In this document: one piece after another, positions 1 through 64,000 of the stretch | Layout of the letters: each line of letters begins with the position of its first letter | Numbering within the stretch: the stretch's first letter is position 1 | Source of the DNA: Rhodobacteraceae bacterium F11138 | GTDB lineage: Bacteria > Pseudomonadota > Alphaproteobacteria > Rhodobacterales > Rhodobacteraceae | Reading direction: 5' to 3' | NCBI GenBank assembly: GCA_016521575.1 | Contig: JAEKDP010000003.1 | Coordinates: 248,001-312,000, forward strand | Length of the DNA stretch: 64,000 nt | Program-made: the position numbers and the translations under genes | Notes under the pieces: generated by a model | Database searches by the model: none | The model's input: only the letters and a program-made list of their open reading frames with translations | What the model was told of the DNA's origin: nothing

Positions 1-1
1 C

Positions 2-925
2 TGCTTCATCAGCCGGCCCAAGGATCGTGGCATCACATCGATCGGAACGGGATGTCAGGGCATTCTGATCGACAGATGTCAGTTCCTGTCCTCGGAAGAC
101 TCGATCGATGTGCCGTATCGCACCAGTATCGCGGTCAATATCAATGCCAACGACGCAAAACTGCGCAACAACCGGGCAACCCGGTTCAAGCATTTTGCAT
201 TGCTGGGCGGGTCCAACAGCGTGATTCTGGGCAACCATTTCTTCCAGGGTGATGACGTGTCGTCAGGTGTGCGAACGGCTGGGCTGATTATTGCCAGAAA
301 CTTTACCAACACCACGATCACCGGAAACTATATCGACAACTGCACCATCGAATGGACCAATGAGCGGGACCCGACCCCGGATTTCAACACCGGTTTCTCG
401 TTCAGCGCCATGAGCATCACCGACAACATCATGCTGTGCGGCGACGTTGCGCCCTGGTTCAGTTTCATCGTCGTCAAACCGCACGGCACCGGGCATTTCC
501 TGAACGGGGTCACGATCAGCGGCAACAAGTTCCGCAGTGTCAATGGAACCATCGACCGGGTCGAACGCGTGGATACCAGCTTTGCCGATCTGGATTTCGC
601 CCATTCAAAACATCTGACGTTCGAGTCCAATACATTTCATTCGATTTCGAAACAGGCGTTCAACCCTCTGCGGGTACGGCATTCCGAAAATACCACGGCG
701 ACCAACTGGGTGGTCGGGGTGAACGGAGAGCTTCCGTTCGGCGGTCGTGTCCGCAATGTCGATTCCATCGTCGCCATGGGCAAGATCCGCAATGGCAGCT
801 CACAGGCGAACTTTTCGTTGCCCTATGCCGAGACCGAACATGGGGCGCAAAAGGATGAGGTCAAGCTGGTCTGGAATGAACCGGTCCGAGGCGAGATCGC
901 CGTGACCGTTCGAATGGATCAGTGA
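2..925 (+). CDS. Right-handed beta-helix (pectate-lyase-like) protein, C-terminal part
   Basis: The reading frame is open from base 2, so the true start lies upstream and only about 307 residues are visible. The visible part has the repeating short-strand pattern of parallel beta-helix proteins: many ITGN, ITDN and ISGN turns with stacked Asn and Ile residues, as in pectate-lyase-like and GH28-related folds. Such proteins usually bind or cut polysaccharide, or sit at the cell surface. No catalytic residues can be assigned without the N-terminal part. A polyprenyl glycosylphosphotransferase lies 7.5 kb downstream, which hints at an exopolysaccharide context but does not prove it. It converges on the next gene across a strong hairpin terminator. 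The fold is fairly sure; substrate and activity are unknown. Confidence 0.7.
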   Translation, partial: CFISRPKDRGITSIGTGCQGILIDRCQFLSSEDSIDVPYRTSIAVNINANDAKLRNNRATRFKHFALLGGSNSVILGNHFFQGDDVSSGVRTAGLIIARNFTNTTITGNYIDNCTIEWTNERDPTPDFNTGFSFSAMSITDNIMLCGDVAPWFSFIVVKPHGTGHFLNGVTISGNKFRSVNGTIDRVERVDTSFADLDFAHSKHLTFESNTFHSISKQAFNPLRVRHSENTTATNWVVGVNGELPFGGRVRNVDSIVAMGKIRNGSSQANFSLPYAETEHGAQKDEVKLVWNEPVRGEIAVTVRMDQ

Positions 926-962
926 TCCGCGGACGGGAATCCAACCTTGCAATCCGCTCAAC

Positions 963-990
963 AGGGCCACGCATCTATTGCGTGGCCCTT
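963..990. terminator. Bidirectional rho-independent terminator
   Basis: A perfect 10-base stem (AGGGCCACGC with GCGTGGCCCT) has a 7-base loop and is followed by TTGTT. It sits between two convergent genes and can serve both. Confidence 0.75.
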
Positions 991-1017
991 GTTCCATCCC
1001 GGCCTGACGCGCGGCGC

Positions 1018-1683
1018 CTAGAAGTTGCGCCACAACCCCAATGAGATCCCGACGGTCTTCTGGTCGGTGGATCGGCGCTCGAGCGCCACAACCCACGTGC
1101 TTTTCTTGACGTTGAACATGATCCCGGGCGTAAACGACCACCCCAGCGGTCGCCCCGGAACATAGGCCGTTTCCAGTTTTATCAGAGGGCGGACACGCCA
1201 GCCCGAGGACAGCCCGACCACCGCATCCAGCTTGAACGTCGGATCGCTCAGCCCGGCACGCCGCTCATAGGCTGTGTCCAGTCCCATCCAGCCATTGCCC
1301 CACCTTGTTTCGAACCCGCGCCCGGCGGCCAGGGCGATCTTGTACATTGAACCCCAGTCCTGCCGCCAGCGATGCTTGCCCAGACCCAGTTCCACCCCAT
1401 AGCGCGTGCGCCGATCGGTCGGCCCGATTGGCAGTCGAACAAACAGCAGCGCATGGCCGGATTTGCCTCGGGTGTCGTTATAGTCCAGCCCCAGAGTCAG
1501 GCGCGGCATCAGACCGTATTCCGCATAGAACTTGCTTTCGAGATCGGGCAGGGTTTCACGGTTGCCGCGTACAGTCGCGCCAACCGCTGTGAAAGCGGTC
1601 TTATGATCGCGCAACCACGCACCGGCCAGGGCCGGTGAAGCGCAAAACGCACAGAACAACAAGGCAGCGACGGCAAAACGCAT
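1018..1683 (-). CDS. Exported hypothetical protein, probable outer-membrane barrel
   Basis: Encodes 221 residues. The start at 1683 is chosen because GGAGG lies 7 bases upstream and the product then begins directly with a signal peptide (MRFAVAALLF to about residue 20, ending ALA). The mature part alternates polar and apolar residues, is rich in Gly, Tyr, Trp and Arg, and ends in Phe (LGLWRNF). That is the usual ending of an outer-membrane beta-barrel recognised by BamA. I do not recognise a named family, and no enzyme motif is visible. It stands alone between a terminator and the divergently transcribed ParA gene. Confidence 0.7.
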   Translation of the reverse strand: MRFAVAALLFCAFCASPALAGAWLRDHKTAFTAVGATVRGNRETLPDLESKFYAEYGLMPRLTLGLDYNDTRGKSGHALLFVRLPIGPTDRRTRYGVELGLGKHRWRQDWGSMYKIALAAGRGFETRWGNGWMGLDTAYERRAGLSDPTFKLDAVVGLSSGWRVRPLIKLETAYVPGRPLGWSFTPGIMFNVKKSTWVVALERRSTDQKTVGISLGLWRNF

Positions 1684-1824
1684 TGCGCATCCTCCGGCCG
1701 TCAACATCGGTAAACTTGGTTAACCAGGGGTTACTGCCGACCACCGAGTGCCCGCCCGGGTGGATTGGCCGTTGCGCCCCGGTTGCAACCGCGTAAGCTG
1801 TCTTTCGGCACAGACGGAGCTTGC

Positions 1825-2457
1825 ATGGGACATGTCATCACCATCGCGCAGCAAAAAGGCGGCGCCGGCAAAACGACATTGGCGGTGAACCTGGCCGTCG
1901 GCTTTGCCCGTGCCGGTAAATCGGTTGCCCTGATGGACATCGACCCGCAGGGCAGTGCGGGGCGGTGGTTCATGACGCGTCTGGACGTGACCGATGATCC
2001 GGGGCTTGAATTTTCCACGGCCTCGGCCTGGGGGGTCAGCTATGAATGCCGCAAGTTGGTGGACCGCCATGATATCGTCATCGTCGATACTCCGCCCAAG
2101 GCGGACAGCGATCTGCGCCCGGCGCTGCGGGCCGCCGATCTGGTGCTGATCCCGGTGGCAACGTCGCATCTGGATCTGTGGGCGGTCGAAGCGGTGCTGG
2201 ATCTGGCCCGGCGCGAGGATAAACCGGCCCTTATGGTGATGACCCGTGCACGGGCCGGAACGCGCCTGTCTGCCGATGTGGCCGCGAAAGCTGCGGAACT
2301 GGATGCGGATGTGGCCGCTGCGCCCATGACCAATCGCGTTGTCTATGCCGAAACCCTGGGGCAGGGACGTGCCGCGATCGAAGCGCCAAGGAGTCCCGTG
2401 CATGACGAGGTCGCCGCGCTGGTGCAGGAAGTCGAGGCGCGGCTGCGCGCATTGTGA
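1825..2457 (+). CDS. ParA/MinD-family P-loop ATPase
   Basis: Encodes 210 residues. The start at 1825 has an upstream ACGGAGC and puts the ATPase core at residue 1. The deviant Walker A motif KGGAGKTT lies at residues 10-17. A second core motif, [11 protein letters not shown], follows, then the Walker B-like IVIVDTPP. These motifs define the ParA/Soj/MinD family, which positions cargo such as plasmids, chromosomes or protein clusters by ATP-driven dimerisation. No parB gene or parS-like repeat lies next to it, and the short length fits orphan ParA proteins. It is followed 31 bases later by a small monooxygenase-like gene. Family assignment is firm; the cargo is unknown. Confidence 0.9.
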
Positions 2458-2488
2458 TAGGCTGAGAAGCCAGACAAGGGAGGAGCGC

Positions 2489-2809
2489 ATGCAAACCATC
2501 ACCAATGATCACAGCATCCAGACCGTCATCACCACATTCGAGACGTCACCGGGCACCTGTCAGGACCTGCTGGACGCGCTGACCGACGCCTATGCGGAAT
2601 TCATCAGCAAACAGCCGGGTTTCGTTGCAGCCAGCCTGCATGTGAACGACGCCCAGACCCGGATTGCCAATTACTCACAATGGAAACGGCGCGAGGATTT
2701 TCAGGCGATGCTGCGCAGCGACGAAATGCGCACCCGCAATCGCAAGATCAATGAACTGTGCCGCTCGTTTGAACCGGTGATGTATGATGTGGCGGAAACT
2801 TTCGGCTAG
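2489..2809 (+). CDS. Antibiotic biosynthesis monooxygenase (ABM)-like small protein
   Basis: Encodes 106 residues, starting at 2489 behind a strong AAGGGAGGAG. The pattern of a first strand with TVITTFETSPG, a helix with LLDALTDAYAEFISKQPGFVAASLH, and a later YSQWKRREDFQAM strand-helix is typical of the dimeric alpha/beta barrel ABM fold. Members range from quinol monooxygenases to heme-degrading enzymes and many have no known substrate. No heme-ligand His is evident, so a heme-degrading role is not supported. It probably shares a transcript with the ParA gene just upstream. Confidence 0.65.
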   Translation: MQTITNDHSIQTVITTFETSPGTCQDLLDALTDAYAEFISKQPGFVAASLHVNDAQTRIANYSQWKRREDFQAMLRSDEMRTRNRKINELCRSFEPVMYDVAETFG

Positions 2810-2898
2810 GATCCGCGTTGGGTCATCAGACATGACATGGATCAAGGCACCTTGTCCCGCCCGCGGGCAGGATGGGGGCCTGAGAAGGGAGACTTCCG

Positions 2899-3306
2899 AT
2901 GTATCACAATATTCTCGTTCCGATTTCCTTTGACGCCGAGCGCGACACCACCGGCACCATGAAGCTGGCCGGGCTTCTGGCGACTCCGGATGCCAAGGTC
3001 ACGCTGTTGCATGTGGTGGAACATATCCCCGGTTACGCGATATCCTATATGCCCGCGGACTATCTGCGCGAGGCCCGTCAGGCCATCCAGGTCCAGCTGG
3101 ACGAAATGGCAGCGACCCTGCCCAATGCACAGGGCGTCGTGATCGAAGGCCATTCCGGGCGTTCGATCCTGGATTGGGCGGATGAAAACAAACCTGACCT
3201 GATCATCATCGCCTCGCATCGTCCGGGCATGCAGGATTTGCTGCTGGGCTCGACGGCCTCGCAGGTGGTGCGCCATGCCGCCTGTGCCGTTCATGTGGTG
3301 CGCTGA
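2899..3306 (+). CDS. Universal stress protein, UspA family
   Basis: Encodes 135 residues behind GAAGGGAGAC. The protein is a single Usp domain. The first strand is YHNILVPISF, the middle is VTLLHVVEHIPGY, and the C-terminal nucleotide-binding loop reads SHRPGMQDLLLGSTASQ, close to the G-x2-G-x9-G(S/T) ATP-binding pattern. UspA proteins are cytoplasmic, bind ATP or AMP and accumulate under starvation and other stresses. The gene has its own leader and ends 3 bases from a convergent gene, so it is probably monocistronic. Confidence 0.92.
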   Translation: MYHNILVPISFDAERDTTGTMKLAGLLATPDAKVTLLHVVEHIPGYAISYMPADYLREARQAIQVQLDEMAATLPNAQGVVIEGHSGRSILDWADENKPDLIIIASHRPGMQDLLLGSTASQVVRHAACAVHVVR

Positions 3307-3309
3307 CGG

Positions 3310-3822
3310 TCAGGACCGCAGGAAAACCTTGTTGGAATCCAGCACCTTGGCGATGCGTGAGAAATGATCGCCGCCAGTATCCGGTGTGCGCAGCAGTTGG
3401 GTGCGGGCGGTTTCCAGAGCGGCGGTGAAAGCGGCCTTCGATTGCGGCACCGCGCTGGAATTGATCGCGGTGAATGTCTTGTCCCGGCGGCGCAGGGTGT
3501 CGGCTGCCGAATCGGAATTGGCGCTCAGCACGTTTTGCAAGGTCGCTTCGATGTGCTGCAACGCCTGTTGCGCAGGTAGATAGGCGGGGTTTTCGTCCAG
3601 CCGCCGGGCAGCGTCGCCGTAGTTCTGACGATAGCAATCGTAGCGATAGACCGAATCCAGGCTTTGACACTGGCGCAGCCCGCGTTCCAGCAGACGCACC
3701 ACCTTGTTGGTGGTGTGATCGCTCAACTTTGAGGACGCGCCGCCATATCCCCCATATCCCTGCGCCAAGACCGGTGCGGCGGCGAGCAATAGAATCAAGA
3801 CGGTGCTCAGCAGGCGGGACAT
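3310..3822 (-). CDS. Exported hypothetical protein
   Basis: Encodes 170 residues. I start it at 3822 because the product then opens with a signal peptide (MSRLLSTVLILLLAAAPVLAQ). A Gly/Tyr patch (GYGGYGG) follows. The rest is mainly helical, with four Cys-free amphipathic segments and two conserved-looking Cys in the sequence RQCQSLDSVYRYDC. I do not recognise the family; it looks like a periplasmic helical protein. It converges on the UspA gene with only 3 bases between the stops. Confidence 0.7.
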   Translation of the reverse strand: MSRLLSTVLILLLAAAPVLAQGYGGYGGASSKLSDHTTNKVVRLLERGLRQCQSLDSVYRYDCYRQNYGDAARRLDENPAYLPAQQALQHIEATLQNVLSANSDSAADTLRRRDKTFTAINSSAVPQSKAAFTAALETARTQLLRTPDTGGDHFSRIAKVLDSNKVFLRS

Positions 3823-3982
3823 GGCGGGATTTCCATTTCTTCGGCACGAGCCTAGCGCGTAGGCGACGCCAGAGAAACCGGTTTCGCCGCGCAGGGTTTT
3901 GCCTGCCGGGGTTTTAGGGTGCACTCAACGGGATGTTAACGAAGGCATGGAACCCTGTCTGCAGCCCATCGCGTGATTGTTC

Positions 3983-4537
3983 ATGTTTGTTCCCGTTCTT
4001 CTGTTCCTGATTTCCTTGGCCGGCATGGCCTTTGCGGTTTTGATCCATGGGCTGGTTCCCAGCGATCTGATGCTGATGTCGTCGCTCTGTTTTGTGGCTG
4101 CCGCAGCGTTGGTGCTGTGGGCGGCACTGTTCCCGAAAAAGTCATACATCGTGGTTGACGGATCAAACGTGATGCACTGGCGCGGCGGGAATCCGTCCAT
4201 CACAACCGTGCGCCAAGTGGTGCAGCAGCTGATTGCGCAAGGGTATGCGCCCATGATCTGGTTCGATGCCAATGTGGGGTACAAGATTGGTGACCGATAT
4301 CTGGGGCCAGTTCCGTTGGCCCGTGCGCTGGGTGTGCCTGTGCGTCAGGTCTTTGTCGTGAGCAAAGGCACACCAGCCGATCCCCTGCTGTTAGCGGCGG
4401 CAGAAGAACTGCAAGCCCGCGTCGTCAGCAATGACCAGTTCCGCGACTGGGCGGAAGATTATCCGATGATCAAGGGGAAAGGCTTTTTGATACTCGGCTC
4501 GATGCGGAACGGGAAAGTCGCGCTGAATCTGGAATAG
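3983..4537 (+). CDS. Membrane-anchored NYN/Zc3h12a-type PIN-like ribonuclease
   Basis: Encodes 184 residues. Two hydrophobic segments (about 3-22 and 31-50) tether a C-terminal NYN/PIN-like domain. That domain opens with YIVVDGSNVMHW (Asp59 and Asn62) and continues with WFDAN (Asp95), GTPADPLLL (Asp133) and VSNDQFRDW (Asp151). These acidic residues match the metal-binding cluster of PIN-like RNases of the Zc3h12a/regnase type. Together this implies an inner-membrane RNase with a cytoplasmic active site. The ATG at 3983 has no strong ribosome binding site; a TTG lies two codons upstream. RNA target unknown. It is transcribed alone, facing uvrB. Confidence 0.75.
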   Translation: MFVPVLLFLISLAGMAFAVLIHGLVPSDLMLMSSLCFVAAAALVLWAALFPKKSYIVVDGSNVMHWRGGNPSITTVRQVVQQLIAQGYAPMIWFDANVGYKIGDRYLGPVPLARALGVPVRQVFVVSKGTPADPLLLAAAEELQARVVSNDQFRDWAEDYPMIKGKGFLILGSMRNGKVALNLE

Positions 4538-4579
4538 CACGGCACCCGGCTGCGGTCCGCACCGCCGGAATGCGCCAGA

Positions 4580-6766
4580 TCACCGTCCCCTCTGTTTCAC
4601 ATTCCCGCCCCGCTGCCCCGGACGTCCGGCGGTTGAGCGGCCCCGGGATTTTACCGCCTCCTGACTGGCTTTTTCCACCGCGTATTGCCGCGCCATCGGA
4701 TCGTCCGAGACCAGCAGGTCGACGGATTCCAGCCGTTTGATTTCGTCGCGCAGGCGGGCGGCCTCTTCGAATTCCAGATTTTCGGCCGCCTTGCGCATAT
4801 CTGTGCGCAGCCCGTCAAGGACAGCTTCCAGATTGCCGCCATGCAGCGATTTGTCGACCTTGGCGGTGACACGCGATTGGTCAGTGTCGCCTTGATACAG
4901 CCCGGCCAGCACGTCTTCGACGTTCTTTTTCACCGTCGCCGGCGTGATGCCGTGTTTTTCGTTATAGGCAATCTGACGATCCCGTCGGCGGTTGGTTTCG
5001 TTCAGGGCGCGTTCCATGCTGCCGGTGATCCGGTCGGCATACATGATGACGCGGCCTTCGGCGTTGCGCGCGGCGCGGCCTATGGTCTGAACAAGCGAGG
5101 TTTCGGAGCGCAGGAAACCTTCCTTGTCCGCGTCCAGAATGGCCACCAGACCGCATTCGGGAATATCCAGCCCTTCGCGCAGAAGGTTGATGCCGATCAG
5201 CACGTCAAACGCGCCCAGCCGCAGATCCCGCAGGATCTCGATACGTTCCAGCGTGTCGATGTCGCTGTGCATATAGCGCACCTTGATGCCTTGTTCGTGC
5301 ATGTATTCGGTCAGATCTTCGGCCATGCGTTTGGTCAGGGTGGTGACCAGCGTGCGGAACCCCTGGGCGGTGACGCGGCGCACTTCATCCAGCAGATCGT
5401 CGACCTGCATCTCGACCGGACGGATTTCCACCTGCGGATCCAGCAGACCGGTGGGCCGGATTACCTGTTCGGTGAACACCCCGCCGGCCTGTTCCAGTTC
5501 CCAGTTCTGCGGTGTGGCCGAGACGAACACCGACTGCGGGCGCATGGCGTCCCATTCCTCGAACTTGAGCGGGCGGTTGTCCATGCAGGACGGCAGGCGA
5601 AAGCCGTGCTCGGCCAGGGTGAACTTGCGCCGGTAGTCGCCTTTGTACATGCCGCCGATCTGGGGCACGGACACATGGGATTCATCCGCGAAAACAATGG
5701 CATTGTCGGGGATGAACTCGAACAGTGTCGGGGGCGGCTCGCCCGGGGCGCGGCCGGTCAGATAGCGCGAATAGTTTTCGATGCCATTGCAGAAACCCTG
5801 GGCCTCGATCATCTCCAGATCGAAATTCGTGCGCTGTTCCAGCCGTTGCGCTTCCAGCAGCTTGCCTTCGGACACCAGAAGATCGAGCCGCGCGCGCAGT
5901 TCGGATTTGATGTTGATGACCGCCTGGTTCAGCGTGGGTTTCGGCGTCACATAGTGGCTGTTGGCATAGACCCGGATCTGTTCGAACGTATCGGTCTTTT
6001 CGCCGGTCAGGGGATCGAATTCGGTAATGCTTTCCAGTTCCTCGCCAAAGAAGGACAACCGCCAGGCGCGATCTTCAAGGTGGGCGGGGAAGATTTCCAG
6101 CGAATCGCCGCGCACCCGGAAACTGCCGCGCTGAAAGGCCTGATCGTTGCGTTTGTATTGCTGCTCGACCAGCCCGGCCATGACCTTGCGCTGGTCGTAT
6201 TCCTGGCCGACCTTCAGATCCTGGGTCATCGCGCCATAGGTTTCGACCGACCCGATGCCATAGATGCACGACACCGACGCGACGATAATCACGTCGTCGC
6301 GTTCCAGCAGCGCCCGCGTGGCGGCGTGGCGCATGCGGTCGATCTGTTCGTTGATCTGGCTTTCCTTCTCGATGAACGTGTCGCTGCGCGGAACATAGGC
6401 TTCGGGTTGGTAGTAATCGTAGAAGCTGACGAAATACTCGACGGCGTTGTCCGGAAAAAAGCCTTTGAATTCACCGTACAATTGCGCCGCCAGCGTCTTG
6501 TTCGGGGCCAGGATGATGGCCGGGCGCTGGGTCTCTTCGATCACCTTGGCCATGGTATAGGTCTTGCCGGTGCCGGTGGCGCCCAGCAGAACCTGGTTCT
6601 GTTCGCCGGACAACACACCCTGGGACAGTTCTGCGATGGCGGTGGGCTGATCACCGGCGGGTTCGAAATCGGTCGCCATCACCAGCCGTTTCCCGCCTTC
6701 CAGCTTTTCGCGGGCGGGTGGCGTGTTCAGCATCGGCATGGATTTGTCGGTATGGACGTGGGGCAT
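4580..6766 (-). CDS. uvrB: Excinuclease ABC subunit B
   Basis: Encodes 728 residues. UvrB is the DNA-damage verification helicase-like subunit of nucleotide excision repair, acting with UvrA and UvrC. The start at 6766 ([10 protein letters not shown]) follows GGAG by 6 bases; an in-frame ATG at 6820 would add 18 residues. Visible motifs are Walker A GATGTGKT at 62-69, the beta-hairpin region with YYQPEAYVP, helicase motif DESHVSVPQ, the QTIGRAARN motif VI, and the C-terminal UVR domain ([15 protein letters not shown]) that contacts UvrC. The tail is Arg/Gly-rich. It appears to be a single-gene unit. Confidence 0.98.
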
Positions 6767-6965
6767 GGGGAACTCCGGCAGCGGAAGTGACAGAGTTGTT
6801 GCCTTTTCGTCCGGGTTCAAGACCTATTGCTGCAAAACGGCTTGTGTGCTGCCGGAAACTGTCATCTGCCCGATGCAAGACGCCCGGTTCGGGCTGGCAA
6901 AACGGACCTTGCCGAAAGGCGTCAAATCCGGGATAAACGGCCGAACGGAAATCAGGAGCCAGCCC

Positions 6966-7277
6966 ATGCGCGCCCGCATCTATCAGCCCGCAAGAACCGC
7001 GATGTCCTCGGGCACTGCGAAGACCCGGAACTGGGTGTTGGATTTCGCCCAGGCCAGCCCGCGGGATGTGGACCCGTTGATGGGTTGGACCTCCAGCGAC
7101 GACACGCAAAGCCAGGTGCGCCTGCAGTTCGACACCCGTGAAGCAGCGCTGGAATACGCCGCAGCGCATGGCATCGATGCACAGGTGTTCGAACCCAAGA
7201 AACGCAAACCCAACGTCCGCCCCGGTGGATACGGTGAAAACTTTGCCACCAATCGGCGCGGTGTCTGGACGCATTGA
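6966..7277 (+). CDS. Complex I accessory subunit, NDUFS4-like (ETC_C1_NDUFA4 family)
   Basis: Encodes 103 residues from an ATG 8 bases after AGGAG. The sequence matches the small accessory subunit of respiratory complex I found in alphaproteobacteria and mitochondria (NDUFS4, 18 kDa). Hallmarks are [16 protein letters not shown] at the N-terminus, W-x-LDF, then [32 protein letters not shown] and a C-terminal basic [12 protein letters not shown] tail. It should bind the peripheral arm near the N-module. The gene stands apart from any nuo operon, which is usual for this subunit. Confidence 0.9.
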
Positions 7278-7341
7278 TCGCTGATTGGCCGGGAACGCCC
7301 CGTGCGGTCTTTCATTCAAGCCCGGTCGGGACCCCAATCGC

Positions 7342-8298
7342 ATGACGATAACCCATCTTGTTACCCATTCCGGCGGCTTTCACGCGGATGAGCTGCTGTC
7401 GTCGGTGATCCTGACCCGTCTGTTTCCCGATGCGGTGCTGGTGCGGTCCCGCGATCCGGGCTGGACCGCGCCGGATGCCAGCAGGATCATTTATGATGTG
7501 GGCCGGGCCTATGACGCAGAGGCACAGGTCTTCGACCACCACCAACGTCCCAACCCGCTGCGCGACGATGGCCAGCCGTTCAGCTCTTTCGGGTTGATCT
7601 GGCGTCATTTCGGCGAAAACTATCTGCGCGCGATGGCGGTGCCCGAAACCGATCTCGCAGAGATCCATCAGAGCGTGGACAGAGAATTCGTTCTGCCGGT
7701 CGACTTGCTGGACAATGGCGCGCTTGCCCCGTCCGAGGCCGGGCTGCTTGCGGGCATGACCCTGCCCGTTTTGCTGGAAACCCTCAAACCGGCCTTTGAT
7801 GAGCGTCGGCCCGATGCGGAAGATCAGGCCTTTGCCCAGGCTCTACCCGTCGCCCGTGCCTTTGTCGAAGCGGCGATCAGAACACGGGCGGCCAAACGCA
7901 GGGCAGAAGACACGGTTCTTCAGGCCATCGAATCAGCGGGCAAGTCGCCGGTTCTCGAACTGCCGGCGGGGATGCCGTTCCGGGCCGCCATCGACAAGGC
8001 TGGCGCGGATCATATGCTGTTCGTTGTCCATCCGCGTGGCGATGACTGGGCACTGACGACCATCCGCAAGACCGGCGACAGTTTCGAAAACCGTGCCGAC
8101 CTGCCAGCCTCCTGGGCCGGGCTGACGGATGCAAAGCTGGAACAGGCCTGCGGCGTCAAGGGCGCCACATTCTGCCACAACGCCCGTTTCATCGCAGTGG
8201 CGCGGACGCGGGACGCGATCCTGGAAATGGCTCATCTTGCGGTGAGGCAGGTTTCTTGGAACACGCCGGGGACAGGGATGGGCGGTGACGGCATCTGA
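7342..8298 (+). CDS. MYG1-family DHH-superfamily exonuclease/phosphoesterase
   Basis: Encodes 318 residues. The N-terminal THSGGFHADE (8-17), an Asp-rich YDVGRAYD and a DHH triplet at residues 65-67 (FDHHQRP) are the signature of the MYG1 (UPF0160) branch of the DHH phosphoesterases. Eukaryotic MYG1 is a 3'-5' RNA exonuclease; bacterial members are uncharacterised or described as metal-dependent hydrolases. The C-terminal half ends in GVKGATFCHNARFIA, typical of the family. The ATG at 7342 is chosen because the family begins immediately before this His-containing strand. Confidence 0.88.
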   Translation: MTITHLVTHSGGFHADELLSSVILTRLFPDAVLVRSRDPGWTAPDASRIIYDVGRAYDAEAQVFDHHQRPNPLRDDGQPFSSFGLIWRHFGENYLRAMAVPETDLAEIHQSVDREFVLPVDLLDNGALAPSEAGLLAGMTLPVLLETLKPAFDERRPDAEDQAFAQALPVARAFVEAAIRTRAAKRRAEDTVLQAIESAGKSPVLELPAGMPFRAAIDKAGADHMLFVVHPRGDDWALTTIRKTGDSFENRADLPASWAGLTDAKLEQACGVKGATFCHNARFIAVARTRDAILEMAHLAVRQVSWNTPGTGMGGDGI

Positions 8299-8454
8299 GG
8301 TCGGCAAACCGCCTGTGCGCCGGGATATGGAACGACATTCGTTTCAGGCAGCGCGGTTGCGGGCGCGGTTCAAAAACGCTGGCGGGCTGTACGAACTTAC
8401 CGGGTCTTAACCGATCGGGTGATAGAGCGGGTCAGAACTGCCGGAACTGGACCC

Positions 8455-9930
8455 ATGAAATACGAAATCGTTCGCGCCGAAGACAATTCACCGGGCTCCG
8501 CGCCCCGATTGAATGAATCCGCCCGCAATGTCGCGCTTGGGTTGCGGCGCGGGGCATTGGAACCGCTTTGGCTGACCTGTGTTGCTGCCGCTATCGATCT
8601 GCCGATCTTTGCGGTGGCCTATTGGTTCGCGCAATACGGCGCCACGCCTGCCGATGGGTTTGCGCCGCTTGCCGCCGCGGGATGGGCGGTGTTGGGGGCC
8701 GCGATTTTCGTGGCGATCATGGTTGCGACTGGCGTCTATCGCAGCGCGATCATGGCGGATCGGGTTTCATTCATCGCCCGCAGCGTGCTGTGTGCGTCGC
8801 TTCCTGTTCTGGGCTATCTCGACTTTCTGCCGCCCGAAGAGATGCACACGGCCCTGACGGCGATCGTGCTGAGCCTGGCTGTACCCCTGATTCCCATTCG
8901 GCTGGGGGCCGTGATGATTGTGCGTTGGATCATCGACACCGGCTTGATCGCGCGACGGGCGGTGATCGCGGGCGGCGGCGAAGAGGCGGCGCGGCTGATC
9001 CGGGGGCTGGGCGAACGGCAAGGTAATGACATCCGGCTCTATGGCATATTCGACGACCGGAACGACACGCGGTCCCCGGCGCAGGTTCTGGGCATTCCCA
9101 AAATCGGCACTTATGAGAACCTGATCGCCTTCGTGCGCGCCTCGGATATTGATCTGGTGATCATTGCGCTGCCCTTTACGGCGGAAAACCGCATCAAGTG
9201 GTTGCTGGATGAGTTCAGCGTCCTGCCGGTCGAGGTCGGGCTGTCCTCTTACAGCAAGGACTATGCGTTCGAGAATACCGGTCAGGCACCGTCGCTGCAG
9301 CGGCAACGGCGGATCTTTGCGCCGGAATGTCGGCTGACCAAGCGCCTGTTTGATGTGTTTTTCGCGGTCTGCGCCCTGGCGTTGTTGTGGCCGGTGCTGA
9401 TCCTGGCCGCGCTTGCCGTGCGTCTGGACAGCCCCGGGCCGGTGCTGTTTCGCCAGCGCCGGCACGGGTACAACAACCGCATCATCGAGGTCCGGAAGTT
9501 CCGCTCGATGTATGTCGATATGGCTGACCCTTCGGGCCGGCAGGTGGTGACTCAGGGGGACCGCCGGGTCACACGGGTGGGCCGTTTCCTGCGGCGCAGT
9601 TCCATTGACGAGCTGCCGCAACTGTTCAACGTTCTGCGCGGGGACCTGTCGATGGTGGGACCGCGGCCCCATGCGGTCGAAGCCATGTCCAGCCGGCAAG
9701 AAAGGTTCTCGCAGATCGTCGAAGGGTATTGCGCGCGGCACAGGTTGCCGCCCGGCATTACCGGATGGGCCCAGATCAACGGTTGGCGGGGCGAAATCGA
9801 CGACGCCGCCAAGCTGGAAGCGCGGATTGCGCATGACCTGTTCTATATCGAGAACTGGTCGTTCTGGTTCGACCTGAAAATCCTTCTGCGCACGCCTTGC
9901 AGCCTGTTGAACCCCAAGGGAAGCTATTAG
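8455..9930 (+). CDS. Exopolysaccharide polyprenyl glycosylphosphotransferase (WcaJ/ExoY type)
   Basis: Encodes 491 residues. Four N-terminal membrane segments (about 35-160) precede a Rossmann-like CoA-binding_3 region (RAVIAGGGEEAARLIRGLG). From about residue 294 comes the catalytic bacterial sugar transferase domain: RLTKRLFDVF, a membrane helix, DSPGPVLFRQ, VRKFRSMY, SIDELPQLFNVLRGDLSMVGPRP and GITGWAQINGWRG. The family moves a hexose-1-phosphate onto undecaprenyl phosphate, the first step in exopolysaccharide repeat-unit assembly. Glucose is the likely sugar, by similarity. An upstream GTG at 8419 is possible. No further EPS genes follow, so it may act as a stand-alone initiator. Confidence 0.92.
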   Translation: MKYEIVRAEDNSPGSAPRLNESARNVALGLRRGALEPLWLTCVAAAIDLPIFAVAYWFAQYGATPADGFAPLAAAGWAVLGAAIFVAIMVATGVYRSAIMADRVSFIARSVLCASLPVLGYLDFLPPEEMHTALTAIVLSLAVPLIPIRLGAVMIVRWIIDTGLIARRAVIAGGGEEAARLIRGLGERQGNDIRLYGIFDDRNDTRSPAQVLGIPKIGTYENLIAFVRASDIDLVIIALPFTAENRIKWLLDEFSVLPVEVGLSSYSKDYAFENTGQAPSLQRQRRIFAPECRLTKRLFDVFFAVCALALLWPVLILAALAVRLDSPGPVLFRQRRHGYNNRIIEVRKFRSMYVDMADPSGRQVVTQGDRRVTRVGRFLRRSSIDELPQLFNVLRGDLSMVGPRPHAVEAMSSRQERFSQIVEGYCARHRLPPGITGWAQINGWRGEIDDAAKLEARIAHDLFYIENWSFWFDLKILLRTPCSLLNPKGSY

Positions 9931-10094
9931 AGGCCGCCGAAAACCTGCGGGGGCCTCATGATGGGGTGCTGCGCGGGGCTGACCGTGGGATGCCGGGGCA
10001 AGATCCGGCCGCGCCCACGACCATCCGGCGACAGCGCGGTATTGGGGGCCGTGGCCTCTTGCGGATCATTGGGCGCGAACCGATATATGCGCCC

Positions 10095-10910
10095 ATGAGT
10101 GACCTCAGCCATCCTGTTTCAACGTCGTTGCGCGCCCGTGCCGCCCGCATTGCACAAAGACCCGCGTTCGAGAATTTCATTCTTGGCGTGATTCTGTTCA
10201 ACGCTGTCATCCTGGGGCTTGAGACCTCGCAGGTGGTGATGGAGCGGGCCGGAGGATTGATCCGGCTGCTGGACAAGCTGTGTCTCGGCATCTTTGTGGC
10301 CGAAATTCTGCTCAAACTGGTTGGGCGGGGGCGCGCGTTCTTTCATCGTGGCTGGAATATCTTCGACTTCGTGATCGTGGGTATTTCCCTTGTTCCCGCA
10401 ACCCAGGGGCTGAGCGTATTGCGCGCCTTGCGGATCCTGCGGATGTTGCGTGTCGTGTCGGTCGCCCCATCGCTGCGCCGCGTCGTCGAAGGGCTGGTCA
10501 ACGCCCTGCCGGGAATGGGATCGGTGTTCCTGTTGATGGGGGTGATTTTCTATATCGGGTCCGTGATGGCCACCAAACTGTTCGGGACCGCCTTTCCGGA
10601 ATGGTTCGGCACCTTGGGGCGTTCCGGCTATTCCCTGTTTCAGATCATGACGCTGGAAAGCTGGTCGATGGGCATCGTGCGCCCGGTGATGCAGGTCTAT
10701 CCCTATGCGTGGATGTTCTTTGTTCCTTTCATCATGGTCACGACATTTGCTGTGGTGAACCTGCTGGTCGGTCTGATCGTCAATTCGATGCAGGACGCGC
10801 ATCACGAGGAAAACAACGAAAAGACCGATACCTATCGTGACGAAGTGCTGGCCCGTCTGGCCGATCTGGAAGCATTGATACAATCGCAGAACAACAAACC
10901 GCGCGAATGA
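10095..10910 (+). CDS. Bacterial voltage-gated sodium channel (BacNav/NaChBac type)
   Basis: Encodes 271 residues with six membrane segments. S4 (about 108-120) carries Arg at positions 110, 113, 116 and 119, the regular three-residue spacing of a voltage sensor. The pore loop contains TLESWSM at 186-192, the same selectivity-filter sequence as in NavAb and NavSp and the hallmark of sodium selectivity in homotetrameric BacNav channels. S6 (about 208-232) is followed by an acidic EEN-rich neck and a C-terminal coiled-coil (EVLARLADLEALIQSQ) that should hold the tetramer together. The gene is followed, 83 bases on, by a MATE exporter that may be Na+-driven. Confidence 0.95.
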   Translation: MSDLSHPVSTSLRARAARIAQRPAFENFILGVILFNAVILGLETSQVVMERAGGLIRLLDKLCLGIFVAEILLKLVGRGRAFFHRGWNIFDFVIVGISLVPATQGLSVLRALRILRMLRVVSVAPSLRRVVEGLVNALPGMGSVFLLMGVIFYIGSVMATKLFGTAFPEWFGTLGRSGYSLFQIMTLESWSMGIVRPVMQVYPYAWMFFVPFIMVTTFAVVNLLVGLIVNSMQDAHHEENNEKTDTYRDEVLARLADLEALIQSQNNKPRE

Positions 10911-10993
10911 CGCGGGCCGGTCGGTCGGCATGAACCGGCGGGCGGGCCACGGGGCCTTGCCGGAACCGGATATTGCGCCTAGAGCGTGATCTC

Positions 10994-12355
10994 ATGACTG
11001 TGGCGATGACATACTCCGGACATATCCGGGCCATTCTGGTGTTGGGCCTGCCGTTGATTGGCGGGCATCTGGCGCAGTTTGCCATTGGGCTGACCGATAC
11101 GGTGATGCTGGGCTGGTATGGCGTCGGCGAACTGGCCGCCGTGACGCTGGGGACAAGCTATTTCTTCGTGCTGTTCATCCTGGGGGCGGGGTTTGCGCTG
11201 GCGGTGATGCCGATGGTGGCAACCGCCGAGGCCAGCGCGGATACGACCAGCGTGCGCCGGGTCACCCGCATGGGGCTGTGGCTGTCGCTGGGGTATGCGG
11301 TGCTGGCCATGCCCGCGATGATCTGGGCCGAAAGGATTCTGCTGGCGCTTGGTCAGGGGGCCGAGGTCTCTGCCCTGGCCGGAGCCTATTTGCGGCTGGC
11401 TGGCTGGGGGTTGTTTCCGGCACTTCTGGTGATGGTGCTGAAATCCTATCTGGCGGCGCAGGAACGCACACAGGTGGTGTTGTGGATCACCTTGCTGGCG
11501 GCGTTGACCAACGGATTGGTCAACTATGCGCTGATCTTTGGCAATTGGGGCGCACCCGAGTTGGGCATTACCGGCGCGGCCATCGCTTCGGTTCTGACCC
11601 AGGGGGTGTCGCTGGTTGCGGTGGTTCTGTATGCGGTGCTGGCCCTGCCCGAACACAGCCTGTTCCAGAGATTCTGGAAACCCGATTGGGAGATGCTGGG
11701 CAAGGTATTCCTGTTGGGTGTGCCGATCGGGCTGACCACGGTCAGCGAAGTCAGCCTGTTTTCGGCCTCTGCCTTGATGATGGGCTGGCTGGGTACGGTC
11801 CCGCTGGCGGCGCATGGGATCGTGGTGGCGGTGTCGTCGGCGACCTTCATGGTCCATCTGGGGCTGAGCAACGTGGCCACGATCCGCGCTGGCAATGCCT
11901 ATGGGCGTCGCGACCGGCTGCACATGGTGCGCGGCGCGGTGGTGGTCATGGCGCTGTCGCTGGGATTTGCCGCCCTGACGGTGGTTGCGTTCCTGGTCAT
12001 CCCCAAGCCGGTCCTGTCGCTGTTCCTGGAGCCGGACAATCCCGCCCGCAGCGAAATCCTGACGATCGGGGTCGGGTTGCTGGCCATCGCGGCGCTGTTC
12101 CAACTGGTTGACGGCGCCCAGGCCATTGCGCTGGGTCTGTTGCGCGGGGTGCAGGACACCCAGGTGCCGATGCTGATGGCGGCGCTGTCCTATTGGGGGG
12201 TGGGGATGCCCACATCCTATGTGCTGGGCTTCACGATGGGGCTGGGCGGGATCGGCATCTGGCTGGGGCTGGTGGCCGGGCTGGGCTGTGCCGCGGTGTT
12301 CCTGATATTTCGCTTTCTGGGGCGTGGCATCCGCAAGGTCGAACAGGCCGGCTGA
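10994..12355 (+). CDS. MATE-family multidrug/Na+ antiporter (NorM-like)
   Basis: Encodes 453 residues with twelve predicted membrane segments in two similar halves. The N-terminal LGLPLIGGHLAQFAIGLTDTVMLG and the later GITGAAIASVLTQG are typical MatE domain elements. NorM-type proteins export cationic drugs in exchange for Na+ or H+. The ATG at 10994 is used; an upstream TTG would add seven residues. The Na+ channel directly upstream is in the same direction, but co-function is only a guess. The ion coupled and the substrate cannot be read from the sequence. Confidence 0.92.
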   Translation: MTVAMTYSGHIRAILVLGLPLIGGHLAQFAIGLTDTVMLGWYGVGELAAVTLGTSYFFVLFILGAGFALAVMPMVATAEASADTTSVRRVTRMGLWLSLGYAVLAMPAMIWAERILLALGQGAEVSALAGAYLRLAGWGLFPALLVMVLKSYLAAQERTQVVLWITLLAALTNGLVNYALIFGNWGAPELGITGAAIASVLTQGVSLVAVVLYAVLALPEHSLFQRFWKPDWEMLGKVFLLGVPIGLTTVSEVSLFSASALMMGWLGTVPLAAHGIVVAVSSATFMVHLGLSNVATIRAGNAYGRRDRLHMVRGAVVVMALSLGFAALTVVAFLVIPKPVLSLFLEPDNPARSEILTIGVGLLAIAALFQLVDGAQAIALGLLRGVQDTQVPMLMAALSYWGVGMPTSYVLGFTMGLGGIGIWLGLVAGLGCAAVFLIFRFLGRGIRKVEQAG

Positions 12356-12372
12356 GCCCCGTCAGCGCGCGT

Positions 12373-12776
12373 TCAGGTGTCCCGGGACAGGCGGGCGGCT
12401 TTCTTGCGCACCAGAACCTCGCGCAGATCATGCATGGCCAGCAACAGCGTATCTGTGACTTCGGCCAGTTGGGCATCCGTGGCACGCGACTGCGCCCAAT
12501 GCGCGGTCAGGTTCAGATGGTCGACGGCGCGGTGGATGTCATCCATATCCCGCCGCGCCAGCAGCGCGCTGCGATCCTCCATCCACTGGCGGATCCGTGC
12601 GAGATCGGTGTCCGACAGCGTGCGGCCGCCATGGGGCTTGATCTCGCCGTTGCGAATGTTGACCACCGCAATCTGATCCATTTCAATCCGGCGCTGCCGG
12701 TTTTCGGTGTCGATGCGGTAGACAAAGGCACCGTTGTCGCGCACACGAAAGAAATATTCGGGAAGTTCGGTCGTGG

Positions 12777-12780
<4 letters not shown>
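12373..12780 (-). CDS. Conserved hypothetical protein
   Basis: Encodes 135 residues, soluble, without signal peptide or Cys. The N-terminal half (PEYFFRVRDNGAFVYRID, MDQIAVVNIRNGEIKPHG) looks like a small beta sheet, and the C-terminal half is helical and basic. I do not recognise the family. Its start codon overlaps the stop of the VOC gene by 4 bases (ATGA), so it is the last gene of a three-gene operon behind aspartate aminotransferase. No function is proposed. Confidence 0.75.
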
Positions 12781-15084
<2,304 letters not shown>

Positions 15085-15157
15085 TAATTCCGCTTAACTG
15101 ATTATTCGGGTTTTCACGCCAATCTCTGAACCGAGCAGTTCGAGTCGGAGAGATTGG

Positions 15158-15655
15158 ATGAGTATGGAAATGCAAGTGGGTCCGGTGACCCGTAAGGGAT
15201 TCATGACCGGTTATCTGGAGGCGCTGGCGCTGGTCGAGCGACTGCATCGCCTGCTGCTGGACGTGATCAAGGACGAGTTCGAACGGGTTGGAGTGTTGGA
15301 AATCAATGCGGTTCAGGCATTGCTTCTGTTCAACATCGGCGAAAACGAAGTAACCGCAGGCGAGTTGAAAAGCCGGGGTTACTATCAGGGCAGCAACGTC
15401 AGCTATAATCTCAAGAAGCTGGTCGAAATGGGCTATATGCACCACCAGCGCTGTGAAATCGATCGCCGCTCGGTCCGGGTCAAACTGACTCCGCGTGGGC
15501 GTGAAATCCGCGACATCGTGGAAGGATTGTTCACCCGCCATGCCGAGGGGCTGGAAGGCAAGGGCGTGATCAGTGCCGACGGGATCGAGGATATCACCGC
15601 ATCGCTGAAACGCGTCGAGCGATACTGGACGGATCAGATTCGCTATATCTACTGA
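15158..15655 (+). CDS. ldtR: MarR-family regulator, LdtR type
   Basis: Encodes 165 residues from an ATG behind GGAGAG. The winged helix is visible as INAVQALLLFNIGENEVTAGELKSRG, YYQGSNVSYNLKKLVEMGYM and the wing RCEIDRRSVRVKLTPRGREI. The overall sequence matches the LdtR branch, known in Rhizobiales, where it controls an L,D-transpeptidase gene and osmotic stress traits. The target in this organism is not visible nearby. The gene is separated from sdhE by 73 bases and followed by a clear terminator. Confidence 0.8.
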   Translation: MSMEMQVGPVTRKGFMTGYLEALALVERLHRLLLDVIKDEFERVGVLEINAVQALLLFNIGENEVTAGELKSRGYYQGSNVSYNLKKLVEMGYMHHQRCEIDRRSVRVKLTPRGREIRDIVEGLFTRHAEGLEGKGVISADGIEDITASLKRVERYWTDQIRYIY

Positions 15656-15731
15656 CGGGGCATCCGTGGCCGGCCCGGCGGGTCAGGCGCGAACGGATTT
15701 TCGGGCAGTGCGGGTCGAACGGGCCCGCCAG

Positions 15732-15760
15732 AGGGTGCGGTCGGAGCGGCCGCACCCTTT
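15732..15760. terminator. Rho-independent terminator between convergent genes
   Basis: Stem AGGGTGCGG (15732-15740) pairs with CCGCACCCT (15750-15758) and is followed by TTCTGT. It lies 76 bases after the LdtR-like gene and just before the stop of the convergent DUF1194 gene. Confidence 0.75.
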
Positions 15761-15769
15761 CTGTCCGGC

Positions 15770-16519
15770 TTATTCCTGTCCGGCACGGGCGGGATTGGGG
15801 GAGGGGCCGGAAGATCGGGCATCCTTTGTGCGCGATGACAGCATCACCCCGCGCAATTCGCGTTCCAGTTTGCGTCGCATGGCGCGCTCGAAATCCTGAA
15901 ACCCCTGAGCGACCTCCAGAAAGGCACCGGGACCATGTAGAACCTGGGTGCGGAAAAAATCCATCAGGGAAACCTCGGTTTCATATTCGGCGGCGTTCAC
16001 CACCAGCCCGTTGACGGTCACACCGGCAAAAGGAAATTCGGCATAGGCCGCGGCGGGCGGAAACCCGTCGTTGTTCTTGCCGTCTCCGGAAATGTCGAGG
16101 GTGCGATACAGGCAGGATGGCGCGCGGCGCAAAACCCCGGCCCCGTACCCCAAGGCATAGCCCATGGCGGTGGGAAACTCTGATTCGCTGCGCTCGGTGC
16201 GCGCGATGATCTGCGATACTTCGAACAAGACAGCCGGGCTGTCGATGATATGCCAGTCCAGGATCAGCGCCTGGTTGTCGGTGCCGCTCGATTCATAGGC
16301 GGCCAGCGCGACCGGCAGATCGCTGGCAAAGAACGCCTGCCTGACCTCGGGGGCGATCAGCGCGGCGGCCAGCCCGTCGCGTTGAAGCCTGTATTCGTCA
16401 GCATCCACCGATGAGGATACGTCCAGCGCCAGAACCAGCGCCAGCCTGCAATCGGCCATGGCCGCGCCCCCGCAAACGGCCACAAGAACCACTGCAAGCA
16501 GGCCCGCCAGGCGGCGCAT
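15770..16519 (-). CDS. DUF1194 exported protein with von Willebrand A-like MIDAS motif
   Basis: Encodes 249 residues. A signal peptide (MRRLAGLLAVVLVAVCGGAAMA) is followed by ALVLALDVSSSVDADEY, where DVSSS is a DxSxS metal-ion-dependent adhesion site. Later ISGDGKNNDGFPP supplies the second MIDAS-like loop. This is the DUF1194 family, common in Rhodobacterales and likely periplasmic. The protein probably binds a partner through a metal ion, but the partner is unknown. The tail is disordered and Pro/Ser-rich. Confidence 0.85.
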   Translation of the reverse strand: MRRLAGLLAVVLVAVCGGAAMADCRLALVLALDVSSSVDADEYRLQRDGLAAALIAPEVRQAFFASDLPVALAAYESSGTDNQALILDWHIIDSPAVLFEVSQIIARTERSESEFPTAMGYALGYGAGVLRRAPSCLYRTLDISGDGKNNDGFPPAAAYAEFPFAGVTVNGLVVNAAEYETEVSLMDFFRTQVLHGPGAFLEVAQGFQDFERAMRRKLERELRGVMLSSRTKDARSSGPSPNPARAGQE

Positions 16520-16525
16520 GGGGTG

Positions 16526-16954
16526 TTACCAGTGGCCGGTGTTTTGCATGCTGTCCCATGGGGCGGCGGGGGGCAGTGATTCGCCCTTTTGCAGCAGTTC
16601 GATCGACACATTGTCAGGACTGCGCACAAAGGCCATATGGCCGTCACGCGGCGGCCGGTTGATGGTGACTCCGTTGTCCATCAGGTGCTGGCAGGTTTCG
16701 TAGATGTTGTCGACCTCATAGGCCAGATGCCCGAAATGCCGGCTGTCGCTGGGCAGGCCCTCGTCGCCATCCCAGTTATAGGTCAGTTCGACCGGGCACT
16801 CTTCCTGTCCCGGAGGCGCGAGGAACACCAGCGTGAACCGGCCCTGTTCGCTGTCATAGTGCCGCGTTTTCTTCAGCCCCAGCAATTCGAAAAAGGCAAT
16901 GGATTTGTCCAGGTCGGCAACGCGCACCATGGTGTGCAGATATTTGATGGTCAT
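16526..16954 (-). CDS. gloA: Lactoylglutathione lyase (glyoxalase I)
   Basis: Encodes 142 residues. The start at 16954 has GGAGG 5 bases upstream. The expected metal ligands of glyoxalase I are all present: His7 (YLHTMVRV), Glu56 (PVELTYNW), His76 (HFGHLAYEV) and Glu119 (SIELLQKG). The enzyme converts the methylglyoxal-glutathione hemithioacetal to S-lactoylglutathione in the cytoplasm. Its stop lies 6 bases before the start of the DUF1194 gene, so the two may be co-transcribed with gloA first. Confidence 0.95.
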
Positions 16955-17015
16955 GGGAACCTCCGTTTTCGGGCGCAACATACCACCTGCAGCGGACAGG
17001 ACCAGTGGCGCAGGG

Positions 17016-18401
17016 TCAGAATTTCGATCCCACATCCAGCGAGACGGAAAGCTCGCGGGATGAAAACCGGCTGAAGTTCGAGCTCTTGCGCCCGGTGCGC
17101 AGGCGCAGGATCGGAACGAAACCGGCATAATCGTACCGGTCGAAGATCAGGCTGAGATCGCCGTATGCGGATGTATCGTTGCGTTGGGTTGGCGGGATGA
17201 ACAGGCTGGCGATGAAACGGTCATATCGCGTATGCCCCAGCACCAGGCCGATGGACAGCTGGGCCGGACCGATGGCGCGCCCCAATGTATAGCTCGCCCG
17301 GATTGACGCTGAATCATAGGTCCCGTTGGGGCTGTCGGCCCGGGCGTTCTGCAGCGCCAGTGCCAGCCCGAGCACGTCGCCATTCTGCAACCGGGTGCCA
17401 AATTCGGCCCTTACCCCCAGGACGCGGGCGTCGTTGGTGGTGTAGAGCGCGCGAAAGCGCTGTTCCAGATCGGCACGCAGATGCACCCGGGACGTTTTGC
17501 CCAGTGCCCAGCTGCGGCGGCCCTTCAGGCGGGCGAACCGATAGCTGCGTTCGCCGCCGTACCAGCTTTCGCCAAAGGCCAGTCCGATGTCGCCGCTGTG
17601 CTTGCTGTCGTCGGGGCCGATGGCAAAGGCGTGGGACAGCGACAGTTCGGCGTAGGTCGAGCCGAAATCGGATCCCGTGGCTTGTGGGGCCATGTCCTTG
17701 GCTTCGGACGACAGGGCGACGCGTTCTATGTACACGCGCGCACCCAGCGATGTGGCGCTTCTGGCGGTCGTGTGCAACCGATAGGATGGCGCGATGTCAA
17801 GCGAAGCGATCAGACCCGACAGGGCCAGCGCGGCGCCGTTGATCGTGCCGCCGTCCGGGACCCCGTCGATGATGTTCAGCGATGTGTCCGAGCCATTGTT
17901 GACGTTGTTGGATGGGCGCACCCCGCCCTGCAGCCGCAAGGACCAGGGATTGACCTGCCGCAACATGCGATAGTCCCGCGCCACGCGCTCTTCGTCGCGT
18001 TCCGTGGGGGCATGGATGGCAGTGCGGCGCAGCCAGAGTTGAGACAGGCTGTAGCGTTCGGCCTGAAAGGCCATGCGCGATGCCATCTGTGCGGCTTCGA
18101 ACCGGGCCGGCCCCGAACCCGCATAGCGATAGGACAGGGCCGCCGCCTTTCGCGCCAGATCCGGATCGCCCAGCCGAGCGTTTGCCTTGGCCAGGATGTA
18201 ATAGACCAGCGGGTCTTTGGGGTCGGTCCTGAGCAGGCTCTTGGCCAACAGGATCGCCGTGCCGGGGTCACCGTTCTCCAGCGCGTGTATGGCCAGGTTG
18301 CGCGCCTCGGCGGGGGCAAGCTGGACGCGGTCGGGGGTCTGGGCGACCGCGGGCAGCATCATCGAGGCGCACAGGACCAGACCGGCGAATATGGCCCGCA
18401 C
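17016..18401 (-). CDS. Slam-like surface lipoprotein assembly modifier (TPR plus DUF560 barrel)
   Basis: Encodes 461 residues from a GTG codon with GGACGG-like sequence upstream; the product begins with a signal peptide ([21 protein letters not shown]). Residues about 28-150 form TPR-like helices ([39 protein letters not shown]). Residues about 160-461 form a beta-barrel ending in Phe (SLDVGSKF), consistent with the DUF560 domain of Slam proteins. Slams move certain lipoproteins across the outer membrane in Neisseria and others. The gene directly upstream, 11 bases away, encodes a TbpB-like lipoprotein, the typical cargo, which strengthens the call. Confidence 0.78.
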
Positions 18402-18412
18402 AGTCCGGTCCG

Positions 18413-19303
18413 TCAGTTGCTGCGTTCCAGAACGAACAGCCCGTATTCTTCTTCGTCATCCAGCCCGTCGACGTGATCCTTGGCATATAGTCCGCCGGCG
18501 ACGGCGCTGGAATTCACGCCTCCGAAGGTGCCGCTGTAATCGCCCTTGGTCTGGTGGGCGACGGTGATTTCCCCGGTGAAGGTGCCGTCGTCCGAGATGT
18601 CTGTGGGCGCGATTTCCAGATCCGGCAGGTCAAGCCCCGCAGCAACGTAGTTGCGGTTGTACACCGTGCCCTTGACCCGGTTGGTGGAAAAGTCGGCATT
18701 GATCCGTGCCTGGCCATAGACGCGCGCGGCCTGTCGCGGGGTCACCGCAGGATCGGTTCCGGGCGGCACCGGCAGCAGGGCGTTTCCATTGTCGGGATAG
18801 TTCATCAGCCCGACATATTCTCCATCATACCGCACATCGGTGTTTTCGCCATTCGCGCCGGGCCGGTCATAGGCCCCCGAACGCGCATAGGCGACACCGC
18901 CGTTGTAATACCCGTCCAGACCACCGGTTACGACCAGCACGCCCTGGGTGCCGTCCACGTCGCGGGCATAGGATGTCGAATGGGTGTTCAGCGCATCCGG
19001 CTGGCGGGTAAAGGCCTGATACTGCCCGCCAGGCGTATCCAGCGCCGCGGCGCGGTCATAGCCGACCGGCAAGGGCGTTCCGTTAAACGCCACGCCAGTG
19101 ACCACCAGGGCCGAGTTGTTCGGGTCGGACGTATCGGGGCTGAAACTGGCGGCATCCAGATCCCCGGCCACGGTTTCGGCCCTGGGATCGACCGGTTCTG
19201 TCGGATCGACCGGCTCGGGCTCGGTGTCTTCGATGAACGGATTGCTTCCGCTACAGGCAGACAATGCGGCTGCCACCAGGAGTCCGTACCAGATCCGTTT
19301 CAT
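18413..19303 (-). CDS. TbpB-like surface lipoprotein, probable Slam cargo
   Basis: Encodes 296 residues. The start at 19303 gives a lipoprotein signal with lipobox LSAC (Cys17). An acidic Pro-rich linker (EPEPVDPTEPVDP) follows. The C-terminal part ends with the barrel pattern found in transferrin-binding-protein-B-like domains: DGTFTGEITV, KGDYSGTFGGVNSSAVAGG, LYAKDHV and EYGLFVLERSN. The protein should be displayed on the outer surface if the Slam gene downstream acts on it. A ligand cannot be inferred; heme, metal or host protein binding are all possible for the fold. It is transcribed divergently from thyX. Confidence 0.75.
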   Translation of the reverse strand: MKRIWYGLLVAAALSACSGSNPFIEDTEPEPVDPTEPVDPRAETVAGDLDAASFSPDTSDPNNSALVVTGVAFNGTPLPVGYDRAAALDTPGGQYQAFTRQPDALNTHSTSYARDVDGTQGVLVVTGGLDGYYNGGVAYARSGAYDRPGANGENTDVRYDGEYVGLMNYPDNGNALLPVPPGTDPAVTPRQAARVYGQARINADFSTNRVKGTVYNRNYVAAGLDLPDLEIAPTDISDDGTFTGEITVAHQTKGDYSGTFGGVNSSAVAGGLYAKDHVDGLDDEEEYGLFVLERSN

Positions 19304-19488
19304 GTTTCTTGCCCTTGTTTCAACGCTTTTTCCGCCCAGCCTTGAACGTCTTGCGTGTGAAGTCAACGGCAACACACGTTAAAAGAGAATTACCCGGACA
19401 GCTGTTGCCATTATATGGCGGTTCACCTGTGTCCCAACCCCAGATATAGTCAACGTCTCAACAGATTCTGCAGGGAAAGGAATCGCGT

Positions 19489-20394
19489 ATGTCATTGTCG
19501 CCGGAACAACAGGCCGAAATCGACGAATTGCGGGGCAACCCGCAATCGACCTTGCGGGTCGTCGCACCCGGAATGGAGCGTCACCTGTATCAGGCGCGTC
19601 CGGTTCTGGATCACGGGTTCGTGCGGGTGGTCGATTACATGGGGGACGATGCCGCGATTTGTCAGGCCGCCCGGGTCAGTTACGGCAAGGGCACCAAAAG
19701 CGTTCAGAACGACGAAGGGCTGATCCGCTACTTGATGCGGCATTGGCATTCGACCCCGTTCGAGATGTGCGAACTGAAGCTGCATGTGAAATTGCCGGTC
19801 TTTGTGGCACGGCAGTGGATTCGCCATCGCACCGCCAACGTGAACGAATATTCCGCGCGCTACTCCATTCTGGACCGTGAATTCTATATCCCTGCCCCGG
19901 AACACATCAACGCGCAGTCAGTGGTCAACAATCAGGGGCGTGGCGACGTGTTGCAAGGCGAAGAGGCCGCGCGCGTTCTGGATATACTCAAGGCGGATTC
20001 GGCCCGGTGCTATGACAATTACGAAGCGTTGATCTCGGATGACGGGCAGGCCGGTCTGGCGCGGGAACTGGCGCGGATGAACCTGCCGGCGAATATCTAT
20101 ACACAATGGTACTGGAAGGTGGATCTGCACAATCTGTTCCATTTCCTGCGGCTGCGGGCGGATGCCCACGCGCAATACGAAATCCGTGTCTATGCCGATG
20201 CGATTTGTGAAATGGTGGCCGACTGGGTGCCAGCCGCCTACAAGGCGTTTGAAGACTATCGGATGGGATCGGTCGCCATGTCCGCCCAGATGATCGACTG
20301 CCTGCGCCGGATGCTGAAAGGCGAAACCGTGACGCAGGAGTCTTCAGGCATGTCCGCCCGCGAATGGCGTGAATTTAAGGACGTCATCGCCTGA
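19489..20394 (+). CDS. thyX: FAD-dependent thymidylate synthase
   Basis: Encodes 301 residues, starting at an ATG behind GGGAAAGG. The ThyX motif [15 protein letters not shown] occupies residues 112-126, matching RHRx7S with the conserved NE and Arg. The enzyme makes dTMP from dUMP using methylene-tetrahydrofolate and NADPH through FAD, as a homotetramer. The region [23 protein letters not shown] is also typical. No thyA is present in the window. It is divergent from the lipoprotein gene and followed by a long non-coding stretch. Confidence 0.98.
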
Positions 20395-21052
20395 TTGTGT
20401 GACGCTACATGTTGTGGTTGCGCCTTGCCTGCGCACCTACAATCATGTGGCGCGTCGCTCCTGAACCACAAGATGGCCGCGCTTCTTCTGGCGGTTGAAT
20501 GGTTTGTGGACCGGCGCAAGTTCCAAGAGAATTCGGGCCATCAGGCATGGTTTTCTGCGCTTTTTCGTCGTGTTTGGTGCATGTCGCGGCTGGACACGAA
20601 TCGATTCCGGGTAAAAAATCACGGGCATTCAGACCATGCCTGTCGTGAGTGGTGGGCCGTTCAATTTTGAGTACTATTTTCGGCGGTCCGTCTGGTGGCG
20701 TGTGCCGGGGGCAAGCGGTATACCGTTTGCGAACCCACCGGCACAGCCTCTAGAGGACCGCCGGATATTCCCCGAATTCCCGAATGACATGGCCCGATAT
20801 CTTCGGGCCGTTGCCCCATCGGCAAGACATCCCATAGGCAAGACCGACGTTTCCTTCCGGCAGAACGTTCTGCTGCTTGCGGCGCGAAAATGTCAGGCCG
20901 CGTCCTGGCGGGGCGACGCGACCCGAACAGGTGTGGTTTCACACCCCGGTTTTGACGGGGCCAACCTTCCGCTATGGCAGCGGCGGTTTTGGGTTTGACA
21001 ATATCTGCGGGTGTATGAACCCGCGCGGGCAGGGCGCGCGTCGGGTGTTAGG
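20395..21052. other. Gene-free 658-base interval rich in hairpins
   Basis: Between the thyX stop and the stop of the convergent cold-shock gene I find no convincing gene; short open frames lack ribosome binding sites and family resemblance. Several perfect or near-perfect stems follow one another from about 20681: 20681-20763, 20791-20809, 20811-20825, a GCAGAACGTTCTGC palindrome near 20862, GGTGTG/CACACC near 20930 and CCGC/GCGG near 20972. This density suggests a structured transcript or several terminators. Confidence 0.5.
20681..20763. ncRNA. Candidate structured RNA: long interrupted hairpin
   Basis: Three nested perfect or near-perfect stems make one rod: CGGCGGTCC with GGACCGCCG at the base, TGTGCCGG with CCGGCACA in the middle, and GCAAGCGG with CCGTTTGC (one G-U pair) around a TATA loop. 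An 11/9-base internal bubble separates base and middle stems. A TACTAT -10-like hexamer lies 4 bases before the + strand base stem, but no good -35 is seen. It resembles a miniature 6S-type rod but is shorter than 6S RNA; strand and identity are uncertain. Confidence 0.35.
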
Positions 21053-21259
21053 TCATAATAGCGTCAGATTGGCCGCCATCTCGCGACCGTCACGGCCCTC
21101 TTCCAGATCGTAGTTGACCTTTTGATTGTCGGCCAGGCCGGTCAGGCCCGATCTTTCCACAGCCGAGATATGAACAAACACATCCTTCCCTCCGGTGTCC
21201 GGAGCGATGAATCCGTAGCCTTTGGTCGTATTGAACCACTTCACGGTGCCGGTTGGCAT
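21053..21259 (-). CDS. Cold-shock domain protein (CspA family)
   Basis: Encodes 68 residues forming one cold-shock domain. RNP1 is KGYGFI and RNP2 is VFVHIS; the start [10 protein letters not shown] is canonical. Such proteins bind single-stranded RNA or DNA and act as RNA chaperones. The 5' leader is long (at least 100 bases before any upstream gene), as usual for csp genes, with AGGAGAC before the ATG. A paralogue lies at 41953-42159. Confidence 0.95.
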   Translation of the reverse strand: MPTGTVKWFNTTKGYGFIAPDTGGKDVFVHISAVERSGLTGLADNQKVNYDLEEGRDGREMAANLTLL

Positions 21260-21470
21260 TTCCCGTGTCTCCTTCTACTTGCCGCCCCGAAAACGCGGAG
21301 CCCTTGACGGCACGCTGCCGATCCTGTGCCCGAACCACCGGGGTGGCGCGGGCGCACAATGGCAGGTTGTACCTGATGTCAGGATCGCACGACCCGGCAA
21401 AAAATCAAGGAAAAGGGGCTGTGTTCTTGCCGAATGCCGGTTATTTCCACACAGGAAAGTGAGGTGAGAC

Positions 21471-21788
21471 ATGGTGATATACGGGCTGAAAACCTGCGAT
21501 ACATGCCGCAAGGCGTTGAAATTGCTGCCGCAGGCGCAATTCGTCGATGTGCGCGCGCAGGGTGTGCCCTTGCCTGTATTGCAAGCCGCAGAACACGAGT
21601 TTGGCAAGGCTTTGCTCAATACGCACTCAACCACCTGGCGCGGTCTGGATCAGGACCAGCGCGACCGCCCGGTTCTGGATCTTCTGGCGGACCATCCGGT
21701 GTTGATGAAACGGCCGCTGATCGATGTGGACGGTCAGTTGTATCTGGGCTGGACACCAGAGGTGCAGGCCCGGCTTGGTGCGGTCTGA
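21471..21788 (+). CDS. ArsC/Spx-family reductase-like protein
   Basis: Encodes 105 residues. The N-terminal thioredoxin-like strand and active site read MVIYGLKTCDTCRKAL, giving a CxxC at residues 9-12. The later LMKRPLIDVDGQLYLGW is the cis-Pro region of the ArsC/YffB family. The closest functional types are glutaredoxin-coupled arsenate reductase and the uncharacterised YffB. No ars operon is nearby, so arsenate reduction is not supported by context. It converges on the DoxX gene, 20 bases away. Confidence 0.85.
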   Translation: MVIYGLKTCDTCRKALKLLPQAQFVDVRAQGVPLPVLQAAEHEFGKALLNTHSTTWRGLDQDQRDRPVLDLLADHPVLMKRPLIDVDGQLYLGWTPEVQARLGAV

Positions 21789-21808
21789 CGGCGATTGCCG
21801 TGATGGGG

Positions 21809-22357
21809 TCAGGCCAGGCGGCCCATGATCCGGTCCAGTGACAGCGGCCCGGCCCCCTTTATGACGATGATCAGCAGAACCGTGATCCACAGCAGGCGCT
21901 GATCCATGATGACGCTGTCGGGTATGCCATCGAACCAGGCGCCAAGGGTCTTGGGGTCGCTGCCGCCGTGGCCGACGATATCCGTGGCGGACTGGATGAT
22001 GATGAACCCGATCATGCCGATGGCCGACAACCGCCCCATCAGCCCAAGTACCACCAAAGCCGGCAAGATGAATTCGGCCCACATGCCGATCAGTGCGATC
22101 AGCCAATGGAACATGCCCAATTGCGAACTGTCATAGCCGACCGCCTCCATGGCACGCGGAAAGATCTGAACATAGGCACCATCAGAAGGCATCAACAGCC
22201 CGAGCAGCCCGTCGCCCACCTTGGTCATGGCCGATTTCCAGAAATACATCAGCAGAACGGCGGCAAAGGTGAACCGTGCCAGCGTCGGCAGGATCGCTCC
22301 GGACATGCGGTCCAGCCAGTCGAACAGGGCGTTGTGCAGGGAAATCAGGGTGTTCAT
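21809..22357 (-). CDS. DoxX-family membrane protein of the buf operon
   Basis: Encodes 182 residues with about four membrane segments (for example TLARFTFAAVLLMYFW, HWLIALIGMWAEFILPALVVLGL, LLWITVLLIIVIKGAGPLSLD). The final KGAGPLSLDR pattern is typical of DoxX. DoxX proteins often accompany DUF2282/DUF692/DUF2063 genes in bufferin loci, where they may serve redox or membrane functions. The start is 5 bases from the bufC stop, so it is the last gene of this operon. Confidence 0.88.
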   Translation of the reverse strand: MNTLISLHNALFDWLDRMSGAILPTLARFTFAAVLLMYFWKSAMTKVGDGLLGLLMPSDGAYVQIFPRAMEAVGYDSSQLGMFHWLIALIGMWAEFILPALVVLGLMGRLSAIGMIGFIIIQSATDIVGHGGSDPKTLGAWFDGIPDSVIMDQRLLWITVLLIIVIKGAGPLSLDRIMGRLA

Positions 22358-22361
22358 GGGC

Positions 22362-23117
22362 TCAGGCCTTTTGGGTCAGGGACGTCAGGGCATTGTCGGT
22401 CAGCAACAGTGTAAGCGTGGCGGTCGGATCGAAACCCGGGGCCCTGCCTTGTGCGTTTGCCAGCGCGGTTTCCAGAGGATCGCCCCGTTGCAGGGATTGT
22501 ATCCATGCGGCGCCACCCGGCGGCAGCAGATGTGGCGCCGGATCAAAAGCAGCGCGCGTGATCAGCACATCCTGCCGTTCATGGGCCGGTTTGGGCGCGT
22601 CTTCGCGGGTGTTGAAACGCCAGATGTCATACAGCGGCCAGTCCGAGCACAGCACCCGAACGGCCGGTGCCAGGGTGACGCGAGTGGCCATCAGGGCCGT
22701 GGGGGTCAGAGCGGCCAGTTCGGCGGGATCCAGCGGCGTGCTGTCGGCGGCGTGATAGGATCGGCGCAGGGCCAGTTCCAGCCGTGCGACATCGGGCAGA
22801 TACCCGAGATGGGCCACCTGCGGCAGCTTGGCCAGAAAATCCGGCATGGCCTGGCCATAGTGCATCATCAAAGGCGAATCGGGTGGATGTGCGCGCAGGA
22901 AAAGGCGTGAAAGCCCATCCATGTTCTTTTGTCCCAGCAGCCTGGTCAGGATCGGAAAGCCGACGCGCAGAGCCTCGATCAGAGAGTGGGTGACATTGTT
23001 GCGATAGACCGTGAATCGGGCATCGGCGGCATGCCCGGCCCCGTCATTCAGCCCGTCGGGCGCAGGGCGCCCAGGGTCCAGAAGTGCTGCGCGGAACATA
23101 TCCTGGGAAACGCTCAT
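22362..23117 (-). CDS. bufC: DUF2063 (HvfC/BufC-type) partner of the MNIO enzyme
   Basis: Encodes 251 residues. The start at 23117 overlaps the bufB stop by 4 bases (ATGA). The N-terminal domain shows the family signatures [23 protein letters not shown] and [25 protein letters not shown], then [23 protein letters not shown]2063 proteins bind the DUF692 enzyme and present the precursor peptide for modification, comparable to the MbnC role in methanobactin synthesis. C-terminal part (about 165-251) is a second small domain. Assignment follows family plus operon position. Confidence 0.92.
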
Positions 23118-23974
23118 GCGGCGGCATGGTCCAGCACCTGCGCGGCGCGGTTGGCCTGGGCGCGCAATACGGGCCAGTCCGGCACGTCGTTGTCCCATTC
23201 CACCAGCACCGGTTTGGGTCCGGCGCGTTCCAGCGTATGGGCCAGCAGATCCCAGACCGGATCGGCCACCGGTTTGCCGTGGCTGTCGATCAGCAGGGGC
23301 GCGCCGTGTTCATCCGCGTCCTGGTCATGGCCGCCGACATGGATTTCGCCGACGCGATCCATCGCGAAAGCATCGATATAGGCCTGCGGCGAACCGCCGA
23401 GATTGACTGCGGACACGAAGACGTTGTTCACATCCAGCAACAGCCCGCACCCGGTCCTGCGGGTCAGTTCCGACAGGAAATCGGTTTCGGACCAGGTGCT
23501 TTCGTCGAACGCCAGATAGCTGGCCGGGTTTTCCAGCAGCATTCTTCGCCCCAGTTCGGCCTGGACCTGATCGATGTGATCGGCCACGGATTGCAGCGTG
23601 CGGTTGGTATAAGGCAGCGGCAGCAGATCGTTCAGGAATTCGGCCCCGTGGGTGGACCAGGCGAGGTGCTCGGAAAAGCTGGCCGGGTTGAGCCATGCGA
23701 TCAGATGTTTCAACCGGGCCAGATGGACCGGGTCCAGCGGGGATTGCCCGCCGATGGACAGGCCGACGCCATGCACCGAGATCGCGAACCGCTCGGACAG
23801 GGCGCGCAGCTGGGCCAGAGGCCGGCCACCGTCGCCCATGTAGTTTTCGGCATGGATTTCCAGCCACGCGACCGGGCCCGGGTCTTGTTGGATCTGGTCG
23901 AAATGCTGGGGTTTATAGCCGACACCCGGTGCGGCGGGCAGAAAATCGGATGTGTCGGTGGAATCCAGCATCAT
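23114..23974 (-). CDS. bufB: DUF692 multinuclear non-heme iron oxidase (MNIO), BufB-like
   Basis: Encodes 286 residues folding as a TIM barrel. Candidate iron ligands are visible in their usual settings: His68 (SVHGVGLS), Glu102-His103 (SEHLAW), Glu148 (LLENPASY), Asp181 and Asn184 (LLDVNNVFV), His212 and His216 (IHVGGHDQD), Asp230 and His232 (IDSHG) and Glu259 (VEWDND). The family (MbnB, TglH, BufB) oxidises cysteine residues of a ribosomal precursor peptide. Here the precursor is the DUF2282 gene 78 bases upstream, and the partner DUF2063 gene overlaps downstream. Product chemistry, such as thiooxazole formation, is inferred from bufferin literature. Confidence 0.95.
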
Positions 23975-24016
23975 GTGCCTGTCAGTCAGTGGGCCGGGGG
24001 TGGGCCGCGTTGTAAG

Positions 24017-24039
24017 GGCGGGCCAGGTTTCGGCCCGCC
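24017..24039 (-). other. Intercistronic hairpin between bufA and bufB
   Basis: A perfect 8-base stem (GGCGGGCC with GGCCCGCC, 7-base loop) lies 14 bases after the bufA stop and before bufB. No T-run follows, so it is more likely a partial terminator or mRNA stabiliser that lets the precursor gene be expressed above the enzyme genes. Confidence 0.5.
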
Positions 24040-24052
24040 GCCAGAGTGGGCA

Positions 24053-24355
24053 TTATGCAGGCAGATCGCGGTCCAGCGCGGTCAACGATCCCTTGCGGGC
24101 CTCGCCATCCGCCATCGCCGGAAGCTCCATCGCTTCGCACGAGCCGGCATCCACGAGGGTCCAGGCGTTGCCCTGGTAATCCACGGTGGAGGTTCCGGCA
24201 CAGGTGGTGCCGGGGCCGGCGGCACAGTCGTTCTGACCGGCGAGCGCGACGCCATAGCATTTTTCCTTGGACTGGGCACTGGCCGTGGTGGCGGACGCAC
24301 CCAGGGCCGCGGCGACGGCGCTTGCGACGGCCAGGGTCTTGGCGGTATTGGACAT
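24053..24355 (-). CDS. bufA: DUF2282 bufferin-type RiPP precursor
   Basis: Encodes 100 residues, with GAGGGAG 7 bases before the ATG. A Sec signal peptide ([10 protein letters not shown] to about residue 28, ending ASAQ) acts as leader. The core carries exactly four Cys: Cys33 (EKCYGVA), Cys44 (QNDCAA), Cys52 (TTCAGT) and Cys73 (GSCEAM), the arrangement of DUF2282 proteins now called bufferins. After cysteine modification by BufB/BufC the peptide is exported and, in characterised cases, binds copper in the periplasm. It leads the operon bufA-bufB-bufC-doxX. Confidence 0.93.
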
Positions 24356-24456
24356 GGTATAACTCCCTCAAAACAGGTTGATTGGCTCGGTTCGTGAACC
24401 CGAATTTAGCGTGCCACAGACCCCACGGGAAAGTCACGAGCCCGTGTTTCACGCCT

Positions 24457-24483
24457 CCGTCAGGGAATGTTACGCTCTGACGG
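24457..24483 (-). promoter_or_regulatory. Dyad with ECF-like GTAACA element upstream of bufA
   Basis: The inverted repeat CCGTCAG-N13-CTGACGG lies about 100 bases upstream of the bufA start, after thrS ends. On the bufA strand the loop contains CGTAACA, followed about 16 bases later by GTGAA, resembling the GTAAC-type -35 and GAA-type -10 of ECF sigma promoters. It could instead be a weak thrS terminator, although no T-run follows. Confidence 0.3.
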
Positions 24484-24581
24484 GCAAAATCGTCTGAAAT
24501 TGCCGGGACAATGTCAAATGTTTCAATCCGGCCCGGGCGATCGCTGCCCGCGGCCGGATTGCCGTGTCTGCCTGCGCGGCG

Positions 24582-26540
24582 CTACAGCAGGTCCGGCGGG
24601 GTCGCTTCGCGCCCGAGCGCGCTTGCAACCGCGGCAAGAGGCTCGACGCTGGTGCGTTTCTCGCCCAACCGGCGCACTGTGACCGTGCGGTCCTCGACCT
24701 CGCGTGCGCCGACCGCCAGGATCACCGGCACCTTGCCGACCGAGTGTTCGCGCACCTTGTAGTTGATCTTTTCGTTGCGCATGTCGGCCTCGGCGCGCAC
24801 GCCCGCGGCGCGCAATTCGGTGACCACCTCGTGCACATAGTCATCCGCCTCGGACGTGATCGATGCGACCACGACCTGGCGCGGGGCCAGCCAGAACGGC
24901 AGCTTGCCGGCGTGTTCCTCGATCAGGATGCCGATGAAGCGTTCGAAACTGCCCAGTGTCGCGCGATGCAGCATATAGGGCCGGTGTTTCGAGCCGTCCG
25001 CACCGATGAAATTGGCGTCCAGCCGCTCGGGCAGGTTCGGATCGACCTGAAGCGTGCCGCATTGCCAGTTGCGGCCGATTGCGTCCGTCAGGGTGAATTC
25101 GAGCTTGGGACCATAAAACGCGCCTTCGCCTTCGAGGATCTCAAAGGCATAGCCCGCAGCCTTGCAGGCATCGCCAAGCGCCTTCTCCACGAAATCCCAG
25201 CTTTCATCGCTGCCGATGCGCTTTTCCGGCCGGGTGGACAGTTTGATGGTCCAGTCGTGAAAACCCAGATCGGCATAAACCTTGGACAGGAAGGCGATGA
25301 ACTTCGCGGTTTCGGATTCGATCTGATCCTCGGCGCAGAAAATATGGCCGTCATCCTGCGTGAACCCGCGCACCCGCATGATACCGTGCAGCGCGCCGGA
25401 TGGTTCATAGCGGGCACAGGATCCGAATTCGGCCATGCGCAGCGGCAGGTCGCGATAGGATTTCAGCCCCTGGTTGAAAACCTGAACGTGACAGGGGCAG
25501 TTCATGGGTTTCAGGGCGTTGACCGCCTTTTCGCGGGCATGGTCTTCGTCGACTTCGACGATGAACATGTGCTCCTGATATTTGTCCCAATGGCCCGAGG
25601 CTTCCCACAGTTTGCGATCGACCACCTGCGGCGTGTTGACTTCGACATAGCCGTCGCGTTCCTGCATCCGGCGCATATAGTCCTGAAGCGTGGTGTAGAT
25701 TTTCCAGCCGTTGGGATGCCAGAAAATCTGCCCCGGTGCTTCTTCCTGCATGTGAAACAGGTCCATCTCGCGGCCCAGCTTGCGGTGGTCGCGTTTGGCG
25801 GCCTCTTCCAGCATGGTGAGATGCGCGCGCAGCTTTTCCTTGCCGGTGAAGGCCACGCCATAGATGCGCTGCAGCATGGCGCGATCGGAATCGCCCCGCC
25901 AGTATGCGCCCGCGATGCTCATCAACTTGAACGCATCGCCCGGCACCTGGCCGGTGTGTTGCAGATGCGGGCCGCGACACAGATCCTGCCAGTCGCCGTG
26001 CCAGTACATGCGCAGCGGCTCGTCGCCGGGAATCGCTTCGATCAGTTCGACCTTGTAGGGTTCGTTGCCCGCCTTGTAGAACTCGATCGCCCGGTCGCGG
26101 TCCCAGATTTCGGTCGTCACGGGTTCGCGCTTGTTGATGATTTCCTTCATCTTCTTTTCGATCAGCCCCAGATCCTCGGGGGTGAACGGTTCGGCGCGGT
26201 CGAAATCGTAATACCAGCCGTTTTCGATCACCGGGCCGATGGTGACCTTGGTGTCGGGCCAGATTTCCTGAACCGCACGGGCCATGATATGCGCCAGATC
26301 GTGGCGCACCAGTTCGTTGGCCTGTGCTTCGTCTTTCATGGTGTGGATGGCGATGTCGGCGTCCGACTGAATCGGCCAGGCCAGATCCCAGTGCTGGCCG
26401 TTCACCGTGGCGCTGATTGCCTTCTTGGCGAGCGAGGTGGAAATATCGGCGGCGACCTCGGCGGCGGTGATACCGGCCTCGTAGGATCGTGCATTGCCAT
26501 CGGGAAGGGTAAGAGAGACTTTTTTCGAATCCAGGGCCAT
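24582..26540 (-). CDS. thrS: Threonyl-tRNA synthetase
   Basis: Encodes 652 residues, with AGGAGG 7 bases before the ATG. Domain order is a TGS domain (1-65), the editing domain with an HxxxH site (His80, His84 in RHDLAHIM), the class II catalytic core including PMNCPCH (345-351, zinc-binding Cys) and a C-terminal anticodon-binding domain. The enzyme charges tRNA-Thr and hydrolyses Ser-tRNA-Thr. It is divergent from the esterase lipoprotein gene at 26736 and its end lies 227 bases before the bufA start. Confidence 0.98.
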
Positions 26541-26735
26541 ATGGGCCTCCTCGTCGGTTTGGCGCCCACAGAACGCCCGGTTGCGGGTATGTATGCGCGC
26601 CTGTGTGACGCCGACGCAGTGCCAAGTCAACCGGGCAAATCCGGCCGGTCCGCGCCCGTTGCTTCGGCGCGCATTGCCAAGCGTTCCGCGTGCCACTAGC
26701 AAGGCGCGGTTGACGGCAACGCGGTCGGGAATGAA

Positions 26736-27860
26736 ATGGTGCGCAAGTTTCGGGGTGTAACAATCGTCTTGCTGTGTCTGGGCCTGCTGTCCTGTGCCCG
26801 GCCACCCGATCTGGTGGGGGTCGACAACCGGGACATTCCGGTGTTCGGCGTCGAGGACGCCCATCGGCACAGGATCTTTGTCGCCACCACGCGCGAGCCG
26901 TCCGACCAGCCCGCTGTTCTCTATTCCGGGGCGCGCGGTTGGGAACTGGGGTTGTCGTCGGTGGTCGTGTCGGTGCCGCCGGACCATATGTCGGGTGTCA
27001 TCGAGCGGGCCCGGCAGTTGCCGCCGGACCCGACGCGCGAATTTGCGATCGTATCGCCCGAAATCTACGGCTCGCGGGTCACCTTTGCCGGCGCGCTGGA
27101 TGCGGAACTGGCGCGGCGTCCGCCGAAAGATCGTGACATCCTGTTGTTTGTCCACGGGTACAACAACACATTTTCGGATGCCGTTTTGCGGATGGCGCAA
27201 TTCGTGAACGACACCGGGTTCAGGGGCGTGCCGGTGCTGTTTTCCTGGGCCTCGGCGGGGCGTCCGTCGCATTATGTATATGATCTGAACAGTGCGCTGG
27301 CGGCGCGTTCCCGGTTTCAGGATACCCTGCGGCTGTTGGCGGCAAGCAGGGCACAGGGGATCAACATCTTTGCCCATTCCATGGGGTCCTTGCTGACGGT
27401 CGAGGCGCTGATACAGACGAAACAAAGGGTCTGGGCCAGCGGGGTGGGCAAGGTGAACCATGTGGTGCTGGCTGCGCCGGATATCGATCTGGACCTGTTT
27501 GAGACGCAGTTGTCGCAAATCCGGACGCAGGGTCAGGATTTCTATGTGTTCGTGTCCAACGATGATCCGGTCCTGGGCATGTCCCGACGGCTGTCCGGCG
27601 GGGTCGCGCGGGTGGGGGCCGCCGATGTGGACAAGCTGGCAAAGCTGGGCGTCACGGTCATCGATCTGAGCGAGATCGAGGATTCCGCCTCGGGGTCGCA
27701 CAACAAGTTCGCGGCCTCCCCCGAGGTCGTGCAGATGATCGGCACGGGCCTGTCGCGCAGCACCCTGGATCCGCAGCGGGGGCTTGCGTCCTTGTCCGAA
27801 GCGTTGAACCAGGTGCCGGTTGTGCGTGTTGCGGGTCCCGAGCAAGCATCGGGCCGGTGA
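26736..27860 (+). CDS. DUF900-type alpha/beta hydrolase lipoprotein
   Basis: Encodes 374 residues. The N-terminus has a lipoprotein signal with lipobox LLSC (Cys20). The core reads [19 protein letters not shown] (oxyanion region), FSWASAG, then the nucleophile elbow [12 protein letters not shown], giving a Ser in [17 protein letters not shown] and a late His in GSHNKF complete a likely triad. This is the DUF900 family of putative esterases. It probably sits in the periplasm. The substrate is unknown. It starts a run of five closely spaced genes. Confidence 0.85.
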
Positions 27861-27908
27861 TTGCAGACCGCACCGTCCCGTGCAAAATTCAACCAGACAG
27901 GAGGCACC

Positions 27909-28661
27909 ATGACCGCAACCACTTTCATCGACACGCCGCAGGGGCGGCGGCTGGCCTATCACCTGACACCGGGCGCGGGACCCTGCGTGGTGTTTCTGGG
28001 CGGGCTGAAATCGGACATGGAGGGCACCAAGGCGGTCCATCTGGAAAGCTGGGCGCGGGCGCGCGGACAGGCCTTTCTGCGGTTCGACTATTCTGGCCAC
28101 GGCGAAAGCAGCGGTCGGTTCGAAGAGGGGTGTATCGGCGACTGGCACGAAGACACCCTTGCGGTGGTCGATGCCCTGACCGAGGGGCCTTTGGTACCGG
28201 TCGGCTCGTCCATGGGCGGCTGGCAGGCGCTTTTGCTGGCGCGCGCGATGCCGTCGCGTGTTGCGGGCATGGTCACCGTCGCCGCCGCGCCGGATTTCAC
28301 CGAAGACGGGTATTGGGCCAATTTTACCGACGCGCAGAAAGAGACGCTGGAAACCCAAGGCTATGTGGAATTGCCGTCCGACTACATGGAACCCTATGTC
28401 ATCAGCAAGCGGATGATCGTGGACGGGCGCGACCGTCTGGTGTTGCGTGCGCCTTTGCGGTTGTCCTTTGCGGTGCGGTGCCTGCAGGGCATGGCGGACA
28501 GCGCCGTCAGCACGCAAACCGCGCTGCGCCTGCTGGATCATGCCGATTGCCCCGATATGCGGCTGACGTTGGTCAAGGATGCCGATCACCGGTTTTCGGA
28601 TGGTCCCTGTCTGGGGTTGATCGAACAGGCGGTGGCCGAGGTGCTTGAGGCCGCGTCCTGA
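27909..28661 (+). CDS. Alpha/beta hydrolase (ABHD10-like)
   Basis: Encodes 250 residues, starting at an ATG 6 bases after AGGAGG. Motifs are [17 protein letters not shown] (oxyanion loop), [14 protein letters not shown], the nucleophile elbow [12 protein letters not shown] (Ser in GSSMG) and the late KDADHRFSD with the catalytic His. The overall sequence is like mitochondrial ABHD10 relatives, which are thioesterases acting on acylated proteins; here that is a hint only. No signal peptide, so cytoplasmic. Its stop and the next start overlap (TGATG). Confidence 0.88.
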
Positions 28662-29638
28662 TGCGGCGTGTGGTCGGATGGGTTCTGGCCCTGGGCCTGT
28701 TGGCGGGCGGAATGCTCTGGGCGTTCGGACCCACCGAACCTGCCAGCCTGAAGACCGCGTTCGAGCCGCGCAAGTTCGGCGAAGGGATTCAGGTCTATTT
28801 CGAATCCATCGAATCGCGGTTTGACGACATCACGCCGGGCGCGGAAAAACGGGTGATCTGGGCCGGCCAGCGCGAGACCCGCACCCCGGTTTCGGTTCTG
28901 TATCTGCACGGGTTTTCGGCCACGTCCGAGGAAATCCGCCCGGTGCCGGATAAGGTGGCGGCCGCATTGGGGGCCAATCTGGTCTACACGCGGCTGCGCG
29001 GACACGGGCGCGGCAGCGCGGCCCTGGCCGAAGCCACGGTCGCCGACTGGATGTATGATCTGGCCGAAGGGTTGGCTGCGGCGCGGGCCACGGGCGACCG
29101 TGTGGTGGTTCTGGCGACTTCGACCGGTGCCACGCTGGCGGCGGCGGCGGCGCTGGATGACGACCTGTCGCGGGATGTGGCGGGGATGGTGCTGATCTCG
29201 CCGAATTTCGGTCTGGCTGATCCCAAGGCCAGGATGCTGACCTGGCCCGCGGCGCGGTGGTGGCTTCCGCTGGTGGCGGGCCGCACGCAAAGCTTCACGC
29301 CGGTGAACGAGCGCCACGAAAGGTTCTGGACCACATCCTATCCGACAGTCGCGCTGTTGCCGATGGGGGCGCTGATCCGGGCGGTTGCGGCGCTGGATTT
29401 CACCGCCGCCCGGGTGCCGGTGTTGTTCTACCTGTCCGATGCCGACCGCGTGGTCCGCCCCGACATCAGCCGCGCCATCGCGGCCCAATGGGGTGGCCCG
29501 GCAACGGTACATGCCGTGACGATGGGGGAAGGGGACGACCCCAACGCCCATGTCATCGCTGGCGACGTCAAATCGCCGGGGCAGACAGAGCCGGCGGTCG
29601 CCGTCATTCTGGATTGGTTGCGGCAACAGGGGAAATGA
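28661..29638 (+). CDS. Membrane-anchored or exported alpha/beta hydrolase
   Basis: Encodes 325 residues. An N-terminal hydrophobic helix ([19 protein letters not shown]) looks like an anchor or uncleaved signal. The fold is clear from [27 protein letters not shown], the elbow [13 protein letters not shown] (Ser in ATSTGA), and an Asp-containing [11 protein letters not shown]. Catalytic His is probably in DPNAHVI. It overlaps the preceding hydrolase gene by one base, indicating coupled translation. Substrate unknown. Confidence 0.85.
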
Positions 29639-29639
29639 C

Positions 29640-30068
29640 ATGGAACAACGCATCAGCCTGATCACTCTGGGGGTGGTCGATCCGGCCGCGGCGGCCGAAT
29701 TCTACGAGGCCCTGGGCTGGCGGCGCGTGCCTTCCGAAGACGGGGTCATCGCCTTTGATCTGATCGGGCAGACGCTGGGCCTGTATGCGCTGGACAAGCT
29801 GGCCGAAGACCTGGGCCTGCCCGTGGGCGAATTGGGGCACGGGGCGATGACGCTCAGCTACAATACCCGCAGCAAGGACGAGGTGGCCCCCCTGCTACAG
29901 GCCGCGCAGGCCGCTGGCGCAACGATCCTGCGCCCGGCGGGCGAGGTATTCTGGGGCGGGTATATCGGATATTTCCGCGCGCCGGACGGGGCGGTCTGGG
30001 AGATCGCGTTCAACCCCTATGCACCGCTGTCGGCAGAGGGCGCGTTTCGCTGGAACGGCTACGGCTGA
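29640..30068 (+). CDS. VOC-family protein
   Basis: Encodes 142 residues with one full VOC module: ISLITLGVVDPAAAAEFYEALGW, VIAFDLIGQTLGLYALDKL, a central hinge, and GGYIGYFRAPDGAVWEIAFNP. The final Glu (WEIAF) fits a metal ligand, while the first strand lacks the usual His, so a glyoxalase activity is doubtful. The start is one base after the previous stop and the stop overlaps the next start, so it belongs to the hydrolase operon. Confidence 0.88.
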   Translation: MEQRISLITLGVVDPAAAAEFYEALGWRRVPSEDGVIAFDLIGQTLGLYALDKLAEDLGLPVGELGHGAMTLSYNTRSKDEVAPLLQAAQAAGATILRPAGEVFWGGYIGYFRAPDGAVWEIAFNPYAPLSAEGAFRWNGYG

Positions 30069-30715
30069 TGCGCCGCCCCGGCAGCATGTGGAGCCTGGAA
30101 GCACTGGGACGCGTGCGTCTGTCGCGGCATTTCTTCATGCGCGATTTCCTGTATTCCGAGACCGCCAATTTTCACCAACGGCAGAACATCCCGGACAACC
30201 CCGATCTGGCAATCGAATGCGGCCGGGCGTTCTGTGAAACCCTGCTGGACCCGCTTGAGGAAACATTCGGACGGGTAGCTGTCCGGTCCGGCTATCGTTC
30301 GGCGGCGTTGAACCGGTATGGCAACCGGAACCGGCTGAACTGCGCGCGCAACAATCACCCACTGGAATGCCATATCTGGGACCGGGGATCGGGCAAGGAC
30401 CGGATCGCAGGGGCCTCGATCGTGGTACCGTGGTTTGCCGATCAATATGCGCAAGGGCGCGACTGGCGCGATCTGGCCTGGTGGCTGCACGACCATCTGG
30501 CGTATTCCGAAATCTGGTTCTTTCCCAAGCTCTGTGCGTTCAATCTGGCGTGGCGCCCGGTGCCTTTGCGCCGGATCGACAGTTACATCGCGCCACGCGG
30601 GCGATTGCTGATCGCCGGGCAGGACCCGGCCGAGCCTGCAGACCAGCGGCAGGCCCGGTATCGTGATTTTCCGCCCTATCGCGGCATCGTGTCACCCATG
30701 ACCGTTCAGTCGTAA
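30068..30715 (+). CDS. Conserved hypothetical protein, possible peptidase M15-like fold
   Basis: Encodes 215 residues. RLSRHFFMRDFLYSETA, CETLLDPLEETFGRVAVRSGYRSAALN and ECHIWDRG recall the order of elements in D-Ala-D-Ala carboxypeptidases of family M15 (a strand ending RSGYRS, then a metal-binding His/Asp motif). The spacing of the His and Asp is not the canonical SxHxxGxAxD, so zinc peptidase activity is uncertain. No signal peptide is visible. It is last in the operon and overlaps the convergent DUF6151 gene by 10 bases. Confidence 0.7.
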   Translation: MRRPGSMWSLEALGRVRLSRHFFMRDFLYSETANFHQRQNIPDNPDLAIECGRAFCETLLDPLEETFGRVAVRSGYRSAALNRYGNRNRLNCARNNHPLECHIWDRGSGKDRIAGASIVVPWFADQYAQGRDWRDLAWWLHDHLAYSEIWFFPKLCAFNLAWRPVPLRRIDSYIAPRGRLLIAGQDPAEPADQRQARYRDFPPYRGIVSPMTVQS

Positions 30716-31284
30716 AGCGCGGCGCGCTCTTCCCGGGTAAGCTGATGCACCGGGGCCGTGGGTTCGCCCGTATCCAGATCGAAGAACGGCGTCTGCCGCC
30801 ACCGCCCCGACAGGCGCGCCGCGCCCATCCGTGTGAAAAAGCGCCAGACCATCACCCCCGCGCCGCGATGTTTCGGCGGGCCGCCCGCTTGTGGCACAAA
30901 CCCGTGCGCGATCACCGGACCCAGCGGGGCCGGATCGGCAATCCGTGCCACCAGCACAGTGGCAAAGGGGATGCCCGGCCTCGCCAGGGTGTTGAACAGC
31001 GGGGCCTTGCAGCAGTCGGCGTACCAACGCAGCGGCCCCTTGGGCCCGAGGCGCAGCACCGCAAGACGATCGGCACCTGTGTCCAGTGTGATCGTGTCCG
31101 GAGTGGTTTGAAACAGATCGACGCCGGTGCCGGAAGGGTCCTGTTGACCGAGATATCTTTCCGCCGCCTGACAGTCTCGGCAATGACAGATCAGATGCGT
31201 GCCCGAGCGCCGCGCCGTCGGGGCAATGTGCCCGCTCACCGTGCCGCAGTTGCAGGAAAATGCCACCGGGCCGGATGAGGACAT
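30706..31284 (-). CDS. DUF6151/GFA-like zinc-binding protein
   Basis: Encodes 192 residues. Cys motifs SCNCGTVSG, CHCRDCQAAERY and YADCCKAPLFN fit a zinc-binding fold related to glutathione-dependent formaldehyde-activating enzyme (GFA/CENP-V). GFA family members bind zinc; this longer branch has no assigned substrate. The start is 12 bases from the phaZ stop and in the same direction, so it may be a downstream passenger of the phaZ transcript. Confidence 0.8.
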   Translation of the reverse strand: MSSSGPVAFSCNCGTVSGHIAPTARRSGTHLICHCRDCQAAERYLGQQDPSGTGVDLFQTTPDTITLDTGADRLAVLRLGPKGPLRWYADCCKAPLFNTLARPGIPFATVLVARIADPAPLGPVIAHGFVPQAGGPPKHRGAGVMVWRFFTRMGAARLSGRWRQTPFFDLDTGEPTAPVHQLTREERAALYD

Positions 31285-31296
31285 GCGCGAAATCCC

Positions 31297-32583
31297 TTAT
31301 TTTGCCGCCACGTTGGAATTGGCGGGTTTCGTGCCGTTCGGGCCGGATGCCTTGCCATTGTTGGCGTCGATGAAGTCCAGGACCAGCGGACGAATGTTGT
31401 TGCGCCAGGATTTGCCGGCAAATATGCCGTAATGCCCTGCGTCCGGCTCGACATGGCTGGCTTTCATGCTGTCCGGCAAGCCGGTGCACAGATCCAGCGC
31501 GGCGATACATTGTCCTGGGGCGGATATGTCGTCATTCGCACCCTCGACGGTCTTGACCGCAACCTTGTTGATCTTGCCGATATCGACCTTGTGACCGTCC
31601 ACGACGAATTCATTCCTGGCGATTTCGCGGCCCTTGAAGACGCGTTCAACCGTGGACAGGTAGAATTCGGCGGTCATATCCATCACCGCGAGATATTCGT
31701 CGTAAAAGCGGTTGTGGGCGTCATGATCCGAAGCCTGCCCGTGCGCGACGCGGGAAATTTGATCCTGGAAGGCCGACGCATGACGTTCGCCATTCATGGA
31801 CACGAAAGAGGCCAGTTGCAGCAGGCCGGGATAAACCATGCGTCCGACGCCGGGATATTTGAATCCGACGCGCTGAATCATGGTTTCTTCAAGCTGTCCC
31901 ATGGTCACCCGGCGGCCGAAATCGGTGACTTCGGTCGGCGTGGCGTCGGGGTCGACGGGGCCGCCGATCAGGGTCAGGCTGCGTGGCTGCGCCTCGGGGT
32001 CCTGTTCGGCCAGATAGGCGGTCGCGGCCAGGGTCAGCGGCGCGGGCTGGCAAACCGCGATGACATGGGTGTCCGGACCCATTTCGCGCATGAAATCAAC
32101 CAGGTACAGGGTGTAGTCTTCGATGTCGAATTTGCCGGCGGACACCGGAATATCGCGCGCGTTGTGCCAGTCGGTGATATAGACATCGCAATCGACCAGC
32201 AGGGATTTTACCGTGCTGCGCAACAAGGTGGCGTAATGTCCCGACATCGGGGCCACCAGCAACACCTTGCGTCCCGCCGGTTTACGTCCGGGAACCGAAA
32301 AATGGATCAGGTCGCCGAACGGGCGTTCGACCACGGTTTGGATGTCGACCAGATGGTCCTTGCCGTCGGCGCAGGTGAAGGTGCGGATGCCCCAGTCGGG
32401 CTTGGTGACCATGCGCGCAAAGGTGCGTTCCGTGACTTCGCCCCAGGCTGCCAGCCAACTCAAGGCAGGGTTTGGAATCATGCTGAAAATGGGATACGAT
32501 GCCATGGACAACGCCGATGCGCCCATCCACTGATTGGTGTTTCGCGCCGTTTCCATAAGGTCGTAGGTGATCATGTAGCGCAT
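31297..32583 (-). CDS. phaZ: Intracellular polyhydroxyalkanoate depolymerase
   Basis: Encodes 428 residues, the usual size of PhaZ1-type depolymerases. The nucleophile is a Cys rather than Ser: VIAVCQPAPLTLA places Cys178 in the family lipase-box-like site. The N-terminal RYMITYDLMETARN and the C-terminal ASHVEPDAGHYGIFAGKSWRNNI (catalytic His) are typical. The enzyme degrades native PHB granules in the cytoplasm to 3-hydroxybutyrate units. It is divergent from phaC, with a PhaR-like half-palindrome in the shared 118-base control region. Confidence 0.96.
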   Translation of the reverse strand: MRYMITYDLMETARNTNQWMGASALSMASYPIFSMIPNPALSWLAAWGEVTERTFARMVTKPDWGIRTFTCADGKDHLVDIQTVVERPFGDLIHFSVPGRKPAGRKVLLVAPMSGHYATLLRSTVKSLLVDCDVYITDWHNARDIPVSAGKFDIEDYTLYLVDFMREMGPDTHVIAVCQPAPLTLAATAYLAEQDPEAQPRSLTLIGGPVDPDATPTEVTDFGRRVTMGQLEETMIQRVGFKYPGVGRMVYPGLLQLASFVSMNGERHASAFQDQISRVAHGQASDHDAHNRFYDEYLAVMDMTAEFYLSTVERVFKGREIARNEFVVDGHKVDIGKINKVAVKTVEGANDDISAPGQCIAALDLCTGLPDSMKASHVEPDAGHYGIFAGKSWRNNIRPLVLDFIDANNGKASGPNGTKPANSNVAAK

Positions 32584-32666
32584 TCCGGGACTCCATACGT
32601 ATCATTTTCGATCCCAGAGGATCGTACCATCCGTCGCTTCGCCCCCCGAAACCGGCGACGCCATTG

Positions 32667-32677
32667 CTGCACAGCGG
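32667..32677. promoter_or_regulatory. PhaR-type operator-like site in the phaZ-phaC divergent region
   Basis: CTGC-ACA-GCGG differs in one base from the CTGC-N3-GCAG consensus reported for PhaR in Paracoccus and Rhodobacter. It lies 24 bases before the phaC start codon. Confidence 0.4.
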
Positions 32678-32701
32678 CGAGACTACGAGGAAATCTTTAA
32701 A

Positions 32702-34516
32702 ATGACAACTACTCACCACGGCGCGAACGAATTGTCTGGCGAACACGTTGAAAGATTGAAGGAAAATCTGGGCAAGATTGAGCTTTTGTCAAAGCGTCTG
32801 GTGGATGTCATGACACACAAGACCCAGCACAAGGCGGCATTGGACGCGCCCAAGCAGGATCTGTTTGCAAAGGCAGCAACCGCCTATTGGGCCGAGGCGA
32901 TGCAAAATCCGGGCAAGATGATCGAGCAACAGATTGCCTATTGGGGCAATTCGGTGAAGCATTTCGCCGAAGCCCAACAGACCCTGGCCCAGGGCAGGTT
33001 TCAGGCCCCGGAAGACCCCGGCCCCCGGGACCGGCGGTTCAGCAATCCGCTGTGGGACAGCCATCCCTATTTCAATTTCATAAAGCGCCAGTATCTGATC
33101 AACGCCGATGCGGTCAAACAGGCGGTGGACAGTGTGCAGGACATGGACGCCAAGGAAAAACAGCGGCTGTCCTATTTCGCCAACCAGATCGTGGACATGA
33201 TGGCCCCGACCAATTTTCTGGCCACCAATCCGGATGCGTTGGAAAGGGCGCTGGAAACCGAAGGTCAGTCGCTGGTGGATGGGTTGGAGAACCTGATTTC
33301 CGATCTCGAAGCGAACAATGGCGAACTGGTGGTGCGTCTGGCGGATGAAAAGGCGTTCGAGTTGGGCGGCAATATCGCGACGACGCCCGGAGAGGTGGTG
33401 TATCGCAACCGGATGATGGAGCTGATCCAATATGCGCCCGCGACGGAAACGGTGCATGAAACCCCGCTGATCGTTTTCCCGCCGTGGATCAACAAATTCT
33501 ATATTCTCGATCTGAAAGCGCAGAACAGCCTGATCAAATGGGTCACCGAACAGGGCTATACGCTGTTTGTGGTCAGTTGGGTCAACCCGGATGAATCCTA
33601 TGCCGACACCGGGATGGAGGACTACATCGAGGACGGCTATCTGGCCGCGATTCGCGAGGTCAAGGCGATTTGCGGCGTAGAGCAGGTCAATGCGGTGGGC
33701 TATTGTATCGCGGGTACAACGCTGGCGCTGACGCTTTCGCTGCTGAAACAGAAGCAGGACAAGTCGATCAAGTCGGCCACCTTTTTCACCGCCCTGACCG
33801 ATTTTGGGGATCAGGGGGAATTCACCCCGTTCCTGACCAATGATTTCATCGACGGCATCGAGGAAGAGGTCAACGAAAAGGGCGTGTTGCGATCCTATAT
33901 CATGGCCCGCACCTTCAGCTATCTGCGGTCTACCGATCTGGTGTATACGCCCGCAATCCGCAGCTACATGATGGGCGAAGCCCCGCCCGCCTTCGATCTG
34001 CTGTACTGGAACGGCGACGGGGCAAACCTGCCCGCCAAGATGGCGCGGCAATATCTGCGCGGGCTGTGCCAGCAGAACAGGTTGACGCAGGGCGGGTTCG
34101 ATCTGGCTGGATACAGGCTCAGGATCAAGGACGTGGATGTGCCTTTGTGTGCCATCGCCTGCCAGACCGATCACATCGCCGCCTGGAAGGATTGTTATCG
34201 CGGGGTTCAGATGATGGGATCGCGCAGCAAGACCTTTATCATGGCGGAATCCGGCCATATCGCCGGCATCGTCAACCCGCCCAGCAAGAACAAGTACGGC
34301 CATTTCACCAATGACGATCTGAAGCTGGACTCCGAAGCATGGCTGAAGGGGGCCGATCGACACGACGGGTCGTGGTGGCCGCGCTGGGAAGCCTGGCTGA
34401 AAAAGCGGTCGGGAAAACAGGTTCCGGCCCGCGAACCCGGCGATTCGACGCATCCGCCGCTGGCTCCGGCACCGGGAACTTATGTCAGGGTCCCCGCAAA
34501 CCTTCGGAATCGTTGA
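32702..34516 (+). CDS. phaC: Class I poly-3-hydroxybutyrate synthase
   Basis: Encodes 604 residues, with GAGGAA about 9 bases before the ATG. The N-terminal PhaC_N domain contains NPLWDSHPYFNFIKRQYL. The lipase-box-like active site VGYCIAGTTLAL places the catalytic Cys at 335. Asp in CQTDHIAAW and His in ESGHIAGIVNPP complete the triad. It polymerises (R)-3-hydroxybutyryl-CoA on granules. Length over 560 residues and the absence of phaE indicate class I. It is followed by the phasin gene, which has its own promoter. Confidence 0.98.
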   Translation: MTTTHHGANELSGEHVERLKENLGKIELLSKRLVDVMTHKTQHKAALDAPKQDLFAKAATAYWAEAMQNPGKMIEQQIAYWGNSVKHFAEAQQTLAQGRFQAPEDPGPRDRRFSNPLWDSHPYFNFIKRQYLINADAVKQAVDSVQDMDAKEKQRLSYFANQIVDMMAPTNFLATNPDALERALETEGQSLVDGLENLISDLEANNGELVVRLADEKAFELGGNIATTPGEVVYRNRMMELIQYAPATETVHETPLIVFPPWINKFYILDLKAQNSLIKWVTEQGYTLFVVSWVNPDESYADTGMEDYIEDGYLAAIREVKAICGVEQVNAVGYCIAGTTLALTLSLLKQKQDKSIKSATFFTALTDFGDQGEFTPFLTNDFIDGIEEEVNEKGVLRSYIMARTFSYLRSTDLVYTPAIRSYMMGEAPPAFDLLYWNGDGANLPAKMARQYLRGLCQQNRLTQGGFDLAGYRLRIKDVDVPLCAIACQTDHIAAWKDCYRGVQMMGSRSKTFIMAESGHIAGIVNPPSKNKYGHFTNDDLKLDSEAWLKGADRHDGSWWPRWEAWLKKRSGKQVPAREPGDSTHPPLAPAPGTYVRVPANLRNR

Positions 34517-34531
34517 GCTTTTAAATTGTTG

Positions 34532-34542
34532 CTGCATTGCAG
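34532..34542. promoter_or_regulatory. PhaR-type operator upstream of the phasin gene
   Basis: CTGC-ATT-GCAG is an exact match to CTGC-N3-GCAG. A second palindrome, CGCTGCAGCG, lies at 34564-34573 within the phasin promoter spacer. Confidence 0.6.
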
Positions 34543-34552
34543 CGAAAAATCC

Positions 34553-34583
34553 TTGAAATGCCGCGCTGCAGCGTGCATATAAT
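34553..34583 (+). promoter_or_regulatory. Sigma70-type promoter of the phasin gene
   Basis: TTGAAA at 34553-34558 and a perfect TATAAT at 34578-34583 are separated by 19 bases. The CGCTGCAGCG palindrome fills the spacer, so a bound PhaR-like repressor would block RNA polymerase. Confidence 0.55.
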
Positions 34584-34634
34584 TCTCATCAACGAGACAC
34601 GGGAACGGCCCGGTCCGAAATGAGGATTAAGACA

Positions 34635-35078
34635 ATGGCAAAGACTCAAGACTTCACCGCTGTCATGAAAGACATGATGGGCGCATTCCCCGTGGACACC
34701 AAAGCCATGGAAGATGCATTCAAGACCCAGGCGACCCTGAACGAAAAACTGTCGAACGTCGCTTTGGAAGCTGCTGAGAAATCCGCCGAGATTTCGAACA
34801 AGTGGACAAAAGACACCATCACCAAGCTGTCGGACATGTCCAAAGCCAAGGCCGAGCCGGCGGACTATGCCAAGTCGATCACGGACTTCGCTTCTGCTTC
34901 TGCTGAAGTTGCCGCCGAAAACATGGCTGCTTTCGCCGAAATCGCGAAAAAAGTTCAGATGGACACCGTCGAGCTGCTGATGGCTGCCGGCAAGGACATC
35001 ACCGAAGATGCAACCGCCGCTGTCAAGAAGGCCACCAACGACGTGACCACCGCAGCGAAAAAAGCGGCCGCCAAGTAA
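34635..35078 (+). CDS. phaP: Phasin, PHB granule-associated protein
   Basis: Encodes 147 residues, mostly amphipathic helix: FTAVMKDMMGAFPVDTKAME, then long Ala/Glu/Lys-rich helices and an Ala-Lys-rich tail (AAKKAAAK). This fits the phasin_2 family, which coats PHB granules and limits their size. The codon choice (many GCT and ACC, few rare codons) suggests strong expression. It has its own promoter with PhaR-type sites and an excellent terminator. A phaR gene is not present in the window. Confidence 0.92.
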   Translation: MAKTQDFTAVMKDMMGAFPVDTKAMEDAFKTQATLNEKLSNVALEAAEKSAEISNKWTKDTITKLSDMSKAKAEPADYAKSITDFASASAEVAAENMAAFAEIAKKVQMDTVELLMAAGKDITEDATAAVKKATNDVTTAAKKAAAK

Positions 35079-35140
35079 GGCCTGCACAAGATAGAGAAAC
35101 GCGAATTTGCGCCAACTCCTCCCAACCGGTGCAATCGCGG

Positions 35141-35168
35141 GGGCAGGTCGAAAGACCTGCCCTTTTTT
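35141..35168 (+). terminator. Rho-independent terminator of phaP
   Basis: GGGCAGGTC and GACCTGCCC form a 9-base stem around GAAA and are followed by TTTTTTG, a textbook terminator 63 bases after the phasin stop. Confidence 0.92.
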
Positions 35169-35327
35169 GTTTGGCGCGATGCTGCGCGATCCGCGGACGC
35201 GCGCGGGCCTGATCTGTGCCTGCGCCGCCTGTCTGCGTCAGACGTGACCGGCTTGATCTGCCCGGCAAGCGCGTTGCTGGACAATGGCACCCCCCTGTGA
35301 CAACACATCACACAACAGGAGACAGCC

Positions 35328-36653
35328 ATGACCACCACCCGTTTTGCACCTTCGCCCACCGGATATATCCACATCGGCAACCTGCGCACCGCGCTGATGA
35401 ATTATCTGATCGCCCGCAAGGCGAATGGCACGTTCATTCTGCGCATTGACGACACTGATCCCGAACGTTCGAAAGAAGAATATGTCGATGCGATCAAGCG
35501 GGATCTGGATTGGCTGGGCCTGCATTGGGACCGCGTCGAACGTCAGTCCCAGCGGTTGGACCGCTATGCCGAAGCCGCCGACCGCCTGCGCGGGATGGGA
35601 CGGTTCTACGAGGCGTTCGAGACGCCGACCGAACTGGATCTCAAGCGCAAGAAGCAGCTGAACATGGGCAAACCGCCGGTCTATGACCGTGCCGCGCTGG
35701 CGCTGAGCGATGCGGAAAAGGATGCGCTGCGGGCGGATCGGGGTCAGGGCGTGTGGCGGTTCCTGTTGCAGCACGAACGCATTGAATGGCAGGATGGCAT
35801 TCTTGGCGATATTTCCATTGATGCGGCCAGCGTCAGCGACCCGGTGTTGATCAAGGCCGATGGTCAGGTGCTGTATACCTTGGCATCGGTGGTGGATGAC
35901 ACGGAAATGGGCGTGACCGACGTGGTGCGCGGATCGGATCATGTGACCAATACCGCCACCCAGATCCAGATCATTCAGGCGTTGGGCGGTGCGGTGCCGA
36001 ATTTTGCGCATCATTCCTTGCTCACCGGTCCCCAGGGCGAAGCGCTCAGCAAACGGTTGGGGGTGCTGGCGCTGCGCGATCTGCGGGAAAGCGGGGTGCA
36101 GCCCAAGGCGGTGCTCAGCCTGATGGCGCGGCTCGGATCATCGGACCCGGTGGAACTGCGCACTGAAATGAGCGAATTGATCGACGGGTTCGACATCACG
36201 CGGTTCGGCAGCGCACCGACCAAGTTCGATGTCGAGGATCTGTATCCGCTGACCGCACGCTATCTGCAGGGATTGCCCCTGTCGGCGGTGCGCGATCATG
36301 TGACGGCTCTGGATGTGCCCGACGATCTGGCCGAACCTTTCTGGCTGATGGCGCGGGACAATATCACCACCCTGGCCGATCTGGGGGAATGGTGGGAGCT
36401 TTGCCGCGACGGGGCCGAACCGCTGGTGGCGGATGAGGATCAGGCGTTTATCGCCCAGGCAATGGATCTGTTGCCCGAAGGCCCGTTTGATACCACCACC
36501 TGGGGCAGTTGGACCTCGGCGGTCAAGGACGCAACGGGGCGCAAGGGCAAGGGCTTGTTCATGCCGTTGCGCAAGGCCGTGACCGGGCGCGAACGCGGCC
36601 CGGACATGGCGACGCTGATGCCGCTGTTGCAGGTGGTGCGCGCCCGTAGCTGA
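35328..36653 (+). CDS. gltX: Glutamyl-tRNA synthetase
   Basis: Encodes 441 residues, with ACAGGAGACAGCC before the ATG. Class I signatures are RFAPSPTGYIHIGNLRTAL (HIGN, 15-18) and EALSKRLG (LSKR, 240-243). The length is shorter than the usual 465-470 residues, as in the second GluRS type that many alphaproteobacteria carry alongside the main one. It may charge tRNA-Glu and, for mischarging, tRNA-Gln, since many of these bacteria rely on GatCAB; which paralogue does which cannot be told here. Confidence 0.95.
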   Translation: MTTTRFAPSPTGYIHIGNLRTALMNYLIARKANGTFILRIDDTDPERSKEEYVDAIKRDLDWLGLHWDRVERQSQRLDRYAEAADRLRGMGRFYEAFETPTELDLKRKKQLNMGKPPVYDRAALALSDAEKDALRADRGQGVWRFLLQHERIEWQDGILGDISIDAASVSDPVLIKADGQVLYTLASVVDDTEMGVTDVVRGSDHVTNTATQIQIIQALGGAVPNFAHHSLLTGPQGEALSKRLGVLALRDLRESGVQPKAVLSLMARLGSSDPVELRTEMSELIDGFDITRFGSAPTKFDVEDLYPLTARYLQGLPLSAVRDHVTALDVPDDLAEPFWLMARDNITTLADLGEWWELCRDGAEPLVADEDQAFIAQAMDLLPEGPFDTTTWGSWTSAVKDATGRKGKGLFMPLRKAVTGRERGPDMATLMPLLQVVRARS

Positions 36654-36747
36654 GGTGGGGCAGGTGCCTGCATGGTCTTTGGGCATGCCCAAGGCCCCTG
36701 CATCGCGTGACGTATTGAACTGCCTGCTTTCAGGCCGCGTCGGGTTT

Positions 36748-37323
36748 TCAGGCGGCGGCGGTCACGATCTGCACGTTCAACTGCTTCAGATGTGTGTCCA
36801 CGAAAGATGTTTCATCCGCTGTCAGCTGGCGATGGCGGGGATAGCGTGGCTCGGCGCGGTCGTTCAGGATCGGCGTGTCCCAGCCCTGCGTGGTGTCAAA
36901 AAACCGGATGGCTCCGTCGGTGCCGAATTCGTGCAGATAACCCTGGACCACCACGTCAAGGTAACTGAGCAGGATCGGATATCGTTTGGCCGGTTGTCTG
37001 TGCCGCGCTTCTGGCACCGCATAGACGGCGACGTCGATATCCGGGCGCAGCCCATGGGTGACGGATCCGTTTGCGGGAATCCGGTCATAGGCCCATTCGC
37101 GCTTGTCCAATGCCTGCCAGTCGCCGTCCGGCACATGGGCGATCATGCCGTCGATGATGCAGCCCGGTGCCGGAATGGCGGTCAGGAACGCAACGGCGCG
37201 CAGATCCGTATGCCGCCAGGCGCGGCACCAGCCGGACAGCTGTGCGGGCTGCGGATCGGCAAAATCATGCGTGGTTCGGTTCACCAGGCTGCCATATCCG
37301 AAAAAGTGGGGCTGCGGCGTCAT
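36748..37323 (-). CDS. Gamma-glutamylcyclotransferase-like protein
   Basis: Encodes 191 residues. The N-terminal FFGYGSLVNRTTHDF contains the YGSL loop that defines the gamma-glutamylcyclotransferase fold. A catalytic Glu is likely in DKREWAYDR. The C-terminal part (GAIRFFDTTQGWDTPILNDRAEPRYPRH) is an extension found in a Rhodobacterales subgroup. It may act on gamma-glutamyl compounds such as glutathione breakdown products. It is divergent from nsrR and shares an Fnr-type site in the 93-base gap. Confidence 0.8.
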   Translation of the reverse strand: MTPQPHFFGYGSLVNRTTHDFADPQPAQLSGWCRAWRHTDLRAVAFLTAIPAPGCIIDGMIAHVPDGDWQALDKREWAYDRIPANGSVTHGLRPDIDVAVYAVPEARHRQPAKRYPILLSYLDVVVQGYLHEFGTDGAIRFFDTTQGWDTPILNDRAEPRYPRHRQLTADETSFVDTHLKQLNVQIVTAAA

Positions 37324-37343
37324 TCGGTCCTGCCTGATCCTGT

Positions 37344-37357
37344 TTGATGTATGTCAA
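37344..37357. promoter_or_regulatory. Fnr/Dnr-type box in the nsrR control region
   Basis: TTGAT-GTAT-GTCAA reads TTGAC-ATAC-ATCAA on the other strand, a close match to the FnrL consensus TTGAC-N4-ATCAA. The flanks extend the dyad to GTTTGA-N6-TCAAAC. It lies 60 bases before the nsrR start and 21 bases before the divergent gene. Confidence 0.6.
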
Positions 37358-37416
37358 ACCGGCTTTTGCCGGGATGTGCGACAAGTTTCAACCAGGTCAG
37401 AGCGAAGAGGGATGCC

Positions 37417-37863
37417 ATGCGAGTCACCAAGCGCACCAATATTGCCGTACAGCTGTTGATGTATTGCGCGGTAAATGTCGACCGGCTGGTGACCAAGGCG
37501 GAAATCGCCGAATGTTGCAATCTGTCCGAAAATCATCTGGCACAGGTGATCAACCAGCTTGGTCGGTTGAAGTATCTGACGACGCAACGGGGCCGGAACG
37601 GAGGCATGAGCCTGGCCCGCAGTGCCGCGGACATCCGCATCGGTGATGTGTTTCGCGATGTCGAGGGCGCGGTGCCCGTGGTCGAGTGTTTTGCCGATGC
37701 GGACAATAGCTGTACGCTGGTATCGGCATGTCGCCTGCGGCTGGCTTTGGCCGATGCGGCGCAGGCGTTTTATGCGTCGCTGGATGATATCACATTGGAT
37801 TCTCTGGTCTGTGGCAACACGGATCTGGTCGGTCTGCTGCAACCTGTGTCCTGTACGCGGTGA
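37417..37863 (+). CDS. nsrR: Rrf2-family nitric oxide-sensing regulator NsrR
   Basis: Encodes 148 residues. The start at 37417 is preceded by GAAGAGGGATGCC and gives MRVTKRTNIAVQLLMYC, the standard Rrf2 opening. The HTH is VTKAEIAECCNLSENHLAQVINQLG and is followed by TQRGRNGGMSLA. Three Cys at 91, 99 and 105 (VECFADADNSC, SACRLRL) are the iron-sulfur ligands of NsrR. It should repress NO-detoxification or denitrification-linked genes until NO destroys the cluster. Targets are not adjacent. Confidence 0.92.
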   Translation: MRVTKRTNIAVQLLMYCAVNVDRLVTKAEIAECCNLSENHLAQVINQLGRLKYLTTQRGRNGGMSLARSAADIRIGDVFRDVEGAVPVVECFADADNSCTLVSACRLRLALADAAQAFYASLDDITLDSLVCGNTDLVGLLQPVSCTR

Positions 37864-40392
37864 TCATTCCCGACCGCGCAGGATCTGGGCCGGGCGTGCA
37901 GCAAGCGGACGCCAGGCGAAACCCAACCCGGCCAGCATGGTGGCCAGAACGCCGCCGGCAATGATGCCCAGGGCCGAGGACCAGATCACCACGAAATCCG
38001 TGTCCATGATGAAGCGGCTGACCGCCCATCCCCCCGCGAGACCGGCCGCCAGGGCGACGATGCCGGCGGCCGCGCCCAGGATCGCCGCGCGCAGCGCAAA
38101 GCTGCTCAGGATGCGGCGTCGCGACGCCCCAAGGGTTTTCAGCACTGCTGCCTCATAAGTGCGGGCCTGTTCGCCTGCCGCCGCTGCCCCGATCAACACC
38201 AGAAACCCGGTCAGCAGCGTCGCAGCCGCGCCATAGGACGTCGCGGCGGCGATCCCGGCCAGAACCTGCGACACCCGGTCAATGGCATCGCGGACCCGAA
38301 TCGCGGTGATATTGGGGTAGGCGCCAGCCAGATCGCGCAGGATCGTGGCCTCGGCGCTTTCCTCGGCATAGACCGTGGAAATGAAACTGTGCGGGGCACC
38401 GGACAGGGCCGCAGAGTTCATCGCAAGCACGAACCCCAGACCCGCGGTCGAAAAATCCACCGCGCGGAAACTGGTGATCGTGGCGGTGATGTCACGGCCC
38501 AGAATATTGACCGTCATGGTGTCCCCCAGCGACAGGCCCATCTCTGCGGCTTCTTCGGCGGCAAAGCTGATCTGGGGGTCGCCGGTATAGTCGGGCCCCC
38601 ACCATTGCCCTGCTGTCAGACGGGTGGTTTCGGGCAGCGCGTCGGCATAGGTCAGGCCACGGTCCCCGCGCACTACCCAGTGGTCCCCTGCCACCTCGCG
38701 GGCCGGCTTGCCGTTGATCCGCGTGACCACGCCGCGCAGCATCGGCGCGGTCTCGACCCGGCTGACGGCGGGATCTTCGGTCAGACGCCGGGTGAAGCCG
38801 TCGATCTGGTCTTGCTGGATATCGACAAAGAAATAGGACGGCGCGATGTCCGGAAGGTTTCCCGAAATTGCCGCGCGCATGTTGCCGTCGATCTGTCCGA
38901 CGGCTGCCAGAACCGACAGGCCCAGCCCCAGCGACAGGACCACCGATGCCGCGCCTTCACGCGGGCCGGATATCGCGGACAAGGCCCATCGCAAGGCGGG
39001 GTGCCCGCGCGCGGCCTTGCCGGAACGGCGGGCGAGGGTGCGGATGGCAACAGCAGAGATGCCCAGCAGAATCAGCGCAAAGGCCAGTCCGCCCGTGGTC
39101 CACAATGTCAGCCACGCGGTGCCGCTGAACCAGCAAGCCAGCCCGACAAGGGCGGCGAGGCCAAGCAGGGTTGCCATGACATAGCGCAACGATGGCAGCA
39201 GACGGGTGCTGGACAGGGCGTCACGGAACAGGGTGGCGGCCCGCACGTCTTTGGTGCGCGCCAGCGGCCAGAGCGTGAAGATCAGAGCCGTCAGCAGCCC
39301 GTAGGTCGCGGCCTCGGCCAGCGGCATGGGATAGATCGCGAATTCCGCCGGGATTGGCAGTCGGACCTCGATCAGCGGTGCCAGAACGACCGGCACCAGG
39401 GCGCCCAGGACGACCCCCATTGCCACCCCGGCCACAGACAGGACCCCGATCTGGATGAAATAGGTCTGAAAGATGGTCGCGCGATCCGCGCCCAGGGTTC
39501 GCAGCGTCGCGATCACCCCGGTCTTGCCTGCCAGATAGGCCCGTACCGCCGCCGACACGCCGACCCCTCCGACCGCCAGTCCGGAAAGTCCGACCAGCAC
39601 CAGAAACGACCCCAGACGTTCGACAAACCGCGCGATACCGGGCGCGCCGGTGCGGGCATCGTTCCAGCGCATTCCGGATGCTTCGAACCGGGCACGGGCT
39701 TCGGTGGCCAGGCGGTCCAGATCGCTGTCCGCGGGCAGCAGCAGCCGGTATTTGGTGTCAAACAGTGTGCCGGGTGCCAGCAGGCCGGATTGATCCAGCC
39801 CATCGGTGGCAACCAGGGTACGCGGCCCCAGACCATAGCCATCCGCCGCCCCGTCGGGTTCATGTTCCAGCGCCGCCATCAGGATGAAATCCTGGGTCCC
39901 CAGCCTGAAGCTGTCGCCCGGCACCAGCCCCAGCCGATCCATCAGCACCCGCGCCATGACACCGCCGGGCAGGCCCTCGGCACCCGCCAGCGCCTGATCC
40001 AGCGGCATCGGGGGGTCCAGCAGCGGCGTGCCGACCAAAGGATAGGCCCCGTCCACGGCTTTCACCTGGGTCAGCGCGCGTTCGGTCGCGCCGTCCCGTT
40101 CGACCACGGCCATGGAACGGAAATCGACGATTTCAGACAGGGCCGTGGCCGTGTCCTGCATCCAGATCCGTTCCGGTTCCGACGCAAATCGATAGGTAAA
40201 CCGCATTTCGGCGTCGCCCCCCAACAGGGCGGCACCTTCGCGGGCAAGGCCGGCCTCGATCCCCGAGCGCACCGAGCCGACGGCGGCAATCGCCGCCACG
40301 CCCAGGGTCAGACAGGCCAGAAAGATGCGAAATCCACGCAGCCCCCCGCGCAACTCGCGGCGGGCAAACCGGCTCGCCAGGCGCAGGCTCAT
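37864..40392 (-). CDS. ybbP: ABC transporter permease, FtsX/YbbP family
   Basis: Encodes 842 residues. One N-terminal membrane helix (FRIFLACLTLGVAAIAAVG) is followed by a large periplasmic domain, then groups of helices near 255-400 (with GLAVGGVGVSAAVRAYLAGKTGVIATLRTLGA), 410-460 and the end (AATLLTGFLVLIGAAAAGE, AAILGAAAGIVALAAGLAGG). The TLGA coupling-helix motif occurs twice (RTLGADRATIF, KTLGASRRRIL), marking two FtsX domains as in YbbP. With YbbA it probably extracts lipids or lipoproteins from the inner membrane or is mechanotransmissive. Its start overlaps the ybbA stop by 4 bases. Confidence 0.92.
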   Translation of the reverse strand: MSLRLASRFARRELRGGLRGFRIFLACLTLGVAAIAAVGSVRSGIEAGLAREGAALLGGDAEMRFTYRFASEPERIWMQDTATALSEIVDFRSMAVVERDGATERALTQVKAVDGAYPLVGTPLLDPPMPLDQALAGAEGLPGGVMARVLMDRLGLVPGDSFRLGTQDFILMAALEHEPDGAADGYGLGPRTLVATDGLDQSGLLAPGTLFDTKYRLLLPADSDLDRLATEARARFEASGMRWNDARTGAPGIARFVERLGSFLVLVGLSGLAVGGVGVSAAVRAYLAGKTGVIATLRTLGADRATIFQTYFIQIGVLSVAGVAMGVVLGALVPVVLAPLIEVRLPIPAEFAIYPMPLAEAATYGLLTALIFTLWPLARTKDVRAATLFRDALSSTRLLPSLRYVMATLLGLAALVGLACWFSGTAWLTLWTTGGLAFALILLGISAVAIRTLARRSGKAARGHPALRWALSAISGPREGAASVVLSLGLGLSVLAAVGQIDGNMRAAISGNLPDIAPSYFFVDIQQDQIDGFTRRLTEDPAVSRVETAPMLRGVVTRINGKPAREVAGDHWVVRGDRGLTYADALPETTRLTAGQWWGPDYTGDPQISFAAEEAAEMGLSLGDTMTVNILGRDITATITSFRAVDFSTAGLGFVLAMNSAALSGAPHSFISTVYAEESAEATILRDLAGAYPNITAIRVRDAIDRVSQVLAGIAAATSYGAAATLLTGFLVLIGAAAAGEQARTYEAAVLKTLGASRRRILSSFALRAAILGAAAGIVALAAGLAGGWAVSRFIMDTDFVVIWSSALGIIAGGVLATMLAGLGFAWRPLAARPAQILRGRE

Positions 40393-41084
40393 TCCGCCGC
40401 CTTCCGGTCCGGTTCCACGGCGATTTGGCCGTCGCGCAGGCGGATCACGCGATCGCAGCGCGCGGCCAGTTCCTGGGAATGGGTCACCAATACCAAGGTC
40501 GCCCCGTGGCGGTCGCGCAGGCCGAACAACAGGTCCATGATCGCGGCACCATTGGTTTCGTCCAGATTGCCGGTCGGCTCATCCGCCAACAGGATGTGCG
40601 GACGCGGGGCCGAGGCCCGGGCCAGCGCCACGCGCTGTTGTTCGCCGCCCGACATCTGGGCCGGATAGTGGTTGGCCCGGCTGGCCAGTCCGACGGTCTC
40701 CAGCTCGGCGGCGGCGCGTTCGAACGCGTCGCGCACCCCGGCCAGTTCCAGCGGCGTGGCCACATTTTCCAGCGCCGTCATGGTCGGGATCAGGTGGAAG
40801 GACTGAAAGACCACGCCCATATGGTCGCGGCGGAACCGCGCCAGCGCGTCCTCGTCCATTGCGGTCAGGTCCTGCCCCAACACGGTGATCGATCCGCCGG
40901 TGGCTTGTTCCAGCCCGCCCATCAACATCAGCAACGACGATTTGCCCGATCCCGATGGCCCGATCAGCCCCAGTGTTTCGCCCTTCGCAACGTCCAGCGA
41001 AATCGAGCGCAGTATATCGACAGGGCCGGCATTGCCATTTAGCGACAAAGAGGCATCTTTGAGGGAAAGAATGGGGTCAGTCAT
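40389..41084 (-). CDS. ybbA: ABC transporter ATP-binding protein, LolD/YbbA type
   Basis: Encodes 231 residues. Walker A is GPSGSGKSS, the signature is MSGGEQQRVALARA, and Walker B is ILLADEPTGNLDE, the TGNLD ending marking the MacB/LolD/YbbA subfamily. It powers the large permease encoded directly downstream (4-base overlap). The start at 41084 faces the esterase gene start 12 bases away; in Escherichia coli the same trio ybbA, ybbP and tesA is also adjacent, which supports the whole assignment. Confidence 0.95.
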   Translation of the reverse strand: MTDPILSLKDASLSLNGNAGPVDILRSISLDVAKGETLGLIGPSGSGKSSLLMLMGGLEQATGGSITVLGQDLTAMDEDALARFRRDHMGVVFQSFHLIPTMTALENVATPLELAGVRDAFERAAAELETVGLASRANHYPAQMSGGEQQRVALARASAPRPHILLADEPTGNLDETNGAAIMDLLFGLRDRHGATLVLVTHSQELAARCDRVIRLRDGQIAVEPDRKAAE

Positions 41085-41096
41085 GGGCCCTGCAAT

Positions 41097-41792
41097 ATGA
41101 AAGTGTGTTTGATGGCATATGGCGTTACGCGCGGGATGCGCAAGGTTTTGGTGGCAATTGCCTGTTGTTTGTGCGGGTTTTCGGCTGCGGCCGAGCCGGT
41201 GACGCTGGCCGCTTTGGGCGATAGCCTGACCCAGGGCTACGGGCTTGCCCGGGCCGACGGCTTCGTGCCCCGATTGCAGAATTGGCTGCGGGCACAGGGC
41301 CAGGACGTTGTCATCGTGAACGCGGGGGTGTCCGGGGACACCACGGCAGGCGGTGCGGCGCGGGTCGAATGGACGCTGACACCGGATGTGGACGGGATGA
41401 TCGTGGCGCTGGGGGGCAATGATATGCTGCGGGGGCTGGATCCGCAGGTCAGCCGGGCCAATTTGTCCAGCATCCTGGACGCCGCGCAAACGGCAGATGT
41501 GCCGGTGCTGCTGGTGGGAATGCAGGCGCCGGGCAACTTCGGGCCTGACTACAAGGCGGCGTTCGATGCGATCTATCCCGAATTGGCGCTCGAATACGGA
41601 ACGCTTTATGCAGAAAGCTTCTTTGCCGGGATCGCGGGCACCAGTGCCGATCCGGCCGCCATGCGGGCCTATATGCAGGCGGATGGCATCCACCCCAATC
41701 CCGAAGGCGTGCGGCTGATCGTCGATGAACTGGGGCCGCATGTTCTGGAACTGATGGAGCAGGCCCGCCAGGCCAGGCAGGGGCAGCGATGA
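41097..41792 (+). CDS. tesA: SGNH-type arylesterase/thioesterase TesA
   Basis: Encodes 231 residues; an internal ATG at 41136 (MRKVLVAIACCLCGFSAAAEP) would give a cleaner signal peptide. Block I is AALGDSLTQGYGL with the catalytic Ser, block III is VALGGNDMLRG, and block V is ADGIHPNPEG with Asp and His. The enzyme is periplasmic and hydrolyses acyl thioesters and aryl esters. It is divergent from ybbA with only 12 bases between starts, so control elements must lie inside the coding ends. Confidence 0.93.
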   Translation: MKVCLMAYGVTRGMRKVLVAIACCLCGFSAAAEPVTLAALGDSLTQGYGLARADGFVPRLQNWLRAQGQDVVIVNAGVSGDTTAGGAARVEWTLTPDVDGMIVALGGNDMLRGLDPQVSRANLSSILDAAQTADVPVLLVGMQAPGNFGPDYKAAFDAIYPELALEYGTLYAESFFAGIAGTSADPAAMRAYMQADGIHPNPEGVRLIVDELGPHVLELMEQARQARQGQR

Positions 41793-41896
41793 TGCACATC
41801 GGCGTCGTTCGGTGTGCGATCAAGCAACCATGATCGGGCAGAGCACCATCCGGTCATGCAGATCGGTCTGATGCGCATTCAACAGATGATGAATGC

Positions 41897-41920
41897 AAAA
41901 AGGCGGGCAAATTGCCCGCC
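41897..41920 (-). terminator. Terminator of the second cold-shock gene
   Basis: GGCGGGC and GCCCGCC form the stem around AAATT, followed on the minus strand by TTTTTGC. It lies 33 bases after the csp stop. Confidence 0.85.
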
Positions 41921-41952
41921 TTCGAAATCTTGTCAGGCCGCAGCCTGAAACC

Positions 41953-42159
41953 TCAGGCCAGAGCCAGGTTTGTCGCGCTCTCGCGGCCGTCGCGGCCTGC
42001 TTCGATGTCGAACGTGACTTTCTGGTTGTCAGCCAGGCCGGTCAGGCCTGCGCGTTCAACGGCAGAAATGTGGACGAAGACGTCCTTGCTGCCGCCATCG
42101 GGTGCGATAAAGCCGAAGCCTTTGGTCGAGTTGAACCATTTCACGGTGCCAGTGGCCAT
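41953..42159 (-). CDS. Cold-shock domain protein (CspA family)
   Basis: Encodes 68 residues: [13 protein letters not shown]1 KGFGFI and RNP2 VFVHIS. It is a close paralogue of the csp gene at 21053, sharing [17 protein letters not shown]. A long 5' leader of more than 200 bases separates it from the next gene, as in thermoregulated csp mRNAs. GGAGACC precedes the ATG and a strong terminator follows, so it is a short monocistronic unit. Confidence 0.96.
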
Positions 42160-42396
42160 ATCCGTGGTCTCCTGTAGTGTTCGCTGTCCGCGGAAGTGCG
42201 ACAGCCCGGCGTGGTTGGTCTGGATCGAAGACTGACCGCCGTAGAAGGAGACAGTGGGTCGAAAAAGAGTACCGTTAGCGCGGATGCGTATGGCAGGTCG
42301 TTTGATTCTAGGCAAGTCAAATTGTTGTCACCACAAGGGACGGCAGGAAAATGCCATCCCTGCGGCTGCGCAGCGTTGGGGGACAACACGCCATGG

Positions 42397-43209
42397 TCAA
42401 ACCGGTGGTTTCGGTGCCGGCGAGGGGATCTTTGACTGTGGTGTTGTCGCATCCGCTTGCGCTGTGGCAGTCCGGGTGCGGCCCCGCTGCAGGGCGGATG
42501 CAATCAGTTGGGGCACGGCGGTATGGGTGCCGATCGGCGGCAGGCGCAGCCCGGTGAAATCCGCGCGGTCCAATGCGCGGGGGATATCGCTGGCGACATG
42601 ACCGCCCGCCGCCGCGAAAAACGGCAGGCAGATCGCTTGTGGCCCCGCGTGACGCGCGACGTCGCACAGAAAGGGCGGTTCCTCGATATAGCCGGTCCTG
42701 ATTTCCGCAAATGAGGTCATCGCCGACAGGGCGGTGACAAAACGCCCGGTGTCGCGGGCCGAATTGCGGCTTTTGCCGGATCCGTGCGATGCGACGATCA
42801 GGCGGCTTTGCCCGCTGTGCCAGCCTGTTTGCGCCAGTTCACCGCCGATCCTGTCGCGGGCCAAACCGGGCAGGGCGGGGTCTGTGCCCAGGGGGGGCAG
42901 AAATGTTGCATCGTGGCCTTTCAGGCGTTGCGGCAGCCTGGTGCGGGTGAACCAGCCGTCGGTCATGAAAAACGGGTATATCAACGTGCCCGGACCCGCC
43001 GCGTCCGCCGCCGCGTCCAACGCGCCGGGCTTTGCCAATGTGGCGCTGAACAGAGACCAGCCGGGCAACAACGCGGCGACCTGTTGGCAAAGCCTGACCA
43101 GATCGGCTTCGGCCGGGTCCGGATCGGAGGGCTGGCCGTGGCTGGTGATGATGGCGGTCTGTCGAATGGGGCCTGTCCTCTGCAAGTGGTCTTGCGCCGG
43201 AAATCGCAT
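42397..43209 (-). CDS. CbiX/SirB-like chelatase-family protein
   Basis: Encodes 270 residues. Two similar halves begin with IITSHGQPSDPDPAEA and LIVASHGSGKSRNSA, each placing a His in the SHG motif of class II chelatases (CbiX, SirB, CbiK). YPFFMTDGWFTRTRLP and CLPFFAAAGGHVASDIP are the second motif of each half. Such enzymes insert Co or Fe into sirohydrochlorin. The start at 43209 has no strong ribosome binding site and may be downstream. The DUF4202 gene upstream is often near siroheme or nitrite-assimilation genes. The metal is unknown. Confidence 0.8.
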   Translation of the reverse strand: MRFPAQDHLQRTGPIRQTAIITSHGQPSDPDPAEADLVRLCQQVAALLPGWSLFSATLAKPGALDAAADAAGPGTLIYPFFMTDGWFTRTRLPQRLKGHDATFLPPLGTDPALPGLARDRIGGELAQTGWHSGQSRLIVASHGSGKSRNSARDTGRFVTALSAMTSFAEIRTGYIEEPPFLCDVARHAGPQAICLPFFAAAGGHVASDIPRALDRADFTGLRLPPIGTHTAVPQLIASALQRGRTRTATAQADATTPQSKIPSPAPKPPV

Positions 43210-43292
43210 GGCGCGGTATCGTATGTCCGTGATGCCTATATGGGGCGCAAAACCTGCCCGGCCAGAAAAAGGCGGACAATTGGCGCTGTGCT

Positions 43293-43871
43293 CTACGGGG
43301 CTGACGTGTCTCTGGTTGCGAAGGCGGCGGCCAGATCCGGAGGCAGGTCAAATTCATCCAATACGCGCGCGCGGGCGTCCGGGGACATCTTGCGCGCGGT
43401 TTTCTGCACGATCCGCCGCAATTTGTCGGGTTCCTGGCTGCTGGAGAACGGTGCGAAATACCATTTCAGGAATACGAAACAAATCACATCCTCCAGGGCC
43501 TGGACCTGGGGATCGCGTTTCAGCCCTTCCTTGCGGATCATCTTGCCTGCGGCGTCTGCGTCGGCCTGGCTGTATCCCGCATCGCGCATGATCGCGCCGA
43601 CCCGTGTGGCATGGTGGCGGGCCAGATCGCGCCGCCAGATCAGATAGCCTTCGCGCCCTTGCGGGTATTCCGTCCGTTTCAGGATCCAGCGTTCGATATG
43701 CTGTCCACGGGCCGCGATTTGCAGCGTCTCGCTTGCGTCGGGAAACAGGCGGGCCAGTTCCTTGCTCATGCGCTGCCCATAAAGCTGCGCGGCGGGCGTG
43801 CCTTCGGTGCGGTCCGGGTCCTGTGCGTTGGCAGTATCTATCGCGGTCAAGGCGGCAGTCAGATCACTCAT
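43293..43871 (-). CDS. DUF4202 family protein
   Basis: Encodes 192 residues, soluble. The sequence shows ARGQHIERWILKRTEYPQGREGYLIWRRDLARHHA and DVICFVFLKWYFAPFS, features of DUF4202. His residues in GQHIERW and RHHATRV recall an HD-domain-like helical bundle, so a metal-dependent phosphohydrolase is possible but unproven. It overlaps the DUF502 gene by 8 bases and precedes the chelatase-like gene by 83 bases, suggesting one transcript. Confidence 0.85.
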   Translation of the reverse strand: MSDLTAALTAIDTANAQDPDRTEGTPAAQLYGQRMSKELARLFPDASETLQIAARGQHIERWILKRTEYPQGREGYLIWRRDLARHHATRVGAIMRDAGYSQADADAAGKMIRKEGLKRDPQVQALEDVICFVFLKWYFAPFSSSQEPDKLRRIVQKTARKMSPDARARVLDEFDLPPDLAAAFATRDTSAP

Positions 43872-44469
43872 GGCGGGTTGCTCCTGTCGTGGTTTCAGCG
43901 CTGCCCCCTGCCAGTAGGGTCTGGCCTGTGCCCCGTCCGCGCACCCGCAACAGGCCGGTGACGTGATGGGGCGGTATCGCCAGAGGAGTCACCCGGTCCA
44001 CCGTCACGATGACCGAGCTGCCCGACCAAGCCGAGGGGGAACCGGGCAGATAGATCACGGCCTTGTTCTCCCAACGTTCGATTTCATAGGCCAGTTGCTC
44101 GAAATCGTCGAATCGCACGATCACCGGGCGCATGGCCGAGGCCGCCCCGGTGTCTTGTGCAACTCCGCCCAGAACGCCCTTGGCTACGGCATATCCCGGA
44201 ATCAGATCGATCATGAAATTGTCGATCCGGCCCATTTGCCGCGCAAAGATCCTGCCCCGGGCCAACAGCCCGGCGAGATAGCAGATCAGCAGGATCAAGG
44301 TGACGGCCAGAATATCCGCCAGTGCGAAACCGGCGAACCGGTCGATCGGGATCAGCCGGCCCAGCGGCGCGGCGATCTTCCTGCTGATGCTGAAGGCATG
44401 GTTCAGCAGAAGGATCAGGAACACGAGCGGCCCCAGAAAAAGCGCCCCTCCCAATATCGTCGTTTTCAC
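43864..44469 (-). CDS. DUF502 inner-membrane protein
   Basis: Encodes 201 residues from a GTG at 44469 with GGAGG 6 bases upstream. Two membrane helices (GALFLGPLVFLILLLNHAF and ALADILAVTLILLICYLAGLL) are followed by a soluble domain with YAVAKGVLGGVAQDTG, RPVIVRFDDFEQLAYEIE and LPGSPSAWSGSSVIVTVDRVTPL, the DUF502 hallmarks. Function unknown; relatives in plants are COV-like proteins. It overlaps DUF4202 and probably belongs to the same transcript. Confidence 0.88.
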   Translation of the reverse strand: MKTTILGGALFLGPLVFLILLLNHAFSISRKIAAPLGRLIPIDRFAGFALADILAVTLILLICYLAGLLARGRIFARQMGRIDNFMIDLIPGYAVAKGVLGGVAQDTGAASAMRPVIVRFDDFEQLAYEIERWENKAVIYLPGSPSAWSGSSVIVTVDRVTPLAIPPHHVTGLLRVRGRGTGQTLLAGGSAETTTGATRHE

Positions 44470-44567
44470 CGGTTGCCTCCGTTTGCAAATGCCGTGTCCA
44501 AGCCCTGTTGCCTGGGGAACTGCCTGTCCATCGGTTTTGCCCGACACCTCCGCAGTCTTGGCGATGT

Positions 44568-45593
44568 CTAGTCGAACGTGCCCGCGACACGCCCCAGCAA
44601 CATGAAGGCGCGCGCCGTTCGGGAATCGCCAAGGGCCGAGATGTCGGCGTCCGAGGCACGGGTTTCGAAATCGGCGAACATGCGGTCGAACAGACGCAGG
44701 AAATGATGTGCCGCGTCGCGAAAGATCGGGTCCTGTTTCATCCGTCCGGCGGCAAGCGCCAGTGACGTTCGGTCGCGCACCCCGCCCAGTGCGGCGATTT
44801 CGCGCCCGCGCGCACCCTGTGCGAATTGCCGCCAGATCTCGGGGCGCGCCATGTCGGGGCGCAGATCATCCATATAGATCCCGTCCTGGCTGAGCAGGGT
44901 AAGAACATCCTGACTGGCCTGAATCAGCTGCGCCGCCTTGCGATCTTTGAGCGCCAGCCGCAGGGCGTCGAACCCGGCCTCATCCTCGGCGGTTTCGGGG
45001 AAATTCAGCGCGCGGATGAAATCATGGTTGGCCAGGGGCGGGGCCATGTCTTCGGCCGGGGTTCCCAGCGCCAGCGAGCCCTGATCGCCCGGCGGTCCGG
45101 ACGCCACCGCCCTGGTGATCGGGGCAGGGGCGCGGGCGGGATCGCGGCGGGTCGAAAATGTCGCCAGCGCGGTTTCGGTTTTCTTGGTCGCGGCGGCGAT
45201 CTCGTCCAGCTTTTTCGCGACCGCAGGTTCCGCCCCGATCACGCCACGCTGTGCCTGAGCCACATACGCCTGCCGGATCCCGTCGATGGCCGCCTGCAAC
45301 CGCTGGCTTTCCTCGCGCATGACACGGTTCGAGCGCGCCGCCGTGGCGGCGACCCAGATCATTGCCACCGGCATGAACACGGTCAGCATGGTCATGACAA
45401 AACGCAGCCCGTCAAATCCGGCCTGACCGTCGTCAGGGGACACCAGGTAAAACACCAAGGCCCCGCCCAGCCAGACAACCGTCAGCGCGATGGCGATAAT
45501 CTCGATGCCGGTGATCGATTGCAGGCCGGGCCTGTCATAGATCCCCAGCTGCGTCGGCCGGGTGCTTTCTGGGTCTGTCTTGGAACCGGACAT
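44568..45593 (-). CDS. Unrecognised two-helix membrane protein with coiled coil
   Basis: Encodes 341 residues. Two membrane helices (about 29-51 and 64-86) are followed by a coiled-coil (EESQRLQAAIDGIRQAYVAQAQ), then a Pro/Ala-rich linker and a helical C-terminal domain of about 140 residues. Such an order suggests a cytoplasmic domain held at the inner membrane. I do not recognise the family; it appears restricted to Rhodobacterales-type genomes, which is a recollection and not a search result. It starts 11 bases after the greA stop, so it shares the greA transcript. Confidence 0.8.
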   Translation of the reverse strand: MSGSKTDPESTRPTQLGIYDRPGLQSITGIEIIAIALTVVWLGGALVFYLVSPDDGQAGFDGLRFVMTMLTVFMPVAMIWVAATAARSNRVMREESQRLQAAIDGIRQAYVAQAQRGVIGAEPAVAKKLDEIAAATKKTETALATFSTRRDPARAPAPITRAVASGPPGDQGSLALGTPAEDMAPPLANHDFIRALNFPETAEDEAGFDALRLALKDRKAAQLIQASQDVLTLLSQDGIYMDDLRPDMARPEIWRQFAQGARGREIAALGGVRDRTSLALAAGRMKQDPIFRDAAHHFLRLFDRMFADFETRASDADISALGDSRTARAFMLLGRVAGTFD

Positions 45594-45604
45594 GAGGCGC
45601 TCCG

Positions 45605-46075
45605 TCAGGAATAGATGATACTGACAACCTCATAGGATCTCTGGCCACCGGGTGTGCGCACTTCGACGCTGTCGCCTTCTTCCTTGCCGATCAGGGCGCG
45701 TGCGATGGGTGACTTGATGTTGAGCAACCCGTCTTCGATGCTGGCTTCGTATTCGCCAACGATCTGCCAGGTCTTTTCCTCTTCGGTGTCTTCGTCCACC
45801 AGGGTGACCTTGGCACCGAACTTGATCGCTCCGGACAGTTTGGCGGGGTCGATCACGTCTGCCAGCGACAGCACACCTTCGAGTTCCTTGATCCGGCCCT
45901 CGATGAACGACTGTTTTTCTCGGGCCGAGTGGTATTCGGCGTTTTCGGACAGGTCGCCATGTTCGCGCGCCTCGGCGATCGCCTTGATTATGGCGGGCCG
46001 TTCAACGGACTTCAGCTGTTTCAGCTCGGTCTCAAGCGCGGCATGGCCGGCCGGGGTCATCGGGACTTTTTCCAT
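45605..46075 (-). CDS. greA: Transcription elongation factor GreA
   Basis: Encodes 156 residues. The N-terminal coiled coil carries the tip acidic pair in [16 protein letters not shown] (Asp and Glu that reach the RNA polymerase active site), and the C-terminal FKBP-like domain ends in [11 protein letters not shown]. GreA stimulates transcript cleavage in backtracked polymerase. The ATG at 46075 gives the standard [10 protein letters not shown] start. In many Rhodobacterales greA has its own promoter; 256 bases of non-coding DNA lie upstream. Confidence 0.97.
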
Positions 46076-46331
46076 ATTGTTGATCCACACAAAGTGAGAC
46101 GCCCCGCCGCATAAACGCCGGGACGATCGGTTAGGTCGAATAATACCTGACCCAATCGCGCGCAGGATTGCAAGAGCCACCGAGTCAGGCGCGGCGGTAC
46201 CCGGCCTGTCGCGCGCGGCGTCTGTTCCGGATTTCTGATCCGAATTCAGGGGGGCATGCCGCTGTGTTGCACAGCGCAAACACAGCCGGATCTTTTCCGC
46301 GCGCCCGGATCATTGGCAAAGCGCAAGAGGC

Positions 46332-46712
46332 TCAGTCGTACTGTACCACCTCGTATTCGATGCCATCCGTGTCCAGAAAATAGAATCGGTGCCCGGGTTC
46401 GTAATCCGCATGGTTCATCGGGGTGAACCCGGCGGCTTTGACCCGCTGTTCCATCGCCTCGATATCATCCACCACCACGGCCACATGGTTCAGCCCGCCG
46501 ATGGTCTTGTAGTTGTTTTCCGTGGCGACCGCCGGATTTCCGGGCGAATACAGCGCCAGATAATGGGTGTCGGTTCCCACATGCACCGTGCGCCCGGTTT
46601 GCATGGCCGCACCAGACCAGCGGATGTGCCAACCAAACAGCGTGCACATCCAGGCGGCGGTCGCATCGGGGTCTGCGACAGTGTAATTCGTGTGTTCCAG
46701 TCTTGCGGTCAT
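46332..46712 (-). CDS. VOC-family protein, likely SoxR-controlled
   Basis: Encodes 126 residues: LEHTNYTVADPDATAAWMCTLFGW, a central GGLNHVAVVVDDIEAMEQRV and terminal FYFLDTDGIEYEVVQYD. His in LEHTNY and NHVAVV and Glu in EYEVVQ fit metal-ligand positions of glyoxalase-like enzymes. It is divergent from soxR, 87 bases apart, and the control region holds a SoxR-like dyad in a promoter of MerR type, so expression probably rises under redox stress. Substrate unknown. Confidence 0.85.
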   Translation of the reverse strand: MTARLEHTNYTVADPDATAAWMCTLFGWHIRWSGAAMQTGRTVHVGTDTHYLALYSPGNPAVATENNYKTIGGLNHVAVVVDDIEAMEQRVKAAGFTPMNHADYEPGHRFYFLDTDGIEYEVVQYD

Positions 46713-46762
46713 GACGTGTTCTTTCTCTGTTGCCTTGTGGATTGGTCCACCGTAATTTCTAA

Positions 46763-46776
46763 ACCTAACTTTAGGT
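46763..46776. promoter_or_regulatory. SoxR-type operator dyad
   Basis: ACCTAA-CT-TTAGGT is a perfect inverted repeat between divergent soxR and VOC genes. On the VOC strand it overlaps a TTGACC -35 (46774-46779) and lies in a long spacer of about 19 bases before TACGGT, the layout of MerR-family-activated promoters. Confidence 0.55.
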
Positions 46777-46799
46777 CAAGGAATTCTTGAGGACGGGGC

Positions 46800-47252
46800 A
46801 TGGCGGCATCTCAGGGGCTTTCCATCGGGGCGCTGGCGGCACGGACGGGACTGGCCGTTTCGGCGATCCGCTACTACGAATCCCAGGGGCTGATCCAACC
46901 TTGGCGAAACGCAGGCGGGCAGCGGCGATTCCTGCGCGCAGATATCCGGCGGCTGAGTTTTGTGATGATCGCGCAGCAATTCGGGTTTTCCCTGCCTGAG
47001 ATTCGCGCGCTTCTGGATCAATTGCCGGGCAATCGTGCGCCCACGCCGGATGACTGGAGCAAAATCAGCATCAGTTTCCGTGACCGGCTGGACCAGCGTA
47101 TCGACACCCTGAAACGGTTGCGCGACAACCTGGACGGTTGCATCGGCTGCGGATGCCTGTCGCTGCCCAAATGCAAGCTCTACAACCCGCGGGACCGTGC
47201 GCAAAGCAAAGGCAGCGGCCCACGCTACCTGATGGGGGACCGGCCTGAGTAA
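46800..47252 (+). CDS. soxR: Redox-sensitive transcriptional activator SoxR
   Basis: Encodes 150 residues. The MerR HTH is LSIGALAARTGLAVSAIRYYESQGL. The dimerisation helix is followed by the [2Fe-2S] cluster motif CIGCGCLSLPKC with Cys at 114, 117, 119 and 125, which is the SoxR signature. SoxR is oxidised by redox-cycling compounds and then activates target promoters. No soxS is expected outside enteric bacteria; the divergent VOC gene is the most likely direct target, as judged by the shared dyad. Confidence 0.95.
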   Translation: MAASQGLSIGALAARTGLAVSAIRYYESQGLIQPWRNAGGQRRFLRADIRRLSFVMIAQQFGFSLPEIRALLDQLPGNRAPTPDDWSKISISFRDRLDQRIDTLKRLRDNLDGCIGCGCLSLPKCKLYNPRDRAQSKGSGPRYLMGDRPE

Positions 47253-47408
47253 TACGCCGGCGCCTGATTTGGCCCGGCGGCGCTTTGTTTGCGCTAACCG
47301 TTGCTGACGTGGTGTTGCGATTGACGATACAGCCTGACAAAAGGTATCAGCCGCGAAACATAATTGCGCCCAAGGCGGCGCAATCGAACGTTAGCCAAGG
47401 AGCGCCCA

Positions 47409-49058
47409 ATGGCCGAGATTGAACGCGAAGCGATGGAATACGACGTTGTAATCGTCGGAGCCGGCCCCGCCGGGTTGTCAGCCGCGATCCGTCTCAAGCA
47501 GTTGGATGCGGACATCAACGTTGTGGTGCTGGAAAAGGGCAGCGAAGTGGGCGCGCATATCCTGTCGGGCGCCGTGCTCGACCCCTGTGGCCTGGATGCG
47601 CTGATCCCGGATTGGCAAGACAAGGGCGCGCCGCTGAACGTGCCGGTGCGCGAAGACAATTTCTATATGCTGGGCGAAGCGGGCAAATTGCGGGTGCCGA
47701 ACTGGCCGATGCCGCCGCTGATGAACAATCATGGCAACTATATCGTCAGCATGGGCAATGTCTGCCGCTGGATGGCCGAGCAGGCAGAGGAACTGGGCGT
47801 CGAGATTTTCCCCGGCATGGCCTGTTCCGAGCTGGTTTTCGACGACAAGGGTGGCGTCAAGGGCGTCGTGGCGGGTGAATTCGGCAAGGACGCCGACGGC
47901 AGCCACGGGGCGAACTATGAACCGGGCATGGAGTTGCACGGCAAATATGTGTTCCTGTCAGAAGGCGTGCGCGGGTCGCTGTCCAAGGAAGTGATTGCCA
48001 AATACGACCTGAGCCAGGGTCATGAGCCGCAGAAATTCGGCCTGGGCATGAAGGAAATCTGGGAAATCGACCCGGCCAAGCACCGCGAAGGCACGGTGAC
48101 CCACACCATGGGCTGGCCGTTGGGCGACAATGCCGGCGGCGGATCGTTCATCTATCATCTGGACAACAATCAGGTCTATGTCGGTTTCGTGGTGCACCTG
48201 AACTACAAGAACCCGTATGTCTTCCCCTACATGGAGTTCCAGCGCTTCAAGCATCACCCGATTGTTGCCGACCTGCTGAAGGGTGGCAAACGCGTGGCCT
48301 ATGGCGCGCGGGCGATTTCCGAAGGCGGCTATCAGTCGATGCCCAAGATGGTCGCGCCGGGCGTGGCGCTGCTGGGCTGTGCTGTGGGCATGGTCAATGT
48401 GCCGCGCATCAAGGGCAACCACAACGCGATGCTGTCGGGCAAGGCCGCTGCCGAAGCCGCGCATGCGGCGATCCAGGCGGGTCGCAGCGGCGACGAGTTG
48501 AGCGAATACGAGACCGAAGTGCGCCAGGGCGCCATCGGCAAGGATCTCAAGAAGGTCCGCAACGTCAAACCGTTCTGGTCGAAATGGGGGCTGATCCCCT
48601 CGCTGGCTCTGGGCGGGTTCGATATGTGGACCAATACGCTGGGCTTTTCGCTGTTCGGGACGCAGAAACATGGCAAGACCGATGCGGCGGCGACCGAAAA
48701 GGCAAGCGCGCACAAGCCCATCGACTATCCCAAACCCGATGGCACCTTGTCGTTCGACCGCCTGACCAACGTCGCCTTTTCCTTTACCAACCACGAGGAA
48801 AGCCAGCCTGCGCATCTGCACCTGAAAGATCCGGATATTCCCGTACAGGTCAACTTGCCCGAGTTCGCAGGCCCCGCCGCGCGCTATTGTCCGGCCGGGG
48901 TCTATGAATTTGTTCAGGAACCGGACAAGGACGCCAGGTTCGTGATCAATTTCCAGAACTGCGTGCATTGCAAGACCTGCGACATCAAGGACCCCAGCCA
49001 GAACATCAACTGGGTCACGCCGCAGGGCGGTGACGGGCCGAATTACCCCAATATGTAG
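47409..49058 (+). CDS. Electron transfer flavoprotein-ubiquinone oxidoreductase
   Basis: Encodes 549 residues, behind AAGGAGCGCCC. The FAD-binding VVIVGAGPAGLSAAIRL is at the N-terminus, a membrane-associated ubiquinone region includes GLGMKEIWEID and PLGDNAGGGSFIYHL, and the C-terminal 4Fe-4S ligands lie in RYCPAGVYEF and CVHCKTCDIKDP. The enzyme passes electrons from ETF, reduced by acyl-CoA and amino-acid dehydrogenases, to the quinone pool at the inner membrane. An 11-base stem follows the gene. Confidence 0.97.
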   Translation: MAEIEREAMEYDVVIVGAGPAGLSAAIRLKQLDADINVVVLEKGSEVGAHILSGAVLDPCGLDALIPDWQDKGAPLNVPVREDNFYMLGEAGKLRVPNWPMPPLMNNHGNYIVSMGNVCRWMAEQAEELGVEIFPGMACSELVFDDKGGVKGVVAGEFGKDADGSHGANYEPGMELHGKYVFLSEGVRGSLSKEVIAKYDLSQGHEPQKFGLGMKEIWEIDPAKHREGTVTHTMGWPLGDNAGGGSFIYHLDNNQVYVGFVVHLNYKNPYVFPYMEFQRFKHHPIVADLLKGGKRVAYGARAISEGGYQSMPKMVAPGVALLGCAVGMVNVPRIKGNHNAMLSGKAAAEAAHAAIQAGRSGDELSEYETEVRQGAIGKDLKKVRNVKPFWSKWGLIPSLALGGFDMWTNTLGFSLFGTQKHGKTDAAATEKASAHKPIDYPKPDGTLSFDRLTNVAFSFTNHEESQPAHLHLKDPDIPVQVNLPEFAGPAARYCPAGVYEFVQEPDKDARFVINFQNCVHCKTCDIKDPSQNINWVTPQGGDGPNYPNM

Positions 49059-49070
49059 GCAAAAAGCGAC

Positions 49071-49104
49071 GCAATGGCGCAAGCCGGGTCTGCTGCGCCA
49101 TTGC
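49071..49104 (+). terminator. Stem-loop after the ETF-QO gene
   Basis: GCAATGGCGCA and TGCGCCATTGC form an 11-base perfect stem with a 12-base loop. The following TTCGG is T-poor, so it is a weak or factor-assisted terminator. Confidence 0.5.
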
Positions 49105-49159
49105 TTCGGTGCCCGCAAGGGCCTATTTTGCCGGGTACAGCATCCGACGAGGCAGGCCT

Positions 49160-50881
49160 TTGAAAACATCAATTCTTCGCAAAGCGGCATTGGCGGCGAT
49201 CGCCTTTGCCATGATCTCGCCCGTGCCGGTGCGGGCGGACACGTCGGCGGGGTCCTACCTGGCCGGACGCCAGGCCATCACCGACAGCAATTTCGAAGCG
49301 GCGGCGGAATATTATGCCCGTGCGCTCAGCCGTAACCGGGACAATCCGCAGTTGATGGAAAATCTGGTCGTGTCGCAATTGGCGCTGGGCCGCATCGACA
49401 AGGCGCTGCCGGTGGCCAAGCTGATGGAGGCGCGCGGCATCAAGAGCCAGGTGGCTCATATGGTCGTGGTCGCGGATCTGATCACCAACGGAAAATACGA
49501 AGACCTGCTGGCGCGGGATGCCGAAACTCTGGGCATCGGGCCGCTGGTCGATGGGCTGGTCACCGCCTGGGCGCATATGGGGGCCGGGTCGGTCGCAAAG
49601 GCGCTGGAACAGTTCGATATCGTGGCCGGAGAAAACGGGCTGCAGGCATTCGCACTGTATCACAAGGCGCTAGCGCTGGCCACGGTCGGGGATTTCGAGG
49701 GCGCCGAAGAAATATTCGCCGATGAATCGACCGGTGTCGCGCTGTTGTCGCGCGGCGCGGCGGTGGCCCGCGCCCAGGTTCTGTCGCAGCTTGAACGCAA
49801 CGACGACGCGCTGACCTATCTGCATGACAGTTTCGGGGCGACGCTGGACCCGGGATTGCGGGCCCTGGCGGATCAGCTGTCCGACGGCGCGCAACTGCCG
49901 TTTGATCACGTCGCTTCGGTGCAGGATGGCATGGCCGAGGTTTTCTATTCCATCGGGCAGGCGCTGAATGGCGAGGCGGCGGACGACTATGTGCTGGTAT
50001 ATATTCGCACAGCGACCTATCTGCGCCCGGATCATATCGATTCCCTGCTGCTGAGTGCGCAATTGCTGGACAAGCTGGGGCAATATGATCTGGCCGTTGC
50101 CACGTACAAACAGATCCCGCAATCCAGCCCCGACCATCATGCCGCCGAAATGGGACGCGCCGAGGCGCTGCGCCGCGCGGCCAAGCCGGATGCGGCGATC
50201 GAGGTGCTGGAACAGCTGGCAAAACAGCAACCGACGCTCGCGCCGGTCTATTCCGCGCTTGGCGATCTGTTGCGCCAGCAGGAAGACTATACCGCCGCCA
50301 TTCAAGCCTATGACAAGGCGCTGGAGTATTCCGATCAGGACGCTCCGGCGCGCTGGTTCCTGCTGTACGCGCGCGGCATCAGCCATGAACGGCTGAAACA
50401 TTGGGACGAGGCCGAGGCCGATTTCCGTGCCGCGCTTGCGATCAACCCGGATCAACCGCAGGTGCTGAATTACCTGGGATATTCCCTGGTCGAGCGTCAG
50501 ACCAAGCTGGACGAAGCCCTGGCCATGATCGAACGCGCCGTCGCCGCGCGCCCGGACAGCGGCTATATCGTGGACAGTCTCGGCTGGGTTCTGTACCGCC
50601 TGGGGCGGTATGACGAAGCGGTCGAACACATGGAAACGGCCGTTCAGCTGATGCCGGTGGACCCGGTGGTCAACGACCATCTGGGCGATGTCTATTGGGC
50701 GGTTGGCCGTGTGCGCGAAGCTGAATTCCAGTGGAAGCGCGCGTTGTCCTTCATTGATCCCGAAGACAGCGACGGCGAAGCCGACCCGGACCGCATCCGC
50801 CGCAAGATCGAGGTCGGGCTGGATACCGTATTGGAAGAAGAAGGTGCCGAACCGCTGAAGGTGGTCAATGACGGCGGCTGA
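49160..50881 (+). CDS. Exported tetratricopeptide-repeat protein
   Basis: Encodes 573 residues. I start it at TTG 49160 (after GAGGCAGG), because the product then opens with a signal peptide (KTSILRKAALAAIAFAM to PVRA). About ten TPR units follow: FEAAAEYYARALSRNRDNP, AAIQAYDKALEYSDQ, AEADFRAALAINPDQPQVLNYLGYSLV and AVEHMETAVQLMPVDPVVNDHLGDVYWAVGR are clear. It is likely periplasmic and mediates protein contacts; in many Rhodobacterales this gene precedes ispE. It overlaps ispE by 14 bases. Confidence 0.85.
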   Translation: MKTSILRKAALAAIAFAMISPVPVRADTSAGSYLAGRQAITDSNFEAAAEYYARALSRNRDNPQLMENLVVSQLALGRIDKALPVAKLMEARGIKSQVAHMVVVADLITNGKYEDLLARDAETLGIGPLVDGLVTAWAHMGAGSVAKALEQFDIVAGENGLQAFALYHKALALATVGDFEGAEEIFADESTGVALLSRGAAVARAQVLSQLERNDDALTYLHDSFGATLDPGLRALADQLSDGAQLPFDHVASVQDGMAEVFYSIGQALNGEAADDYVLVYIRTATYLRPDHIDSLLLSAQLLDKLGQYDLAVATYKQIPQSSPDHHAAEMGRAEALRRAAKPDAAIEVLEQLAKQQPTLAPVYSALGDLLRQQEDYTAAIQAYDKALEYSDQDAPARWFLLYARGISHERLKHWDEAEADFRAALAINPDQPQVLNYLGYSLVERQTKLDEALAMIERAVAARPDSGYIVDSLGWVLYRLGRYDEAVEHMETAVQLMPVDPVVNDHLGDVYWAVGRVREAEFQWKRALSFIDPEDSDGEADPDRIRRKIEVGLDTVLEEEGAEPLKVVNDGG

Positions 50882-51734
50882 TGCCCGCGCGCAAACCGTA
50901 GAAGAGTTCGCCCCGGCCAAGATCAATCTGACCCTGCATGTCACGGGCCAGCGTCCGGATGGGTATCATCTGTTGGATTCGCTGGTGGTCTTTGCCGATC
51001 TGGGGGACCGGATTACGGTACGGCGGGCAGGGCACCTTGGCTTGCGGGTGACCGGCCCGATGGCATCGGGTGTTCCGGTGGACAGCAGCAATCTGGTGTT
51101 GCGCGCGGCCGCGGCCATCGGGATTGCCGGTGCCGAAATCACGCTGGACAAACATCTGCCCGCCGCTGCGGGCATCGGTGGCGGAACATCGGATGCGGCG
51201 GCGGCCTTGCGCGCGTTGCGGCGCAGCCACGGCGCGTCGCCCCTGTCTGATGAACAGATTTTGCAGCTGGGTGCCGATATGCCGGTGTGCATGGGGGCCG
51301 TCAGTGCGCGAATGTCCGGCATCGGTGAACAAGTGACCGTGGTTCCGGGCATTCCTGCGTTGGCGGCTGTTCTGATCAATCCCGGTGTATCGGTGCAGAC
51401 GCCGGACGCCTTTCACGCCTTGAGCGACAAATCCGGGAGGCGCATGCCTGCCATTCCCGCGTTTCGGGATGCGGCGGCCTGTTGTGGCTGGCTGAAAGAA
51501 CAGCGCAACGATCTGCAGGCGCCGGTGGCACGGATGGTTCCCGCCGTTGCTCAAGTCCTGGAAACGCTGCGCGGCACCGGCGCCGAGATCGCGCGGATGA
51601 GCGGATCGGGCGCAACCTGTTTCGGGTTGTACCCAACCCGCGAACGGGCCGAAACGGTTGCGCGAACTCTGTCTCGGGATCATCCGGGGTGGTGGATACG
51701 GGCGACGACCCTGGCGTCCCGGGGGACGTGCTGA
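50868..51734 (+). CDS. ispE: 4-diphosphocytidyl-2-C-methyl-D-erythritol kinase
   Basis: Encodes 288 residues of the GHMP kinase family. The N-terminal FAPAKINLTLHVTGQRPDGYH and the ATP-binding LPAAAGIGGGTSDAAAALRAL are diagnostic, and MSGSGATCFGLYP is the third GHMP motif. The enzyme phosphorylates CDP-methylerythritol in the non-mevalonate isoprenoid pathway. It faces the polyprenyl diphosphate synthase gene, so two isoprenoid genes are adjacent and convergent. Start is translationally coupled to the TPR gene. Confidence 0.96.
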   Translation: MTAADARAQTVEEFAPAKINLTLHVTGQRPDGYHLLDSLVVFADLGDRITVRRAGHLGLRVTGPMASGVPVDSSNLVLRAAAAIGIAGAEITLDKHLPAAAGIGGGTSDAAAALRALRRSHGASPLSDEQILQLGADMPVCMGAVSARMSGIGEQVTVVPGIPALAAVLINPGVSVQTPDAFHALSDKSGRRMPAIPAFRDAAACCGWLKEQRNDLQAPVARMVPAVAQVLETLRGTGAEIARMSGSGATCFGLYPTRERAETVARTLSRDHPGWWIRATTLASRGTC

Positions 51735-51740
51735 GGCGGA

Positions 51741-52739
51741 TCAGTTCAGGCGCGCGACCACATATTCGGCCAGATCCCGCAGCATGTCGCGGATCGGATC
51801 GTCGGGCAAGACATCCAGTGCGGCGCGCGCCTTGTCCGCCCAACCCACCGCGTCGTCGCGGGTTGCGCCAAGGGTGCCGTATTTTTCCATCAGGGCCAGG
51901 GCGGTGTCCAGATCACCGTCGCGCTGCTTTCCCTGTTCAATGGTGCGTTGCCAGAACATCCGCTCTTGCGTTGACGCCTGCGCCACGGCTTTGATCACGG
52001 GCAACGTCAGTTTCTGCTCGCGAAAATCGTCGCCCACGTTCTTGCCGGTGGCTGTGCTGTCGCCCTGATAATCCAGCAGGTCATCGGCGATCTGGAACGC
52101 AATTCCCAGGGCGTCGCCATAGTCGTACAAGGCCTGAATCCGCTCTGCCGACGCACCTGCGATCACGCCTCCAACCTGGGTTGCGGCGGAAAACAGCGCT
52201 GCGGTCTTGCCGCGCACAACCTGCAAATAGACCGCTTCGTCCGTGGCCAGGTTCTGCGCCGCGCTCAACTGCAGAACCTCGCCCTCGGCGATCGTGGCGG
52301 CGGCGTTGGCCAGGATGTCCAGAACCCGCAGGGACCCGGTTTCCACCATCAACTGAAAGCTGCGCGCGAAAAGATAATCGCCGACCAGCACGCTGGACTT
52401 GTTGTCCCACAGCAGGTTCGCGGTGGGCCGTCCCCGGCGCTGTCCGCTTTCATCAACCACGTCGTCATGCAGCAGCGTGGCGGTGTGGATGAATTCGACC
52501 GTTGCCGCCAGGTGAATGTGATGCGGCCCGTCATATCCGCAGAGCCGTGCAGCCGCCAGCGTCAGCATCGGGCGCAGACGTTTCCCGCCCGCTTCGACCA
52601 GATGCGCGGTGACTTCGGGGATGCGCGGGGCGTGTTCCGACGCCATCCGCTGGCGGATCAACCGGTTCACGGCGGCCATTTCATCCGCCAGGGTTCCGGC
52701 GAGCCGGTCATGGGGTTTCGCAACTGTACCGATATCCAT
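51741..52739 (-). CDS. Long-chain polyprenyl diphosphate synthase (octa-/decaprenyl)
   Basis: Encodes 332 residues. The start at 52739 has GGAAG upstream. The first Asp-rich motif is LLHDDVVDE and the second is IADDLLDYQGD; GGKRLRPML binds the allylic substrate. The family builds the C40-C50 side chain of ubiquinone by adding isopentenyl units. In Rhodobacteraceae the product is usually decaprenyl for Q-10, but the chain length cannot be read with certainty here. It is divergent from the DUF2007 gene. Confidence 0.94.
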   Translation of the reverse strand: MDIGTVAKPHDRLAGTLADEMAAVNRLIRQRMASEHAPRIPEVTAHLVEAGGKRLRPMLTLAAARLCGYDGPHHIHLAATVEFIHTATLLHDDVVDESGQRRGRPTANLLWDNKSSVLVGDYLFARSFQLMVETGSLRVLDILANAAATIAEGEVLQLSAAQNLATDEAVYLQVVRGKTAALFSAATQVGGVIAGASAERIQALYDYGDALGIAFQIADDLLDYQGDSTATGKNVGDDFREQKLTLPVIKAVAQASTQERMFWQRTIEQGKQRDGDLDTALALMEKYGTLGATRDDAVGWADKARAALDVLPDDPIRDMLRDLAEYVVARLN

Positions 52740-52795
52740 CACACTTCCGCTACAAGGCTCGACAACCATCGCTCCTTGCCCTTACATCCCCAGCC

Positions 52796-53011
52796 ATGAA
52801 GGAACTTCTGCGCTGCACCGACCCCACCGTGATGGCATTTGCGACCGCCCTTCTTCAGGGCGAGGATATAGACTGCTTTCAGTTGGACGTAAACATGGCC
52901 ATCCTCGAAGGCGGGATAGGCGCTTTCCCCCGCAGAATGATGGTTCGTAGCGAAGATTACGAACGCGCGGCCCGGGTTATGCGGGACAACGACATAGATC
53001 TGGGCCAGTGA
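52796..53011 (+). CDS. DUF2007 small protein
   Basis: Encodes 71 residues: MKELLRCTDPTVMAFATALLQ, then DCFQLDVNMAILEGGIGAFPRR and VRSEDYERAARVMRDND. This is the DUF2007 putative signal-transducing family with a ferredoxin-like fold resembling the C-terminal region of PII-like proteins. Its stop overlaps the methyltransferase start by 4 bases (GTGA-type overlap with a GTG start), so the two act from one transcript. Confidence 0.85.
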   Translation: MKELLRCTDPTVMAFATALLQGEDIDCFQLDVNMAILEGGIGAFPRRMMVRSEDYERAARVMRDNDIDLGQ

Positions 53012-53781
53012 CGGCTTTTGCCTCGGACGAATTGACGCAGGACGCGTTCCTGGGCGGTCGGTTGCGCCTGGGTCAGCCTTGCCATGGCTATCGCGCGGGT
53101 GTGGATCCCGTGCTTTTGGCGGCCTGTGTTCCGGCATCGCCGGGCCAATCGGTTCTGGAGCTTGGCTGTGGCGCGGGGGCTGCGGTTCTGTGTCTTGCCG
53201 CGCGGGTGTCCGGGCTGCGCGCGGTCGGGGTCGAACTGCAGCCCGCCTATGCAGAGCTGGCGCGGGACAACGCTGCGCGCAATCAGATTGAACTGACCGT
53301 TGAAACCGGGGATCTGACGGATTTGCCGGCGACTTTGCGTCAAATGCGATTTCACCAGGTTCTGGCCAATCCGCCGTATTTCCGGTCCAATGCCCACAGC
53401 CCTGCACGGGACCGGGGGCGCCGGGTGGCGCTGGCGGAAAGTGATACCGCTTTGGAGGACTGGTTTGACGTGGCCGCCCGACGGTTGTTGCCCAAGGGGT
53501 ATCTGCACATGATTCAGCGTGCGGACAGGCTGCCCGAGATGCTGGCCGCCTGCGAAGGGCGGCTGGGGGCGGTCGAAATCCTGCCGTTGGCCGCGCGGAA
53601 TCGACGCAGTCCGCATCTGGTCATTCTGCGGGCGCGCAAGGGCGGGCGCGCCGCATTTCGCCTGCACGCCCCGCTGATTCTGCATGCGGGCGATTCCCAT
53701 GACGGTGATCGGGAAAGCTATACTGCGGACATCAATGACGTCTTGCGGCACGGGCAGGCGATTGAATGGCCATCCACATGA
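53008..53781 (+). CDS. tRNA1(Val) adenine-N6 methyltransferase-like protein (TrmN6 type)
   Basis: Encodes 257 residues from a GTG. SAM-binding motif I is VLELGCGAGAAVLCLAARV, then VGVELQPAYAELARDN, and the catalytic motif IV is QVLANPPYF (NPPY), indicating methylation of an exocyclic amine of adenine. The closest described enzyme is TrmN6 (YfiC), which makes m6A37 in tRNA-Val. GYRAGVDPVLLAACV is a typical N-terminal feature of this group. Target assignment is by family similarity only. Confidence 0.87.
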   Translation: MTAFASDELTQDAFLGGRLRLGQPCHGYRAGVDPVLLAACVPASPGQSVLELGCGAGAAVLCLAARVSGLRAVGVELQPAYAELARDNAARNQIELTVETGDLTDLPATLRQMRFHQVLANPPYFRSNAHSPARDRGRRVALAESDTALEDWFDVAARRLLPKGYLHMIQRADRLPEMLAACEGRLGAVEILPLAARNRRSPHLVILRARKGGRAAFRLHAPLILHAGDSHDGDRESYTADINDVLRHGQAIEWPST

Positions 53782-53904
53782 GTAAGAGTTGAGTGAAATA
53801 ACGACGACTCAACATAAAGTTACATTTTGATTGTGTATGTTGCGTGACAGAGGGTCAGGAATATGCTCAACTCGGATGCGCAACTTATTCAGAGGAGGAT
53901 TGCC

Positions 53905-54069
53905 ATGAGCTTGAGCTCGCACCTGACGGAACTGAAAAAGAAGCACCAGCACCTGAGTATGAAAGTCGAAGAAGCGCAGCGCGCGCCGGGTGTTGACGGG
54001 CTGCGTGTGGCTGATCTCAAGAAACAGAAACTGAAGCTGAAGGAAGAGATCGAACGCCTGTCGGTTTAG
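53905..54069 (+). CDS. YdcH-family (DUF465) small coiled-coil protein
   Basis: Encodes 54 residues, behind a strong AGAGGAGG. The helix-turn-helix hairpin reads SHLTELKKKHQHLSMKVEEAQ and LRVADLKKQKLKLKEEIERL, the standard DUF465 pattern. Function unknown; these proteins are abundant and cytoplasmic. A clear terminator follows 68 bases later, so it is a short monocistronic unit. Confidence 0.9.
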   Translation: MSLSSHLTELKKKHQHLSMKVEEAQRAPGVDGLRVADLKKQKLKLKEEIERLSV

Positions 54070-54136
54070 ACCGCGTTCCGTTCGGCGTCGGGCCTGATGG
54101 TGTGACGGCCCTTTAGAGTACGCCTCCATAACACGA

Positions 54137-54169
54137 CGGTGCCCCCGCCATGCGGTGGGCACCGTTTTT
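54137..54169. terminator. Rho-independent terminator after the ydcH-like gene
   Basis: CGGTGCCC and GGGCACCG form the stem with an inner GC-rich loop, followed by TTTTTG. It lies between the convergent ydcH-like gene and phaB. Confidence 0.85.
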
Positions 54170-54273
54170 GTTTTGCGCGATGGCCGCAGGCTGTGATGTA
54201 CCGCATCGGATCTGAGAAGGGCCGCCCCTACAAGGACGGCCCCGGCACATACCAGATCGATCAGATCGGCAGA

Positions 54274-54996
54274 TCAGACAAAGAACTGAGCCCCGTTCGC
54301 GCTGATCGTTGAACCGTTGATAAAGCCCGAGTCGTCAGAGGCCAGGAAAACCACGCAGCGCGCGATTTCTTCGGGTTCCCCCAGACGTCCGGCGGGGATT
54401 TGGGCGATGATGCTTTCGCGCACTTTTTCCGGCACGGCCATGACCATGTCGGTCCCGATATAGCCCGGGCAGATTGCGTTGGCGGTGATGCCGGCCCGCG
54501 CGCCTTCCTGCGCCAGCGATTTGACGATGCCCAGATCACCGGCCTTCGTCGCGGCATAGTTGACCTGTGCGAACTGGCCCTTCTGACCATTGATCGAACT
54601 GATCACGATGACGCGACCGAATTTGCGTTCGCGCATGCCCGGCCAGATCGGATGAACCGTGTTGAACACGCCGGTCAGGTTGGTGTCGATGACGTCCTTC
54701 CATTGCTCGGGGGTCATGCGGTGGAAAGGGGCATCCCGGGTGATGCCGGCATTGGCCACCACGACGTCGATCGGACCCAGATCCGCTTCGACCTGTGCGA
54801 TGCCGGCCTTGCTCTGCTCGTAGTCGGCAACGTTCCACTTGTAGGTCTTGATGCCGGTTTCTTCGGTGAACTTGGCGGCGGCCTCGTCGTTTCCGGCATA
54901 GGTGGCGGCGACCGAGTATCCGGCGGCTTTCAAGGCATTCGAAATGGCGGCACCGATACCGCGGCTGCCTCCTGTGACAAGAGCTGTTCGGGACAT
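54274..54996 (-). CDS. phaB: Acetoacetyl-CoA reductase
   Basis: Encodes 240 residues, the usual size. The NADPH-binding TALVTGGSRGIGAAIS, NAG in VVANAGITRDAPF, catalytic Ser in VISSINGQKGQ and the YxxxK motif YAATKAG identify an SDR reductase. GITRDAPFHRM and INGSTISANGAQFF are typical of PhaB, which makes (R)-3-hydroxybutyryl-CoA for PhaC. It follows phaA by 82 bases containing a hairpin, the usual phaAB order. The start at 54996 is chosen from family length. Confidence 0.97.
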   Translation of the reverse strand: MSRTALVTGGSRGIGAAISNALKAAGYSVAATYAGNDEAAAKFTEETGIKTYKWNVADYEQSKAGIAQVEADLGPIDVVVANAGITRDAPFHRMTPEQWKDVIDTNLTGVFNTVHPIWPGMRERKFGRVIVISSINGQKGQFAQVNYAATKAGDLGIVKSLAQEGARAGITANAICPGYIGTDMVMAVPEKVRESIIAQIPAGRLGEPEEIARCVVFLASDDSGFINGSTISANGAQFFV

Positions 54997-55045
54997 GCTG
55001 GACTCCAATTGATGCGTGAGTAACTTAGTTACAGTACATTGGTTC

Positions 55046-55070
55046 GGGTGCGCAATAATATTACGCACCC
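55046..55070 (-). other. Hairpin between phaA and phaB
   Basis: GGGTGCG and CGCACCC form a 7-base stem around an AT-rich loop (CAATAATATTA), 8 bases past the phaA stop. No T-run follows. It may stabilise the phaA message or tune phaB expression. Confidence 0.45.
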
Positions 55071-55078
55071 AAATCCAT

Positions 55079-56254
55079 TTAGTCGCGTTCGACGCAGAGA
55101 GCAACACCCATACCACCACCGATGCACAGGGTGGCCAGACCTTTCTTGGCGTCGCGGCGCTTCATTTCGAACAGCAGCGTGTTCAGAACCCGCGCCCCGG
55201 ATGCGCCGATGGGATGGCCGATGGCGATGGCGCCGCCGTTGACGTTGACGATCTCCGGGTCCCATCCCATGTCCTTGTTCACGGCACAGGCCTGCGCGGC
55301 AAAGGCTTCGTTGGCCTCGACCAGGTCCAGATCCTCGGGTTTCCATCCGGCCTTTTCCAAGGCCTTGCGCGACGCATAGACCGGACCGACGCCCATGATC
55401 GACGGATCCAGCCCGGCCGTGGCATAAGAGGCAATCCGGGCCAGCGGTTCGATCCCGCGCTTTTCGGCATTGGCCGCTGACATCAGCAGCACGCCGGCGG
55501 CGCCGTCATTCAGACCCGATGCGTTCGCCGCGGTGACCGATCCGTCCTTGGTGAAGGCCGGACGCAGTTTCTGCATCGCCTCCATGGTGGCGCCGTGGCG
55601 GATGTACTCATCCTTGTCCATCACGATCTCGCCTTTGCGGGTCTTGATGGTAAAGGGAATGATCTCGTCGGCGAATTTCCCCGCCTTTTGCGCCGCTTCG
55701 GCCTTGTTCTGGCTGGCGACAGCGAATGTGTCCTGCTGTTCGCGGCTGATTTGCCATTTTTCGGCTACGTTTTCTGCGGTCTGGCCCATGTGATAGCCAT
55801 TGAACGCATCCCACAAACCGTCCCGGATCATGGTGTCGATGTATTTCATGTCGCCCATCTTGTGCCCGTTCCGCAGATTGGCGGCATGGGGGGACATGGA
55901 CATGTTTTCCTGACCGCCGGCGGCGACGATTTCGGCGTCACCCAAGGCAATGTGCTGGGCCCCCAGGGCAACCGCGCGCAGCCCGGATCCGCAGACCTGA
56001 TTGATGCCCCAGGCGGCGCTTTCGATCGGCAGTCCGGCGTTGATATGCGCCTGGCGGGCGGGGTTCTGGCCCTGCGCTGCGGTCAGTACCTGGCCCAGAA
56101 TGGTTTCGGACACGTCCGCCTTGTCGATCCCGGCGCGGGCAACCACGGCTTCCAACACGGCGGTTCCCAGGTCATGGGCGGGCGTGTTGGCGAAAGAGCC
56201 GCCAAAACTGCCAACCCCGGTGCGGGCTGCGGATGCGATTACTACGTTTGTCAT
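55079..56254 (-). CDS. phaA: Acetyl-CoA acetyltransferase (beta-ketothiolase)
   Basis: Encodes 391 residues. The acyl-enzyme Cys is in [15 protein letters not shown], the catalytic His in [19 protein letters not shown], and the second Cys in [14 protein letters not shown], as in biosynthetic thiolases. It condenses two acetyl-CoA to acetoacetyl-CoA, the first step in PHB synthesis, with phaB directly downstream. The start at 56254 gives [19 protein letters not shown], the family N-terminus. Confidence 0.97.
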
Positions 56255-56437
56255 TTCTGTGAGTCCTTTGCCACTGAGCGTTAGCGGGGACCGACCGAAC
56301 CGTCTTGCCGATCGGCGCAACGCATCCGGGAATCCCCCTCCTCCCGCAACGGGCATAAAGGATTGCCGTGGGGTCAGCAACGGTCCTGTGCGCCGCACAA
56401 TACCTCTGCCCCGTGCAGGCGGCGCACGCGTGGCCGG

Positions 56438-57274
56438 TCAGCCTGCGGTGGTTTGACCCTGCGGGATCCAGGGCGGGCGCACGGTCGGGGCCCCGAACAG
56501 ATAGCCTTGCAGGCAATCGACCCCGTTGGCGACCAGGAATTCGGCGTCTTCGACGGTTTCCACCTGATTTGCGATGATCAGCATGTCGAACTGTTTGGCC
56601 ACGGCGATCAAGGCACGGGCAACCGACTGGTTGTCGGCATCGGCGTGGATCCCGCGCACGAACTGACCGTCGATCTTGACAGCGTCAAAGAAGAAGTCCT
56701 TCAGGTAGCGGAACGCCGTCATGCCCCCGCCGAAATCGTCCAGCGCAAAACCGATGCTGCGATCCTGCAAACGGTCCATGAAATCGATCACCAGTTCCGG
56801 GACCGTCATCGCCGAGGCTTCGGAAATTTCGAGCATCAGACGTTCGCCCAGGGTCGCATCCTTGTTCAGGTGGCGGTCCAGAATGCGCATCCAGCGTTTA
56901 TAACCGATCGAGCGGGCTGACATGTTCAGCGACAACCGCACCGAAGGGTTTTCAACCAGCGTCTGCAGGCCGGTTTCCAGGGTCAGACAATCGATTTCCC
57001 GGCCCAGTTCAGTGGTTTCCATCATCGGCATGAAATCGCGCGCGGGCACCACCCGTCCGGTGCTGTCCAAAACCCGGATCAGCCCCTCGAAAAAGGCTGT
57101 CTGATGCGGCGGCTGGGCCTGCATCACGGGCTGATAGGCCAGCATCGTCTGGCGATGCCGCACTGCCTGTTCGACCATTTCCATCGTGCTGCCGTCCCGA
57201 AGCCCGACCGCGGCTTCGAGCGGGCTGTATTGGCCTGCGGGTACATCGGCGTACATTTTTCGGCGTGTCAGCAT
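56438..57274 (-). CDS. EAL-domain protein with altered active-site residue
   Basis: Encodes 278 residues from MLTRRKMYAD. A short N-terminal segment precedes a single EAL domain. Conserved positions seen are Glu63 (EGL in place of EAL), Asn117 (NMSARS), Glu149 (LEISEA), Asp179-Asp180 (LDDFGGG), Lys200 (KIDGQF) and Gln256 (QGYLFG). The Glu that follows the Lys by 36 residues in active phosphodiesterases is replaced by Asn236 (IANQVET). Hydrolysis of cyclic di-GMP may therefore be weak or lost, leaving a binding or protein-contact role. No GGDEF or sensor domain. Confidence 0.85.
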   Translation of the reverse strand: MLTRRKMYADVPAGQYSPLEAAVGLRDGSTMEMVEQAVRHRQTMLAYQPVMQAQPPHQTAFFEGLIRVLDSTGRVVPARDFMPMMETTELGREIDCLTLETGLQTLVENPSVRLSLNMSARSIGYKRWMRILDRHLNKDATLGERLMLEISEASAMTVPELVIDFMDRLQDRSIGFALDDFGGGMTAFRYLKDFFFDAVKIDGQFVRGIHADADNQSVARALIAVAKQFDMLIIANQVETVEDAEFLVANGVDCLQGYLFGAPTVRPPWIPQGQTTAG

Positions 57275-57423
57275 GTGGCCCCCGTATTGGTGGACGGATC
57301 GCCCCGGCCATCGGGGTGAATCGTGTTGTCGCAGACTTGCCCGATGGACGTAAACCATGCCTTAAAGCTCGCATTTGAGCTGATTTTGAGGCACATCTGA
57401 TCCATCGAAAAGGGGGGCGGTCG

Positions 57424-58008
57424 ATGGAACGTTGTGGCTGGGCCGGGAAAGAAGAGATTTACCTGCAATATCATGATACTGAGTGGGGCGTGCCGGAATA
57501 TGACAGCCGCGCGCTGTGGGAAAAGCTGATCCTTGACGGCTTTCAGGCCGGGCTGAGTTGGATCACGATACTGAAAAAAAGAGACAACTTTCGCCGCGCA
57601 TTCGCCGATTTCGATCCGAATGTCATCGCCACCTGGGGCGAACCTGAAATAGAGCGGCTGCTGGCGGATCCGGGAATCATCCGTCACCGTGGCAAGATCG
57701 AGGCCACCATCGGAAATGCGCTGGCCTGGCAGAAGATCGAACAGCAGCAGGGGTTTGACCGGTTTCTCTGGGCGTATGTCGGTGATCGCCCGATACAGAA
57801 TACCTGGGCCGACCTGGCCGAGGTGCCGGCTTTCACACCCCTATCGAGCCAGATTTCGAAAGATCTGAAAAAGGCGGGGTTTAGGTTTTGCGGGCCGACC
57901 ATCGTCTATGCGTTCATGCAGGCCGTCGGAATGGTCAACGATCACCTGACCGGCTGTCCCTGCCATGCCCCGGTGGCACGGCTGGGCCAGGAAAGTCCGT
58001 TCGCCTAG
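57424..58008 (+). CDS. tag: DNA-3-methyladenine glycosylase I
   Basis: Encodes 194 residues. MERCGWAGKEE, YHDTEWGVPEYDSRALWEKL, LDGFQAGLSWITILKKR and AGFRFCGPTIVYAFMQAVG are the family blocks. Zinc ligands are Cys4, His17, His174 and Cys178 (NDHLTGCPCH). Position 38, Glu in the Escherichia coli enzyme, is Asp here, a conservative change. The enzyme excises 3-methyladenine from alkylated DNA. It converges on a small membrane protein gene, with the stop codons overlapping. Confidence 0.96.
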   Translation: MERCGWAGKEEIYLQYHDTEWGVPEYDSRALWEKLILDGFQAGLSWITILKKRDNFRRAFADFDPNVIATWGEPEIERLLADPGIIRHRGKIEATIGNALAWQKIEQQQGFDRFLWAYVGDRPIQNTWADLAEVPAFTPLSSQISKDLKKAGFRFCGPTIVYAFMQAVGMVNDHLTGCPCHAPVARLGQESPFA

Positions 58009-58214
58009 GCGGTTTTTCGAACCAGATGCAGGATCATCGAAACACCGGTCCCCAGAATGCCCAGAAACATCATCGAAAACCCGACGGGCAGCAGGAAAAA
58101 CGGTTCATGCAGCACGCCCCGTGCGTCCACCGAGGCCCCGAGGACCGGAAACAGCAGCATGCAGCCCAACCCGGTCAGCCCGATCGTCAGGAAGGTCAAA
58201 AAGGTTCTGGACAT
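58005..58214 (-). CDS. Small two-helix membrane protein, possibly DUF3955
   Basis: Encodes 69 residues starting MSRTFLTFLT; GGAG lies 9 bases upstream of this ATG, while the two upstream ATG codons are badly spaced. Two hydrophobic helices (FLTIGLTGLGCMLLFPVLGA and FFLLPVGFSMMFLGILGTGVSMILHLV) are joined by a polar loop. The layout is like DUF3955. Function unknown. Overlaps the end of tag. Confidence 0.7.
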   Translation of the reverse strand: MSRTFLTFLTIGLTGLGCMLLFPVLGASVDARGVLHEPFFLLPVGFSMMFLGILGTGVSMILHLVRKTA

Positions 58215-58306
58215 CACCATCGGCTCCAACATCGTTACCTGCCTCAGATAAACCCGATCCGATGGATTTCAATCCCCGCGCCGCTGTCGCCGGCGCGGCG
58301 TTGATG

Positions 58307-59236
58307 TCATTCGAACCCCGGTGTGCCCGCGTCTTCGGGATGCCGTGCCAGATGCTTGGCCTTGATGTCCTGTGATGTATCGCGGCTGCCGTCGTGGCTG
58401 TAGCCGGGCGGGCCAAACGCATAGGAAACCCTTTGGCGCGCGGTCAGCCCGGGTTGCGTCACATCGCGAAACAGGCCGACCCATTCATGGAACACCACCC
58501 GCAGCGTGTTGAACGTGCCGAGGTTCTGGACCAGGCCATAGTCGGGTTTCTCGCCCTCGTATTCGGGTACGAAAGTGCCGAACAGTTTGTCCCAGATGAT
58601 GAAGACCCCGGCATAGTTCGCATCCAGATAGCGTGGATTGCGCCCGTGATGCACCCTGTGATGGCTGGGGGTATTCATCACCGCTTCAAACCAGCGGGGC
58701 AGCTTGCCGATGGCTTCGGTGTGGATCCAGAACTGATAAATCAGGTTCAGACCGCCGACGAACAGCACCATTGCCGGGTGGAATCCCAGCAGGATCAGCG
58801 GAGCGCGCACGATCATCATGAAGGTGAATGTCCCGGTCCATGTCTGCCGCAGGGCTGTCGTCAGATTGTAATGCTGGCTGGAGTGGTGGTTCACATGGCT
58901 GGCCCAGACCCATCGAATGCGGTGTCCAAAGCGATGCACCCAGTAATATCGCAGATCGTCCAGCACGAAACACAACACCACCACCCAGACCGATGTGCCC
59001 AGGTCCAGCGGGGTGATTGCCCACAGCGCCATGAAAAAGCCCCAGGCGACAAAGCCCAGCACGATGCCTTCGACGATGCTGCCCGCGCCCAGGATCAGCG
59101 AGGTCAGCGCGTCGCGGGTTTCATACCGCCCGGCGCGCCGCCTGAGCGCGATCCACAGGAATTCGGCCAGAATCAGGGCGATGAACAGCGGCACCGCCAT
59201 CTGGACAACGTCGGGATAGTCGAGTGTGCCGGTCAT
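58307..59236 (-). CDS. Sterol desaturase/fatty acid hydroxylase superfamily protein
   Basis: Encodes 309 residues with about four membrane helices. The histidine clusters of the di-iron site are WVHRFGHRIRWVWASHVNHHSS given as HRFGH and HVNHH, plus HTEAIG and HHRVHHGRN, matching HxxxH, HxxHH and HxxHH patterns. The family hydroxylates or desaturates lipids at the membrane. The substrate could be a fatty acid, a carotenoid or a lipid head group; the sequence does not tell. Its start overlaps the stop of the upstream gene by 4 bases. Confidence 0.9.
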   Translation of the reverse strand: MTGTLDYPDVVQMAVPLFIALILAEFLWIALRRRAGRYETRDALTSLILGAGSIVEGIVLGFVAWGFFMALWAITPLDLGTSVWVVVLCFVLDDLRYYWVHRFGHRIRWVWASHVNHHSSQHYNLTTALRQTWTGTFTFMMIVRAPLILLGFHPAMVLFVGGLNLIYQFWIHTEAIGKLPRWFEAVMNTPSHHRVHHGRNPRYLDANYAGVFIIWDKLFGTFVPEYEGEKPDYGLVQNLGTFNTLRVVFHEWVGLFRDVTQPGLTARQRVSYAFGPPGYSHDGSRDTSQDIKAKHLARHPEDAGTPGFE

Positions 59237-59613
59237 GCGAGCCCCATGATCTGCCGCCAGCGGTCCAGTTCGGGTTCTGCAAGATGCAGATCGACACGCG
59301 GCGCGGTGAAGTCGTGAAAGCGGATCGCCTGCCCGTTGGTTTTTTCGACAAAATCGAAATTCCGCAGGTGGCGCGCGGCGGTATCGGCGCCAAAGGACCA
59401 GATCAGCCCCGGCCCCTGATCGGTTGTGACCAAGCCGCTGTGCCCGTCCCTTGATACGATCACATCGTGGATCTGATCCTCGGGAAAGTGCCTGTGCCAC
59501 GCCGTGCGCGCATCTTCGGGCGTCAGTTCGCGTTTCCGGGATCTGCCGGTCAGATGCAGCAGCAATATGATACTTCCGATGCCTCCGATCACCACTATCA
59601 GCAGCGTGCCCAT
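59233..59613 (-). CDS. Small membrane-anchored hypothetical protein
   Basis: Encodes 126 residues, with GGAGG 9 bases before the ATG at 59613. One N-terminal membrane helix (TLLIVVIGGIGSIILLLHL) anchors a soluble domain with LIWSFGADTAARHL and FHDFTAPRVDLHLAEPE. I do not recognise the family. It is coupled by a 4-base overlap to the desaturase-like gene, suggesting a shared role or simple co-expression. Confidence 0.75.
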   Translation of the reverse strand: MGTLLIVVIGGIGSIILLLHLTGRSRKRELTPEDARTAWHRHFPEDQIHDVIVSRDGHSGLVTTDQGPGLIWSFGADTAARHLRNFDFVEKTNGQAIRFHDFTAPRVDLHLAEPELDRWRQIMGLA

Positions 59614-59685
59614 TCCCGTCGTCCTCCAAAACCGGCCTAGGCTATGCAAGAACGGTGGAGGGGAGCTGTCAAGCGGGCCGTGGCG

Positions 59686-60255
59686 TCAGTCTGTGGTGTC
59701 GTTCACCAAAGCGTCCAGAATTTCGTGGGCGCTGTCCGAGTTCCAGTCGGCATCGCCACGCAGGCGGGCAATTTCCTGTCCCTCGGGGTTCAGGATCACG
59801 GTGATCGGCAGCCCCAGTACGGCCATTTCGCGCGCCAGCGCCTGTTTCGGGTCCTGATGACGCGGCAGGTTGGCAACACCGATTTCATCAAAGAACTTCT
59901 GGATCCCCACCGGCGAGTTGCGCCCGGTGGCCAGGGTCAGAACCTGAAAATCGTCGCCGCCGTATTCGTCCTGCAGCGCCGACAGCATCGGCATTTCCTT
60001 GCGGCAGGGCGCGCACCAGGTGGCCCAGAAATTCAGCAAGATGTATTTGCCGCGATAGTCGGCCAGCGTCGCGGTACCCGCGCCATCGGCCAGTTCGAAC
60101 GCCGCCGTTCCGGTTGGTTGCGGTTCGGCGTGAAACACCAGTTTCTTCATGTCGCCTTCGCGCAAGGATTCCAATGTGGCGATGTCGGTGGCCATCGCGG
60201 TGTTTGCACCCAGAGACAGGGCTAGATAAAGGAGAGCGGAACAGAACAGGCGCAT
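59686..60255 (-). CDS. TlpA-family thiol:disulfide oxidoreductase
   Basis: Encodes 189 residues, with GGAGG before the ATG at 60255. A signal peptide ([22 protein letters not shown]) is followed by a thioredoxin fold with the active site [15 protein letters not shown] and the cis-Pro in [12 protein letters not shown]. TlpA proteins act in the periplasm as reductants, for example in cytochrome c or oxidase copper-site maturation. It is divergent from argH, a gene order frequently seen in Rhodobacterales. Confidence 0.93.
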
Positions 60256-60277
60256 ATTTCCTCCAGGGGTGCACGGC

Positions 60278-61669
60278 ATGACAGATCAATCCTCGAACCA
60301 GATGTGGGGCGGCCGCTTTGCCGCCGGACCGGACGCGATCATGGAGGCGATCAATGCCTCGATCGGGTTCGACCGTCGGATGGCGGCGCAGGACATTGCC
60401 GGCTCAAGGGCCCATGCGGCGATGCTGGCCGCGACAGGCGTGATCAGCGATAGCGATGCGCAGGCGATTGCGAAAGGCCTGATCACCGTTTTGTCAGAAA
60501 TCGAAGACGGAAGTTTTGAGTTTTCCACCGCGTTGGAAGACATTCACATGAATATCGAGGCTCGCCTGAAAGAAATCGTCGGTGAGCCGGCCGGGCGCTT
60601 GCACACGGCGCGATCGCGCAACGATCAGGTGGCGACCGATTTCAGACTGTGGGTGCGCGATCAGCTGGACGCGGCGGAAACCGGTCTGCTGGCGCTGATC
60701 CGCGCGCTGCTGGGCCAGGCCGAGGCCGGGGCGGATTGGGCGATGCCGGGCTTTACCCATCTGCAAACCGCGCAGCCCGTGACCTGGGGCCATCACATGA
60801 TGGCCTATGTGGAAATGTTCGGGCGTGATCTGTCGCGGGTGCGGGATGCGCGGGCGCGGATGAACGAATCCCCTCTGGGCACGGCGGCGCTGGCGGGCAC
60901 CAGTTTTCCCATCGATCGTGAGATGACCGCCAGGGCGCTGGGGTTCGATCGACCGGCGGCAAATTCGCTTGATGCGGTCAGCGATCGGGATTTTGCGCTC
61001 GAATTCCTGAGCGTGGCCAGCATCAGCGCCATGCATCTGTCGCGCATGGCCGAAGAGCTGGTGATCTGGTCCTCGGCACAGTTTCGGTTCGTGACCCTGT
61101 CCGACCGGTTCTCGACCGGATCGTCGATCATGCCCCAGAAAAAGAACCCCGACGCCGCCGAACTGATCCGCGCCAAGGTCGGACGCATCTTCGGAGCCAA
61201 TACCGCGTTGATGATGGTGATGAAGGGGCTGCCGCTGGCCTATTCCAAGGATATGCAGGAAGACAAGGAACAGGTGTTCGACGCGGCCGACAACTGGATG
61301 CTGGCGCTGGCGGCAATGGAGGGCATGGTGCGCGACATGACGGCCAATCGCGACAGTCTGGCCGCCGCTGCCGGGTCCGGGTTTTCAACCGCAACCGATC
61401 TGGCGGACTGGCTGGTGCGGGTGCTGGATCTGCCATTCCGCGATGCGCATCATGTGACCGGCGCGCTGGTGGCGTTGGCGGAAAACAAGGGCTGTGATCT
61501 GCCGGACCTCAGCCTGCAGGACATGCAGACCGTGCATGGCGACATCACGGCGGATGTCTTTGGTGTGCTTGGGGTGGAAAATTCGGTAAACTCGCGCATG
61601 TCCTATGGTGGGACGGCACCTGCACGCGTGCGCGAACAGGTCGAACTGTGGAAAGGCCGCGTGACATGA
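60278..61669 (+). CDS. argH: Argininosuccinate lyase
   Basis: Encodes 463 residues. The start [14 protein letters not shown] is canonical. Superfamily signatures are [27 protein letters not shown] (catalytic His) and [11 protein letters not shown] at 281-291. It cleaves argininosuccinate to arginine and fumarate, the last step of arginine synthesis. The stop overlaps the next small lipoprotein gene (ATGA), and lysA follows further on. Confidence 0.98.
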
Positions 61670-61836
61670 AAAAGCTGATTGCCGGGTTGTGCCTGTTCGT
61701 ACTGGCAGCCTGTGGCGTTGATGGGGAACCCACGCCGCCCCCACCGAAGTCGGACAAGTCGTCGGGCATACGCGTATCCGGTGAGGCCCGGGCCGGAATA
61801 GCCGTTTCCGAGGGGCGCACGCGGGTGATATACTAG
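61666..61836 (+). CDS. Small lipoprotein downstream of argH
   Basis: Encodes 56 residues. A lipoprotein signal with lipobox LAAC (Cys16 in [10 protein letters not shown]) is followed by a Pro-rich stretch (EPTPPPPKS) and a short basic tail ([17 protein letters not shown]). The start overlaps the argH stop by 4 bases, so it is translationally coupled. Family is unknown; similar tiny lipoproteins lie between argH and lysA in related genomes, as I recall. Confidence 0.75.
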
Positions 61837-61883
61837 CCCATCCGCCGCACCGCCGGTTCCGGCGGACACAATGAGAGGATTGA

Positions 61884-62087
61884 ATGCAGCGAGCCGTGAT
61901 TTGTCTGGTGGTGGTGGCGATGGCGCAATCCGGTTGCGACGCGAACGAGCAACAGCAAGTCGATCCGCAGCCCGTTGCGGTCCAGCCCGCCGTCAATGTC
62001 GGGATCGGTGTCGGAGCCGGTGGCGTGAATACCTATGGTGGGGTCGGGTTTTATCGCGGGCCGTTGTCCGTATATCTGGGGTTCTGA
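61884..62087 (+). CDS. Second small lipoprotein between argH and lysA
   Basis: Encodes 67 residues, after GAGAGG. The signal ends in a lipobox-like QSGC (Cys18). The mature part is Gln/Pro/Val-rich and ends in a Gly-rich GVNTYGGVGFYRGPLSVYLGF pattern, given here in part. Family unknown. It lies 47 bases after the first small lipoprotein gene and 57 bases before lysA. Confidence 0.65.
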   Translation: MQRAVICLVVVAMAQSGCDANEQQQVDPQPVAVQPAVNVGIGVGAGGVNTYGGVGFYRGPLSVYLGF

Positions 62088-62144
62088 CCGGCAGGGCTGC
62101 GAATTCGTTTGATCCGGGCCGGGGTTTCGGTCTAATCGCGCGCC

Positions 62145-63410
62145 ATGGACCATTTTCTTTACAGAAACGGCGTTCTGCACGCCGAAGACGTGCCCGTGCC
62201 CGAGATCGCAGATGCGGTGGGCACGCCGTTCTATCTTTATTCGACCGCCACCCTGTTGCGGCATTTCGCGTTGTTCGATGAAGCGCTGGACGGTCTCGAC
62301 CATCTGGTTTGCTATGCCATGAAAGCGGCCAGCAATCAGGCGATCCTCCGAACGCTTGCGCAGGCCGGGGCCGGGATGGACGTGGTGTCGGTCGGCGAAT
62401 ATCTGCGTGCCCGCGCGGCCGGGGTGCCGGGCGAGCGCATCGTCTTTTCCGGCGTAGGCAAGACCGCCAACGAGATCCGCACGGCGCTGGAGGGCGGGAT
62501 CCGTCAGTTCAATGTCGAATCCGAACCGGAAATGGAACTGCTGAACGCCGTTGCGCTGGAACTGGGCAAGATCGCGCCGATCACCATTCGGGTCAACCCG
62601 GACGTGGATGCAAAGACCCATGCCAAGATCGCGACCGGAAAATCCGAAAACAAGTTCGGCATTCCCATTGCCCGCGCCCGCGAGGTTTACGCCATGGCCG
62701 GTGCGATGCCGGGGCTGGTTGTGATCGGTATAGATGTGCATATCGGCAGCCAGCTGACAGATCTTGCACCGTTTGAACTGGCCTATTCCAAGGTTGCCGA
62801 ACTGACCGAACAATTGCGCGCCGATGGGCACGACATTCGCCGTCTCGACCTGGGTGGCGGGCTGGGCATCCCCTATGAACGCTCCAACTCCGCGCCGCCG
62901 CTGCCTTTGGAATATGGTGCCCTGATCAAGCGCACGGTGGGGCATCTGGGCTGTGAGATCGAAATCGAGCCGGGCCGCCTGATTGCGGGCAACGCGGGGA
63001 TACTGGTCAGCGAAGTGATCTATATGAAATCCGGCGAGGACCGGAATTTTCTGATCATCGACGGGGCCATGAACGACCTGATCCGCCCGGCGATGTATGA
63101 TGCACACCACGATATCGTGCCGGTGATTCAGGCCCCGGCGGCCGTCGAACAGCAACCCTATGACATCGTCGGCCCGGTCTGTGAAAGCGGCGATACATTC
63201 GCCCGGCAACGCAACATGCCGCCGCTGGGGGCGGGCGACCTGATCGCTTTTCGCGGGGCCGGTGCATATGGGGCGGTGATGGCCAGCGAATACAACACCC
63301 GCCCGCTGGTCCCCGAGGTATTGGTGCACGGCGATCAATTTGCAGTCATTCGCCCGCGTCCGAGCTTTGACGAAATGATAAATCGCGATACCATCCCCGA
63401 GTGGCTGTGA
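62145..63410 (+). CDS. lysA: Diaminopimelate decarboxylase
   Basis: Encodes 421 residues. The PLP lysine is Lys60 in VCYAMKAASNQAIL, the glycine-rich phosphate loop is LDLGGGLGIPY, and IDVHIGSQLTDL and VGPVCESGDTFAR (substrate-binding Cys-Glu-Ser) are typical. It makes L-lysine from meso-diaminopimelate. It follows argH and two small lipoprotein genes and is followed 34 bases later by the DUF4175 gene, probably on one transcript. Confidence 0.98.
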   Translation: MDHFLYRNGVLHAEDVPVPEIADAVGTPFYLYSTATLLRHFALFDEALDGLDHLVCYAMKAASNQAILRTLAQAGAGMDVVSVGEYLRARAAGVPGERIVFSGVGKTANEIRTALEGGIRQFNVESEPEMELLNAVALELGKIAPITIRVNPDVDAKTHAKIATGKSENKFGIPIARAREVYAMAGAMPGLVVIGIDVHIGSQLTDLAPFELAYSKVAELTEQLRADGHDIRRLDLGGGLGIPYERSNSAPPLPLEYGALIKRTVGHLGCEIEIEPGRLIAGNAGILVSEVIYMKSGEDRNFLIIDGAMNDLIRPAMYDAHHDIVPVIQAPAAVEQQPYDIVGPVCESGDTFARQRNMPPLGAGDLIAFRGAGAYGAVMASEYNTRPLVPEVLVHGDQFAVIRPRPSFDEMINRDTIPEWL

Positions 63411-63444
63411 TGCAATCCCGCGCGCATGCCGCGCGGAGAATGTG

Positions 63445-64000
63445 ATGCCCAGCTCTTCGATTGCCGGTCCCGTGATGCGCAAACTGCGCCTGCCGCTGAT
63501 GTTGACGCGGCTCGGTCTGATGGCACAGGCCTTGCTTGGGGCCTTCTGGCCGCTGATCAGCGTCGTTCTGATCACGGCCGCCCTGCTGATGCTGGGCGTG
63601 CAGGATCTGGTCGCGGTCGAACTGGTCTGGGCTTTCGCTGCGGTCGGACTGTTGGCCATTCTCGTGACCCTGGGCCGGGGCATATGGAAACTGCAATGGC
63701 CCGGCCGTGCCGATGCAATGGCGCGGCTGGATGAAACCCTGCCGGGCCGTCCAATCCAGGCGCTACTGGACGATCAGGCCATCGGGTCTTCGGACCCGGG
63801 TTCGGTCCTGGTCTGGCAGGCGCATCAGGCACGGATGGCCGGGCAGGCGGCAGCGGCGCGTGCTCCGGCACCGGATCTGCGCCTGGCCCGCCGCGACCCC
63901 TATGCTGTGCGATACATGGCGCTGCTTGCCTTTCTGGTGGCGCTGATCTTCGGGTCGATCTGGCGCGTCTCCACGGTGGCGGATATGACGCCGGGCGCGG
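63445..64000 (+). CDS. DUF4175 (TIGR02302-type) membrane protein, N-terminal part
   Basis: Only the first 185 residues are in the window; the frame is open at the end. GGAG lies 8 bases before the ATG. Two N-terminal membrane helices (LMAQALLGAFWPLISVVLITAALL and VELVWAFAAVGLLAILVTLG) are followed by ARLDETLPGRPIQALLDDQ and another helix near 160. This matches the N-terminus of the DUF4175 family, very large Rhizobiales/Rhodobacterales membrane proteins with a long periplasmic helical region. Function unknown. lysA-DUF4175 order is common in Rhodobacterales. Confidence 0.85.
   Translation, partial: MPSSSIAGPVMRKLRLPLMLTRLGLMAQALLGAFWPLISVVLITAALLMLGVQDLVAVELVWAFAAVGLLAILVTLGRGIWKLQWPGRADAMARLDETLPGRPIQALLDDQAIGSSDPGSVLVWQAHQARMAGQAAAARAPAPDLRLARRDPYAVRYMALLAFLVALIFGSIWRVSTVADMTPGA

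What the first reader, a model, noticed from the sequence alone, without database searches (positions are those of the whole stretch)
21809..24355. Complete bufferin-type RiPP operon bufA-bufB-bufC-doxX
A DUF2282 precursor with Sec leader and exactly four core Cys is followed by the DUF692 MNIO enzyme, an overlapping DUF2063 partner and DoxX. This is the recently described bufferin architecture, in which Cys are oxidised and the exported peptide binds copper. The EKC, NDC, TTC and GSC contexts are retained. The native product here appears unstudied.
Basis: partly seen in the sequence, partly recalled or inferred. Interest (0 to 1): 0.85.

Follow-up and report, generated by a model that had tools for sequence, protein, structure and literature searches.

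The report
Bufferin copper-peptide operon with own operator
These four genes make a small exported copper-binding peptide of a recently described and very common kind; the new part is a conserved DNA switch in front of them, which suggests that marine Roseobacter relatives turn the peptide on with a different, still unidentified regulator.

Summary
On the minus strand, bufA (24355-24053), bufB (23974-23114), bufC (23117-22362, ATGA overlap) and doxX/bufD (22357-21809) form an intact Buf1 bufferin operon. BufA matches DUF2282, BufB passes NCBIfam's MNIO_BufB equivalog cut-off, BufC matches DUF2063 and its model matches TglI and NGO1945. DoxX is below Pfam's cut-off in the window protein, but all 34 aligned orthologues match it at E <= 0.01. 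One correction: published work says only the two central Cys (here Cys44, Cys52) are modified. The operon is ordinary: 110 of 150 sampled family genomes carry DUF2282. Two features I did not find in the papers searched. (1) A tandem operator, TGAC-N6-GTGA-N3-ACG-N5-GTGA (two NCAC-N6-GTGA boxes 15 bp apart), at 24434-24462, once in this genome. At <=2 mismatches it precedes bufA in 65 of 92 NrsF-less genomes and 0 of 18 NrsF-bearing ones, which carry sigma-F promoters instead (9 of 18 strict, against 0 of 92). (2) A stem-loop after bufA, conserved in structure but not sequence (97 of 110). The operon is known; its regulation here looks rewired to an unidentified regulator.

The parts
24053..24355 (-). 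bufA: Buf1 (DUF2282) bufferin precursor, 100 aa, Sec-like leader about residues 1-28, Cys33/44/52/73
   Evidence: Pfam PF10048 86.2 bits, cut-off 22.4; Cys spacing 11-8-21 shared by 109 of 110 family genomes, the other having only 2 Cys
23114..23974 (-). bufB: MNIO bufferin maturase, 286 aa
   Evidence: PF05114 342 bits; NF050167 MNIO_BufB 367.3 against 310; PDB 3bww E 3.2e-43; H68, H103, E148, D181, H212, E259 invariant in 16 aligned sequences (their role as metal ligands is recalled, not from a call)
22362..23117 (-). bufC: DUF2063 plus RRE-type partner protein (PME type 1), 251 aa
   Evidence: PF09836 81.6 bits (on the longer mechanical ORF); AlphaFold2 model pLDDT 92.2 matches TglHI entries 8hci_A E 1.7e-6 and 8hi7_A E 2.4e-6, and NGO1945 3dee E 1.5e-3
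21809..22357 (-). bufD: DoxX-family membrane protein, 182 aa
   Evidence: PF07681 18.6 bits, below cut-off 23.6, but 34 of 34 aligned orthologues match DoxX at E <= 0.01; helical model, pLDDT 83.7, no PDB match at E <= 0.001
24434..24462 (-). putative operator, TGACGGAGGCGTGAAACACGGGCTCGTGA: two tandem NCAC-N6-GTGA boxes, 15 bp apart (first box with one departure, TGAC)
   Evidence: 0 mismatches, only such site in this genome, ten others at 2 mismatches; <=2 mismatches upstream of bufA in 65 of 92 NrsF-less and 0 of 18 NrsF-bearing family genomes
24404..24410 (-). -10-like element GCTAAAT, its CTA 24 nt after the operator
   Evidence: CTA lies 23 or 24 nt after the operator in 32 of 65 genomes, at most 2 at any other distance; window letters. 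The alphaproteobacterial GCTANA -10 is recalled
24017..24039 (-). stem-loop in the bufA-bufB gap (GGCGGGCC/GGCCCGCC, loop 7), 13 nt after the bufA stop
   Evidence: a stem-loop after bufA beats shuffles (<=5 of 100 as good) in 97 of 110 family genomes against 10 of 110 for a control stretch. In the window alone the minimum-energy fold of the whole gap is a different pairing

Best explanation
This is a standard Buf1 bufferin operon of a Sedimentitalea-like roseobacter. BufA is made with a Sec leader; before export the BufB-BufC complex (iron-dependent MNIO plus RRE-bearing partner) converts the two central cysteines, Cys44 and Cys52, to 5-thiooxazoles (each -4 Da). The peptide is exported through Sec, trimmed, closed by a Cys33-Cys73 disulphide and binds copper in the periplasm. 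DoxX is an accessory membrane protein of uncertain role. Shown here: the genes, their family membership, conservation and order. Inferred from published relatives: the modification, export and copper binding. In addition (inferred from comparison), transcription is started by an unidentified regulator bound to two tandem NCAC-N6-GTGA boxes, the second of which lies where sigma-F bearing relatives keep the sigma-F -35 element, and a stem-loop after bufA probably sets bufA mRNA above bufBCD.
For: Families; solved relatives of BufB; BufC fold; all four genes in 80 of 80 named relatives and four Cys in 80 of 80; Cys spacing 11-8-21 in 109 of 110 family genomes. Literature: PMC12452194 (abstract, Introduction, Results, Discussion) and PMC12668002 (abstract, two of three parts of Results, passages). 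Operator. Stem-loop.
Against: No chemistry or copper binding was tested in this organism. DoxX is below Pfam's cut-off in the window protein. 27 of 92 NrsF-less genomes lack the operator at <=2 mismatches (17 of 92 at <=3), and 9 of 18 NrsF-bearing genomes lack the strict sigma-F site; one NrsF-bearing genome, G170, has two boxes and no GTAAC. The window itself has a sigma-F near-match (GTAAC-N17-TGAA, one base off) at -118. No regulator gene was identified. For the window alone the local stem-loop competes with another fold.
Confidence: 0.9

Rival explanations
1. Same operon, but its main job here is a stress other than copper (gold, chromate, cadmium, oxidative or sulphur stress); copper is incidental.
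For: Homologous operons respond to gold and copper in Legionella (PMC5413113, passages) and to chromate and cadmium in Caulobacter (PMC3511200, passages and two sections). The operator here differs from sigma-F, so the signal may differ too.
Against: Buf1 and captophorin products are reported to bind copper (PMC12452194; PMC12668002).
Confidence: 0.25
2. [quoted passage not shown]
For: sigma-F controls the bufA-bufB-bufC operons, one with doxX, in Caulobacter (PMC3511200); 18 of 110 DUF2282-bearing family genomes have NrsF. The window has GTAAC-N17-TGAA at 24448-24473, one base off GTAAC-N17-CGAA and two off the published GTAACC-N16-CGAA.
Against: No NrsF match in this genome or its four sampled genus-mates; strict sigma-F site in 0 of 92 NrsF-less genomes. 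The near-match is at chance level (44 such matches at <=2 mismatches in the window, 38.9 expected, 26 of 100 shuffles as many), sits at -118 instead of -76 to -105 as in the nine strict sites, and its -10 part is not kept in the genus-mates. The sigma factor gene itself was not searched for, only NrsF.
Confidence: 0.04
3. The operator-like motif is not a regulator site but conserved by descent or by some other constraint.
For: The regulator is unknown; relatives share ancestry.
Against: 150 genomes drawn, 149 counted by genus; flanking columns carry little information while most motif columns carry 1-2 bits; fixed distance to a CTA element in 32 of 65; reversed pattern at <=2 mismatches in 0 of 110.
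Confidence: 0.1

Closest known systems
Buf1 bufferin operon of Caulobacter vibrioides/crescentus (CC3254-CC3257)
   Same: Gene order bufA-bufB-bufC-doxX with the families DUF2282, DUF692, DUF2063, DoxX (PMC3511200 Table 1; PMC12452194; that this is the studied Buf1 operon is recalled)
   Different: Caulobacter's is transcribed by sigma-F with CC3252 as its negative regulator; this genome has no NrsF match and no strict sigma-F site, but a tandem-box operator
gig operons of Legionella pneumophila and Cupriavidus metallidurans
   Same: Same four families (PMC5413113, passages)
   Different: The Legionella promoter responds to gold and copper; the passages seen name no metal regulator for it and suggest RpoS influence. 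Their upstream DNA was not compared here
Captophorins with EGKCG repeats (oxazolin, fontiphorin, gonophorin)
   Same: MNIO plus PME type 1 partner installing 5-thiooxazole (PMC12668002); oxazolin precursors also carry Sec signal peptides (PMC12452194)
   Different: Precursor here is DUF2282 with four Cys and no EGKCG repeats; HvfB, HvfC and HvfX models score below their cut-offs

Membership tests
Buf1 bufferin operon | DUF2282 precursor with the four conserved Cys | tested here: met
Buf1 bufferin operon | N-terminal Sec signal peptide on the precursor | tested here: inconclusive
   Read by eye: short start with one Lys, hydrophobic Ala-rich stretch, ASA-Q junction; no signal-peptide predictor was available
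Buf1 bufferin operon | MNIO of the bufferin type directly downstream | tested here: met
   NF050167 367.3 bits, cut-off 310
Buf1 bufferin operon | Partner protein with DUF2063 and RRE-type domain (PME type 1, about 250-260 aa) | tested here: met
   PF09836, 251 aa, model matching TglHI entries and 3dee along 228-231 alignment columns
Buf1 bufferin operon | DoxX gene (frequent, not obligatory) | tested here: met
   34 of 34 aligned orthologues match PF07681 at E <= 0.01; window protein alone 18.6 bits, below cut-off 23.6
Buf1 bufferin operon | Thiooxazoles on the two central Cys, copper binding | not testable with these tools
   needs mass spectrometry and binding assay
sigma-F/NrsF regulon | NrsF anti-sigma factor in the genome | tested here: not met
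   no PF06532 match in G000
sigma-F/NrsF regulon | GTAACC-N16-CGAA promoter upstream of bufA | tested here: not met
   no GTAAC-N17-CGAA within 300 bp upstream; a one-base-off near-match GTAAC-N17-TGAA at -118

The most novel reading that the evidence does not exclude
Across the Roseobacter/Rhodobacter family, bufferin operons have been rewired: lineages without the sigma-F/NrsF switch carry, at the place of the sigma-F -35 element, a second copy of a palindromic NCAC-N6-GTGA box and a housekeeping-type -10, so that an as yet unidentified activator, seemingly with this operon as its only strong target, runs the bufferin response; sigma-F lineages keep one box just upstream of the sigma-F promoter. 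A stem-loop that keeps its shape but not its sequence after bufA adds a fixed precursor-over-enzyme dosage.
Probability: 0.6. Interest if true: 0.55.

Novelty: new member of a known kind. Interest (0 to 1): 0.38.

Why it matters
The operon itself adds one more member to a large described family. The operator would give a handle on an open point: how the many bufferin operons without sigma-F are switched on, and by what. A site that occurs once in this genome and is shared by many genera is a ready bait for finding the regulator and so its signal.

Tried and rejected
Sigma-F near-match at 24448-24473 (GTAACA-N16-TGAA; 2 mismatches to the published form; one to GTAAC-N17-CGAA): rejected as the promoter, at chance level (44 found, 38.9 expected in shuffles); the conserved element overlaps it. 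With the last C left free, the sigma-F form is found in 9 of 18 NrsF-bearing and 2 of 92 NrsF-less genomes, the window's being one of the two and G007 at -174 the other. First genome search for the operator used a spacer one base too long; its 17 matches (all at 3 mismatches) are not used; repeated correctly. The consensus first drawn treats the boxes as direct repeats; I read as two tandem palindromic boxes. Rfam: 0 matches in the window at gathering score. PDB sequence search with BufC and BufA: 0 hits at E <= 1. Fold search with BufD: nothing at E <= 0.001. sigma-70 consensus promoters in 21300-24900: 0 found; terminator-like sites 2, expected 2.5. Literature searches bearing on bufferins, their families and their regulation; one search was swamped by the word 'buffering', searches found 0 papers; no listing named such a site. 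Only PMC12452194, PMC12668002, PMC3511200 and PMC5413113 were opened, none whole; the main text of PMC12452194 holds none of the words hairpin, stem-loop, terminator, promoter, operator, and PMC12668002 does not hold 'promoter'. The founding bufferin paper (Leprevost et al.) was not read. Regulator identity: not pursued beyond the neighbourhood; kept neighbours are an ArsC-like and a cold-shock protein (78 and 75 of 80 loci); no classical transcription factor among the seven window proteins traced there. Dropped rows: L052 (no bufA ORF called) was left out of the counts. Start codons were chosen by script; in G103 an ATG about 84 nt further upstream looks likelier, which shifts its distances.

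Full report
What is there. On the minus strand of the window, four genes lie head to tail: bufA 24355-24053, bufB 23974-23114, bufC 23117-22362 and bufD (doxX) 22357-21809. bufB and bufC overlap by ATGA; bufC and bufD are 4 bp apart; bufA and bufB are separated by 78 bp. A threonyl-tRNA synthetase gene (TGS, tRNA_SAD, class II core and anticodon domains) ends at 24582 upstream on the same strand; an ArsC-family gene faces the operon downstream. The window is G000:C22:248001-312000 of a 4.48 Mb genome. Its BufB is nearest to that of Sedimentitalea nanhaiensis (82% identity; the window's own record may be left out of that list). The 'same genus' genome G003 has a contig of the same length, 4,411,177 bases, as the S. 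nanhaiensis record, so the genus is probably Sedimentitalea.

Membership. Pfam: DUF2282 86.2 bits, MbnB_TglH_ChrH 342 bits and DUF2063 81.6 bits pass their cut-offs; DoxX at 18.6 bits does not (cut-off 23.6). NCBIfam names BufB an equivalog bufferin maturase (367.3 against 310) and leaves the HvfB, HvfC and HvfX models below cut-off; it has no hit for BufA. DoxX is supported by the relatives: 34 of 34 aligned proteins match it at E <= 0.01. BufB matches PDB 3bww at 3.2e-43 and a chain of the TglHI entry 8hci at 1.8e-18. The BufC model (pLDDT 92.2) matches 8hci_A, 8hi7_A (TglHI) and NGO1945 (3dee). The genome search found one MNIO match and one DUF2282 match.

How it works. From PMC12452194 and PMC12668002: the MNIO plus DUF2063/RRE partner makes 5-thiooxazoles, and in Buf1 the central Cys are the targets while the first and last form a disulphide. 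In this BufA these are Cys44 and Cys52 (central) and Cys33 and Cys73 (outer). The spacing 11-8-21 is the same in 109 of 110 family genomes; the remaining one has only two Cys. The mature peptide is reported to hold copper in the periplasm. None of this chemistry was tested here.

How common. DUF2282 is in 36 of 61 genomes of a mixed sample and in 110 of 150 genomes of the same family, counted as 149 genera. All four genes are in 80 of 80 named loci closest in BufB (this set was chosen by similarity to the window). The operon is therefore ordinary in this family.

The operator. Upstream regions of bufA in 27 family genomes showed a conserved element. Its form is TGAC-N6-GTGA-N3-ACG-N5-GTGA. Stacked over the 75 NrsF-less genomes with <=3 mismatches it reads as two tandem palindromic boxes NCAC-N6-GTGA, 15 bp apart, with a T two bases after the second box; the second base of the first box varies, and the flanks carry little information. 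In the window it is at 24434-24462, 78 bp before the bufA start. In the whole genome it occurs once without mismatch; ten other sites have 2 mismatches and none has 1. In 37 genomes, 8 of 8 mismatch-free matches lie before bufA (against places); with a shorter pattern 9 of 13 do, the other four being single sites in G006, G018 (two) and G021. In 80 named loci 74 have it at <=2 mismatches (30 at 0), and none has the strict sigma-F site. CTA stands 23 or 24 nt behind it in 32 of 65 genomes; in the window this is GCTAAAT at 24404-24410.

Exchange with sigma-F. Caulobacter drives its bufferin operons with sigma-F (GTAACC-N16-CGAA) under CC3252 (PMC3511200). NrsF is not found in this genome or its four sampled genus-mates; it is present in 9 of 61 genomes and, above cut-off, in 22 of 150 family genomes. 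Among the 110 family genomes with DUF2282: NrsF-bearing 18, strict sigma-F site 9, operator at <=2 mismatches 0 (one, G170, at 3); NrsF-less 92, strict sigma-F site 0, operator at <=2 mismatches 65 (75 at <=3). The reversed pattern at <=2 mismatches gives 0 of 110. Of these, 22 genomes were among those used to define the motif; in the 88 new ones the figures are 14 (5 and 0) and 74 (0 and 52), Fisher 5.9e-7 for the operator and 5.1e-5 for sigma-F. Fisher treats genomes as independent, which relatives are not. Against the reading: with the last C of the sigma-F site left free, 2 of 92 NrsF-less genomes also match, and one of them is the window (GTAAC-N17-TGAA, at -118, overlapping the operator). 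In 14 of 18 NrsF-bearing genomes GTAAC stands 70-110 bp before bufA, against 2 of 92, and in 11 of these 18 one box (<=1 mismatch) begins 19 or 20 bp before it (counted by me from the list; two more at 29-30). So the first box is shared and the second box sits where sigma-F genomes have their -35 element. G170 has NrsF, two boxes and no GTAAC; G153 has GTAAC and no box; G103, G108 and G148 have neither in the usual place (in G103 probably because the start was set too far downstream).

The stem-loop. In the family, a stem-loop begins a median 11 nt after the bufA stop. It beats shuffles in 24 of 27 of the first set against 1 of 8 from other families, in 75 of 80 of the named set, and in 97 of 110 of the family set with a control of 10 of 110. 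Its 5' arms are nearly all different (96 distinct in 97). Only 20 of 97 have four or more T in the next eight bases, so most are not classical terminators; a role in mRNA end protection or partial termination, giving more precursor than enzyme, is inference. In G011, with two bufA copies, the sequence after the second copy folds. For the window alone the whole gap prefers another fold.

Verdict. The finding is right and the system is known; this copy is a new member. What is worth keeping is the regulatory comparison, which points to an unidentified regulator.

Noticed in passing
17016-19375 (-): Two adjacent genes: a TPR-containing protein (Pfam TPR hits below cut-off) and a protein with a below-cut-off match to 'Slam-dependent surface lipoprotein' (30.8 bits against 80). 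May be a Slam-type surface lipoprotein pair in a roseobacter.
   Followed up: no
21471-21788 (+) and 21053-21259 (-): ArsC-family (CxxC) gene and a cold-shock gene are kept within the fetched stretch beside the operon in 78 and 75 of 80 named loci; functional link unknown.
   Followed up: partly
L030 (G011:C18:51500-60500): Tandem duplicate of bufA upstream of bufB; the stem-loop follows the second copy. A second genome with two DUF2282 matches in one place is G123.
   Followed up: partly
24524-24561: 10-bp perfect inverted repeat CAATCCGGCC/GGCCGGATTG between the threonyl-tRNA synthetase gene and bufA, perhaps the terminator region of the upstream gene.
   Followed up: no
L049 (G039:C61), upstream of its DUF2282 gene: Operator-like site with 2 mismatches in a genome of another family of the same class, so the element may be older than the family.
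   Followed up: no
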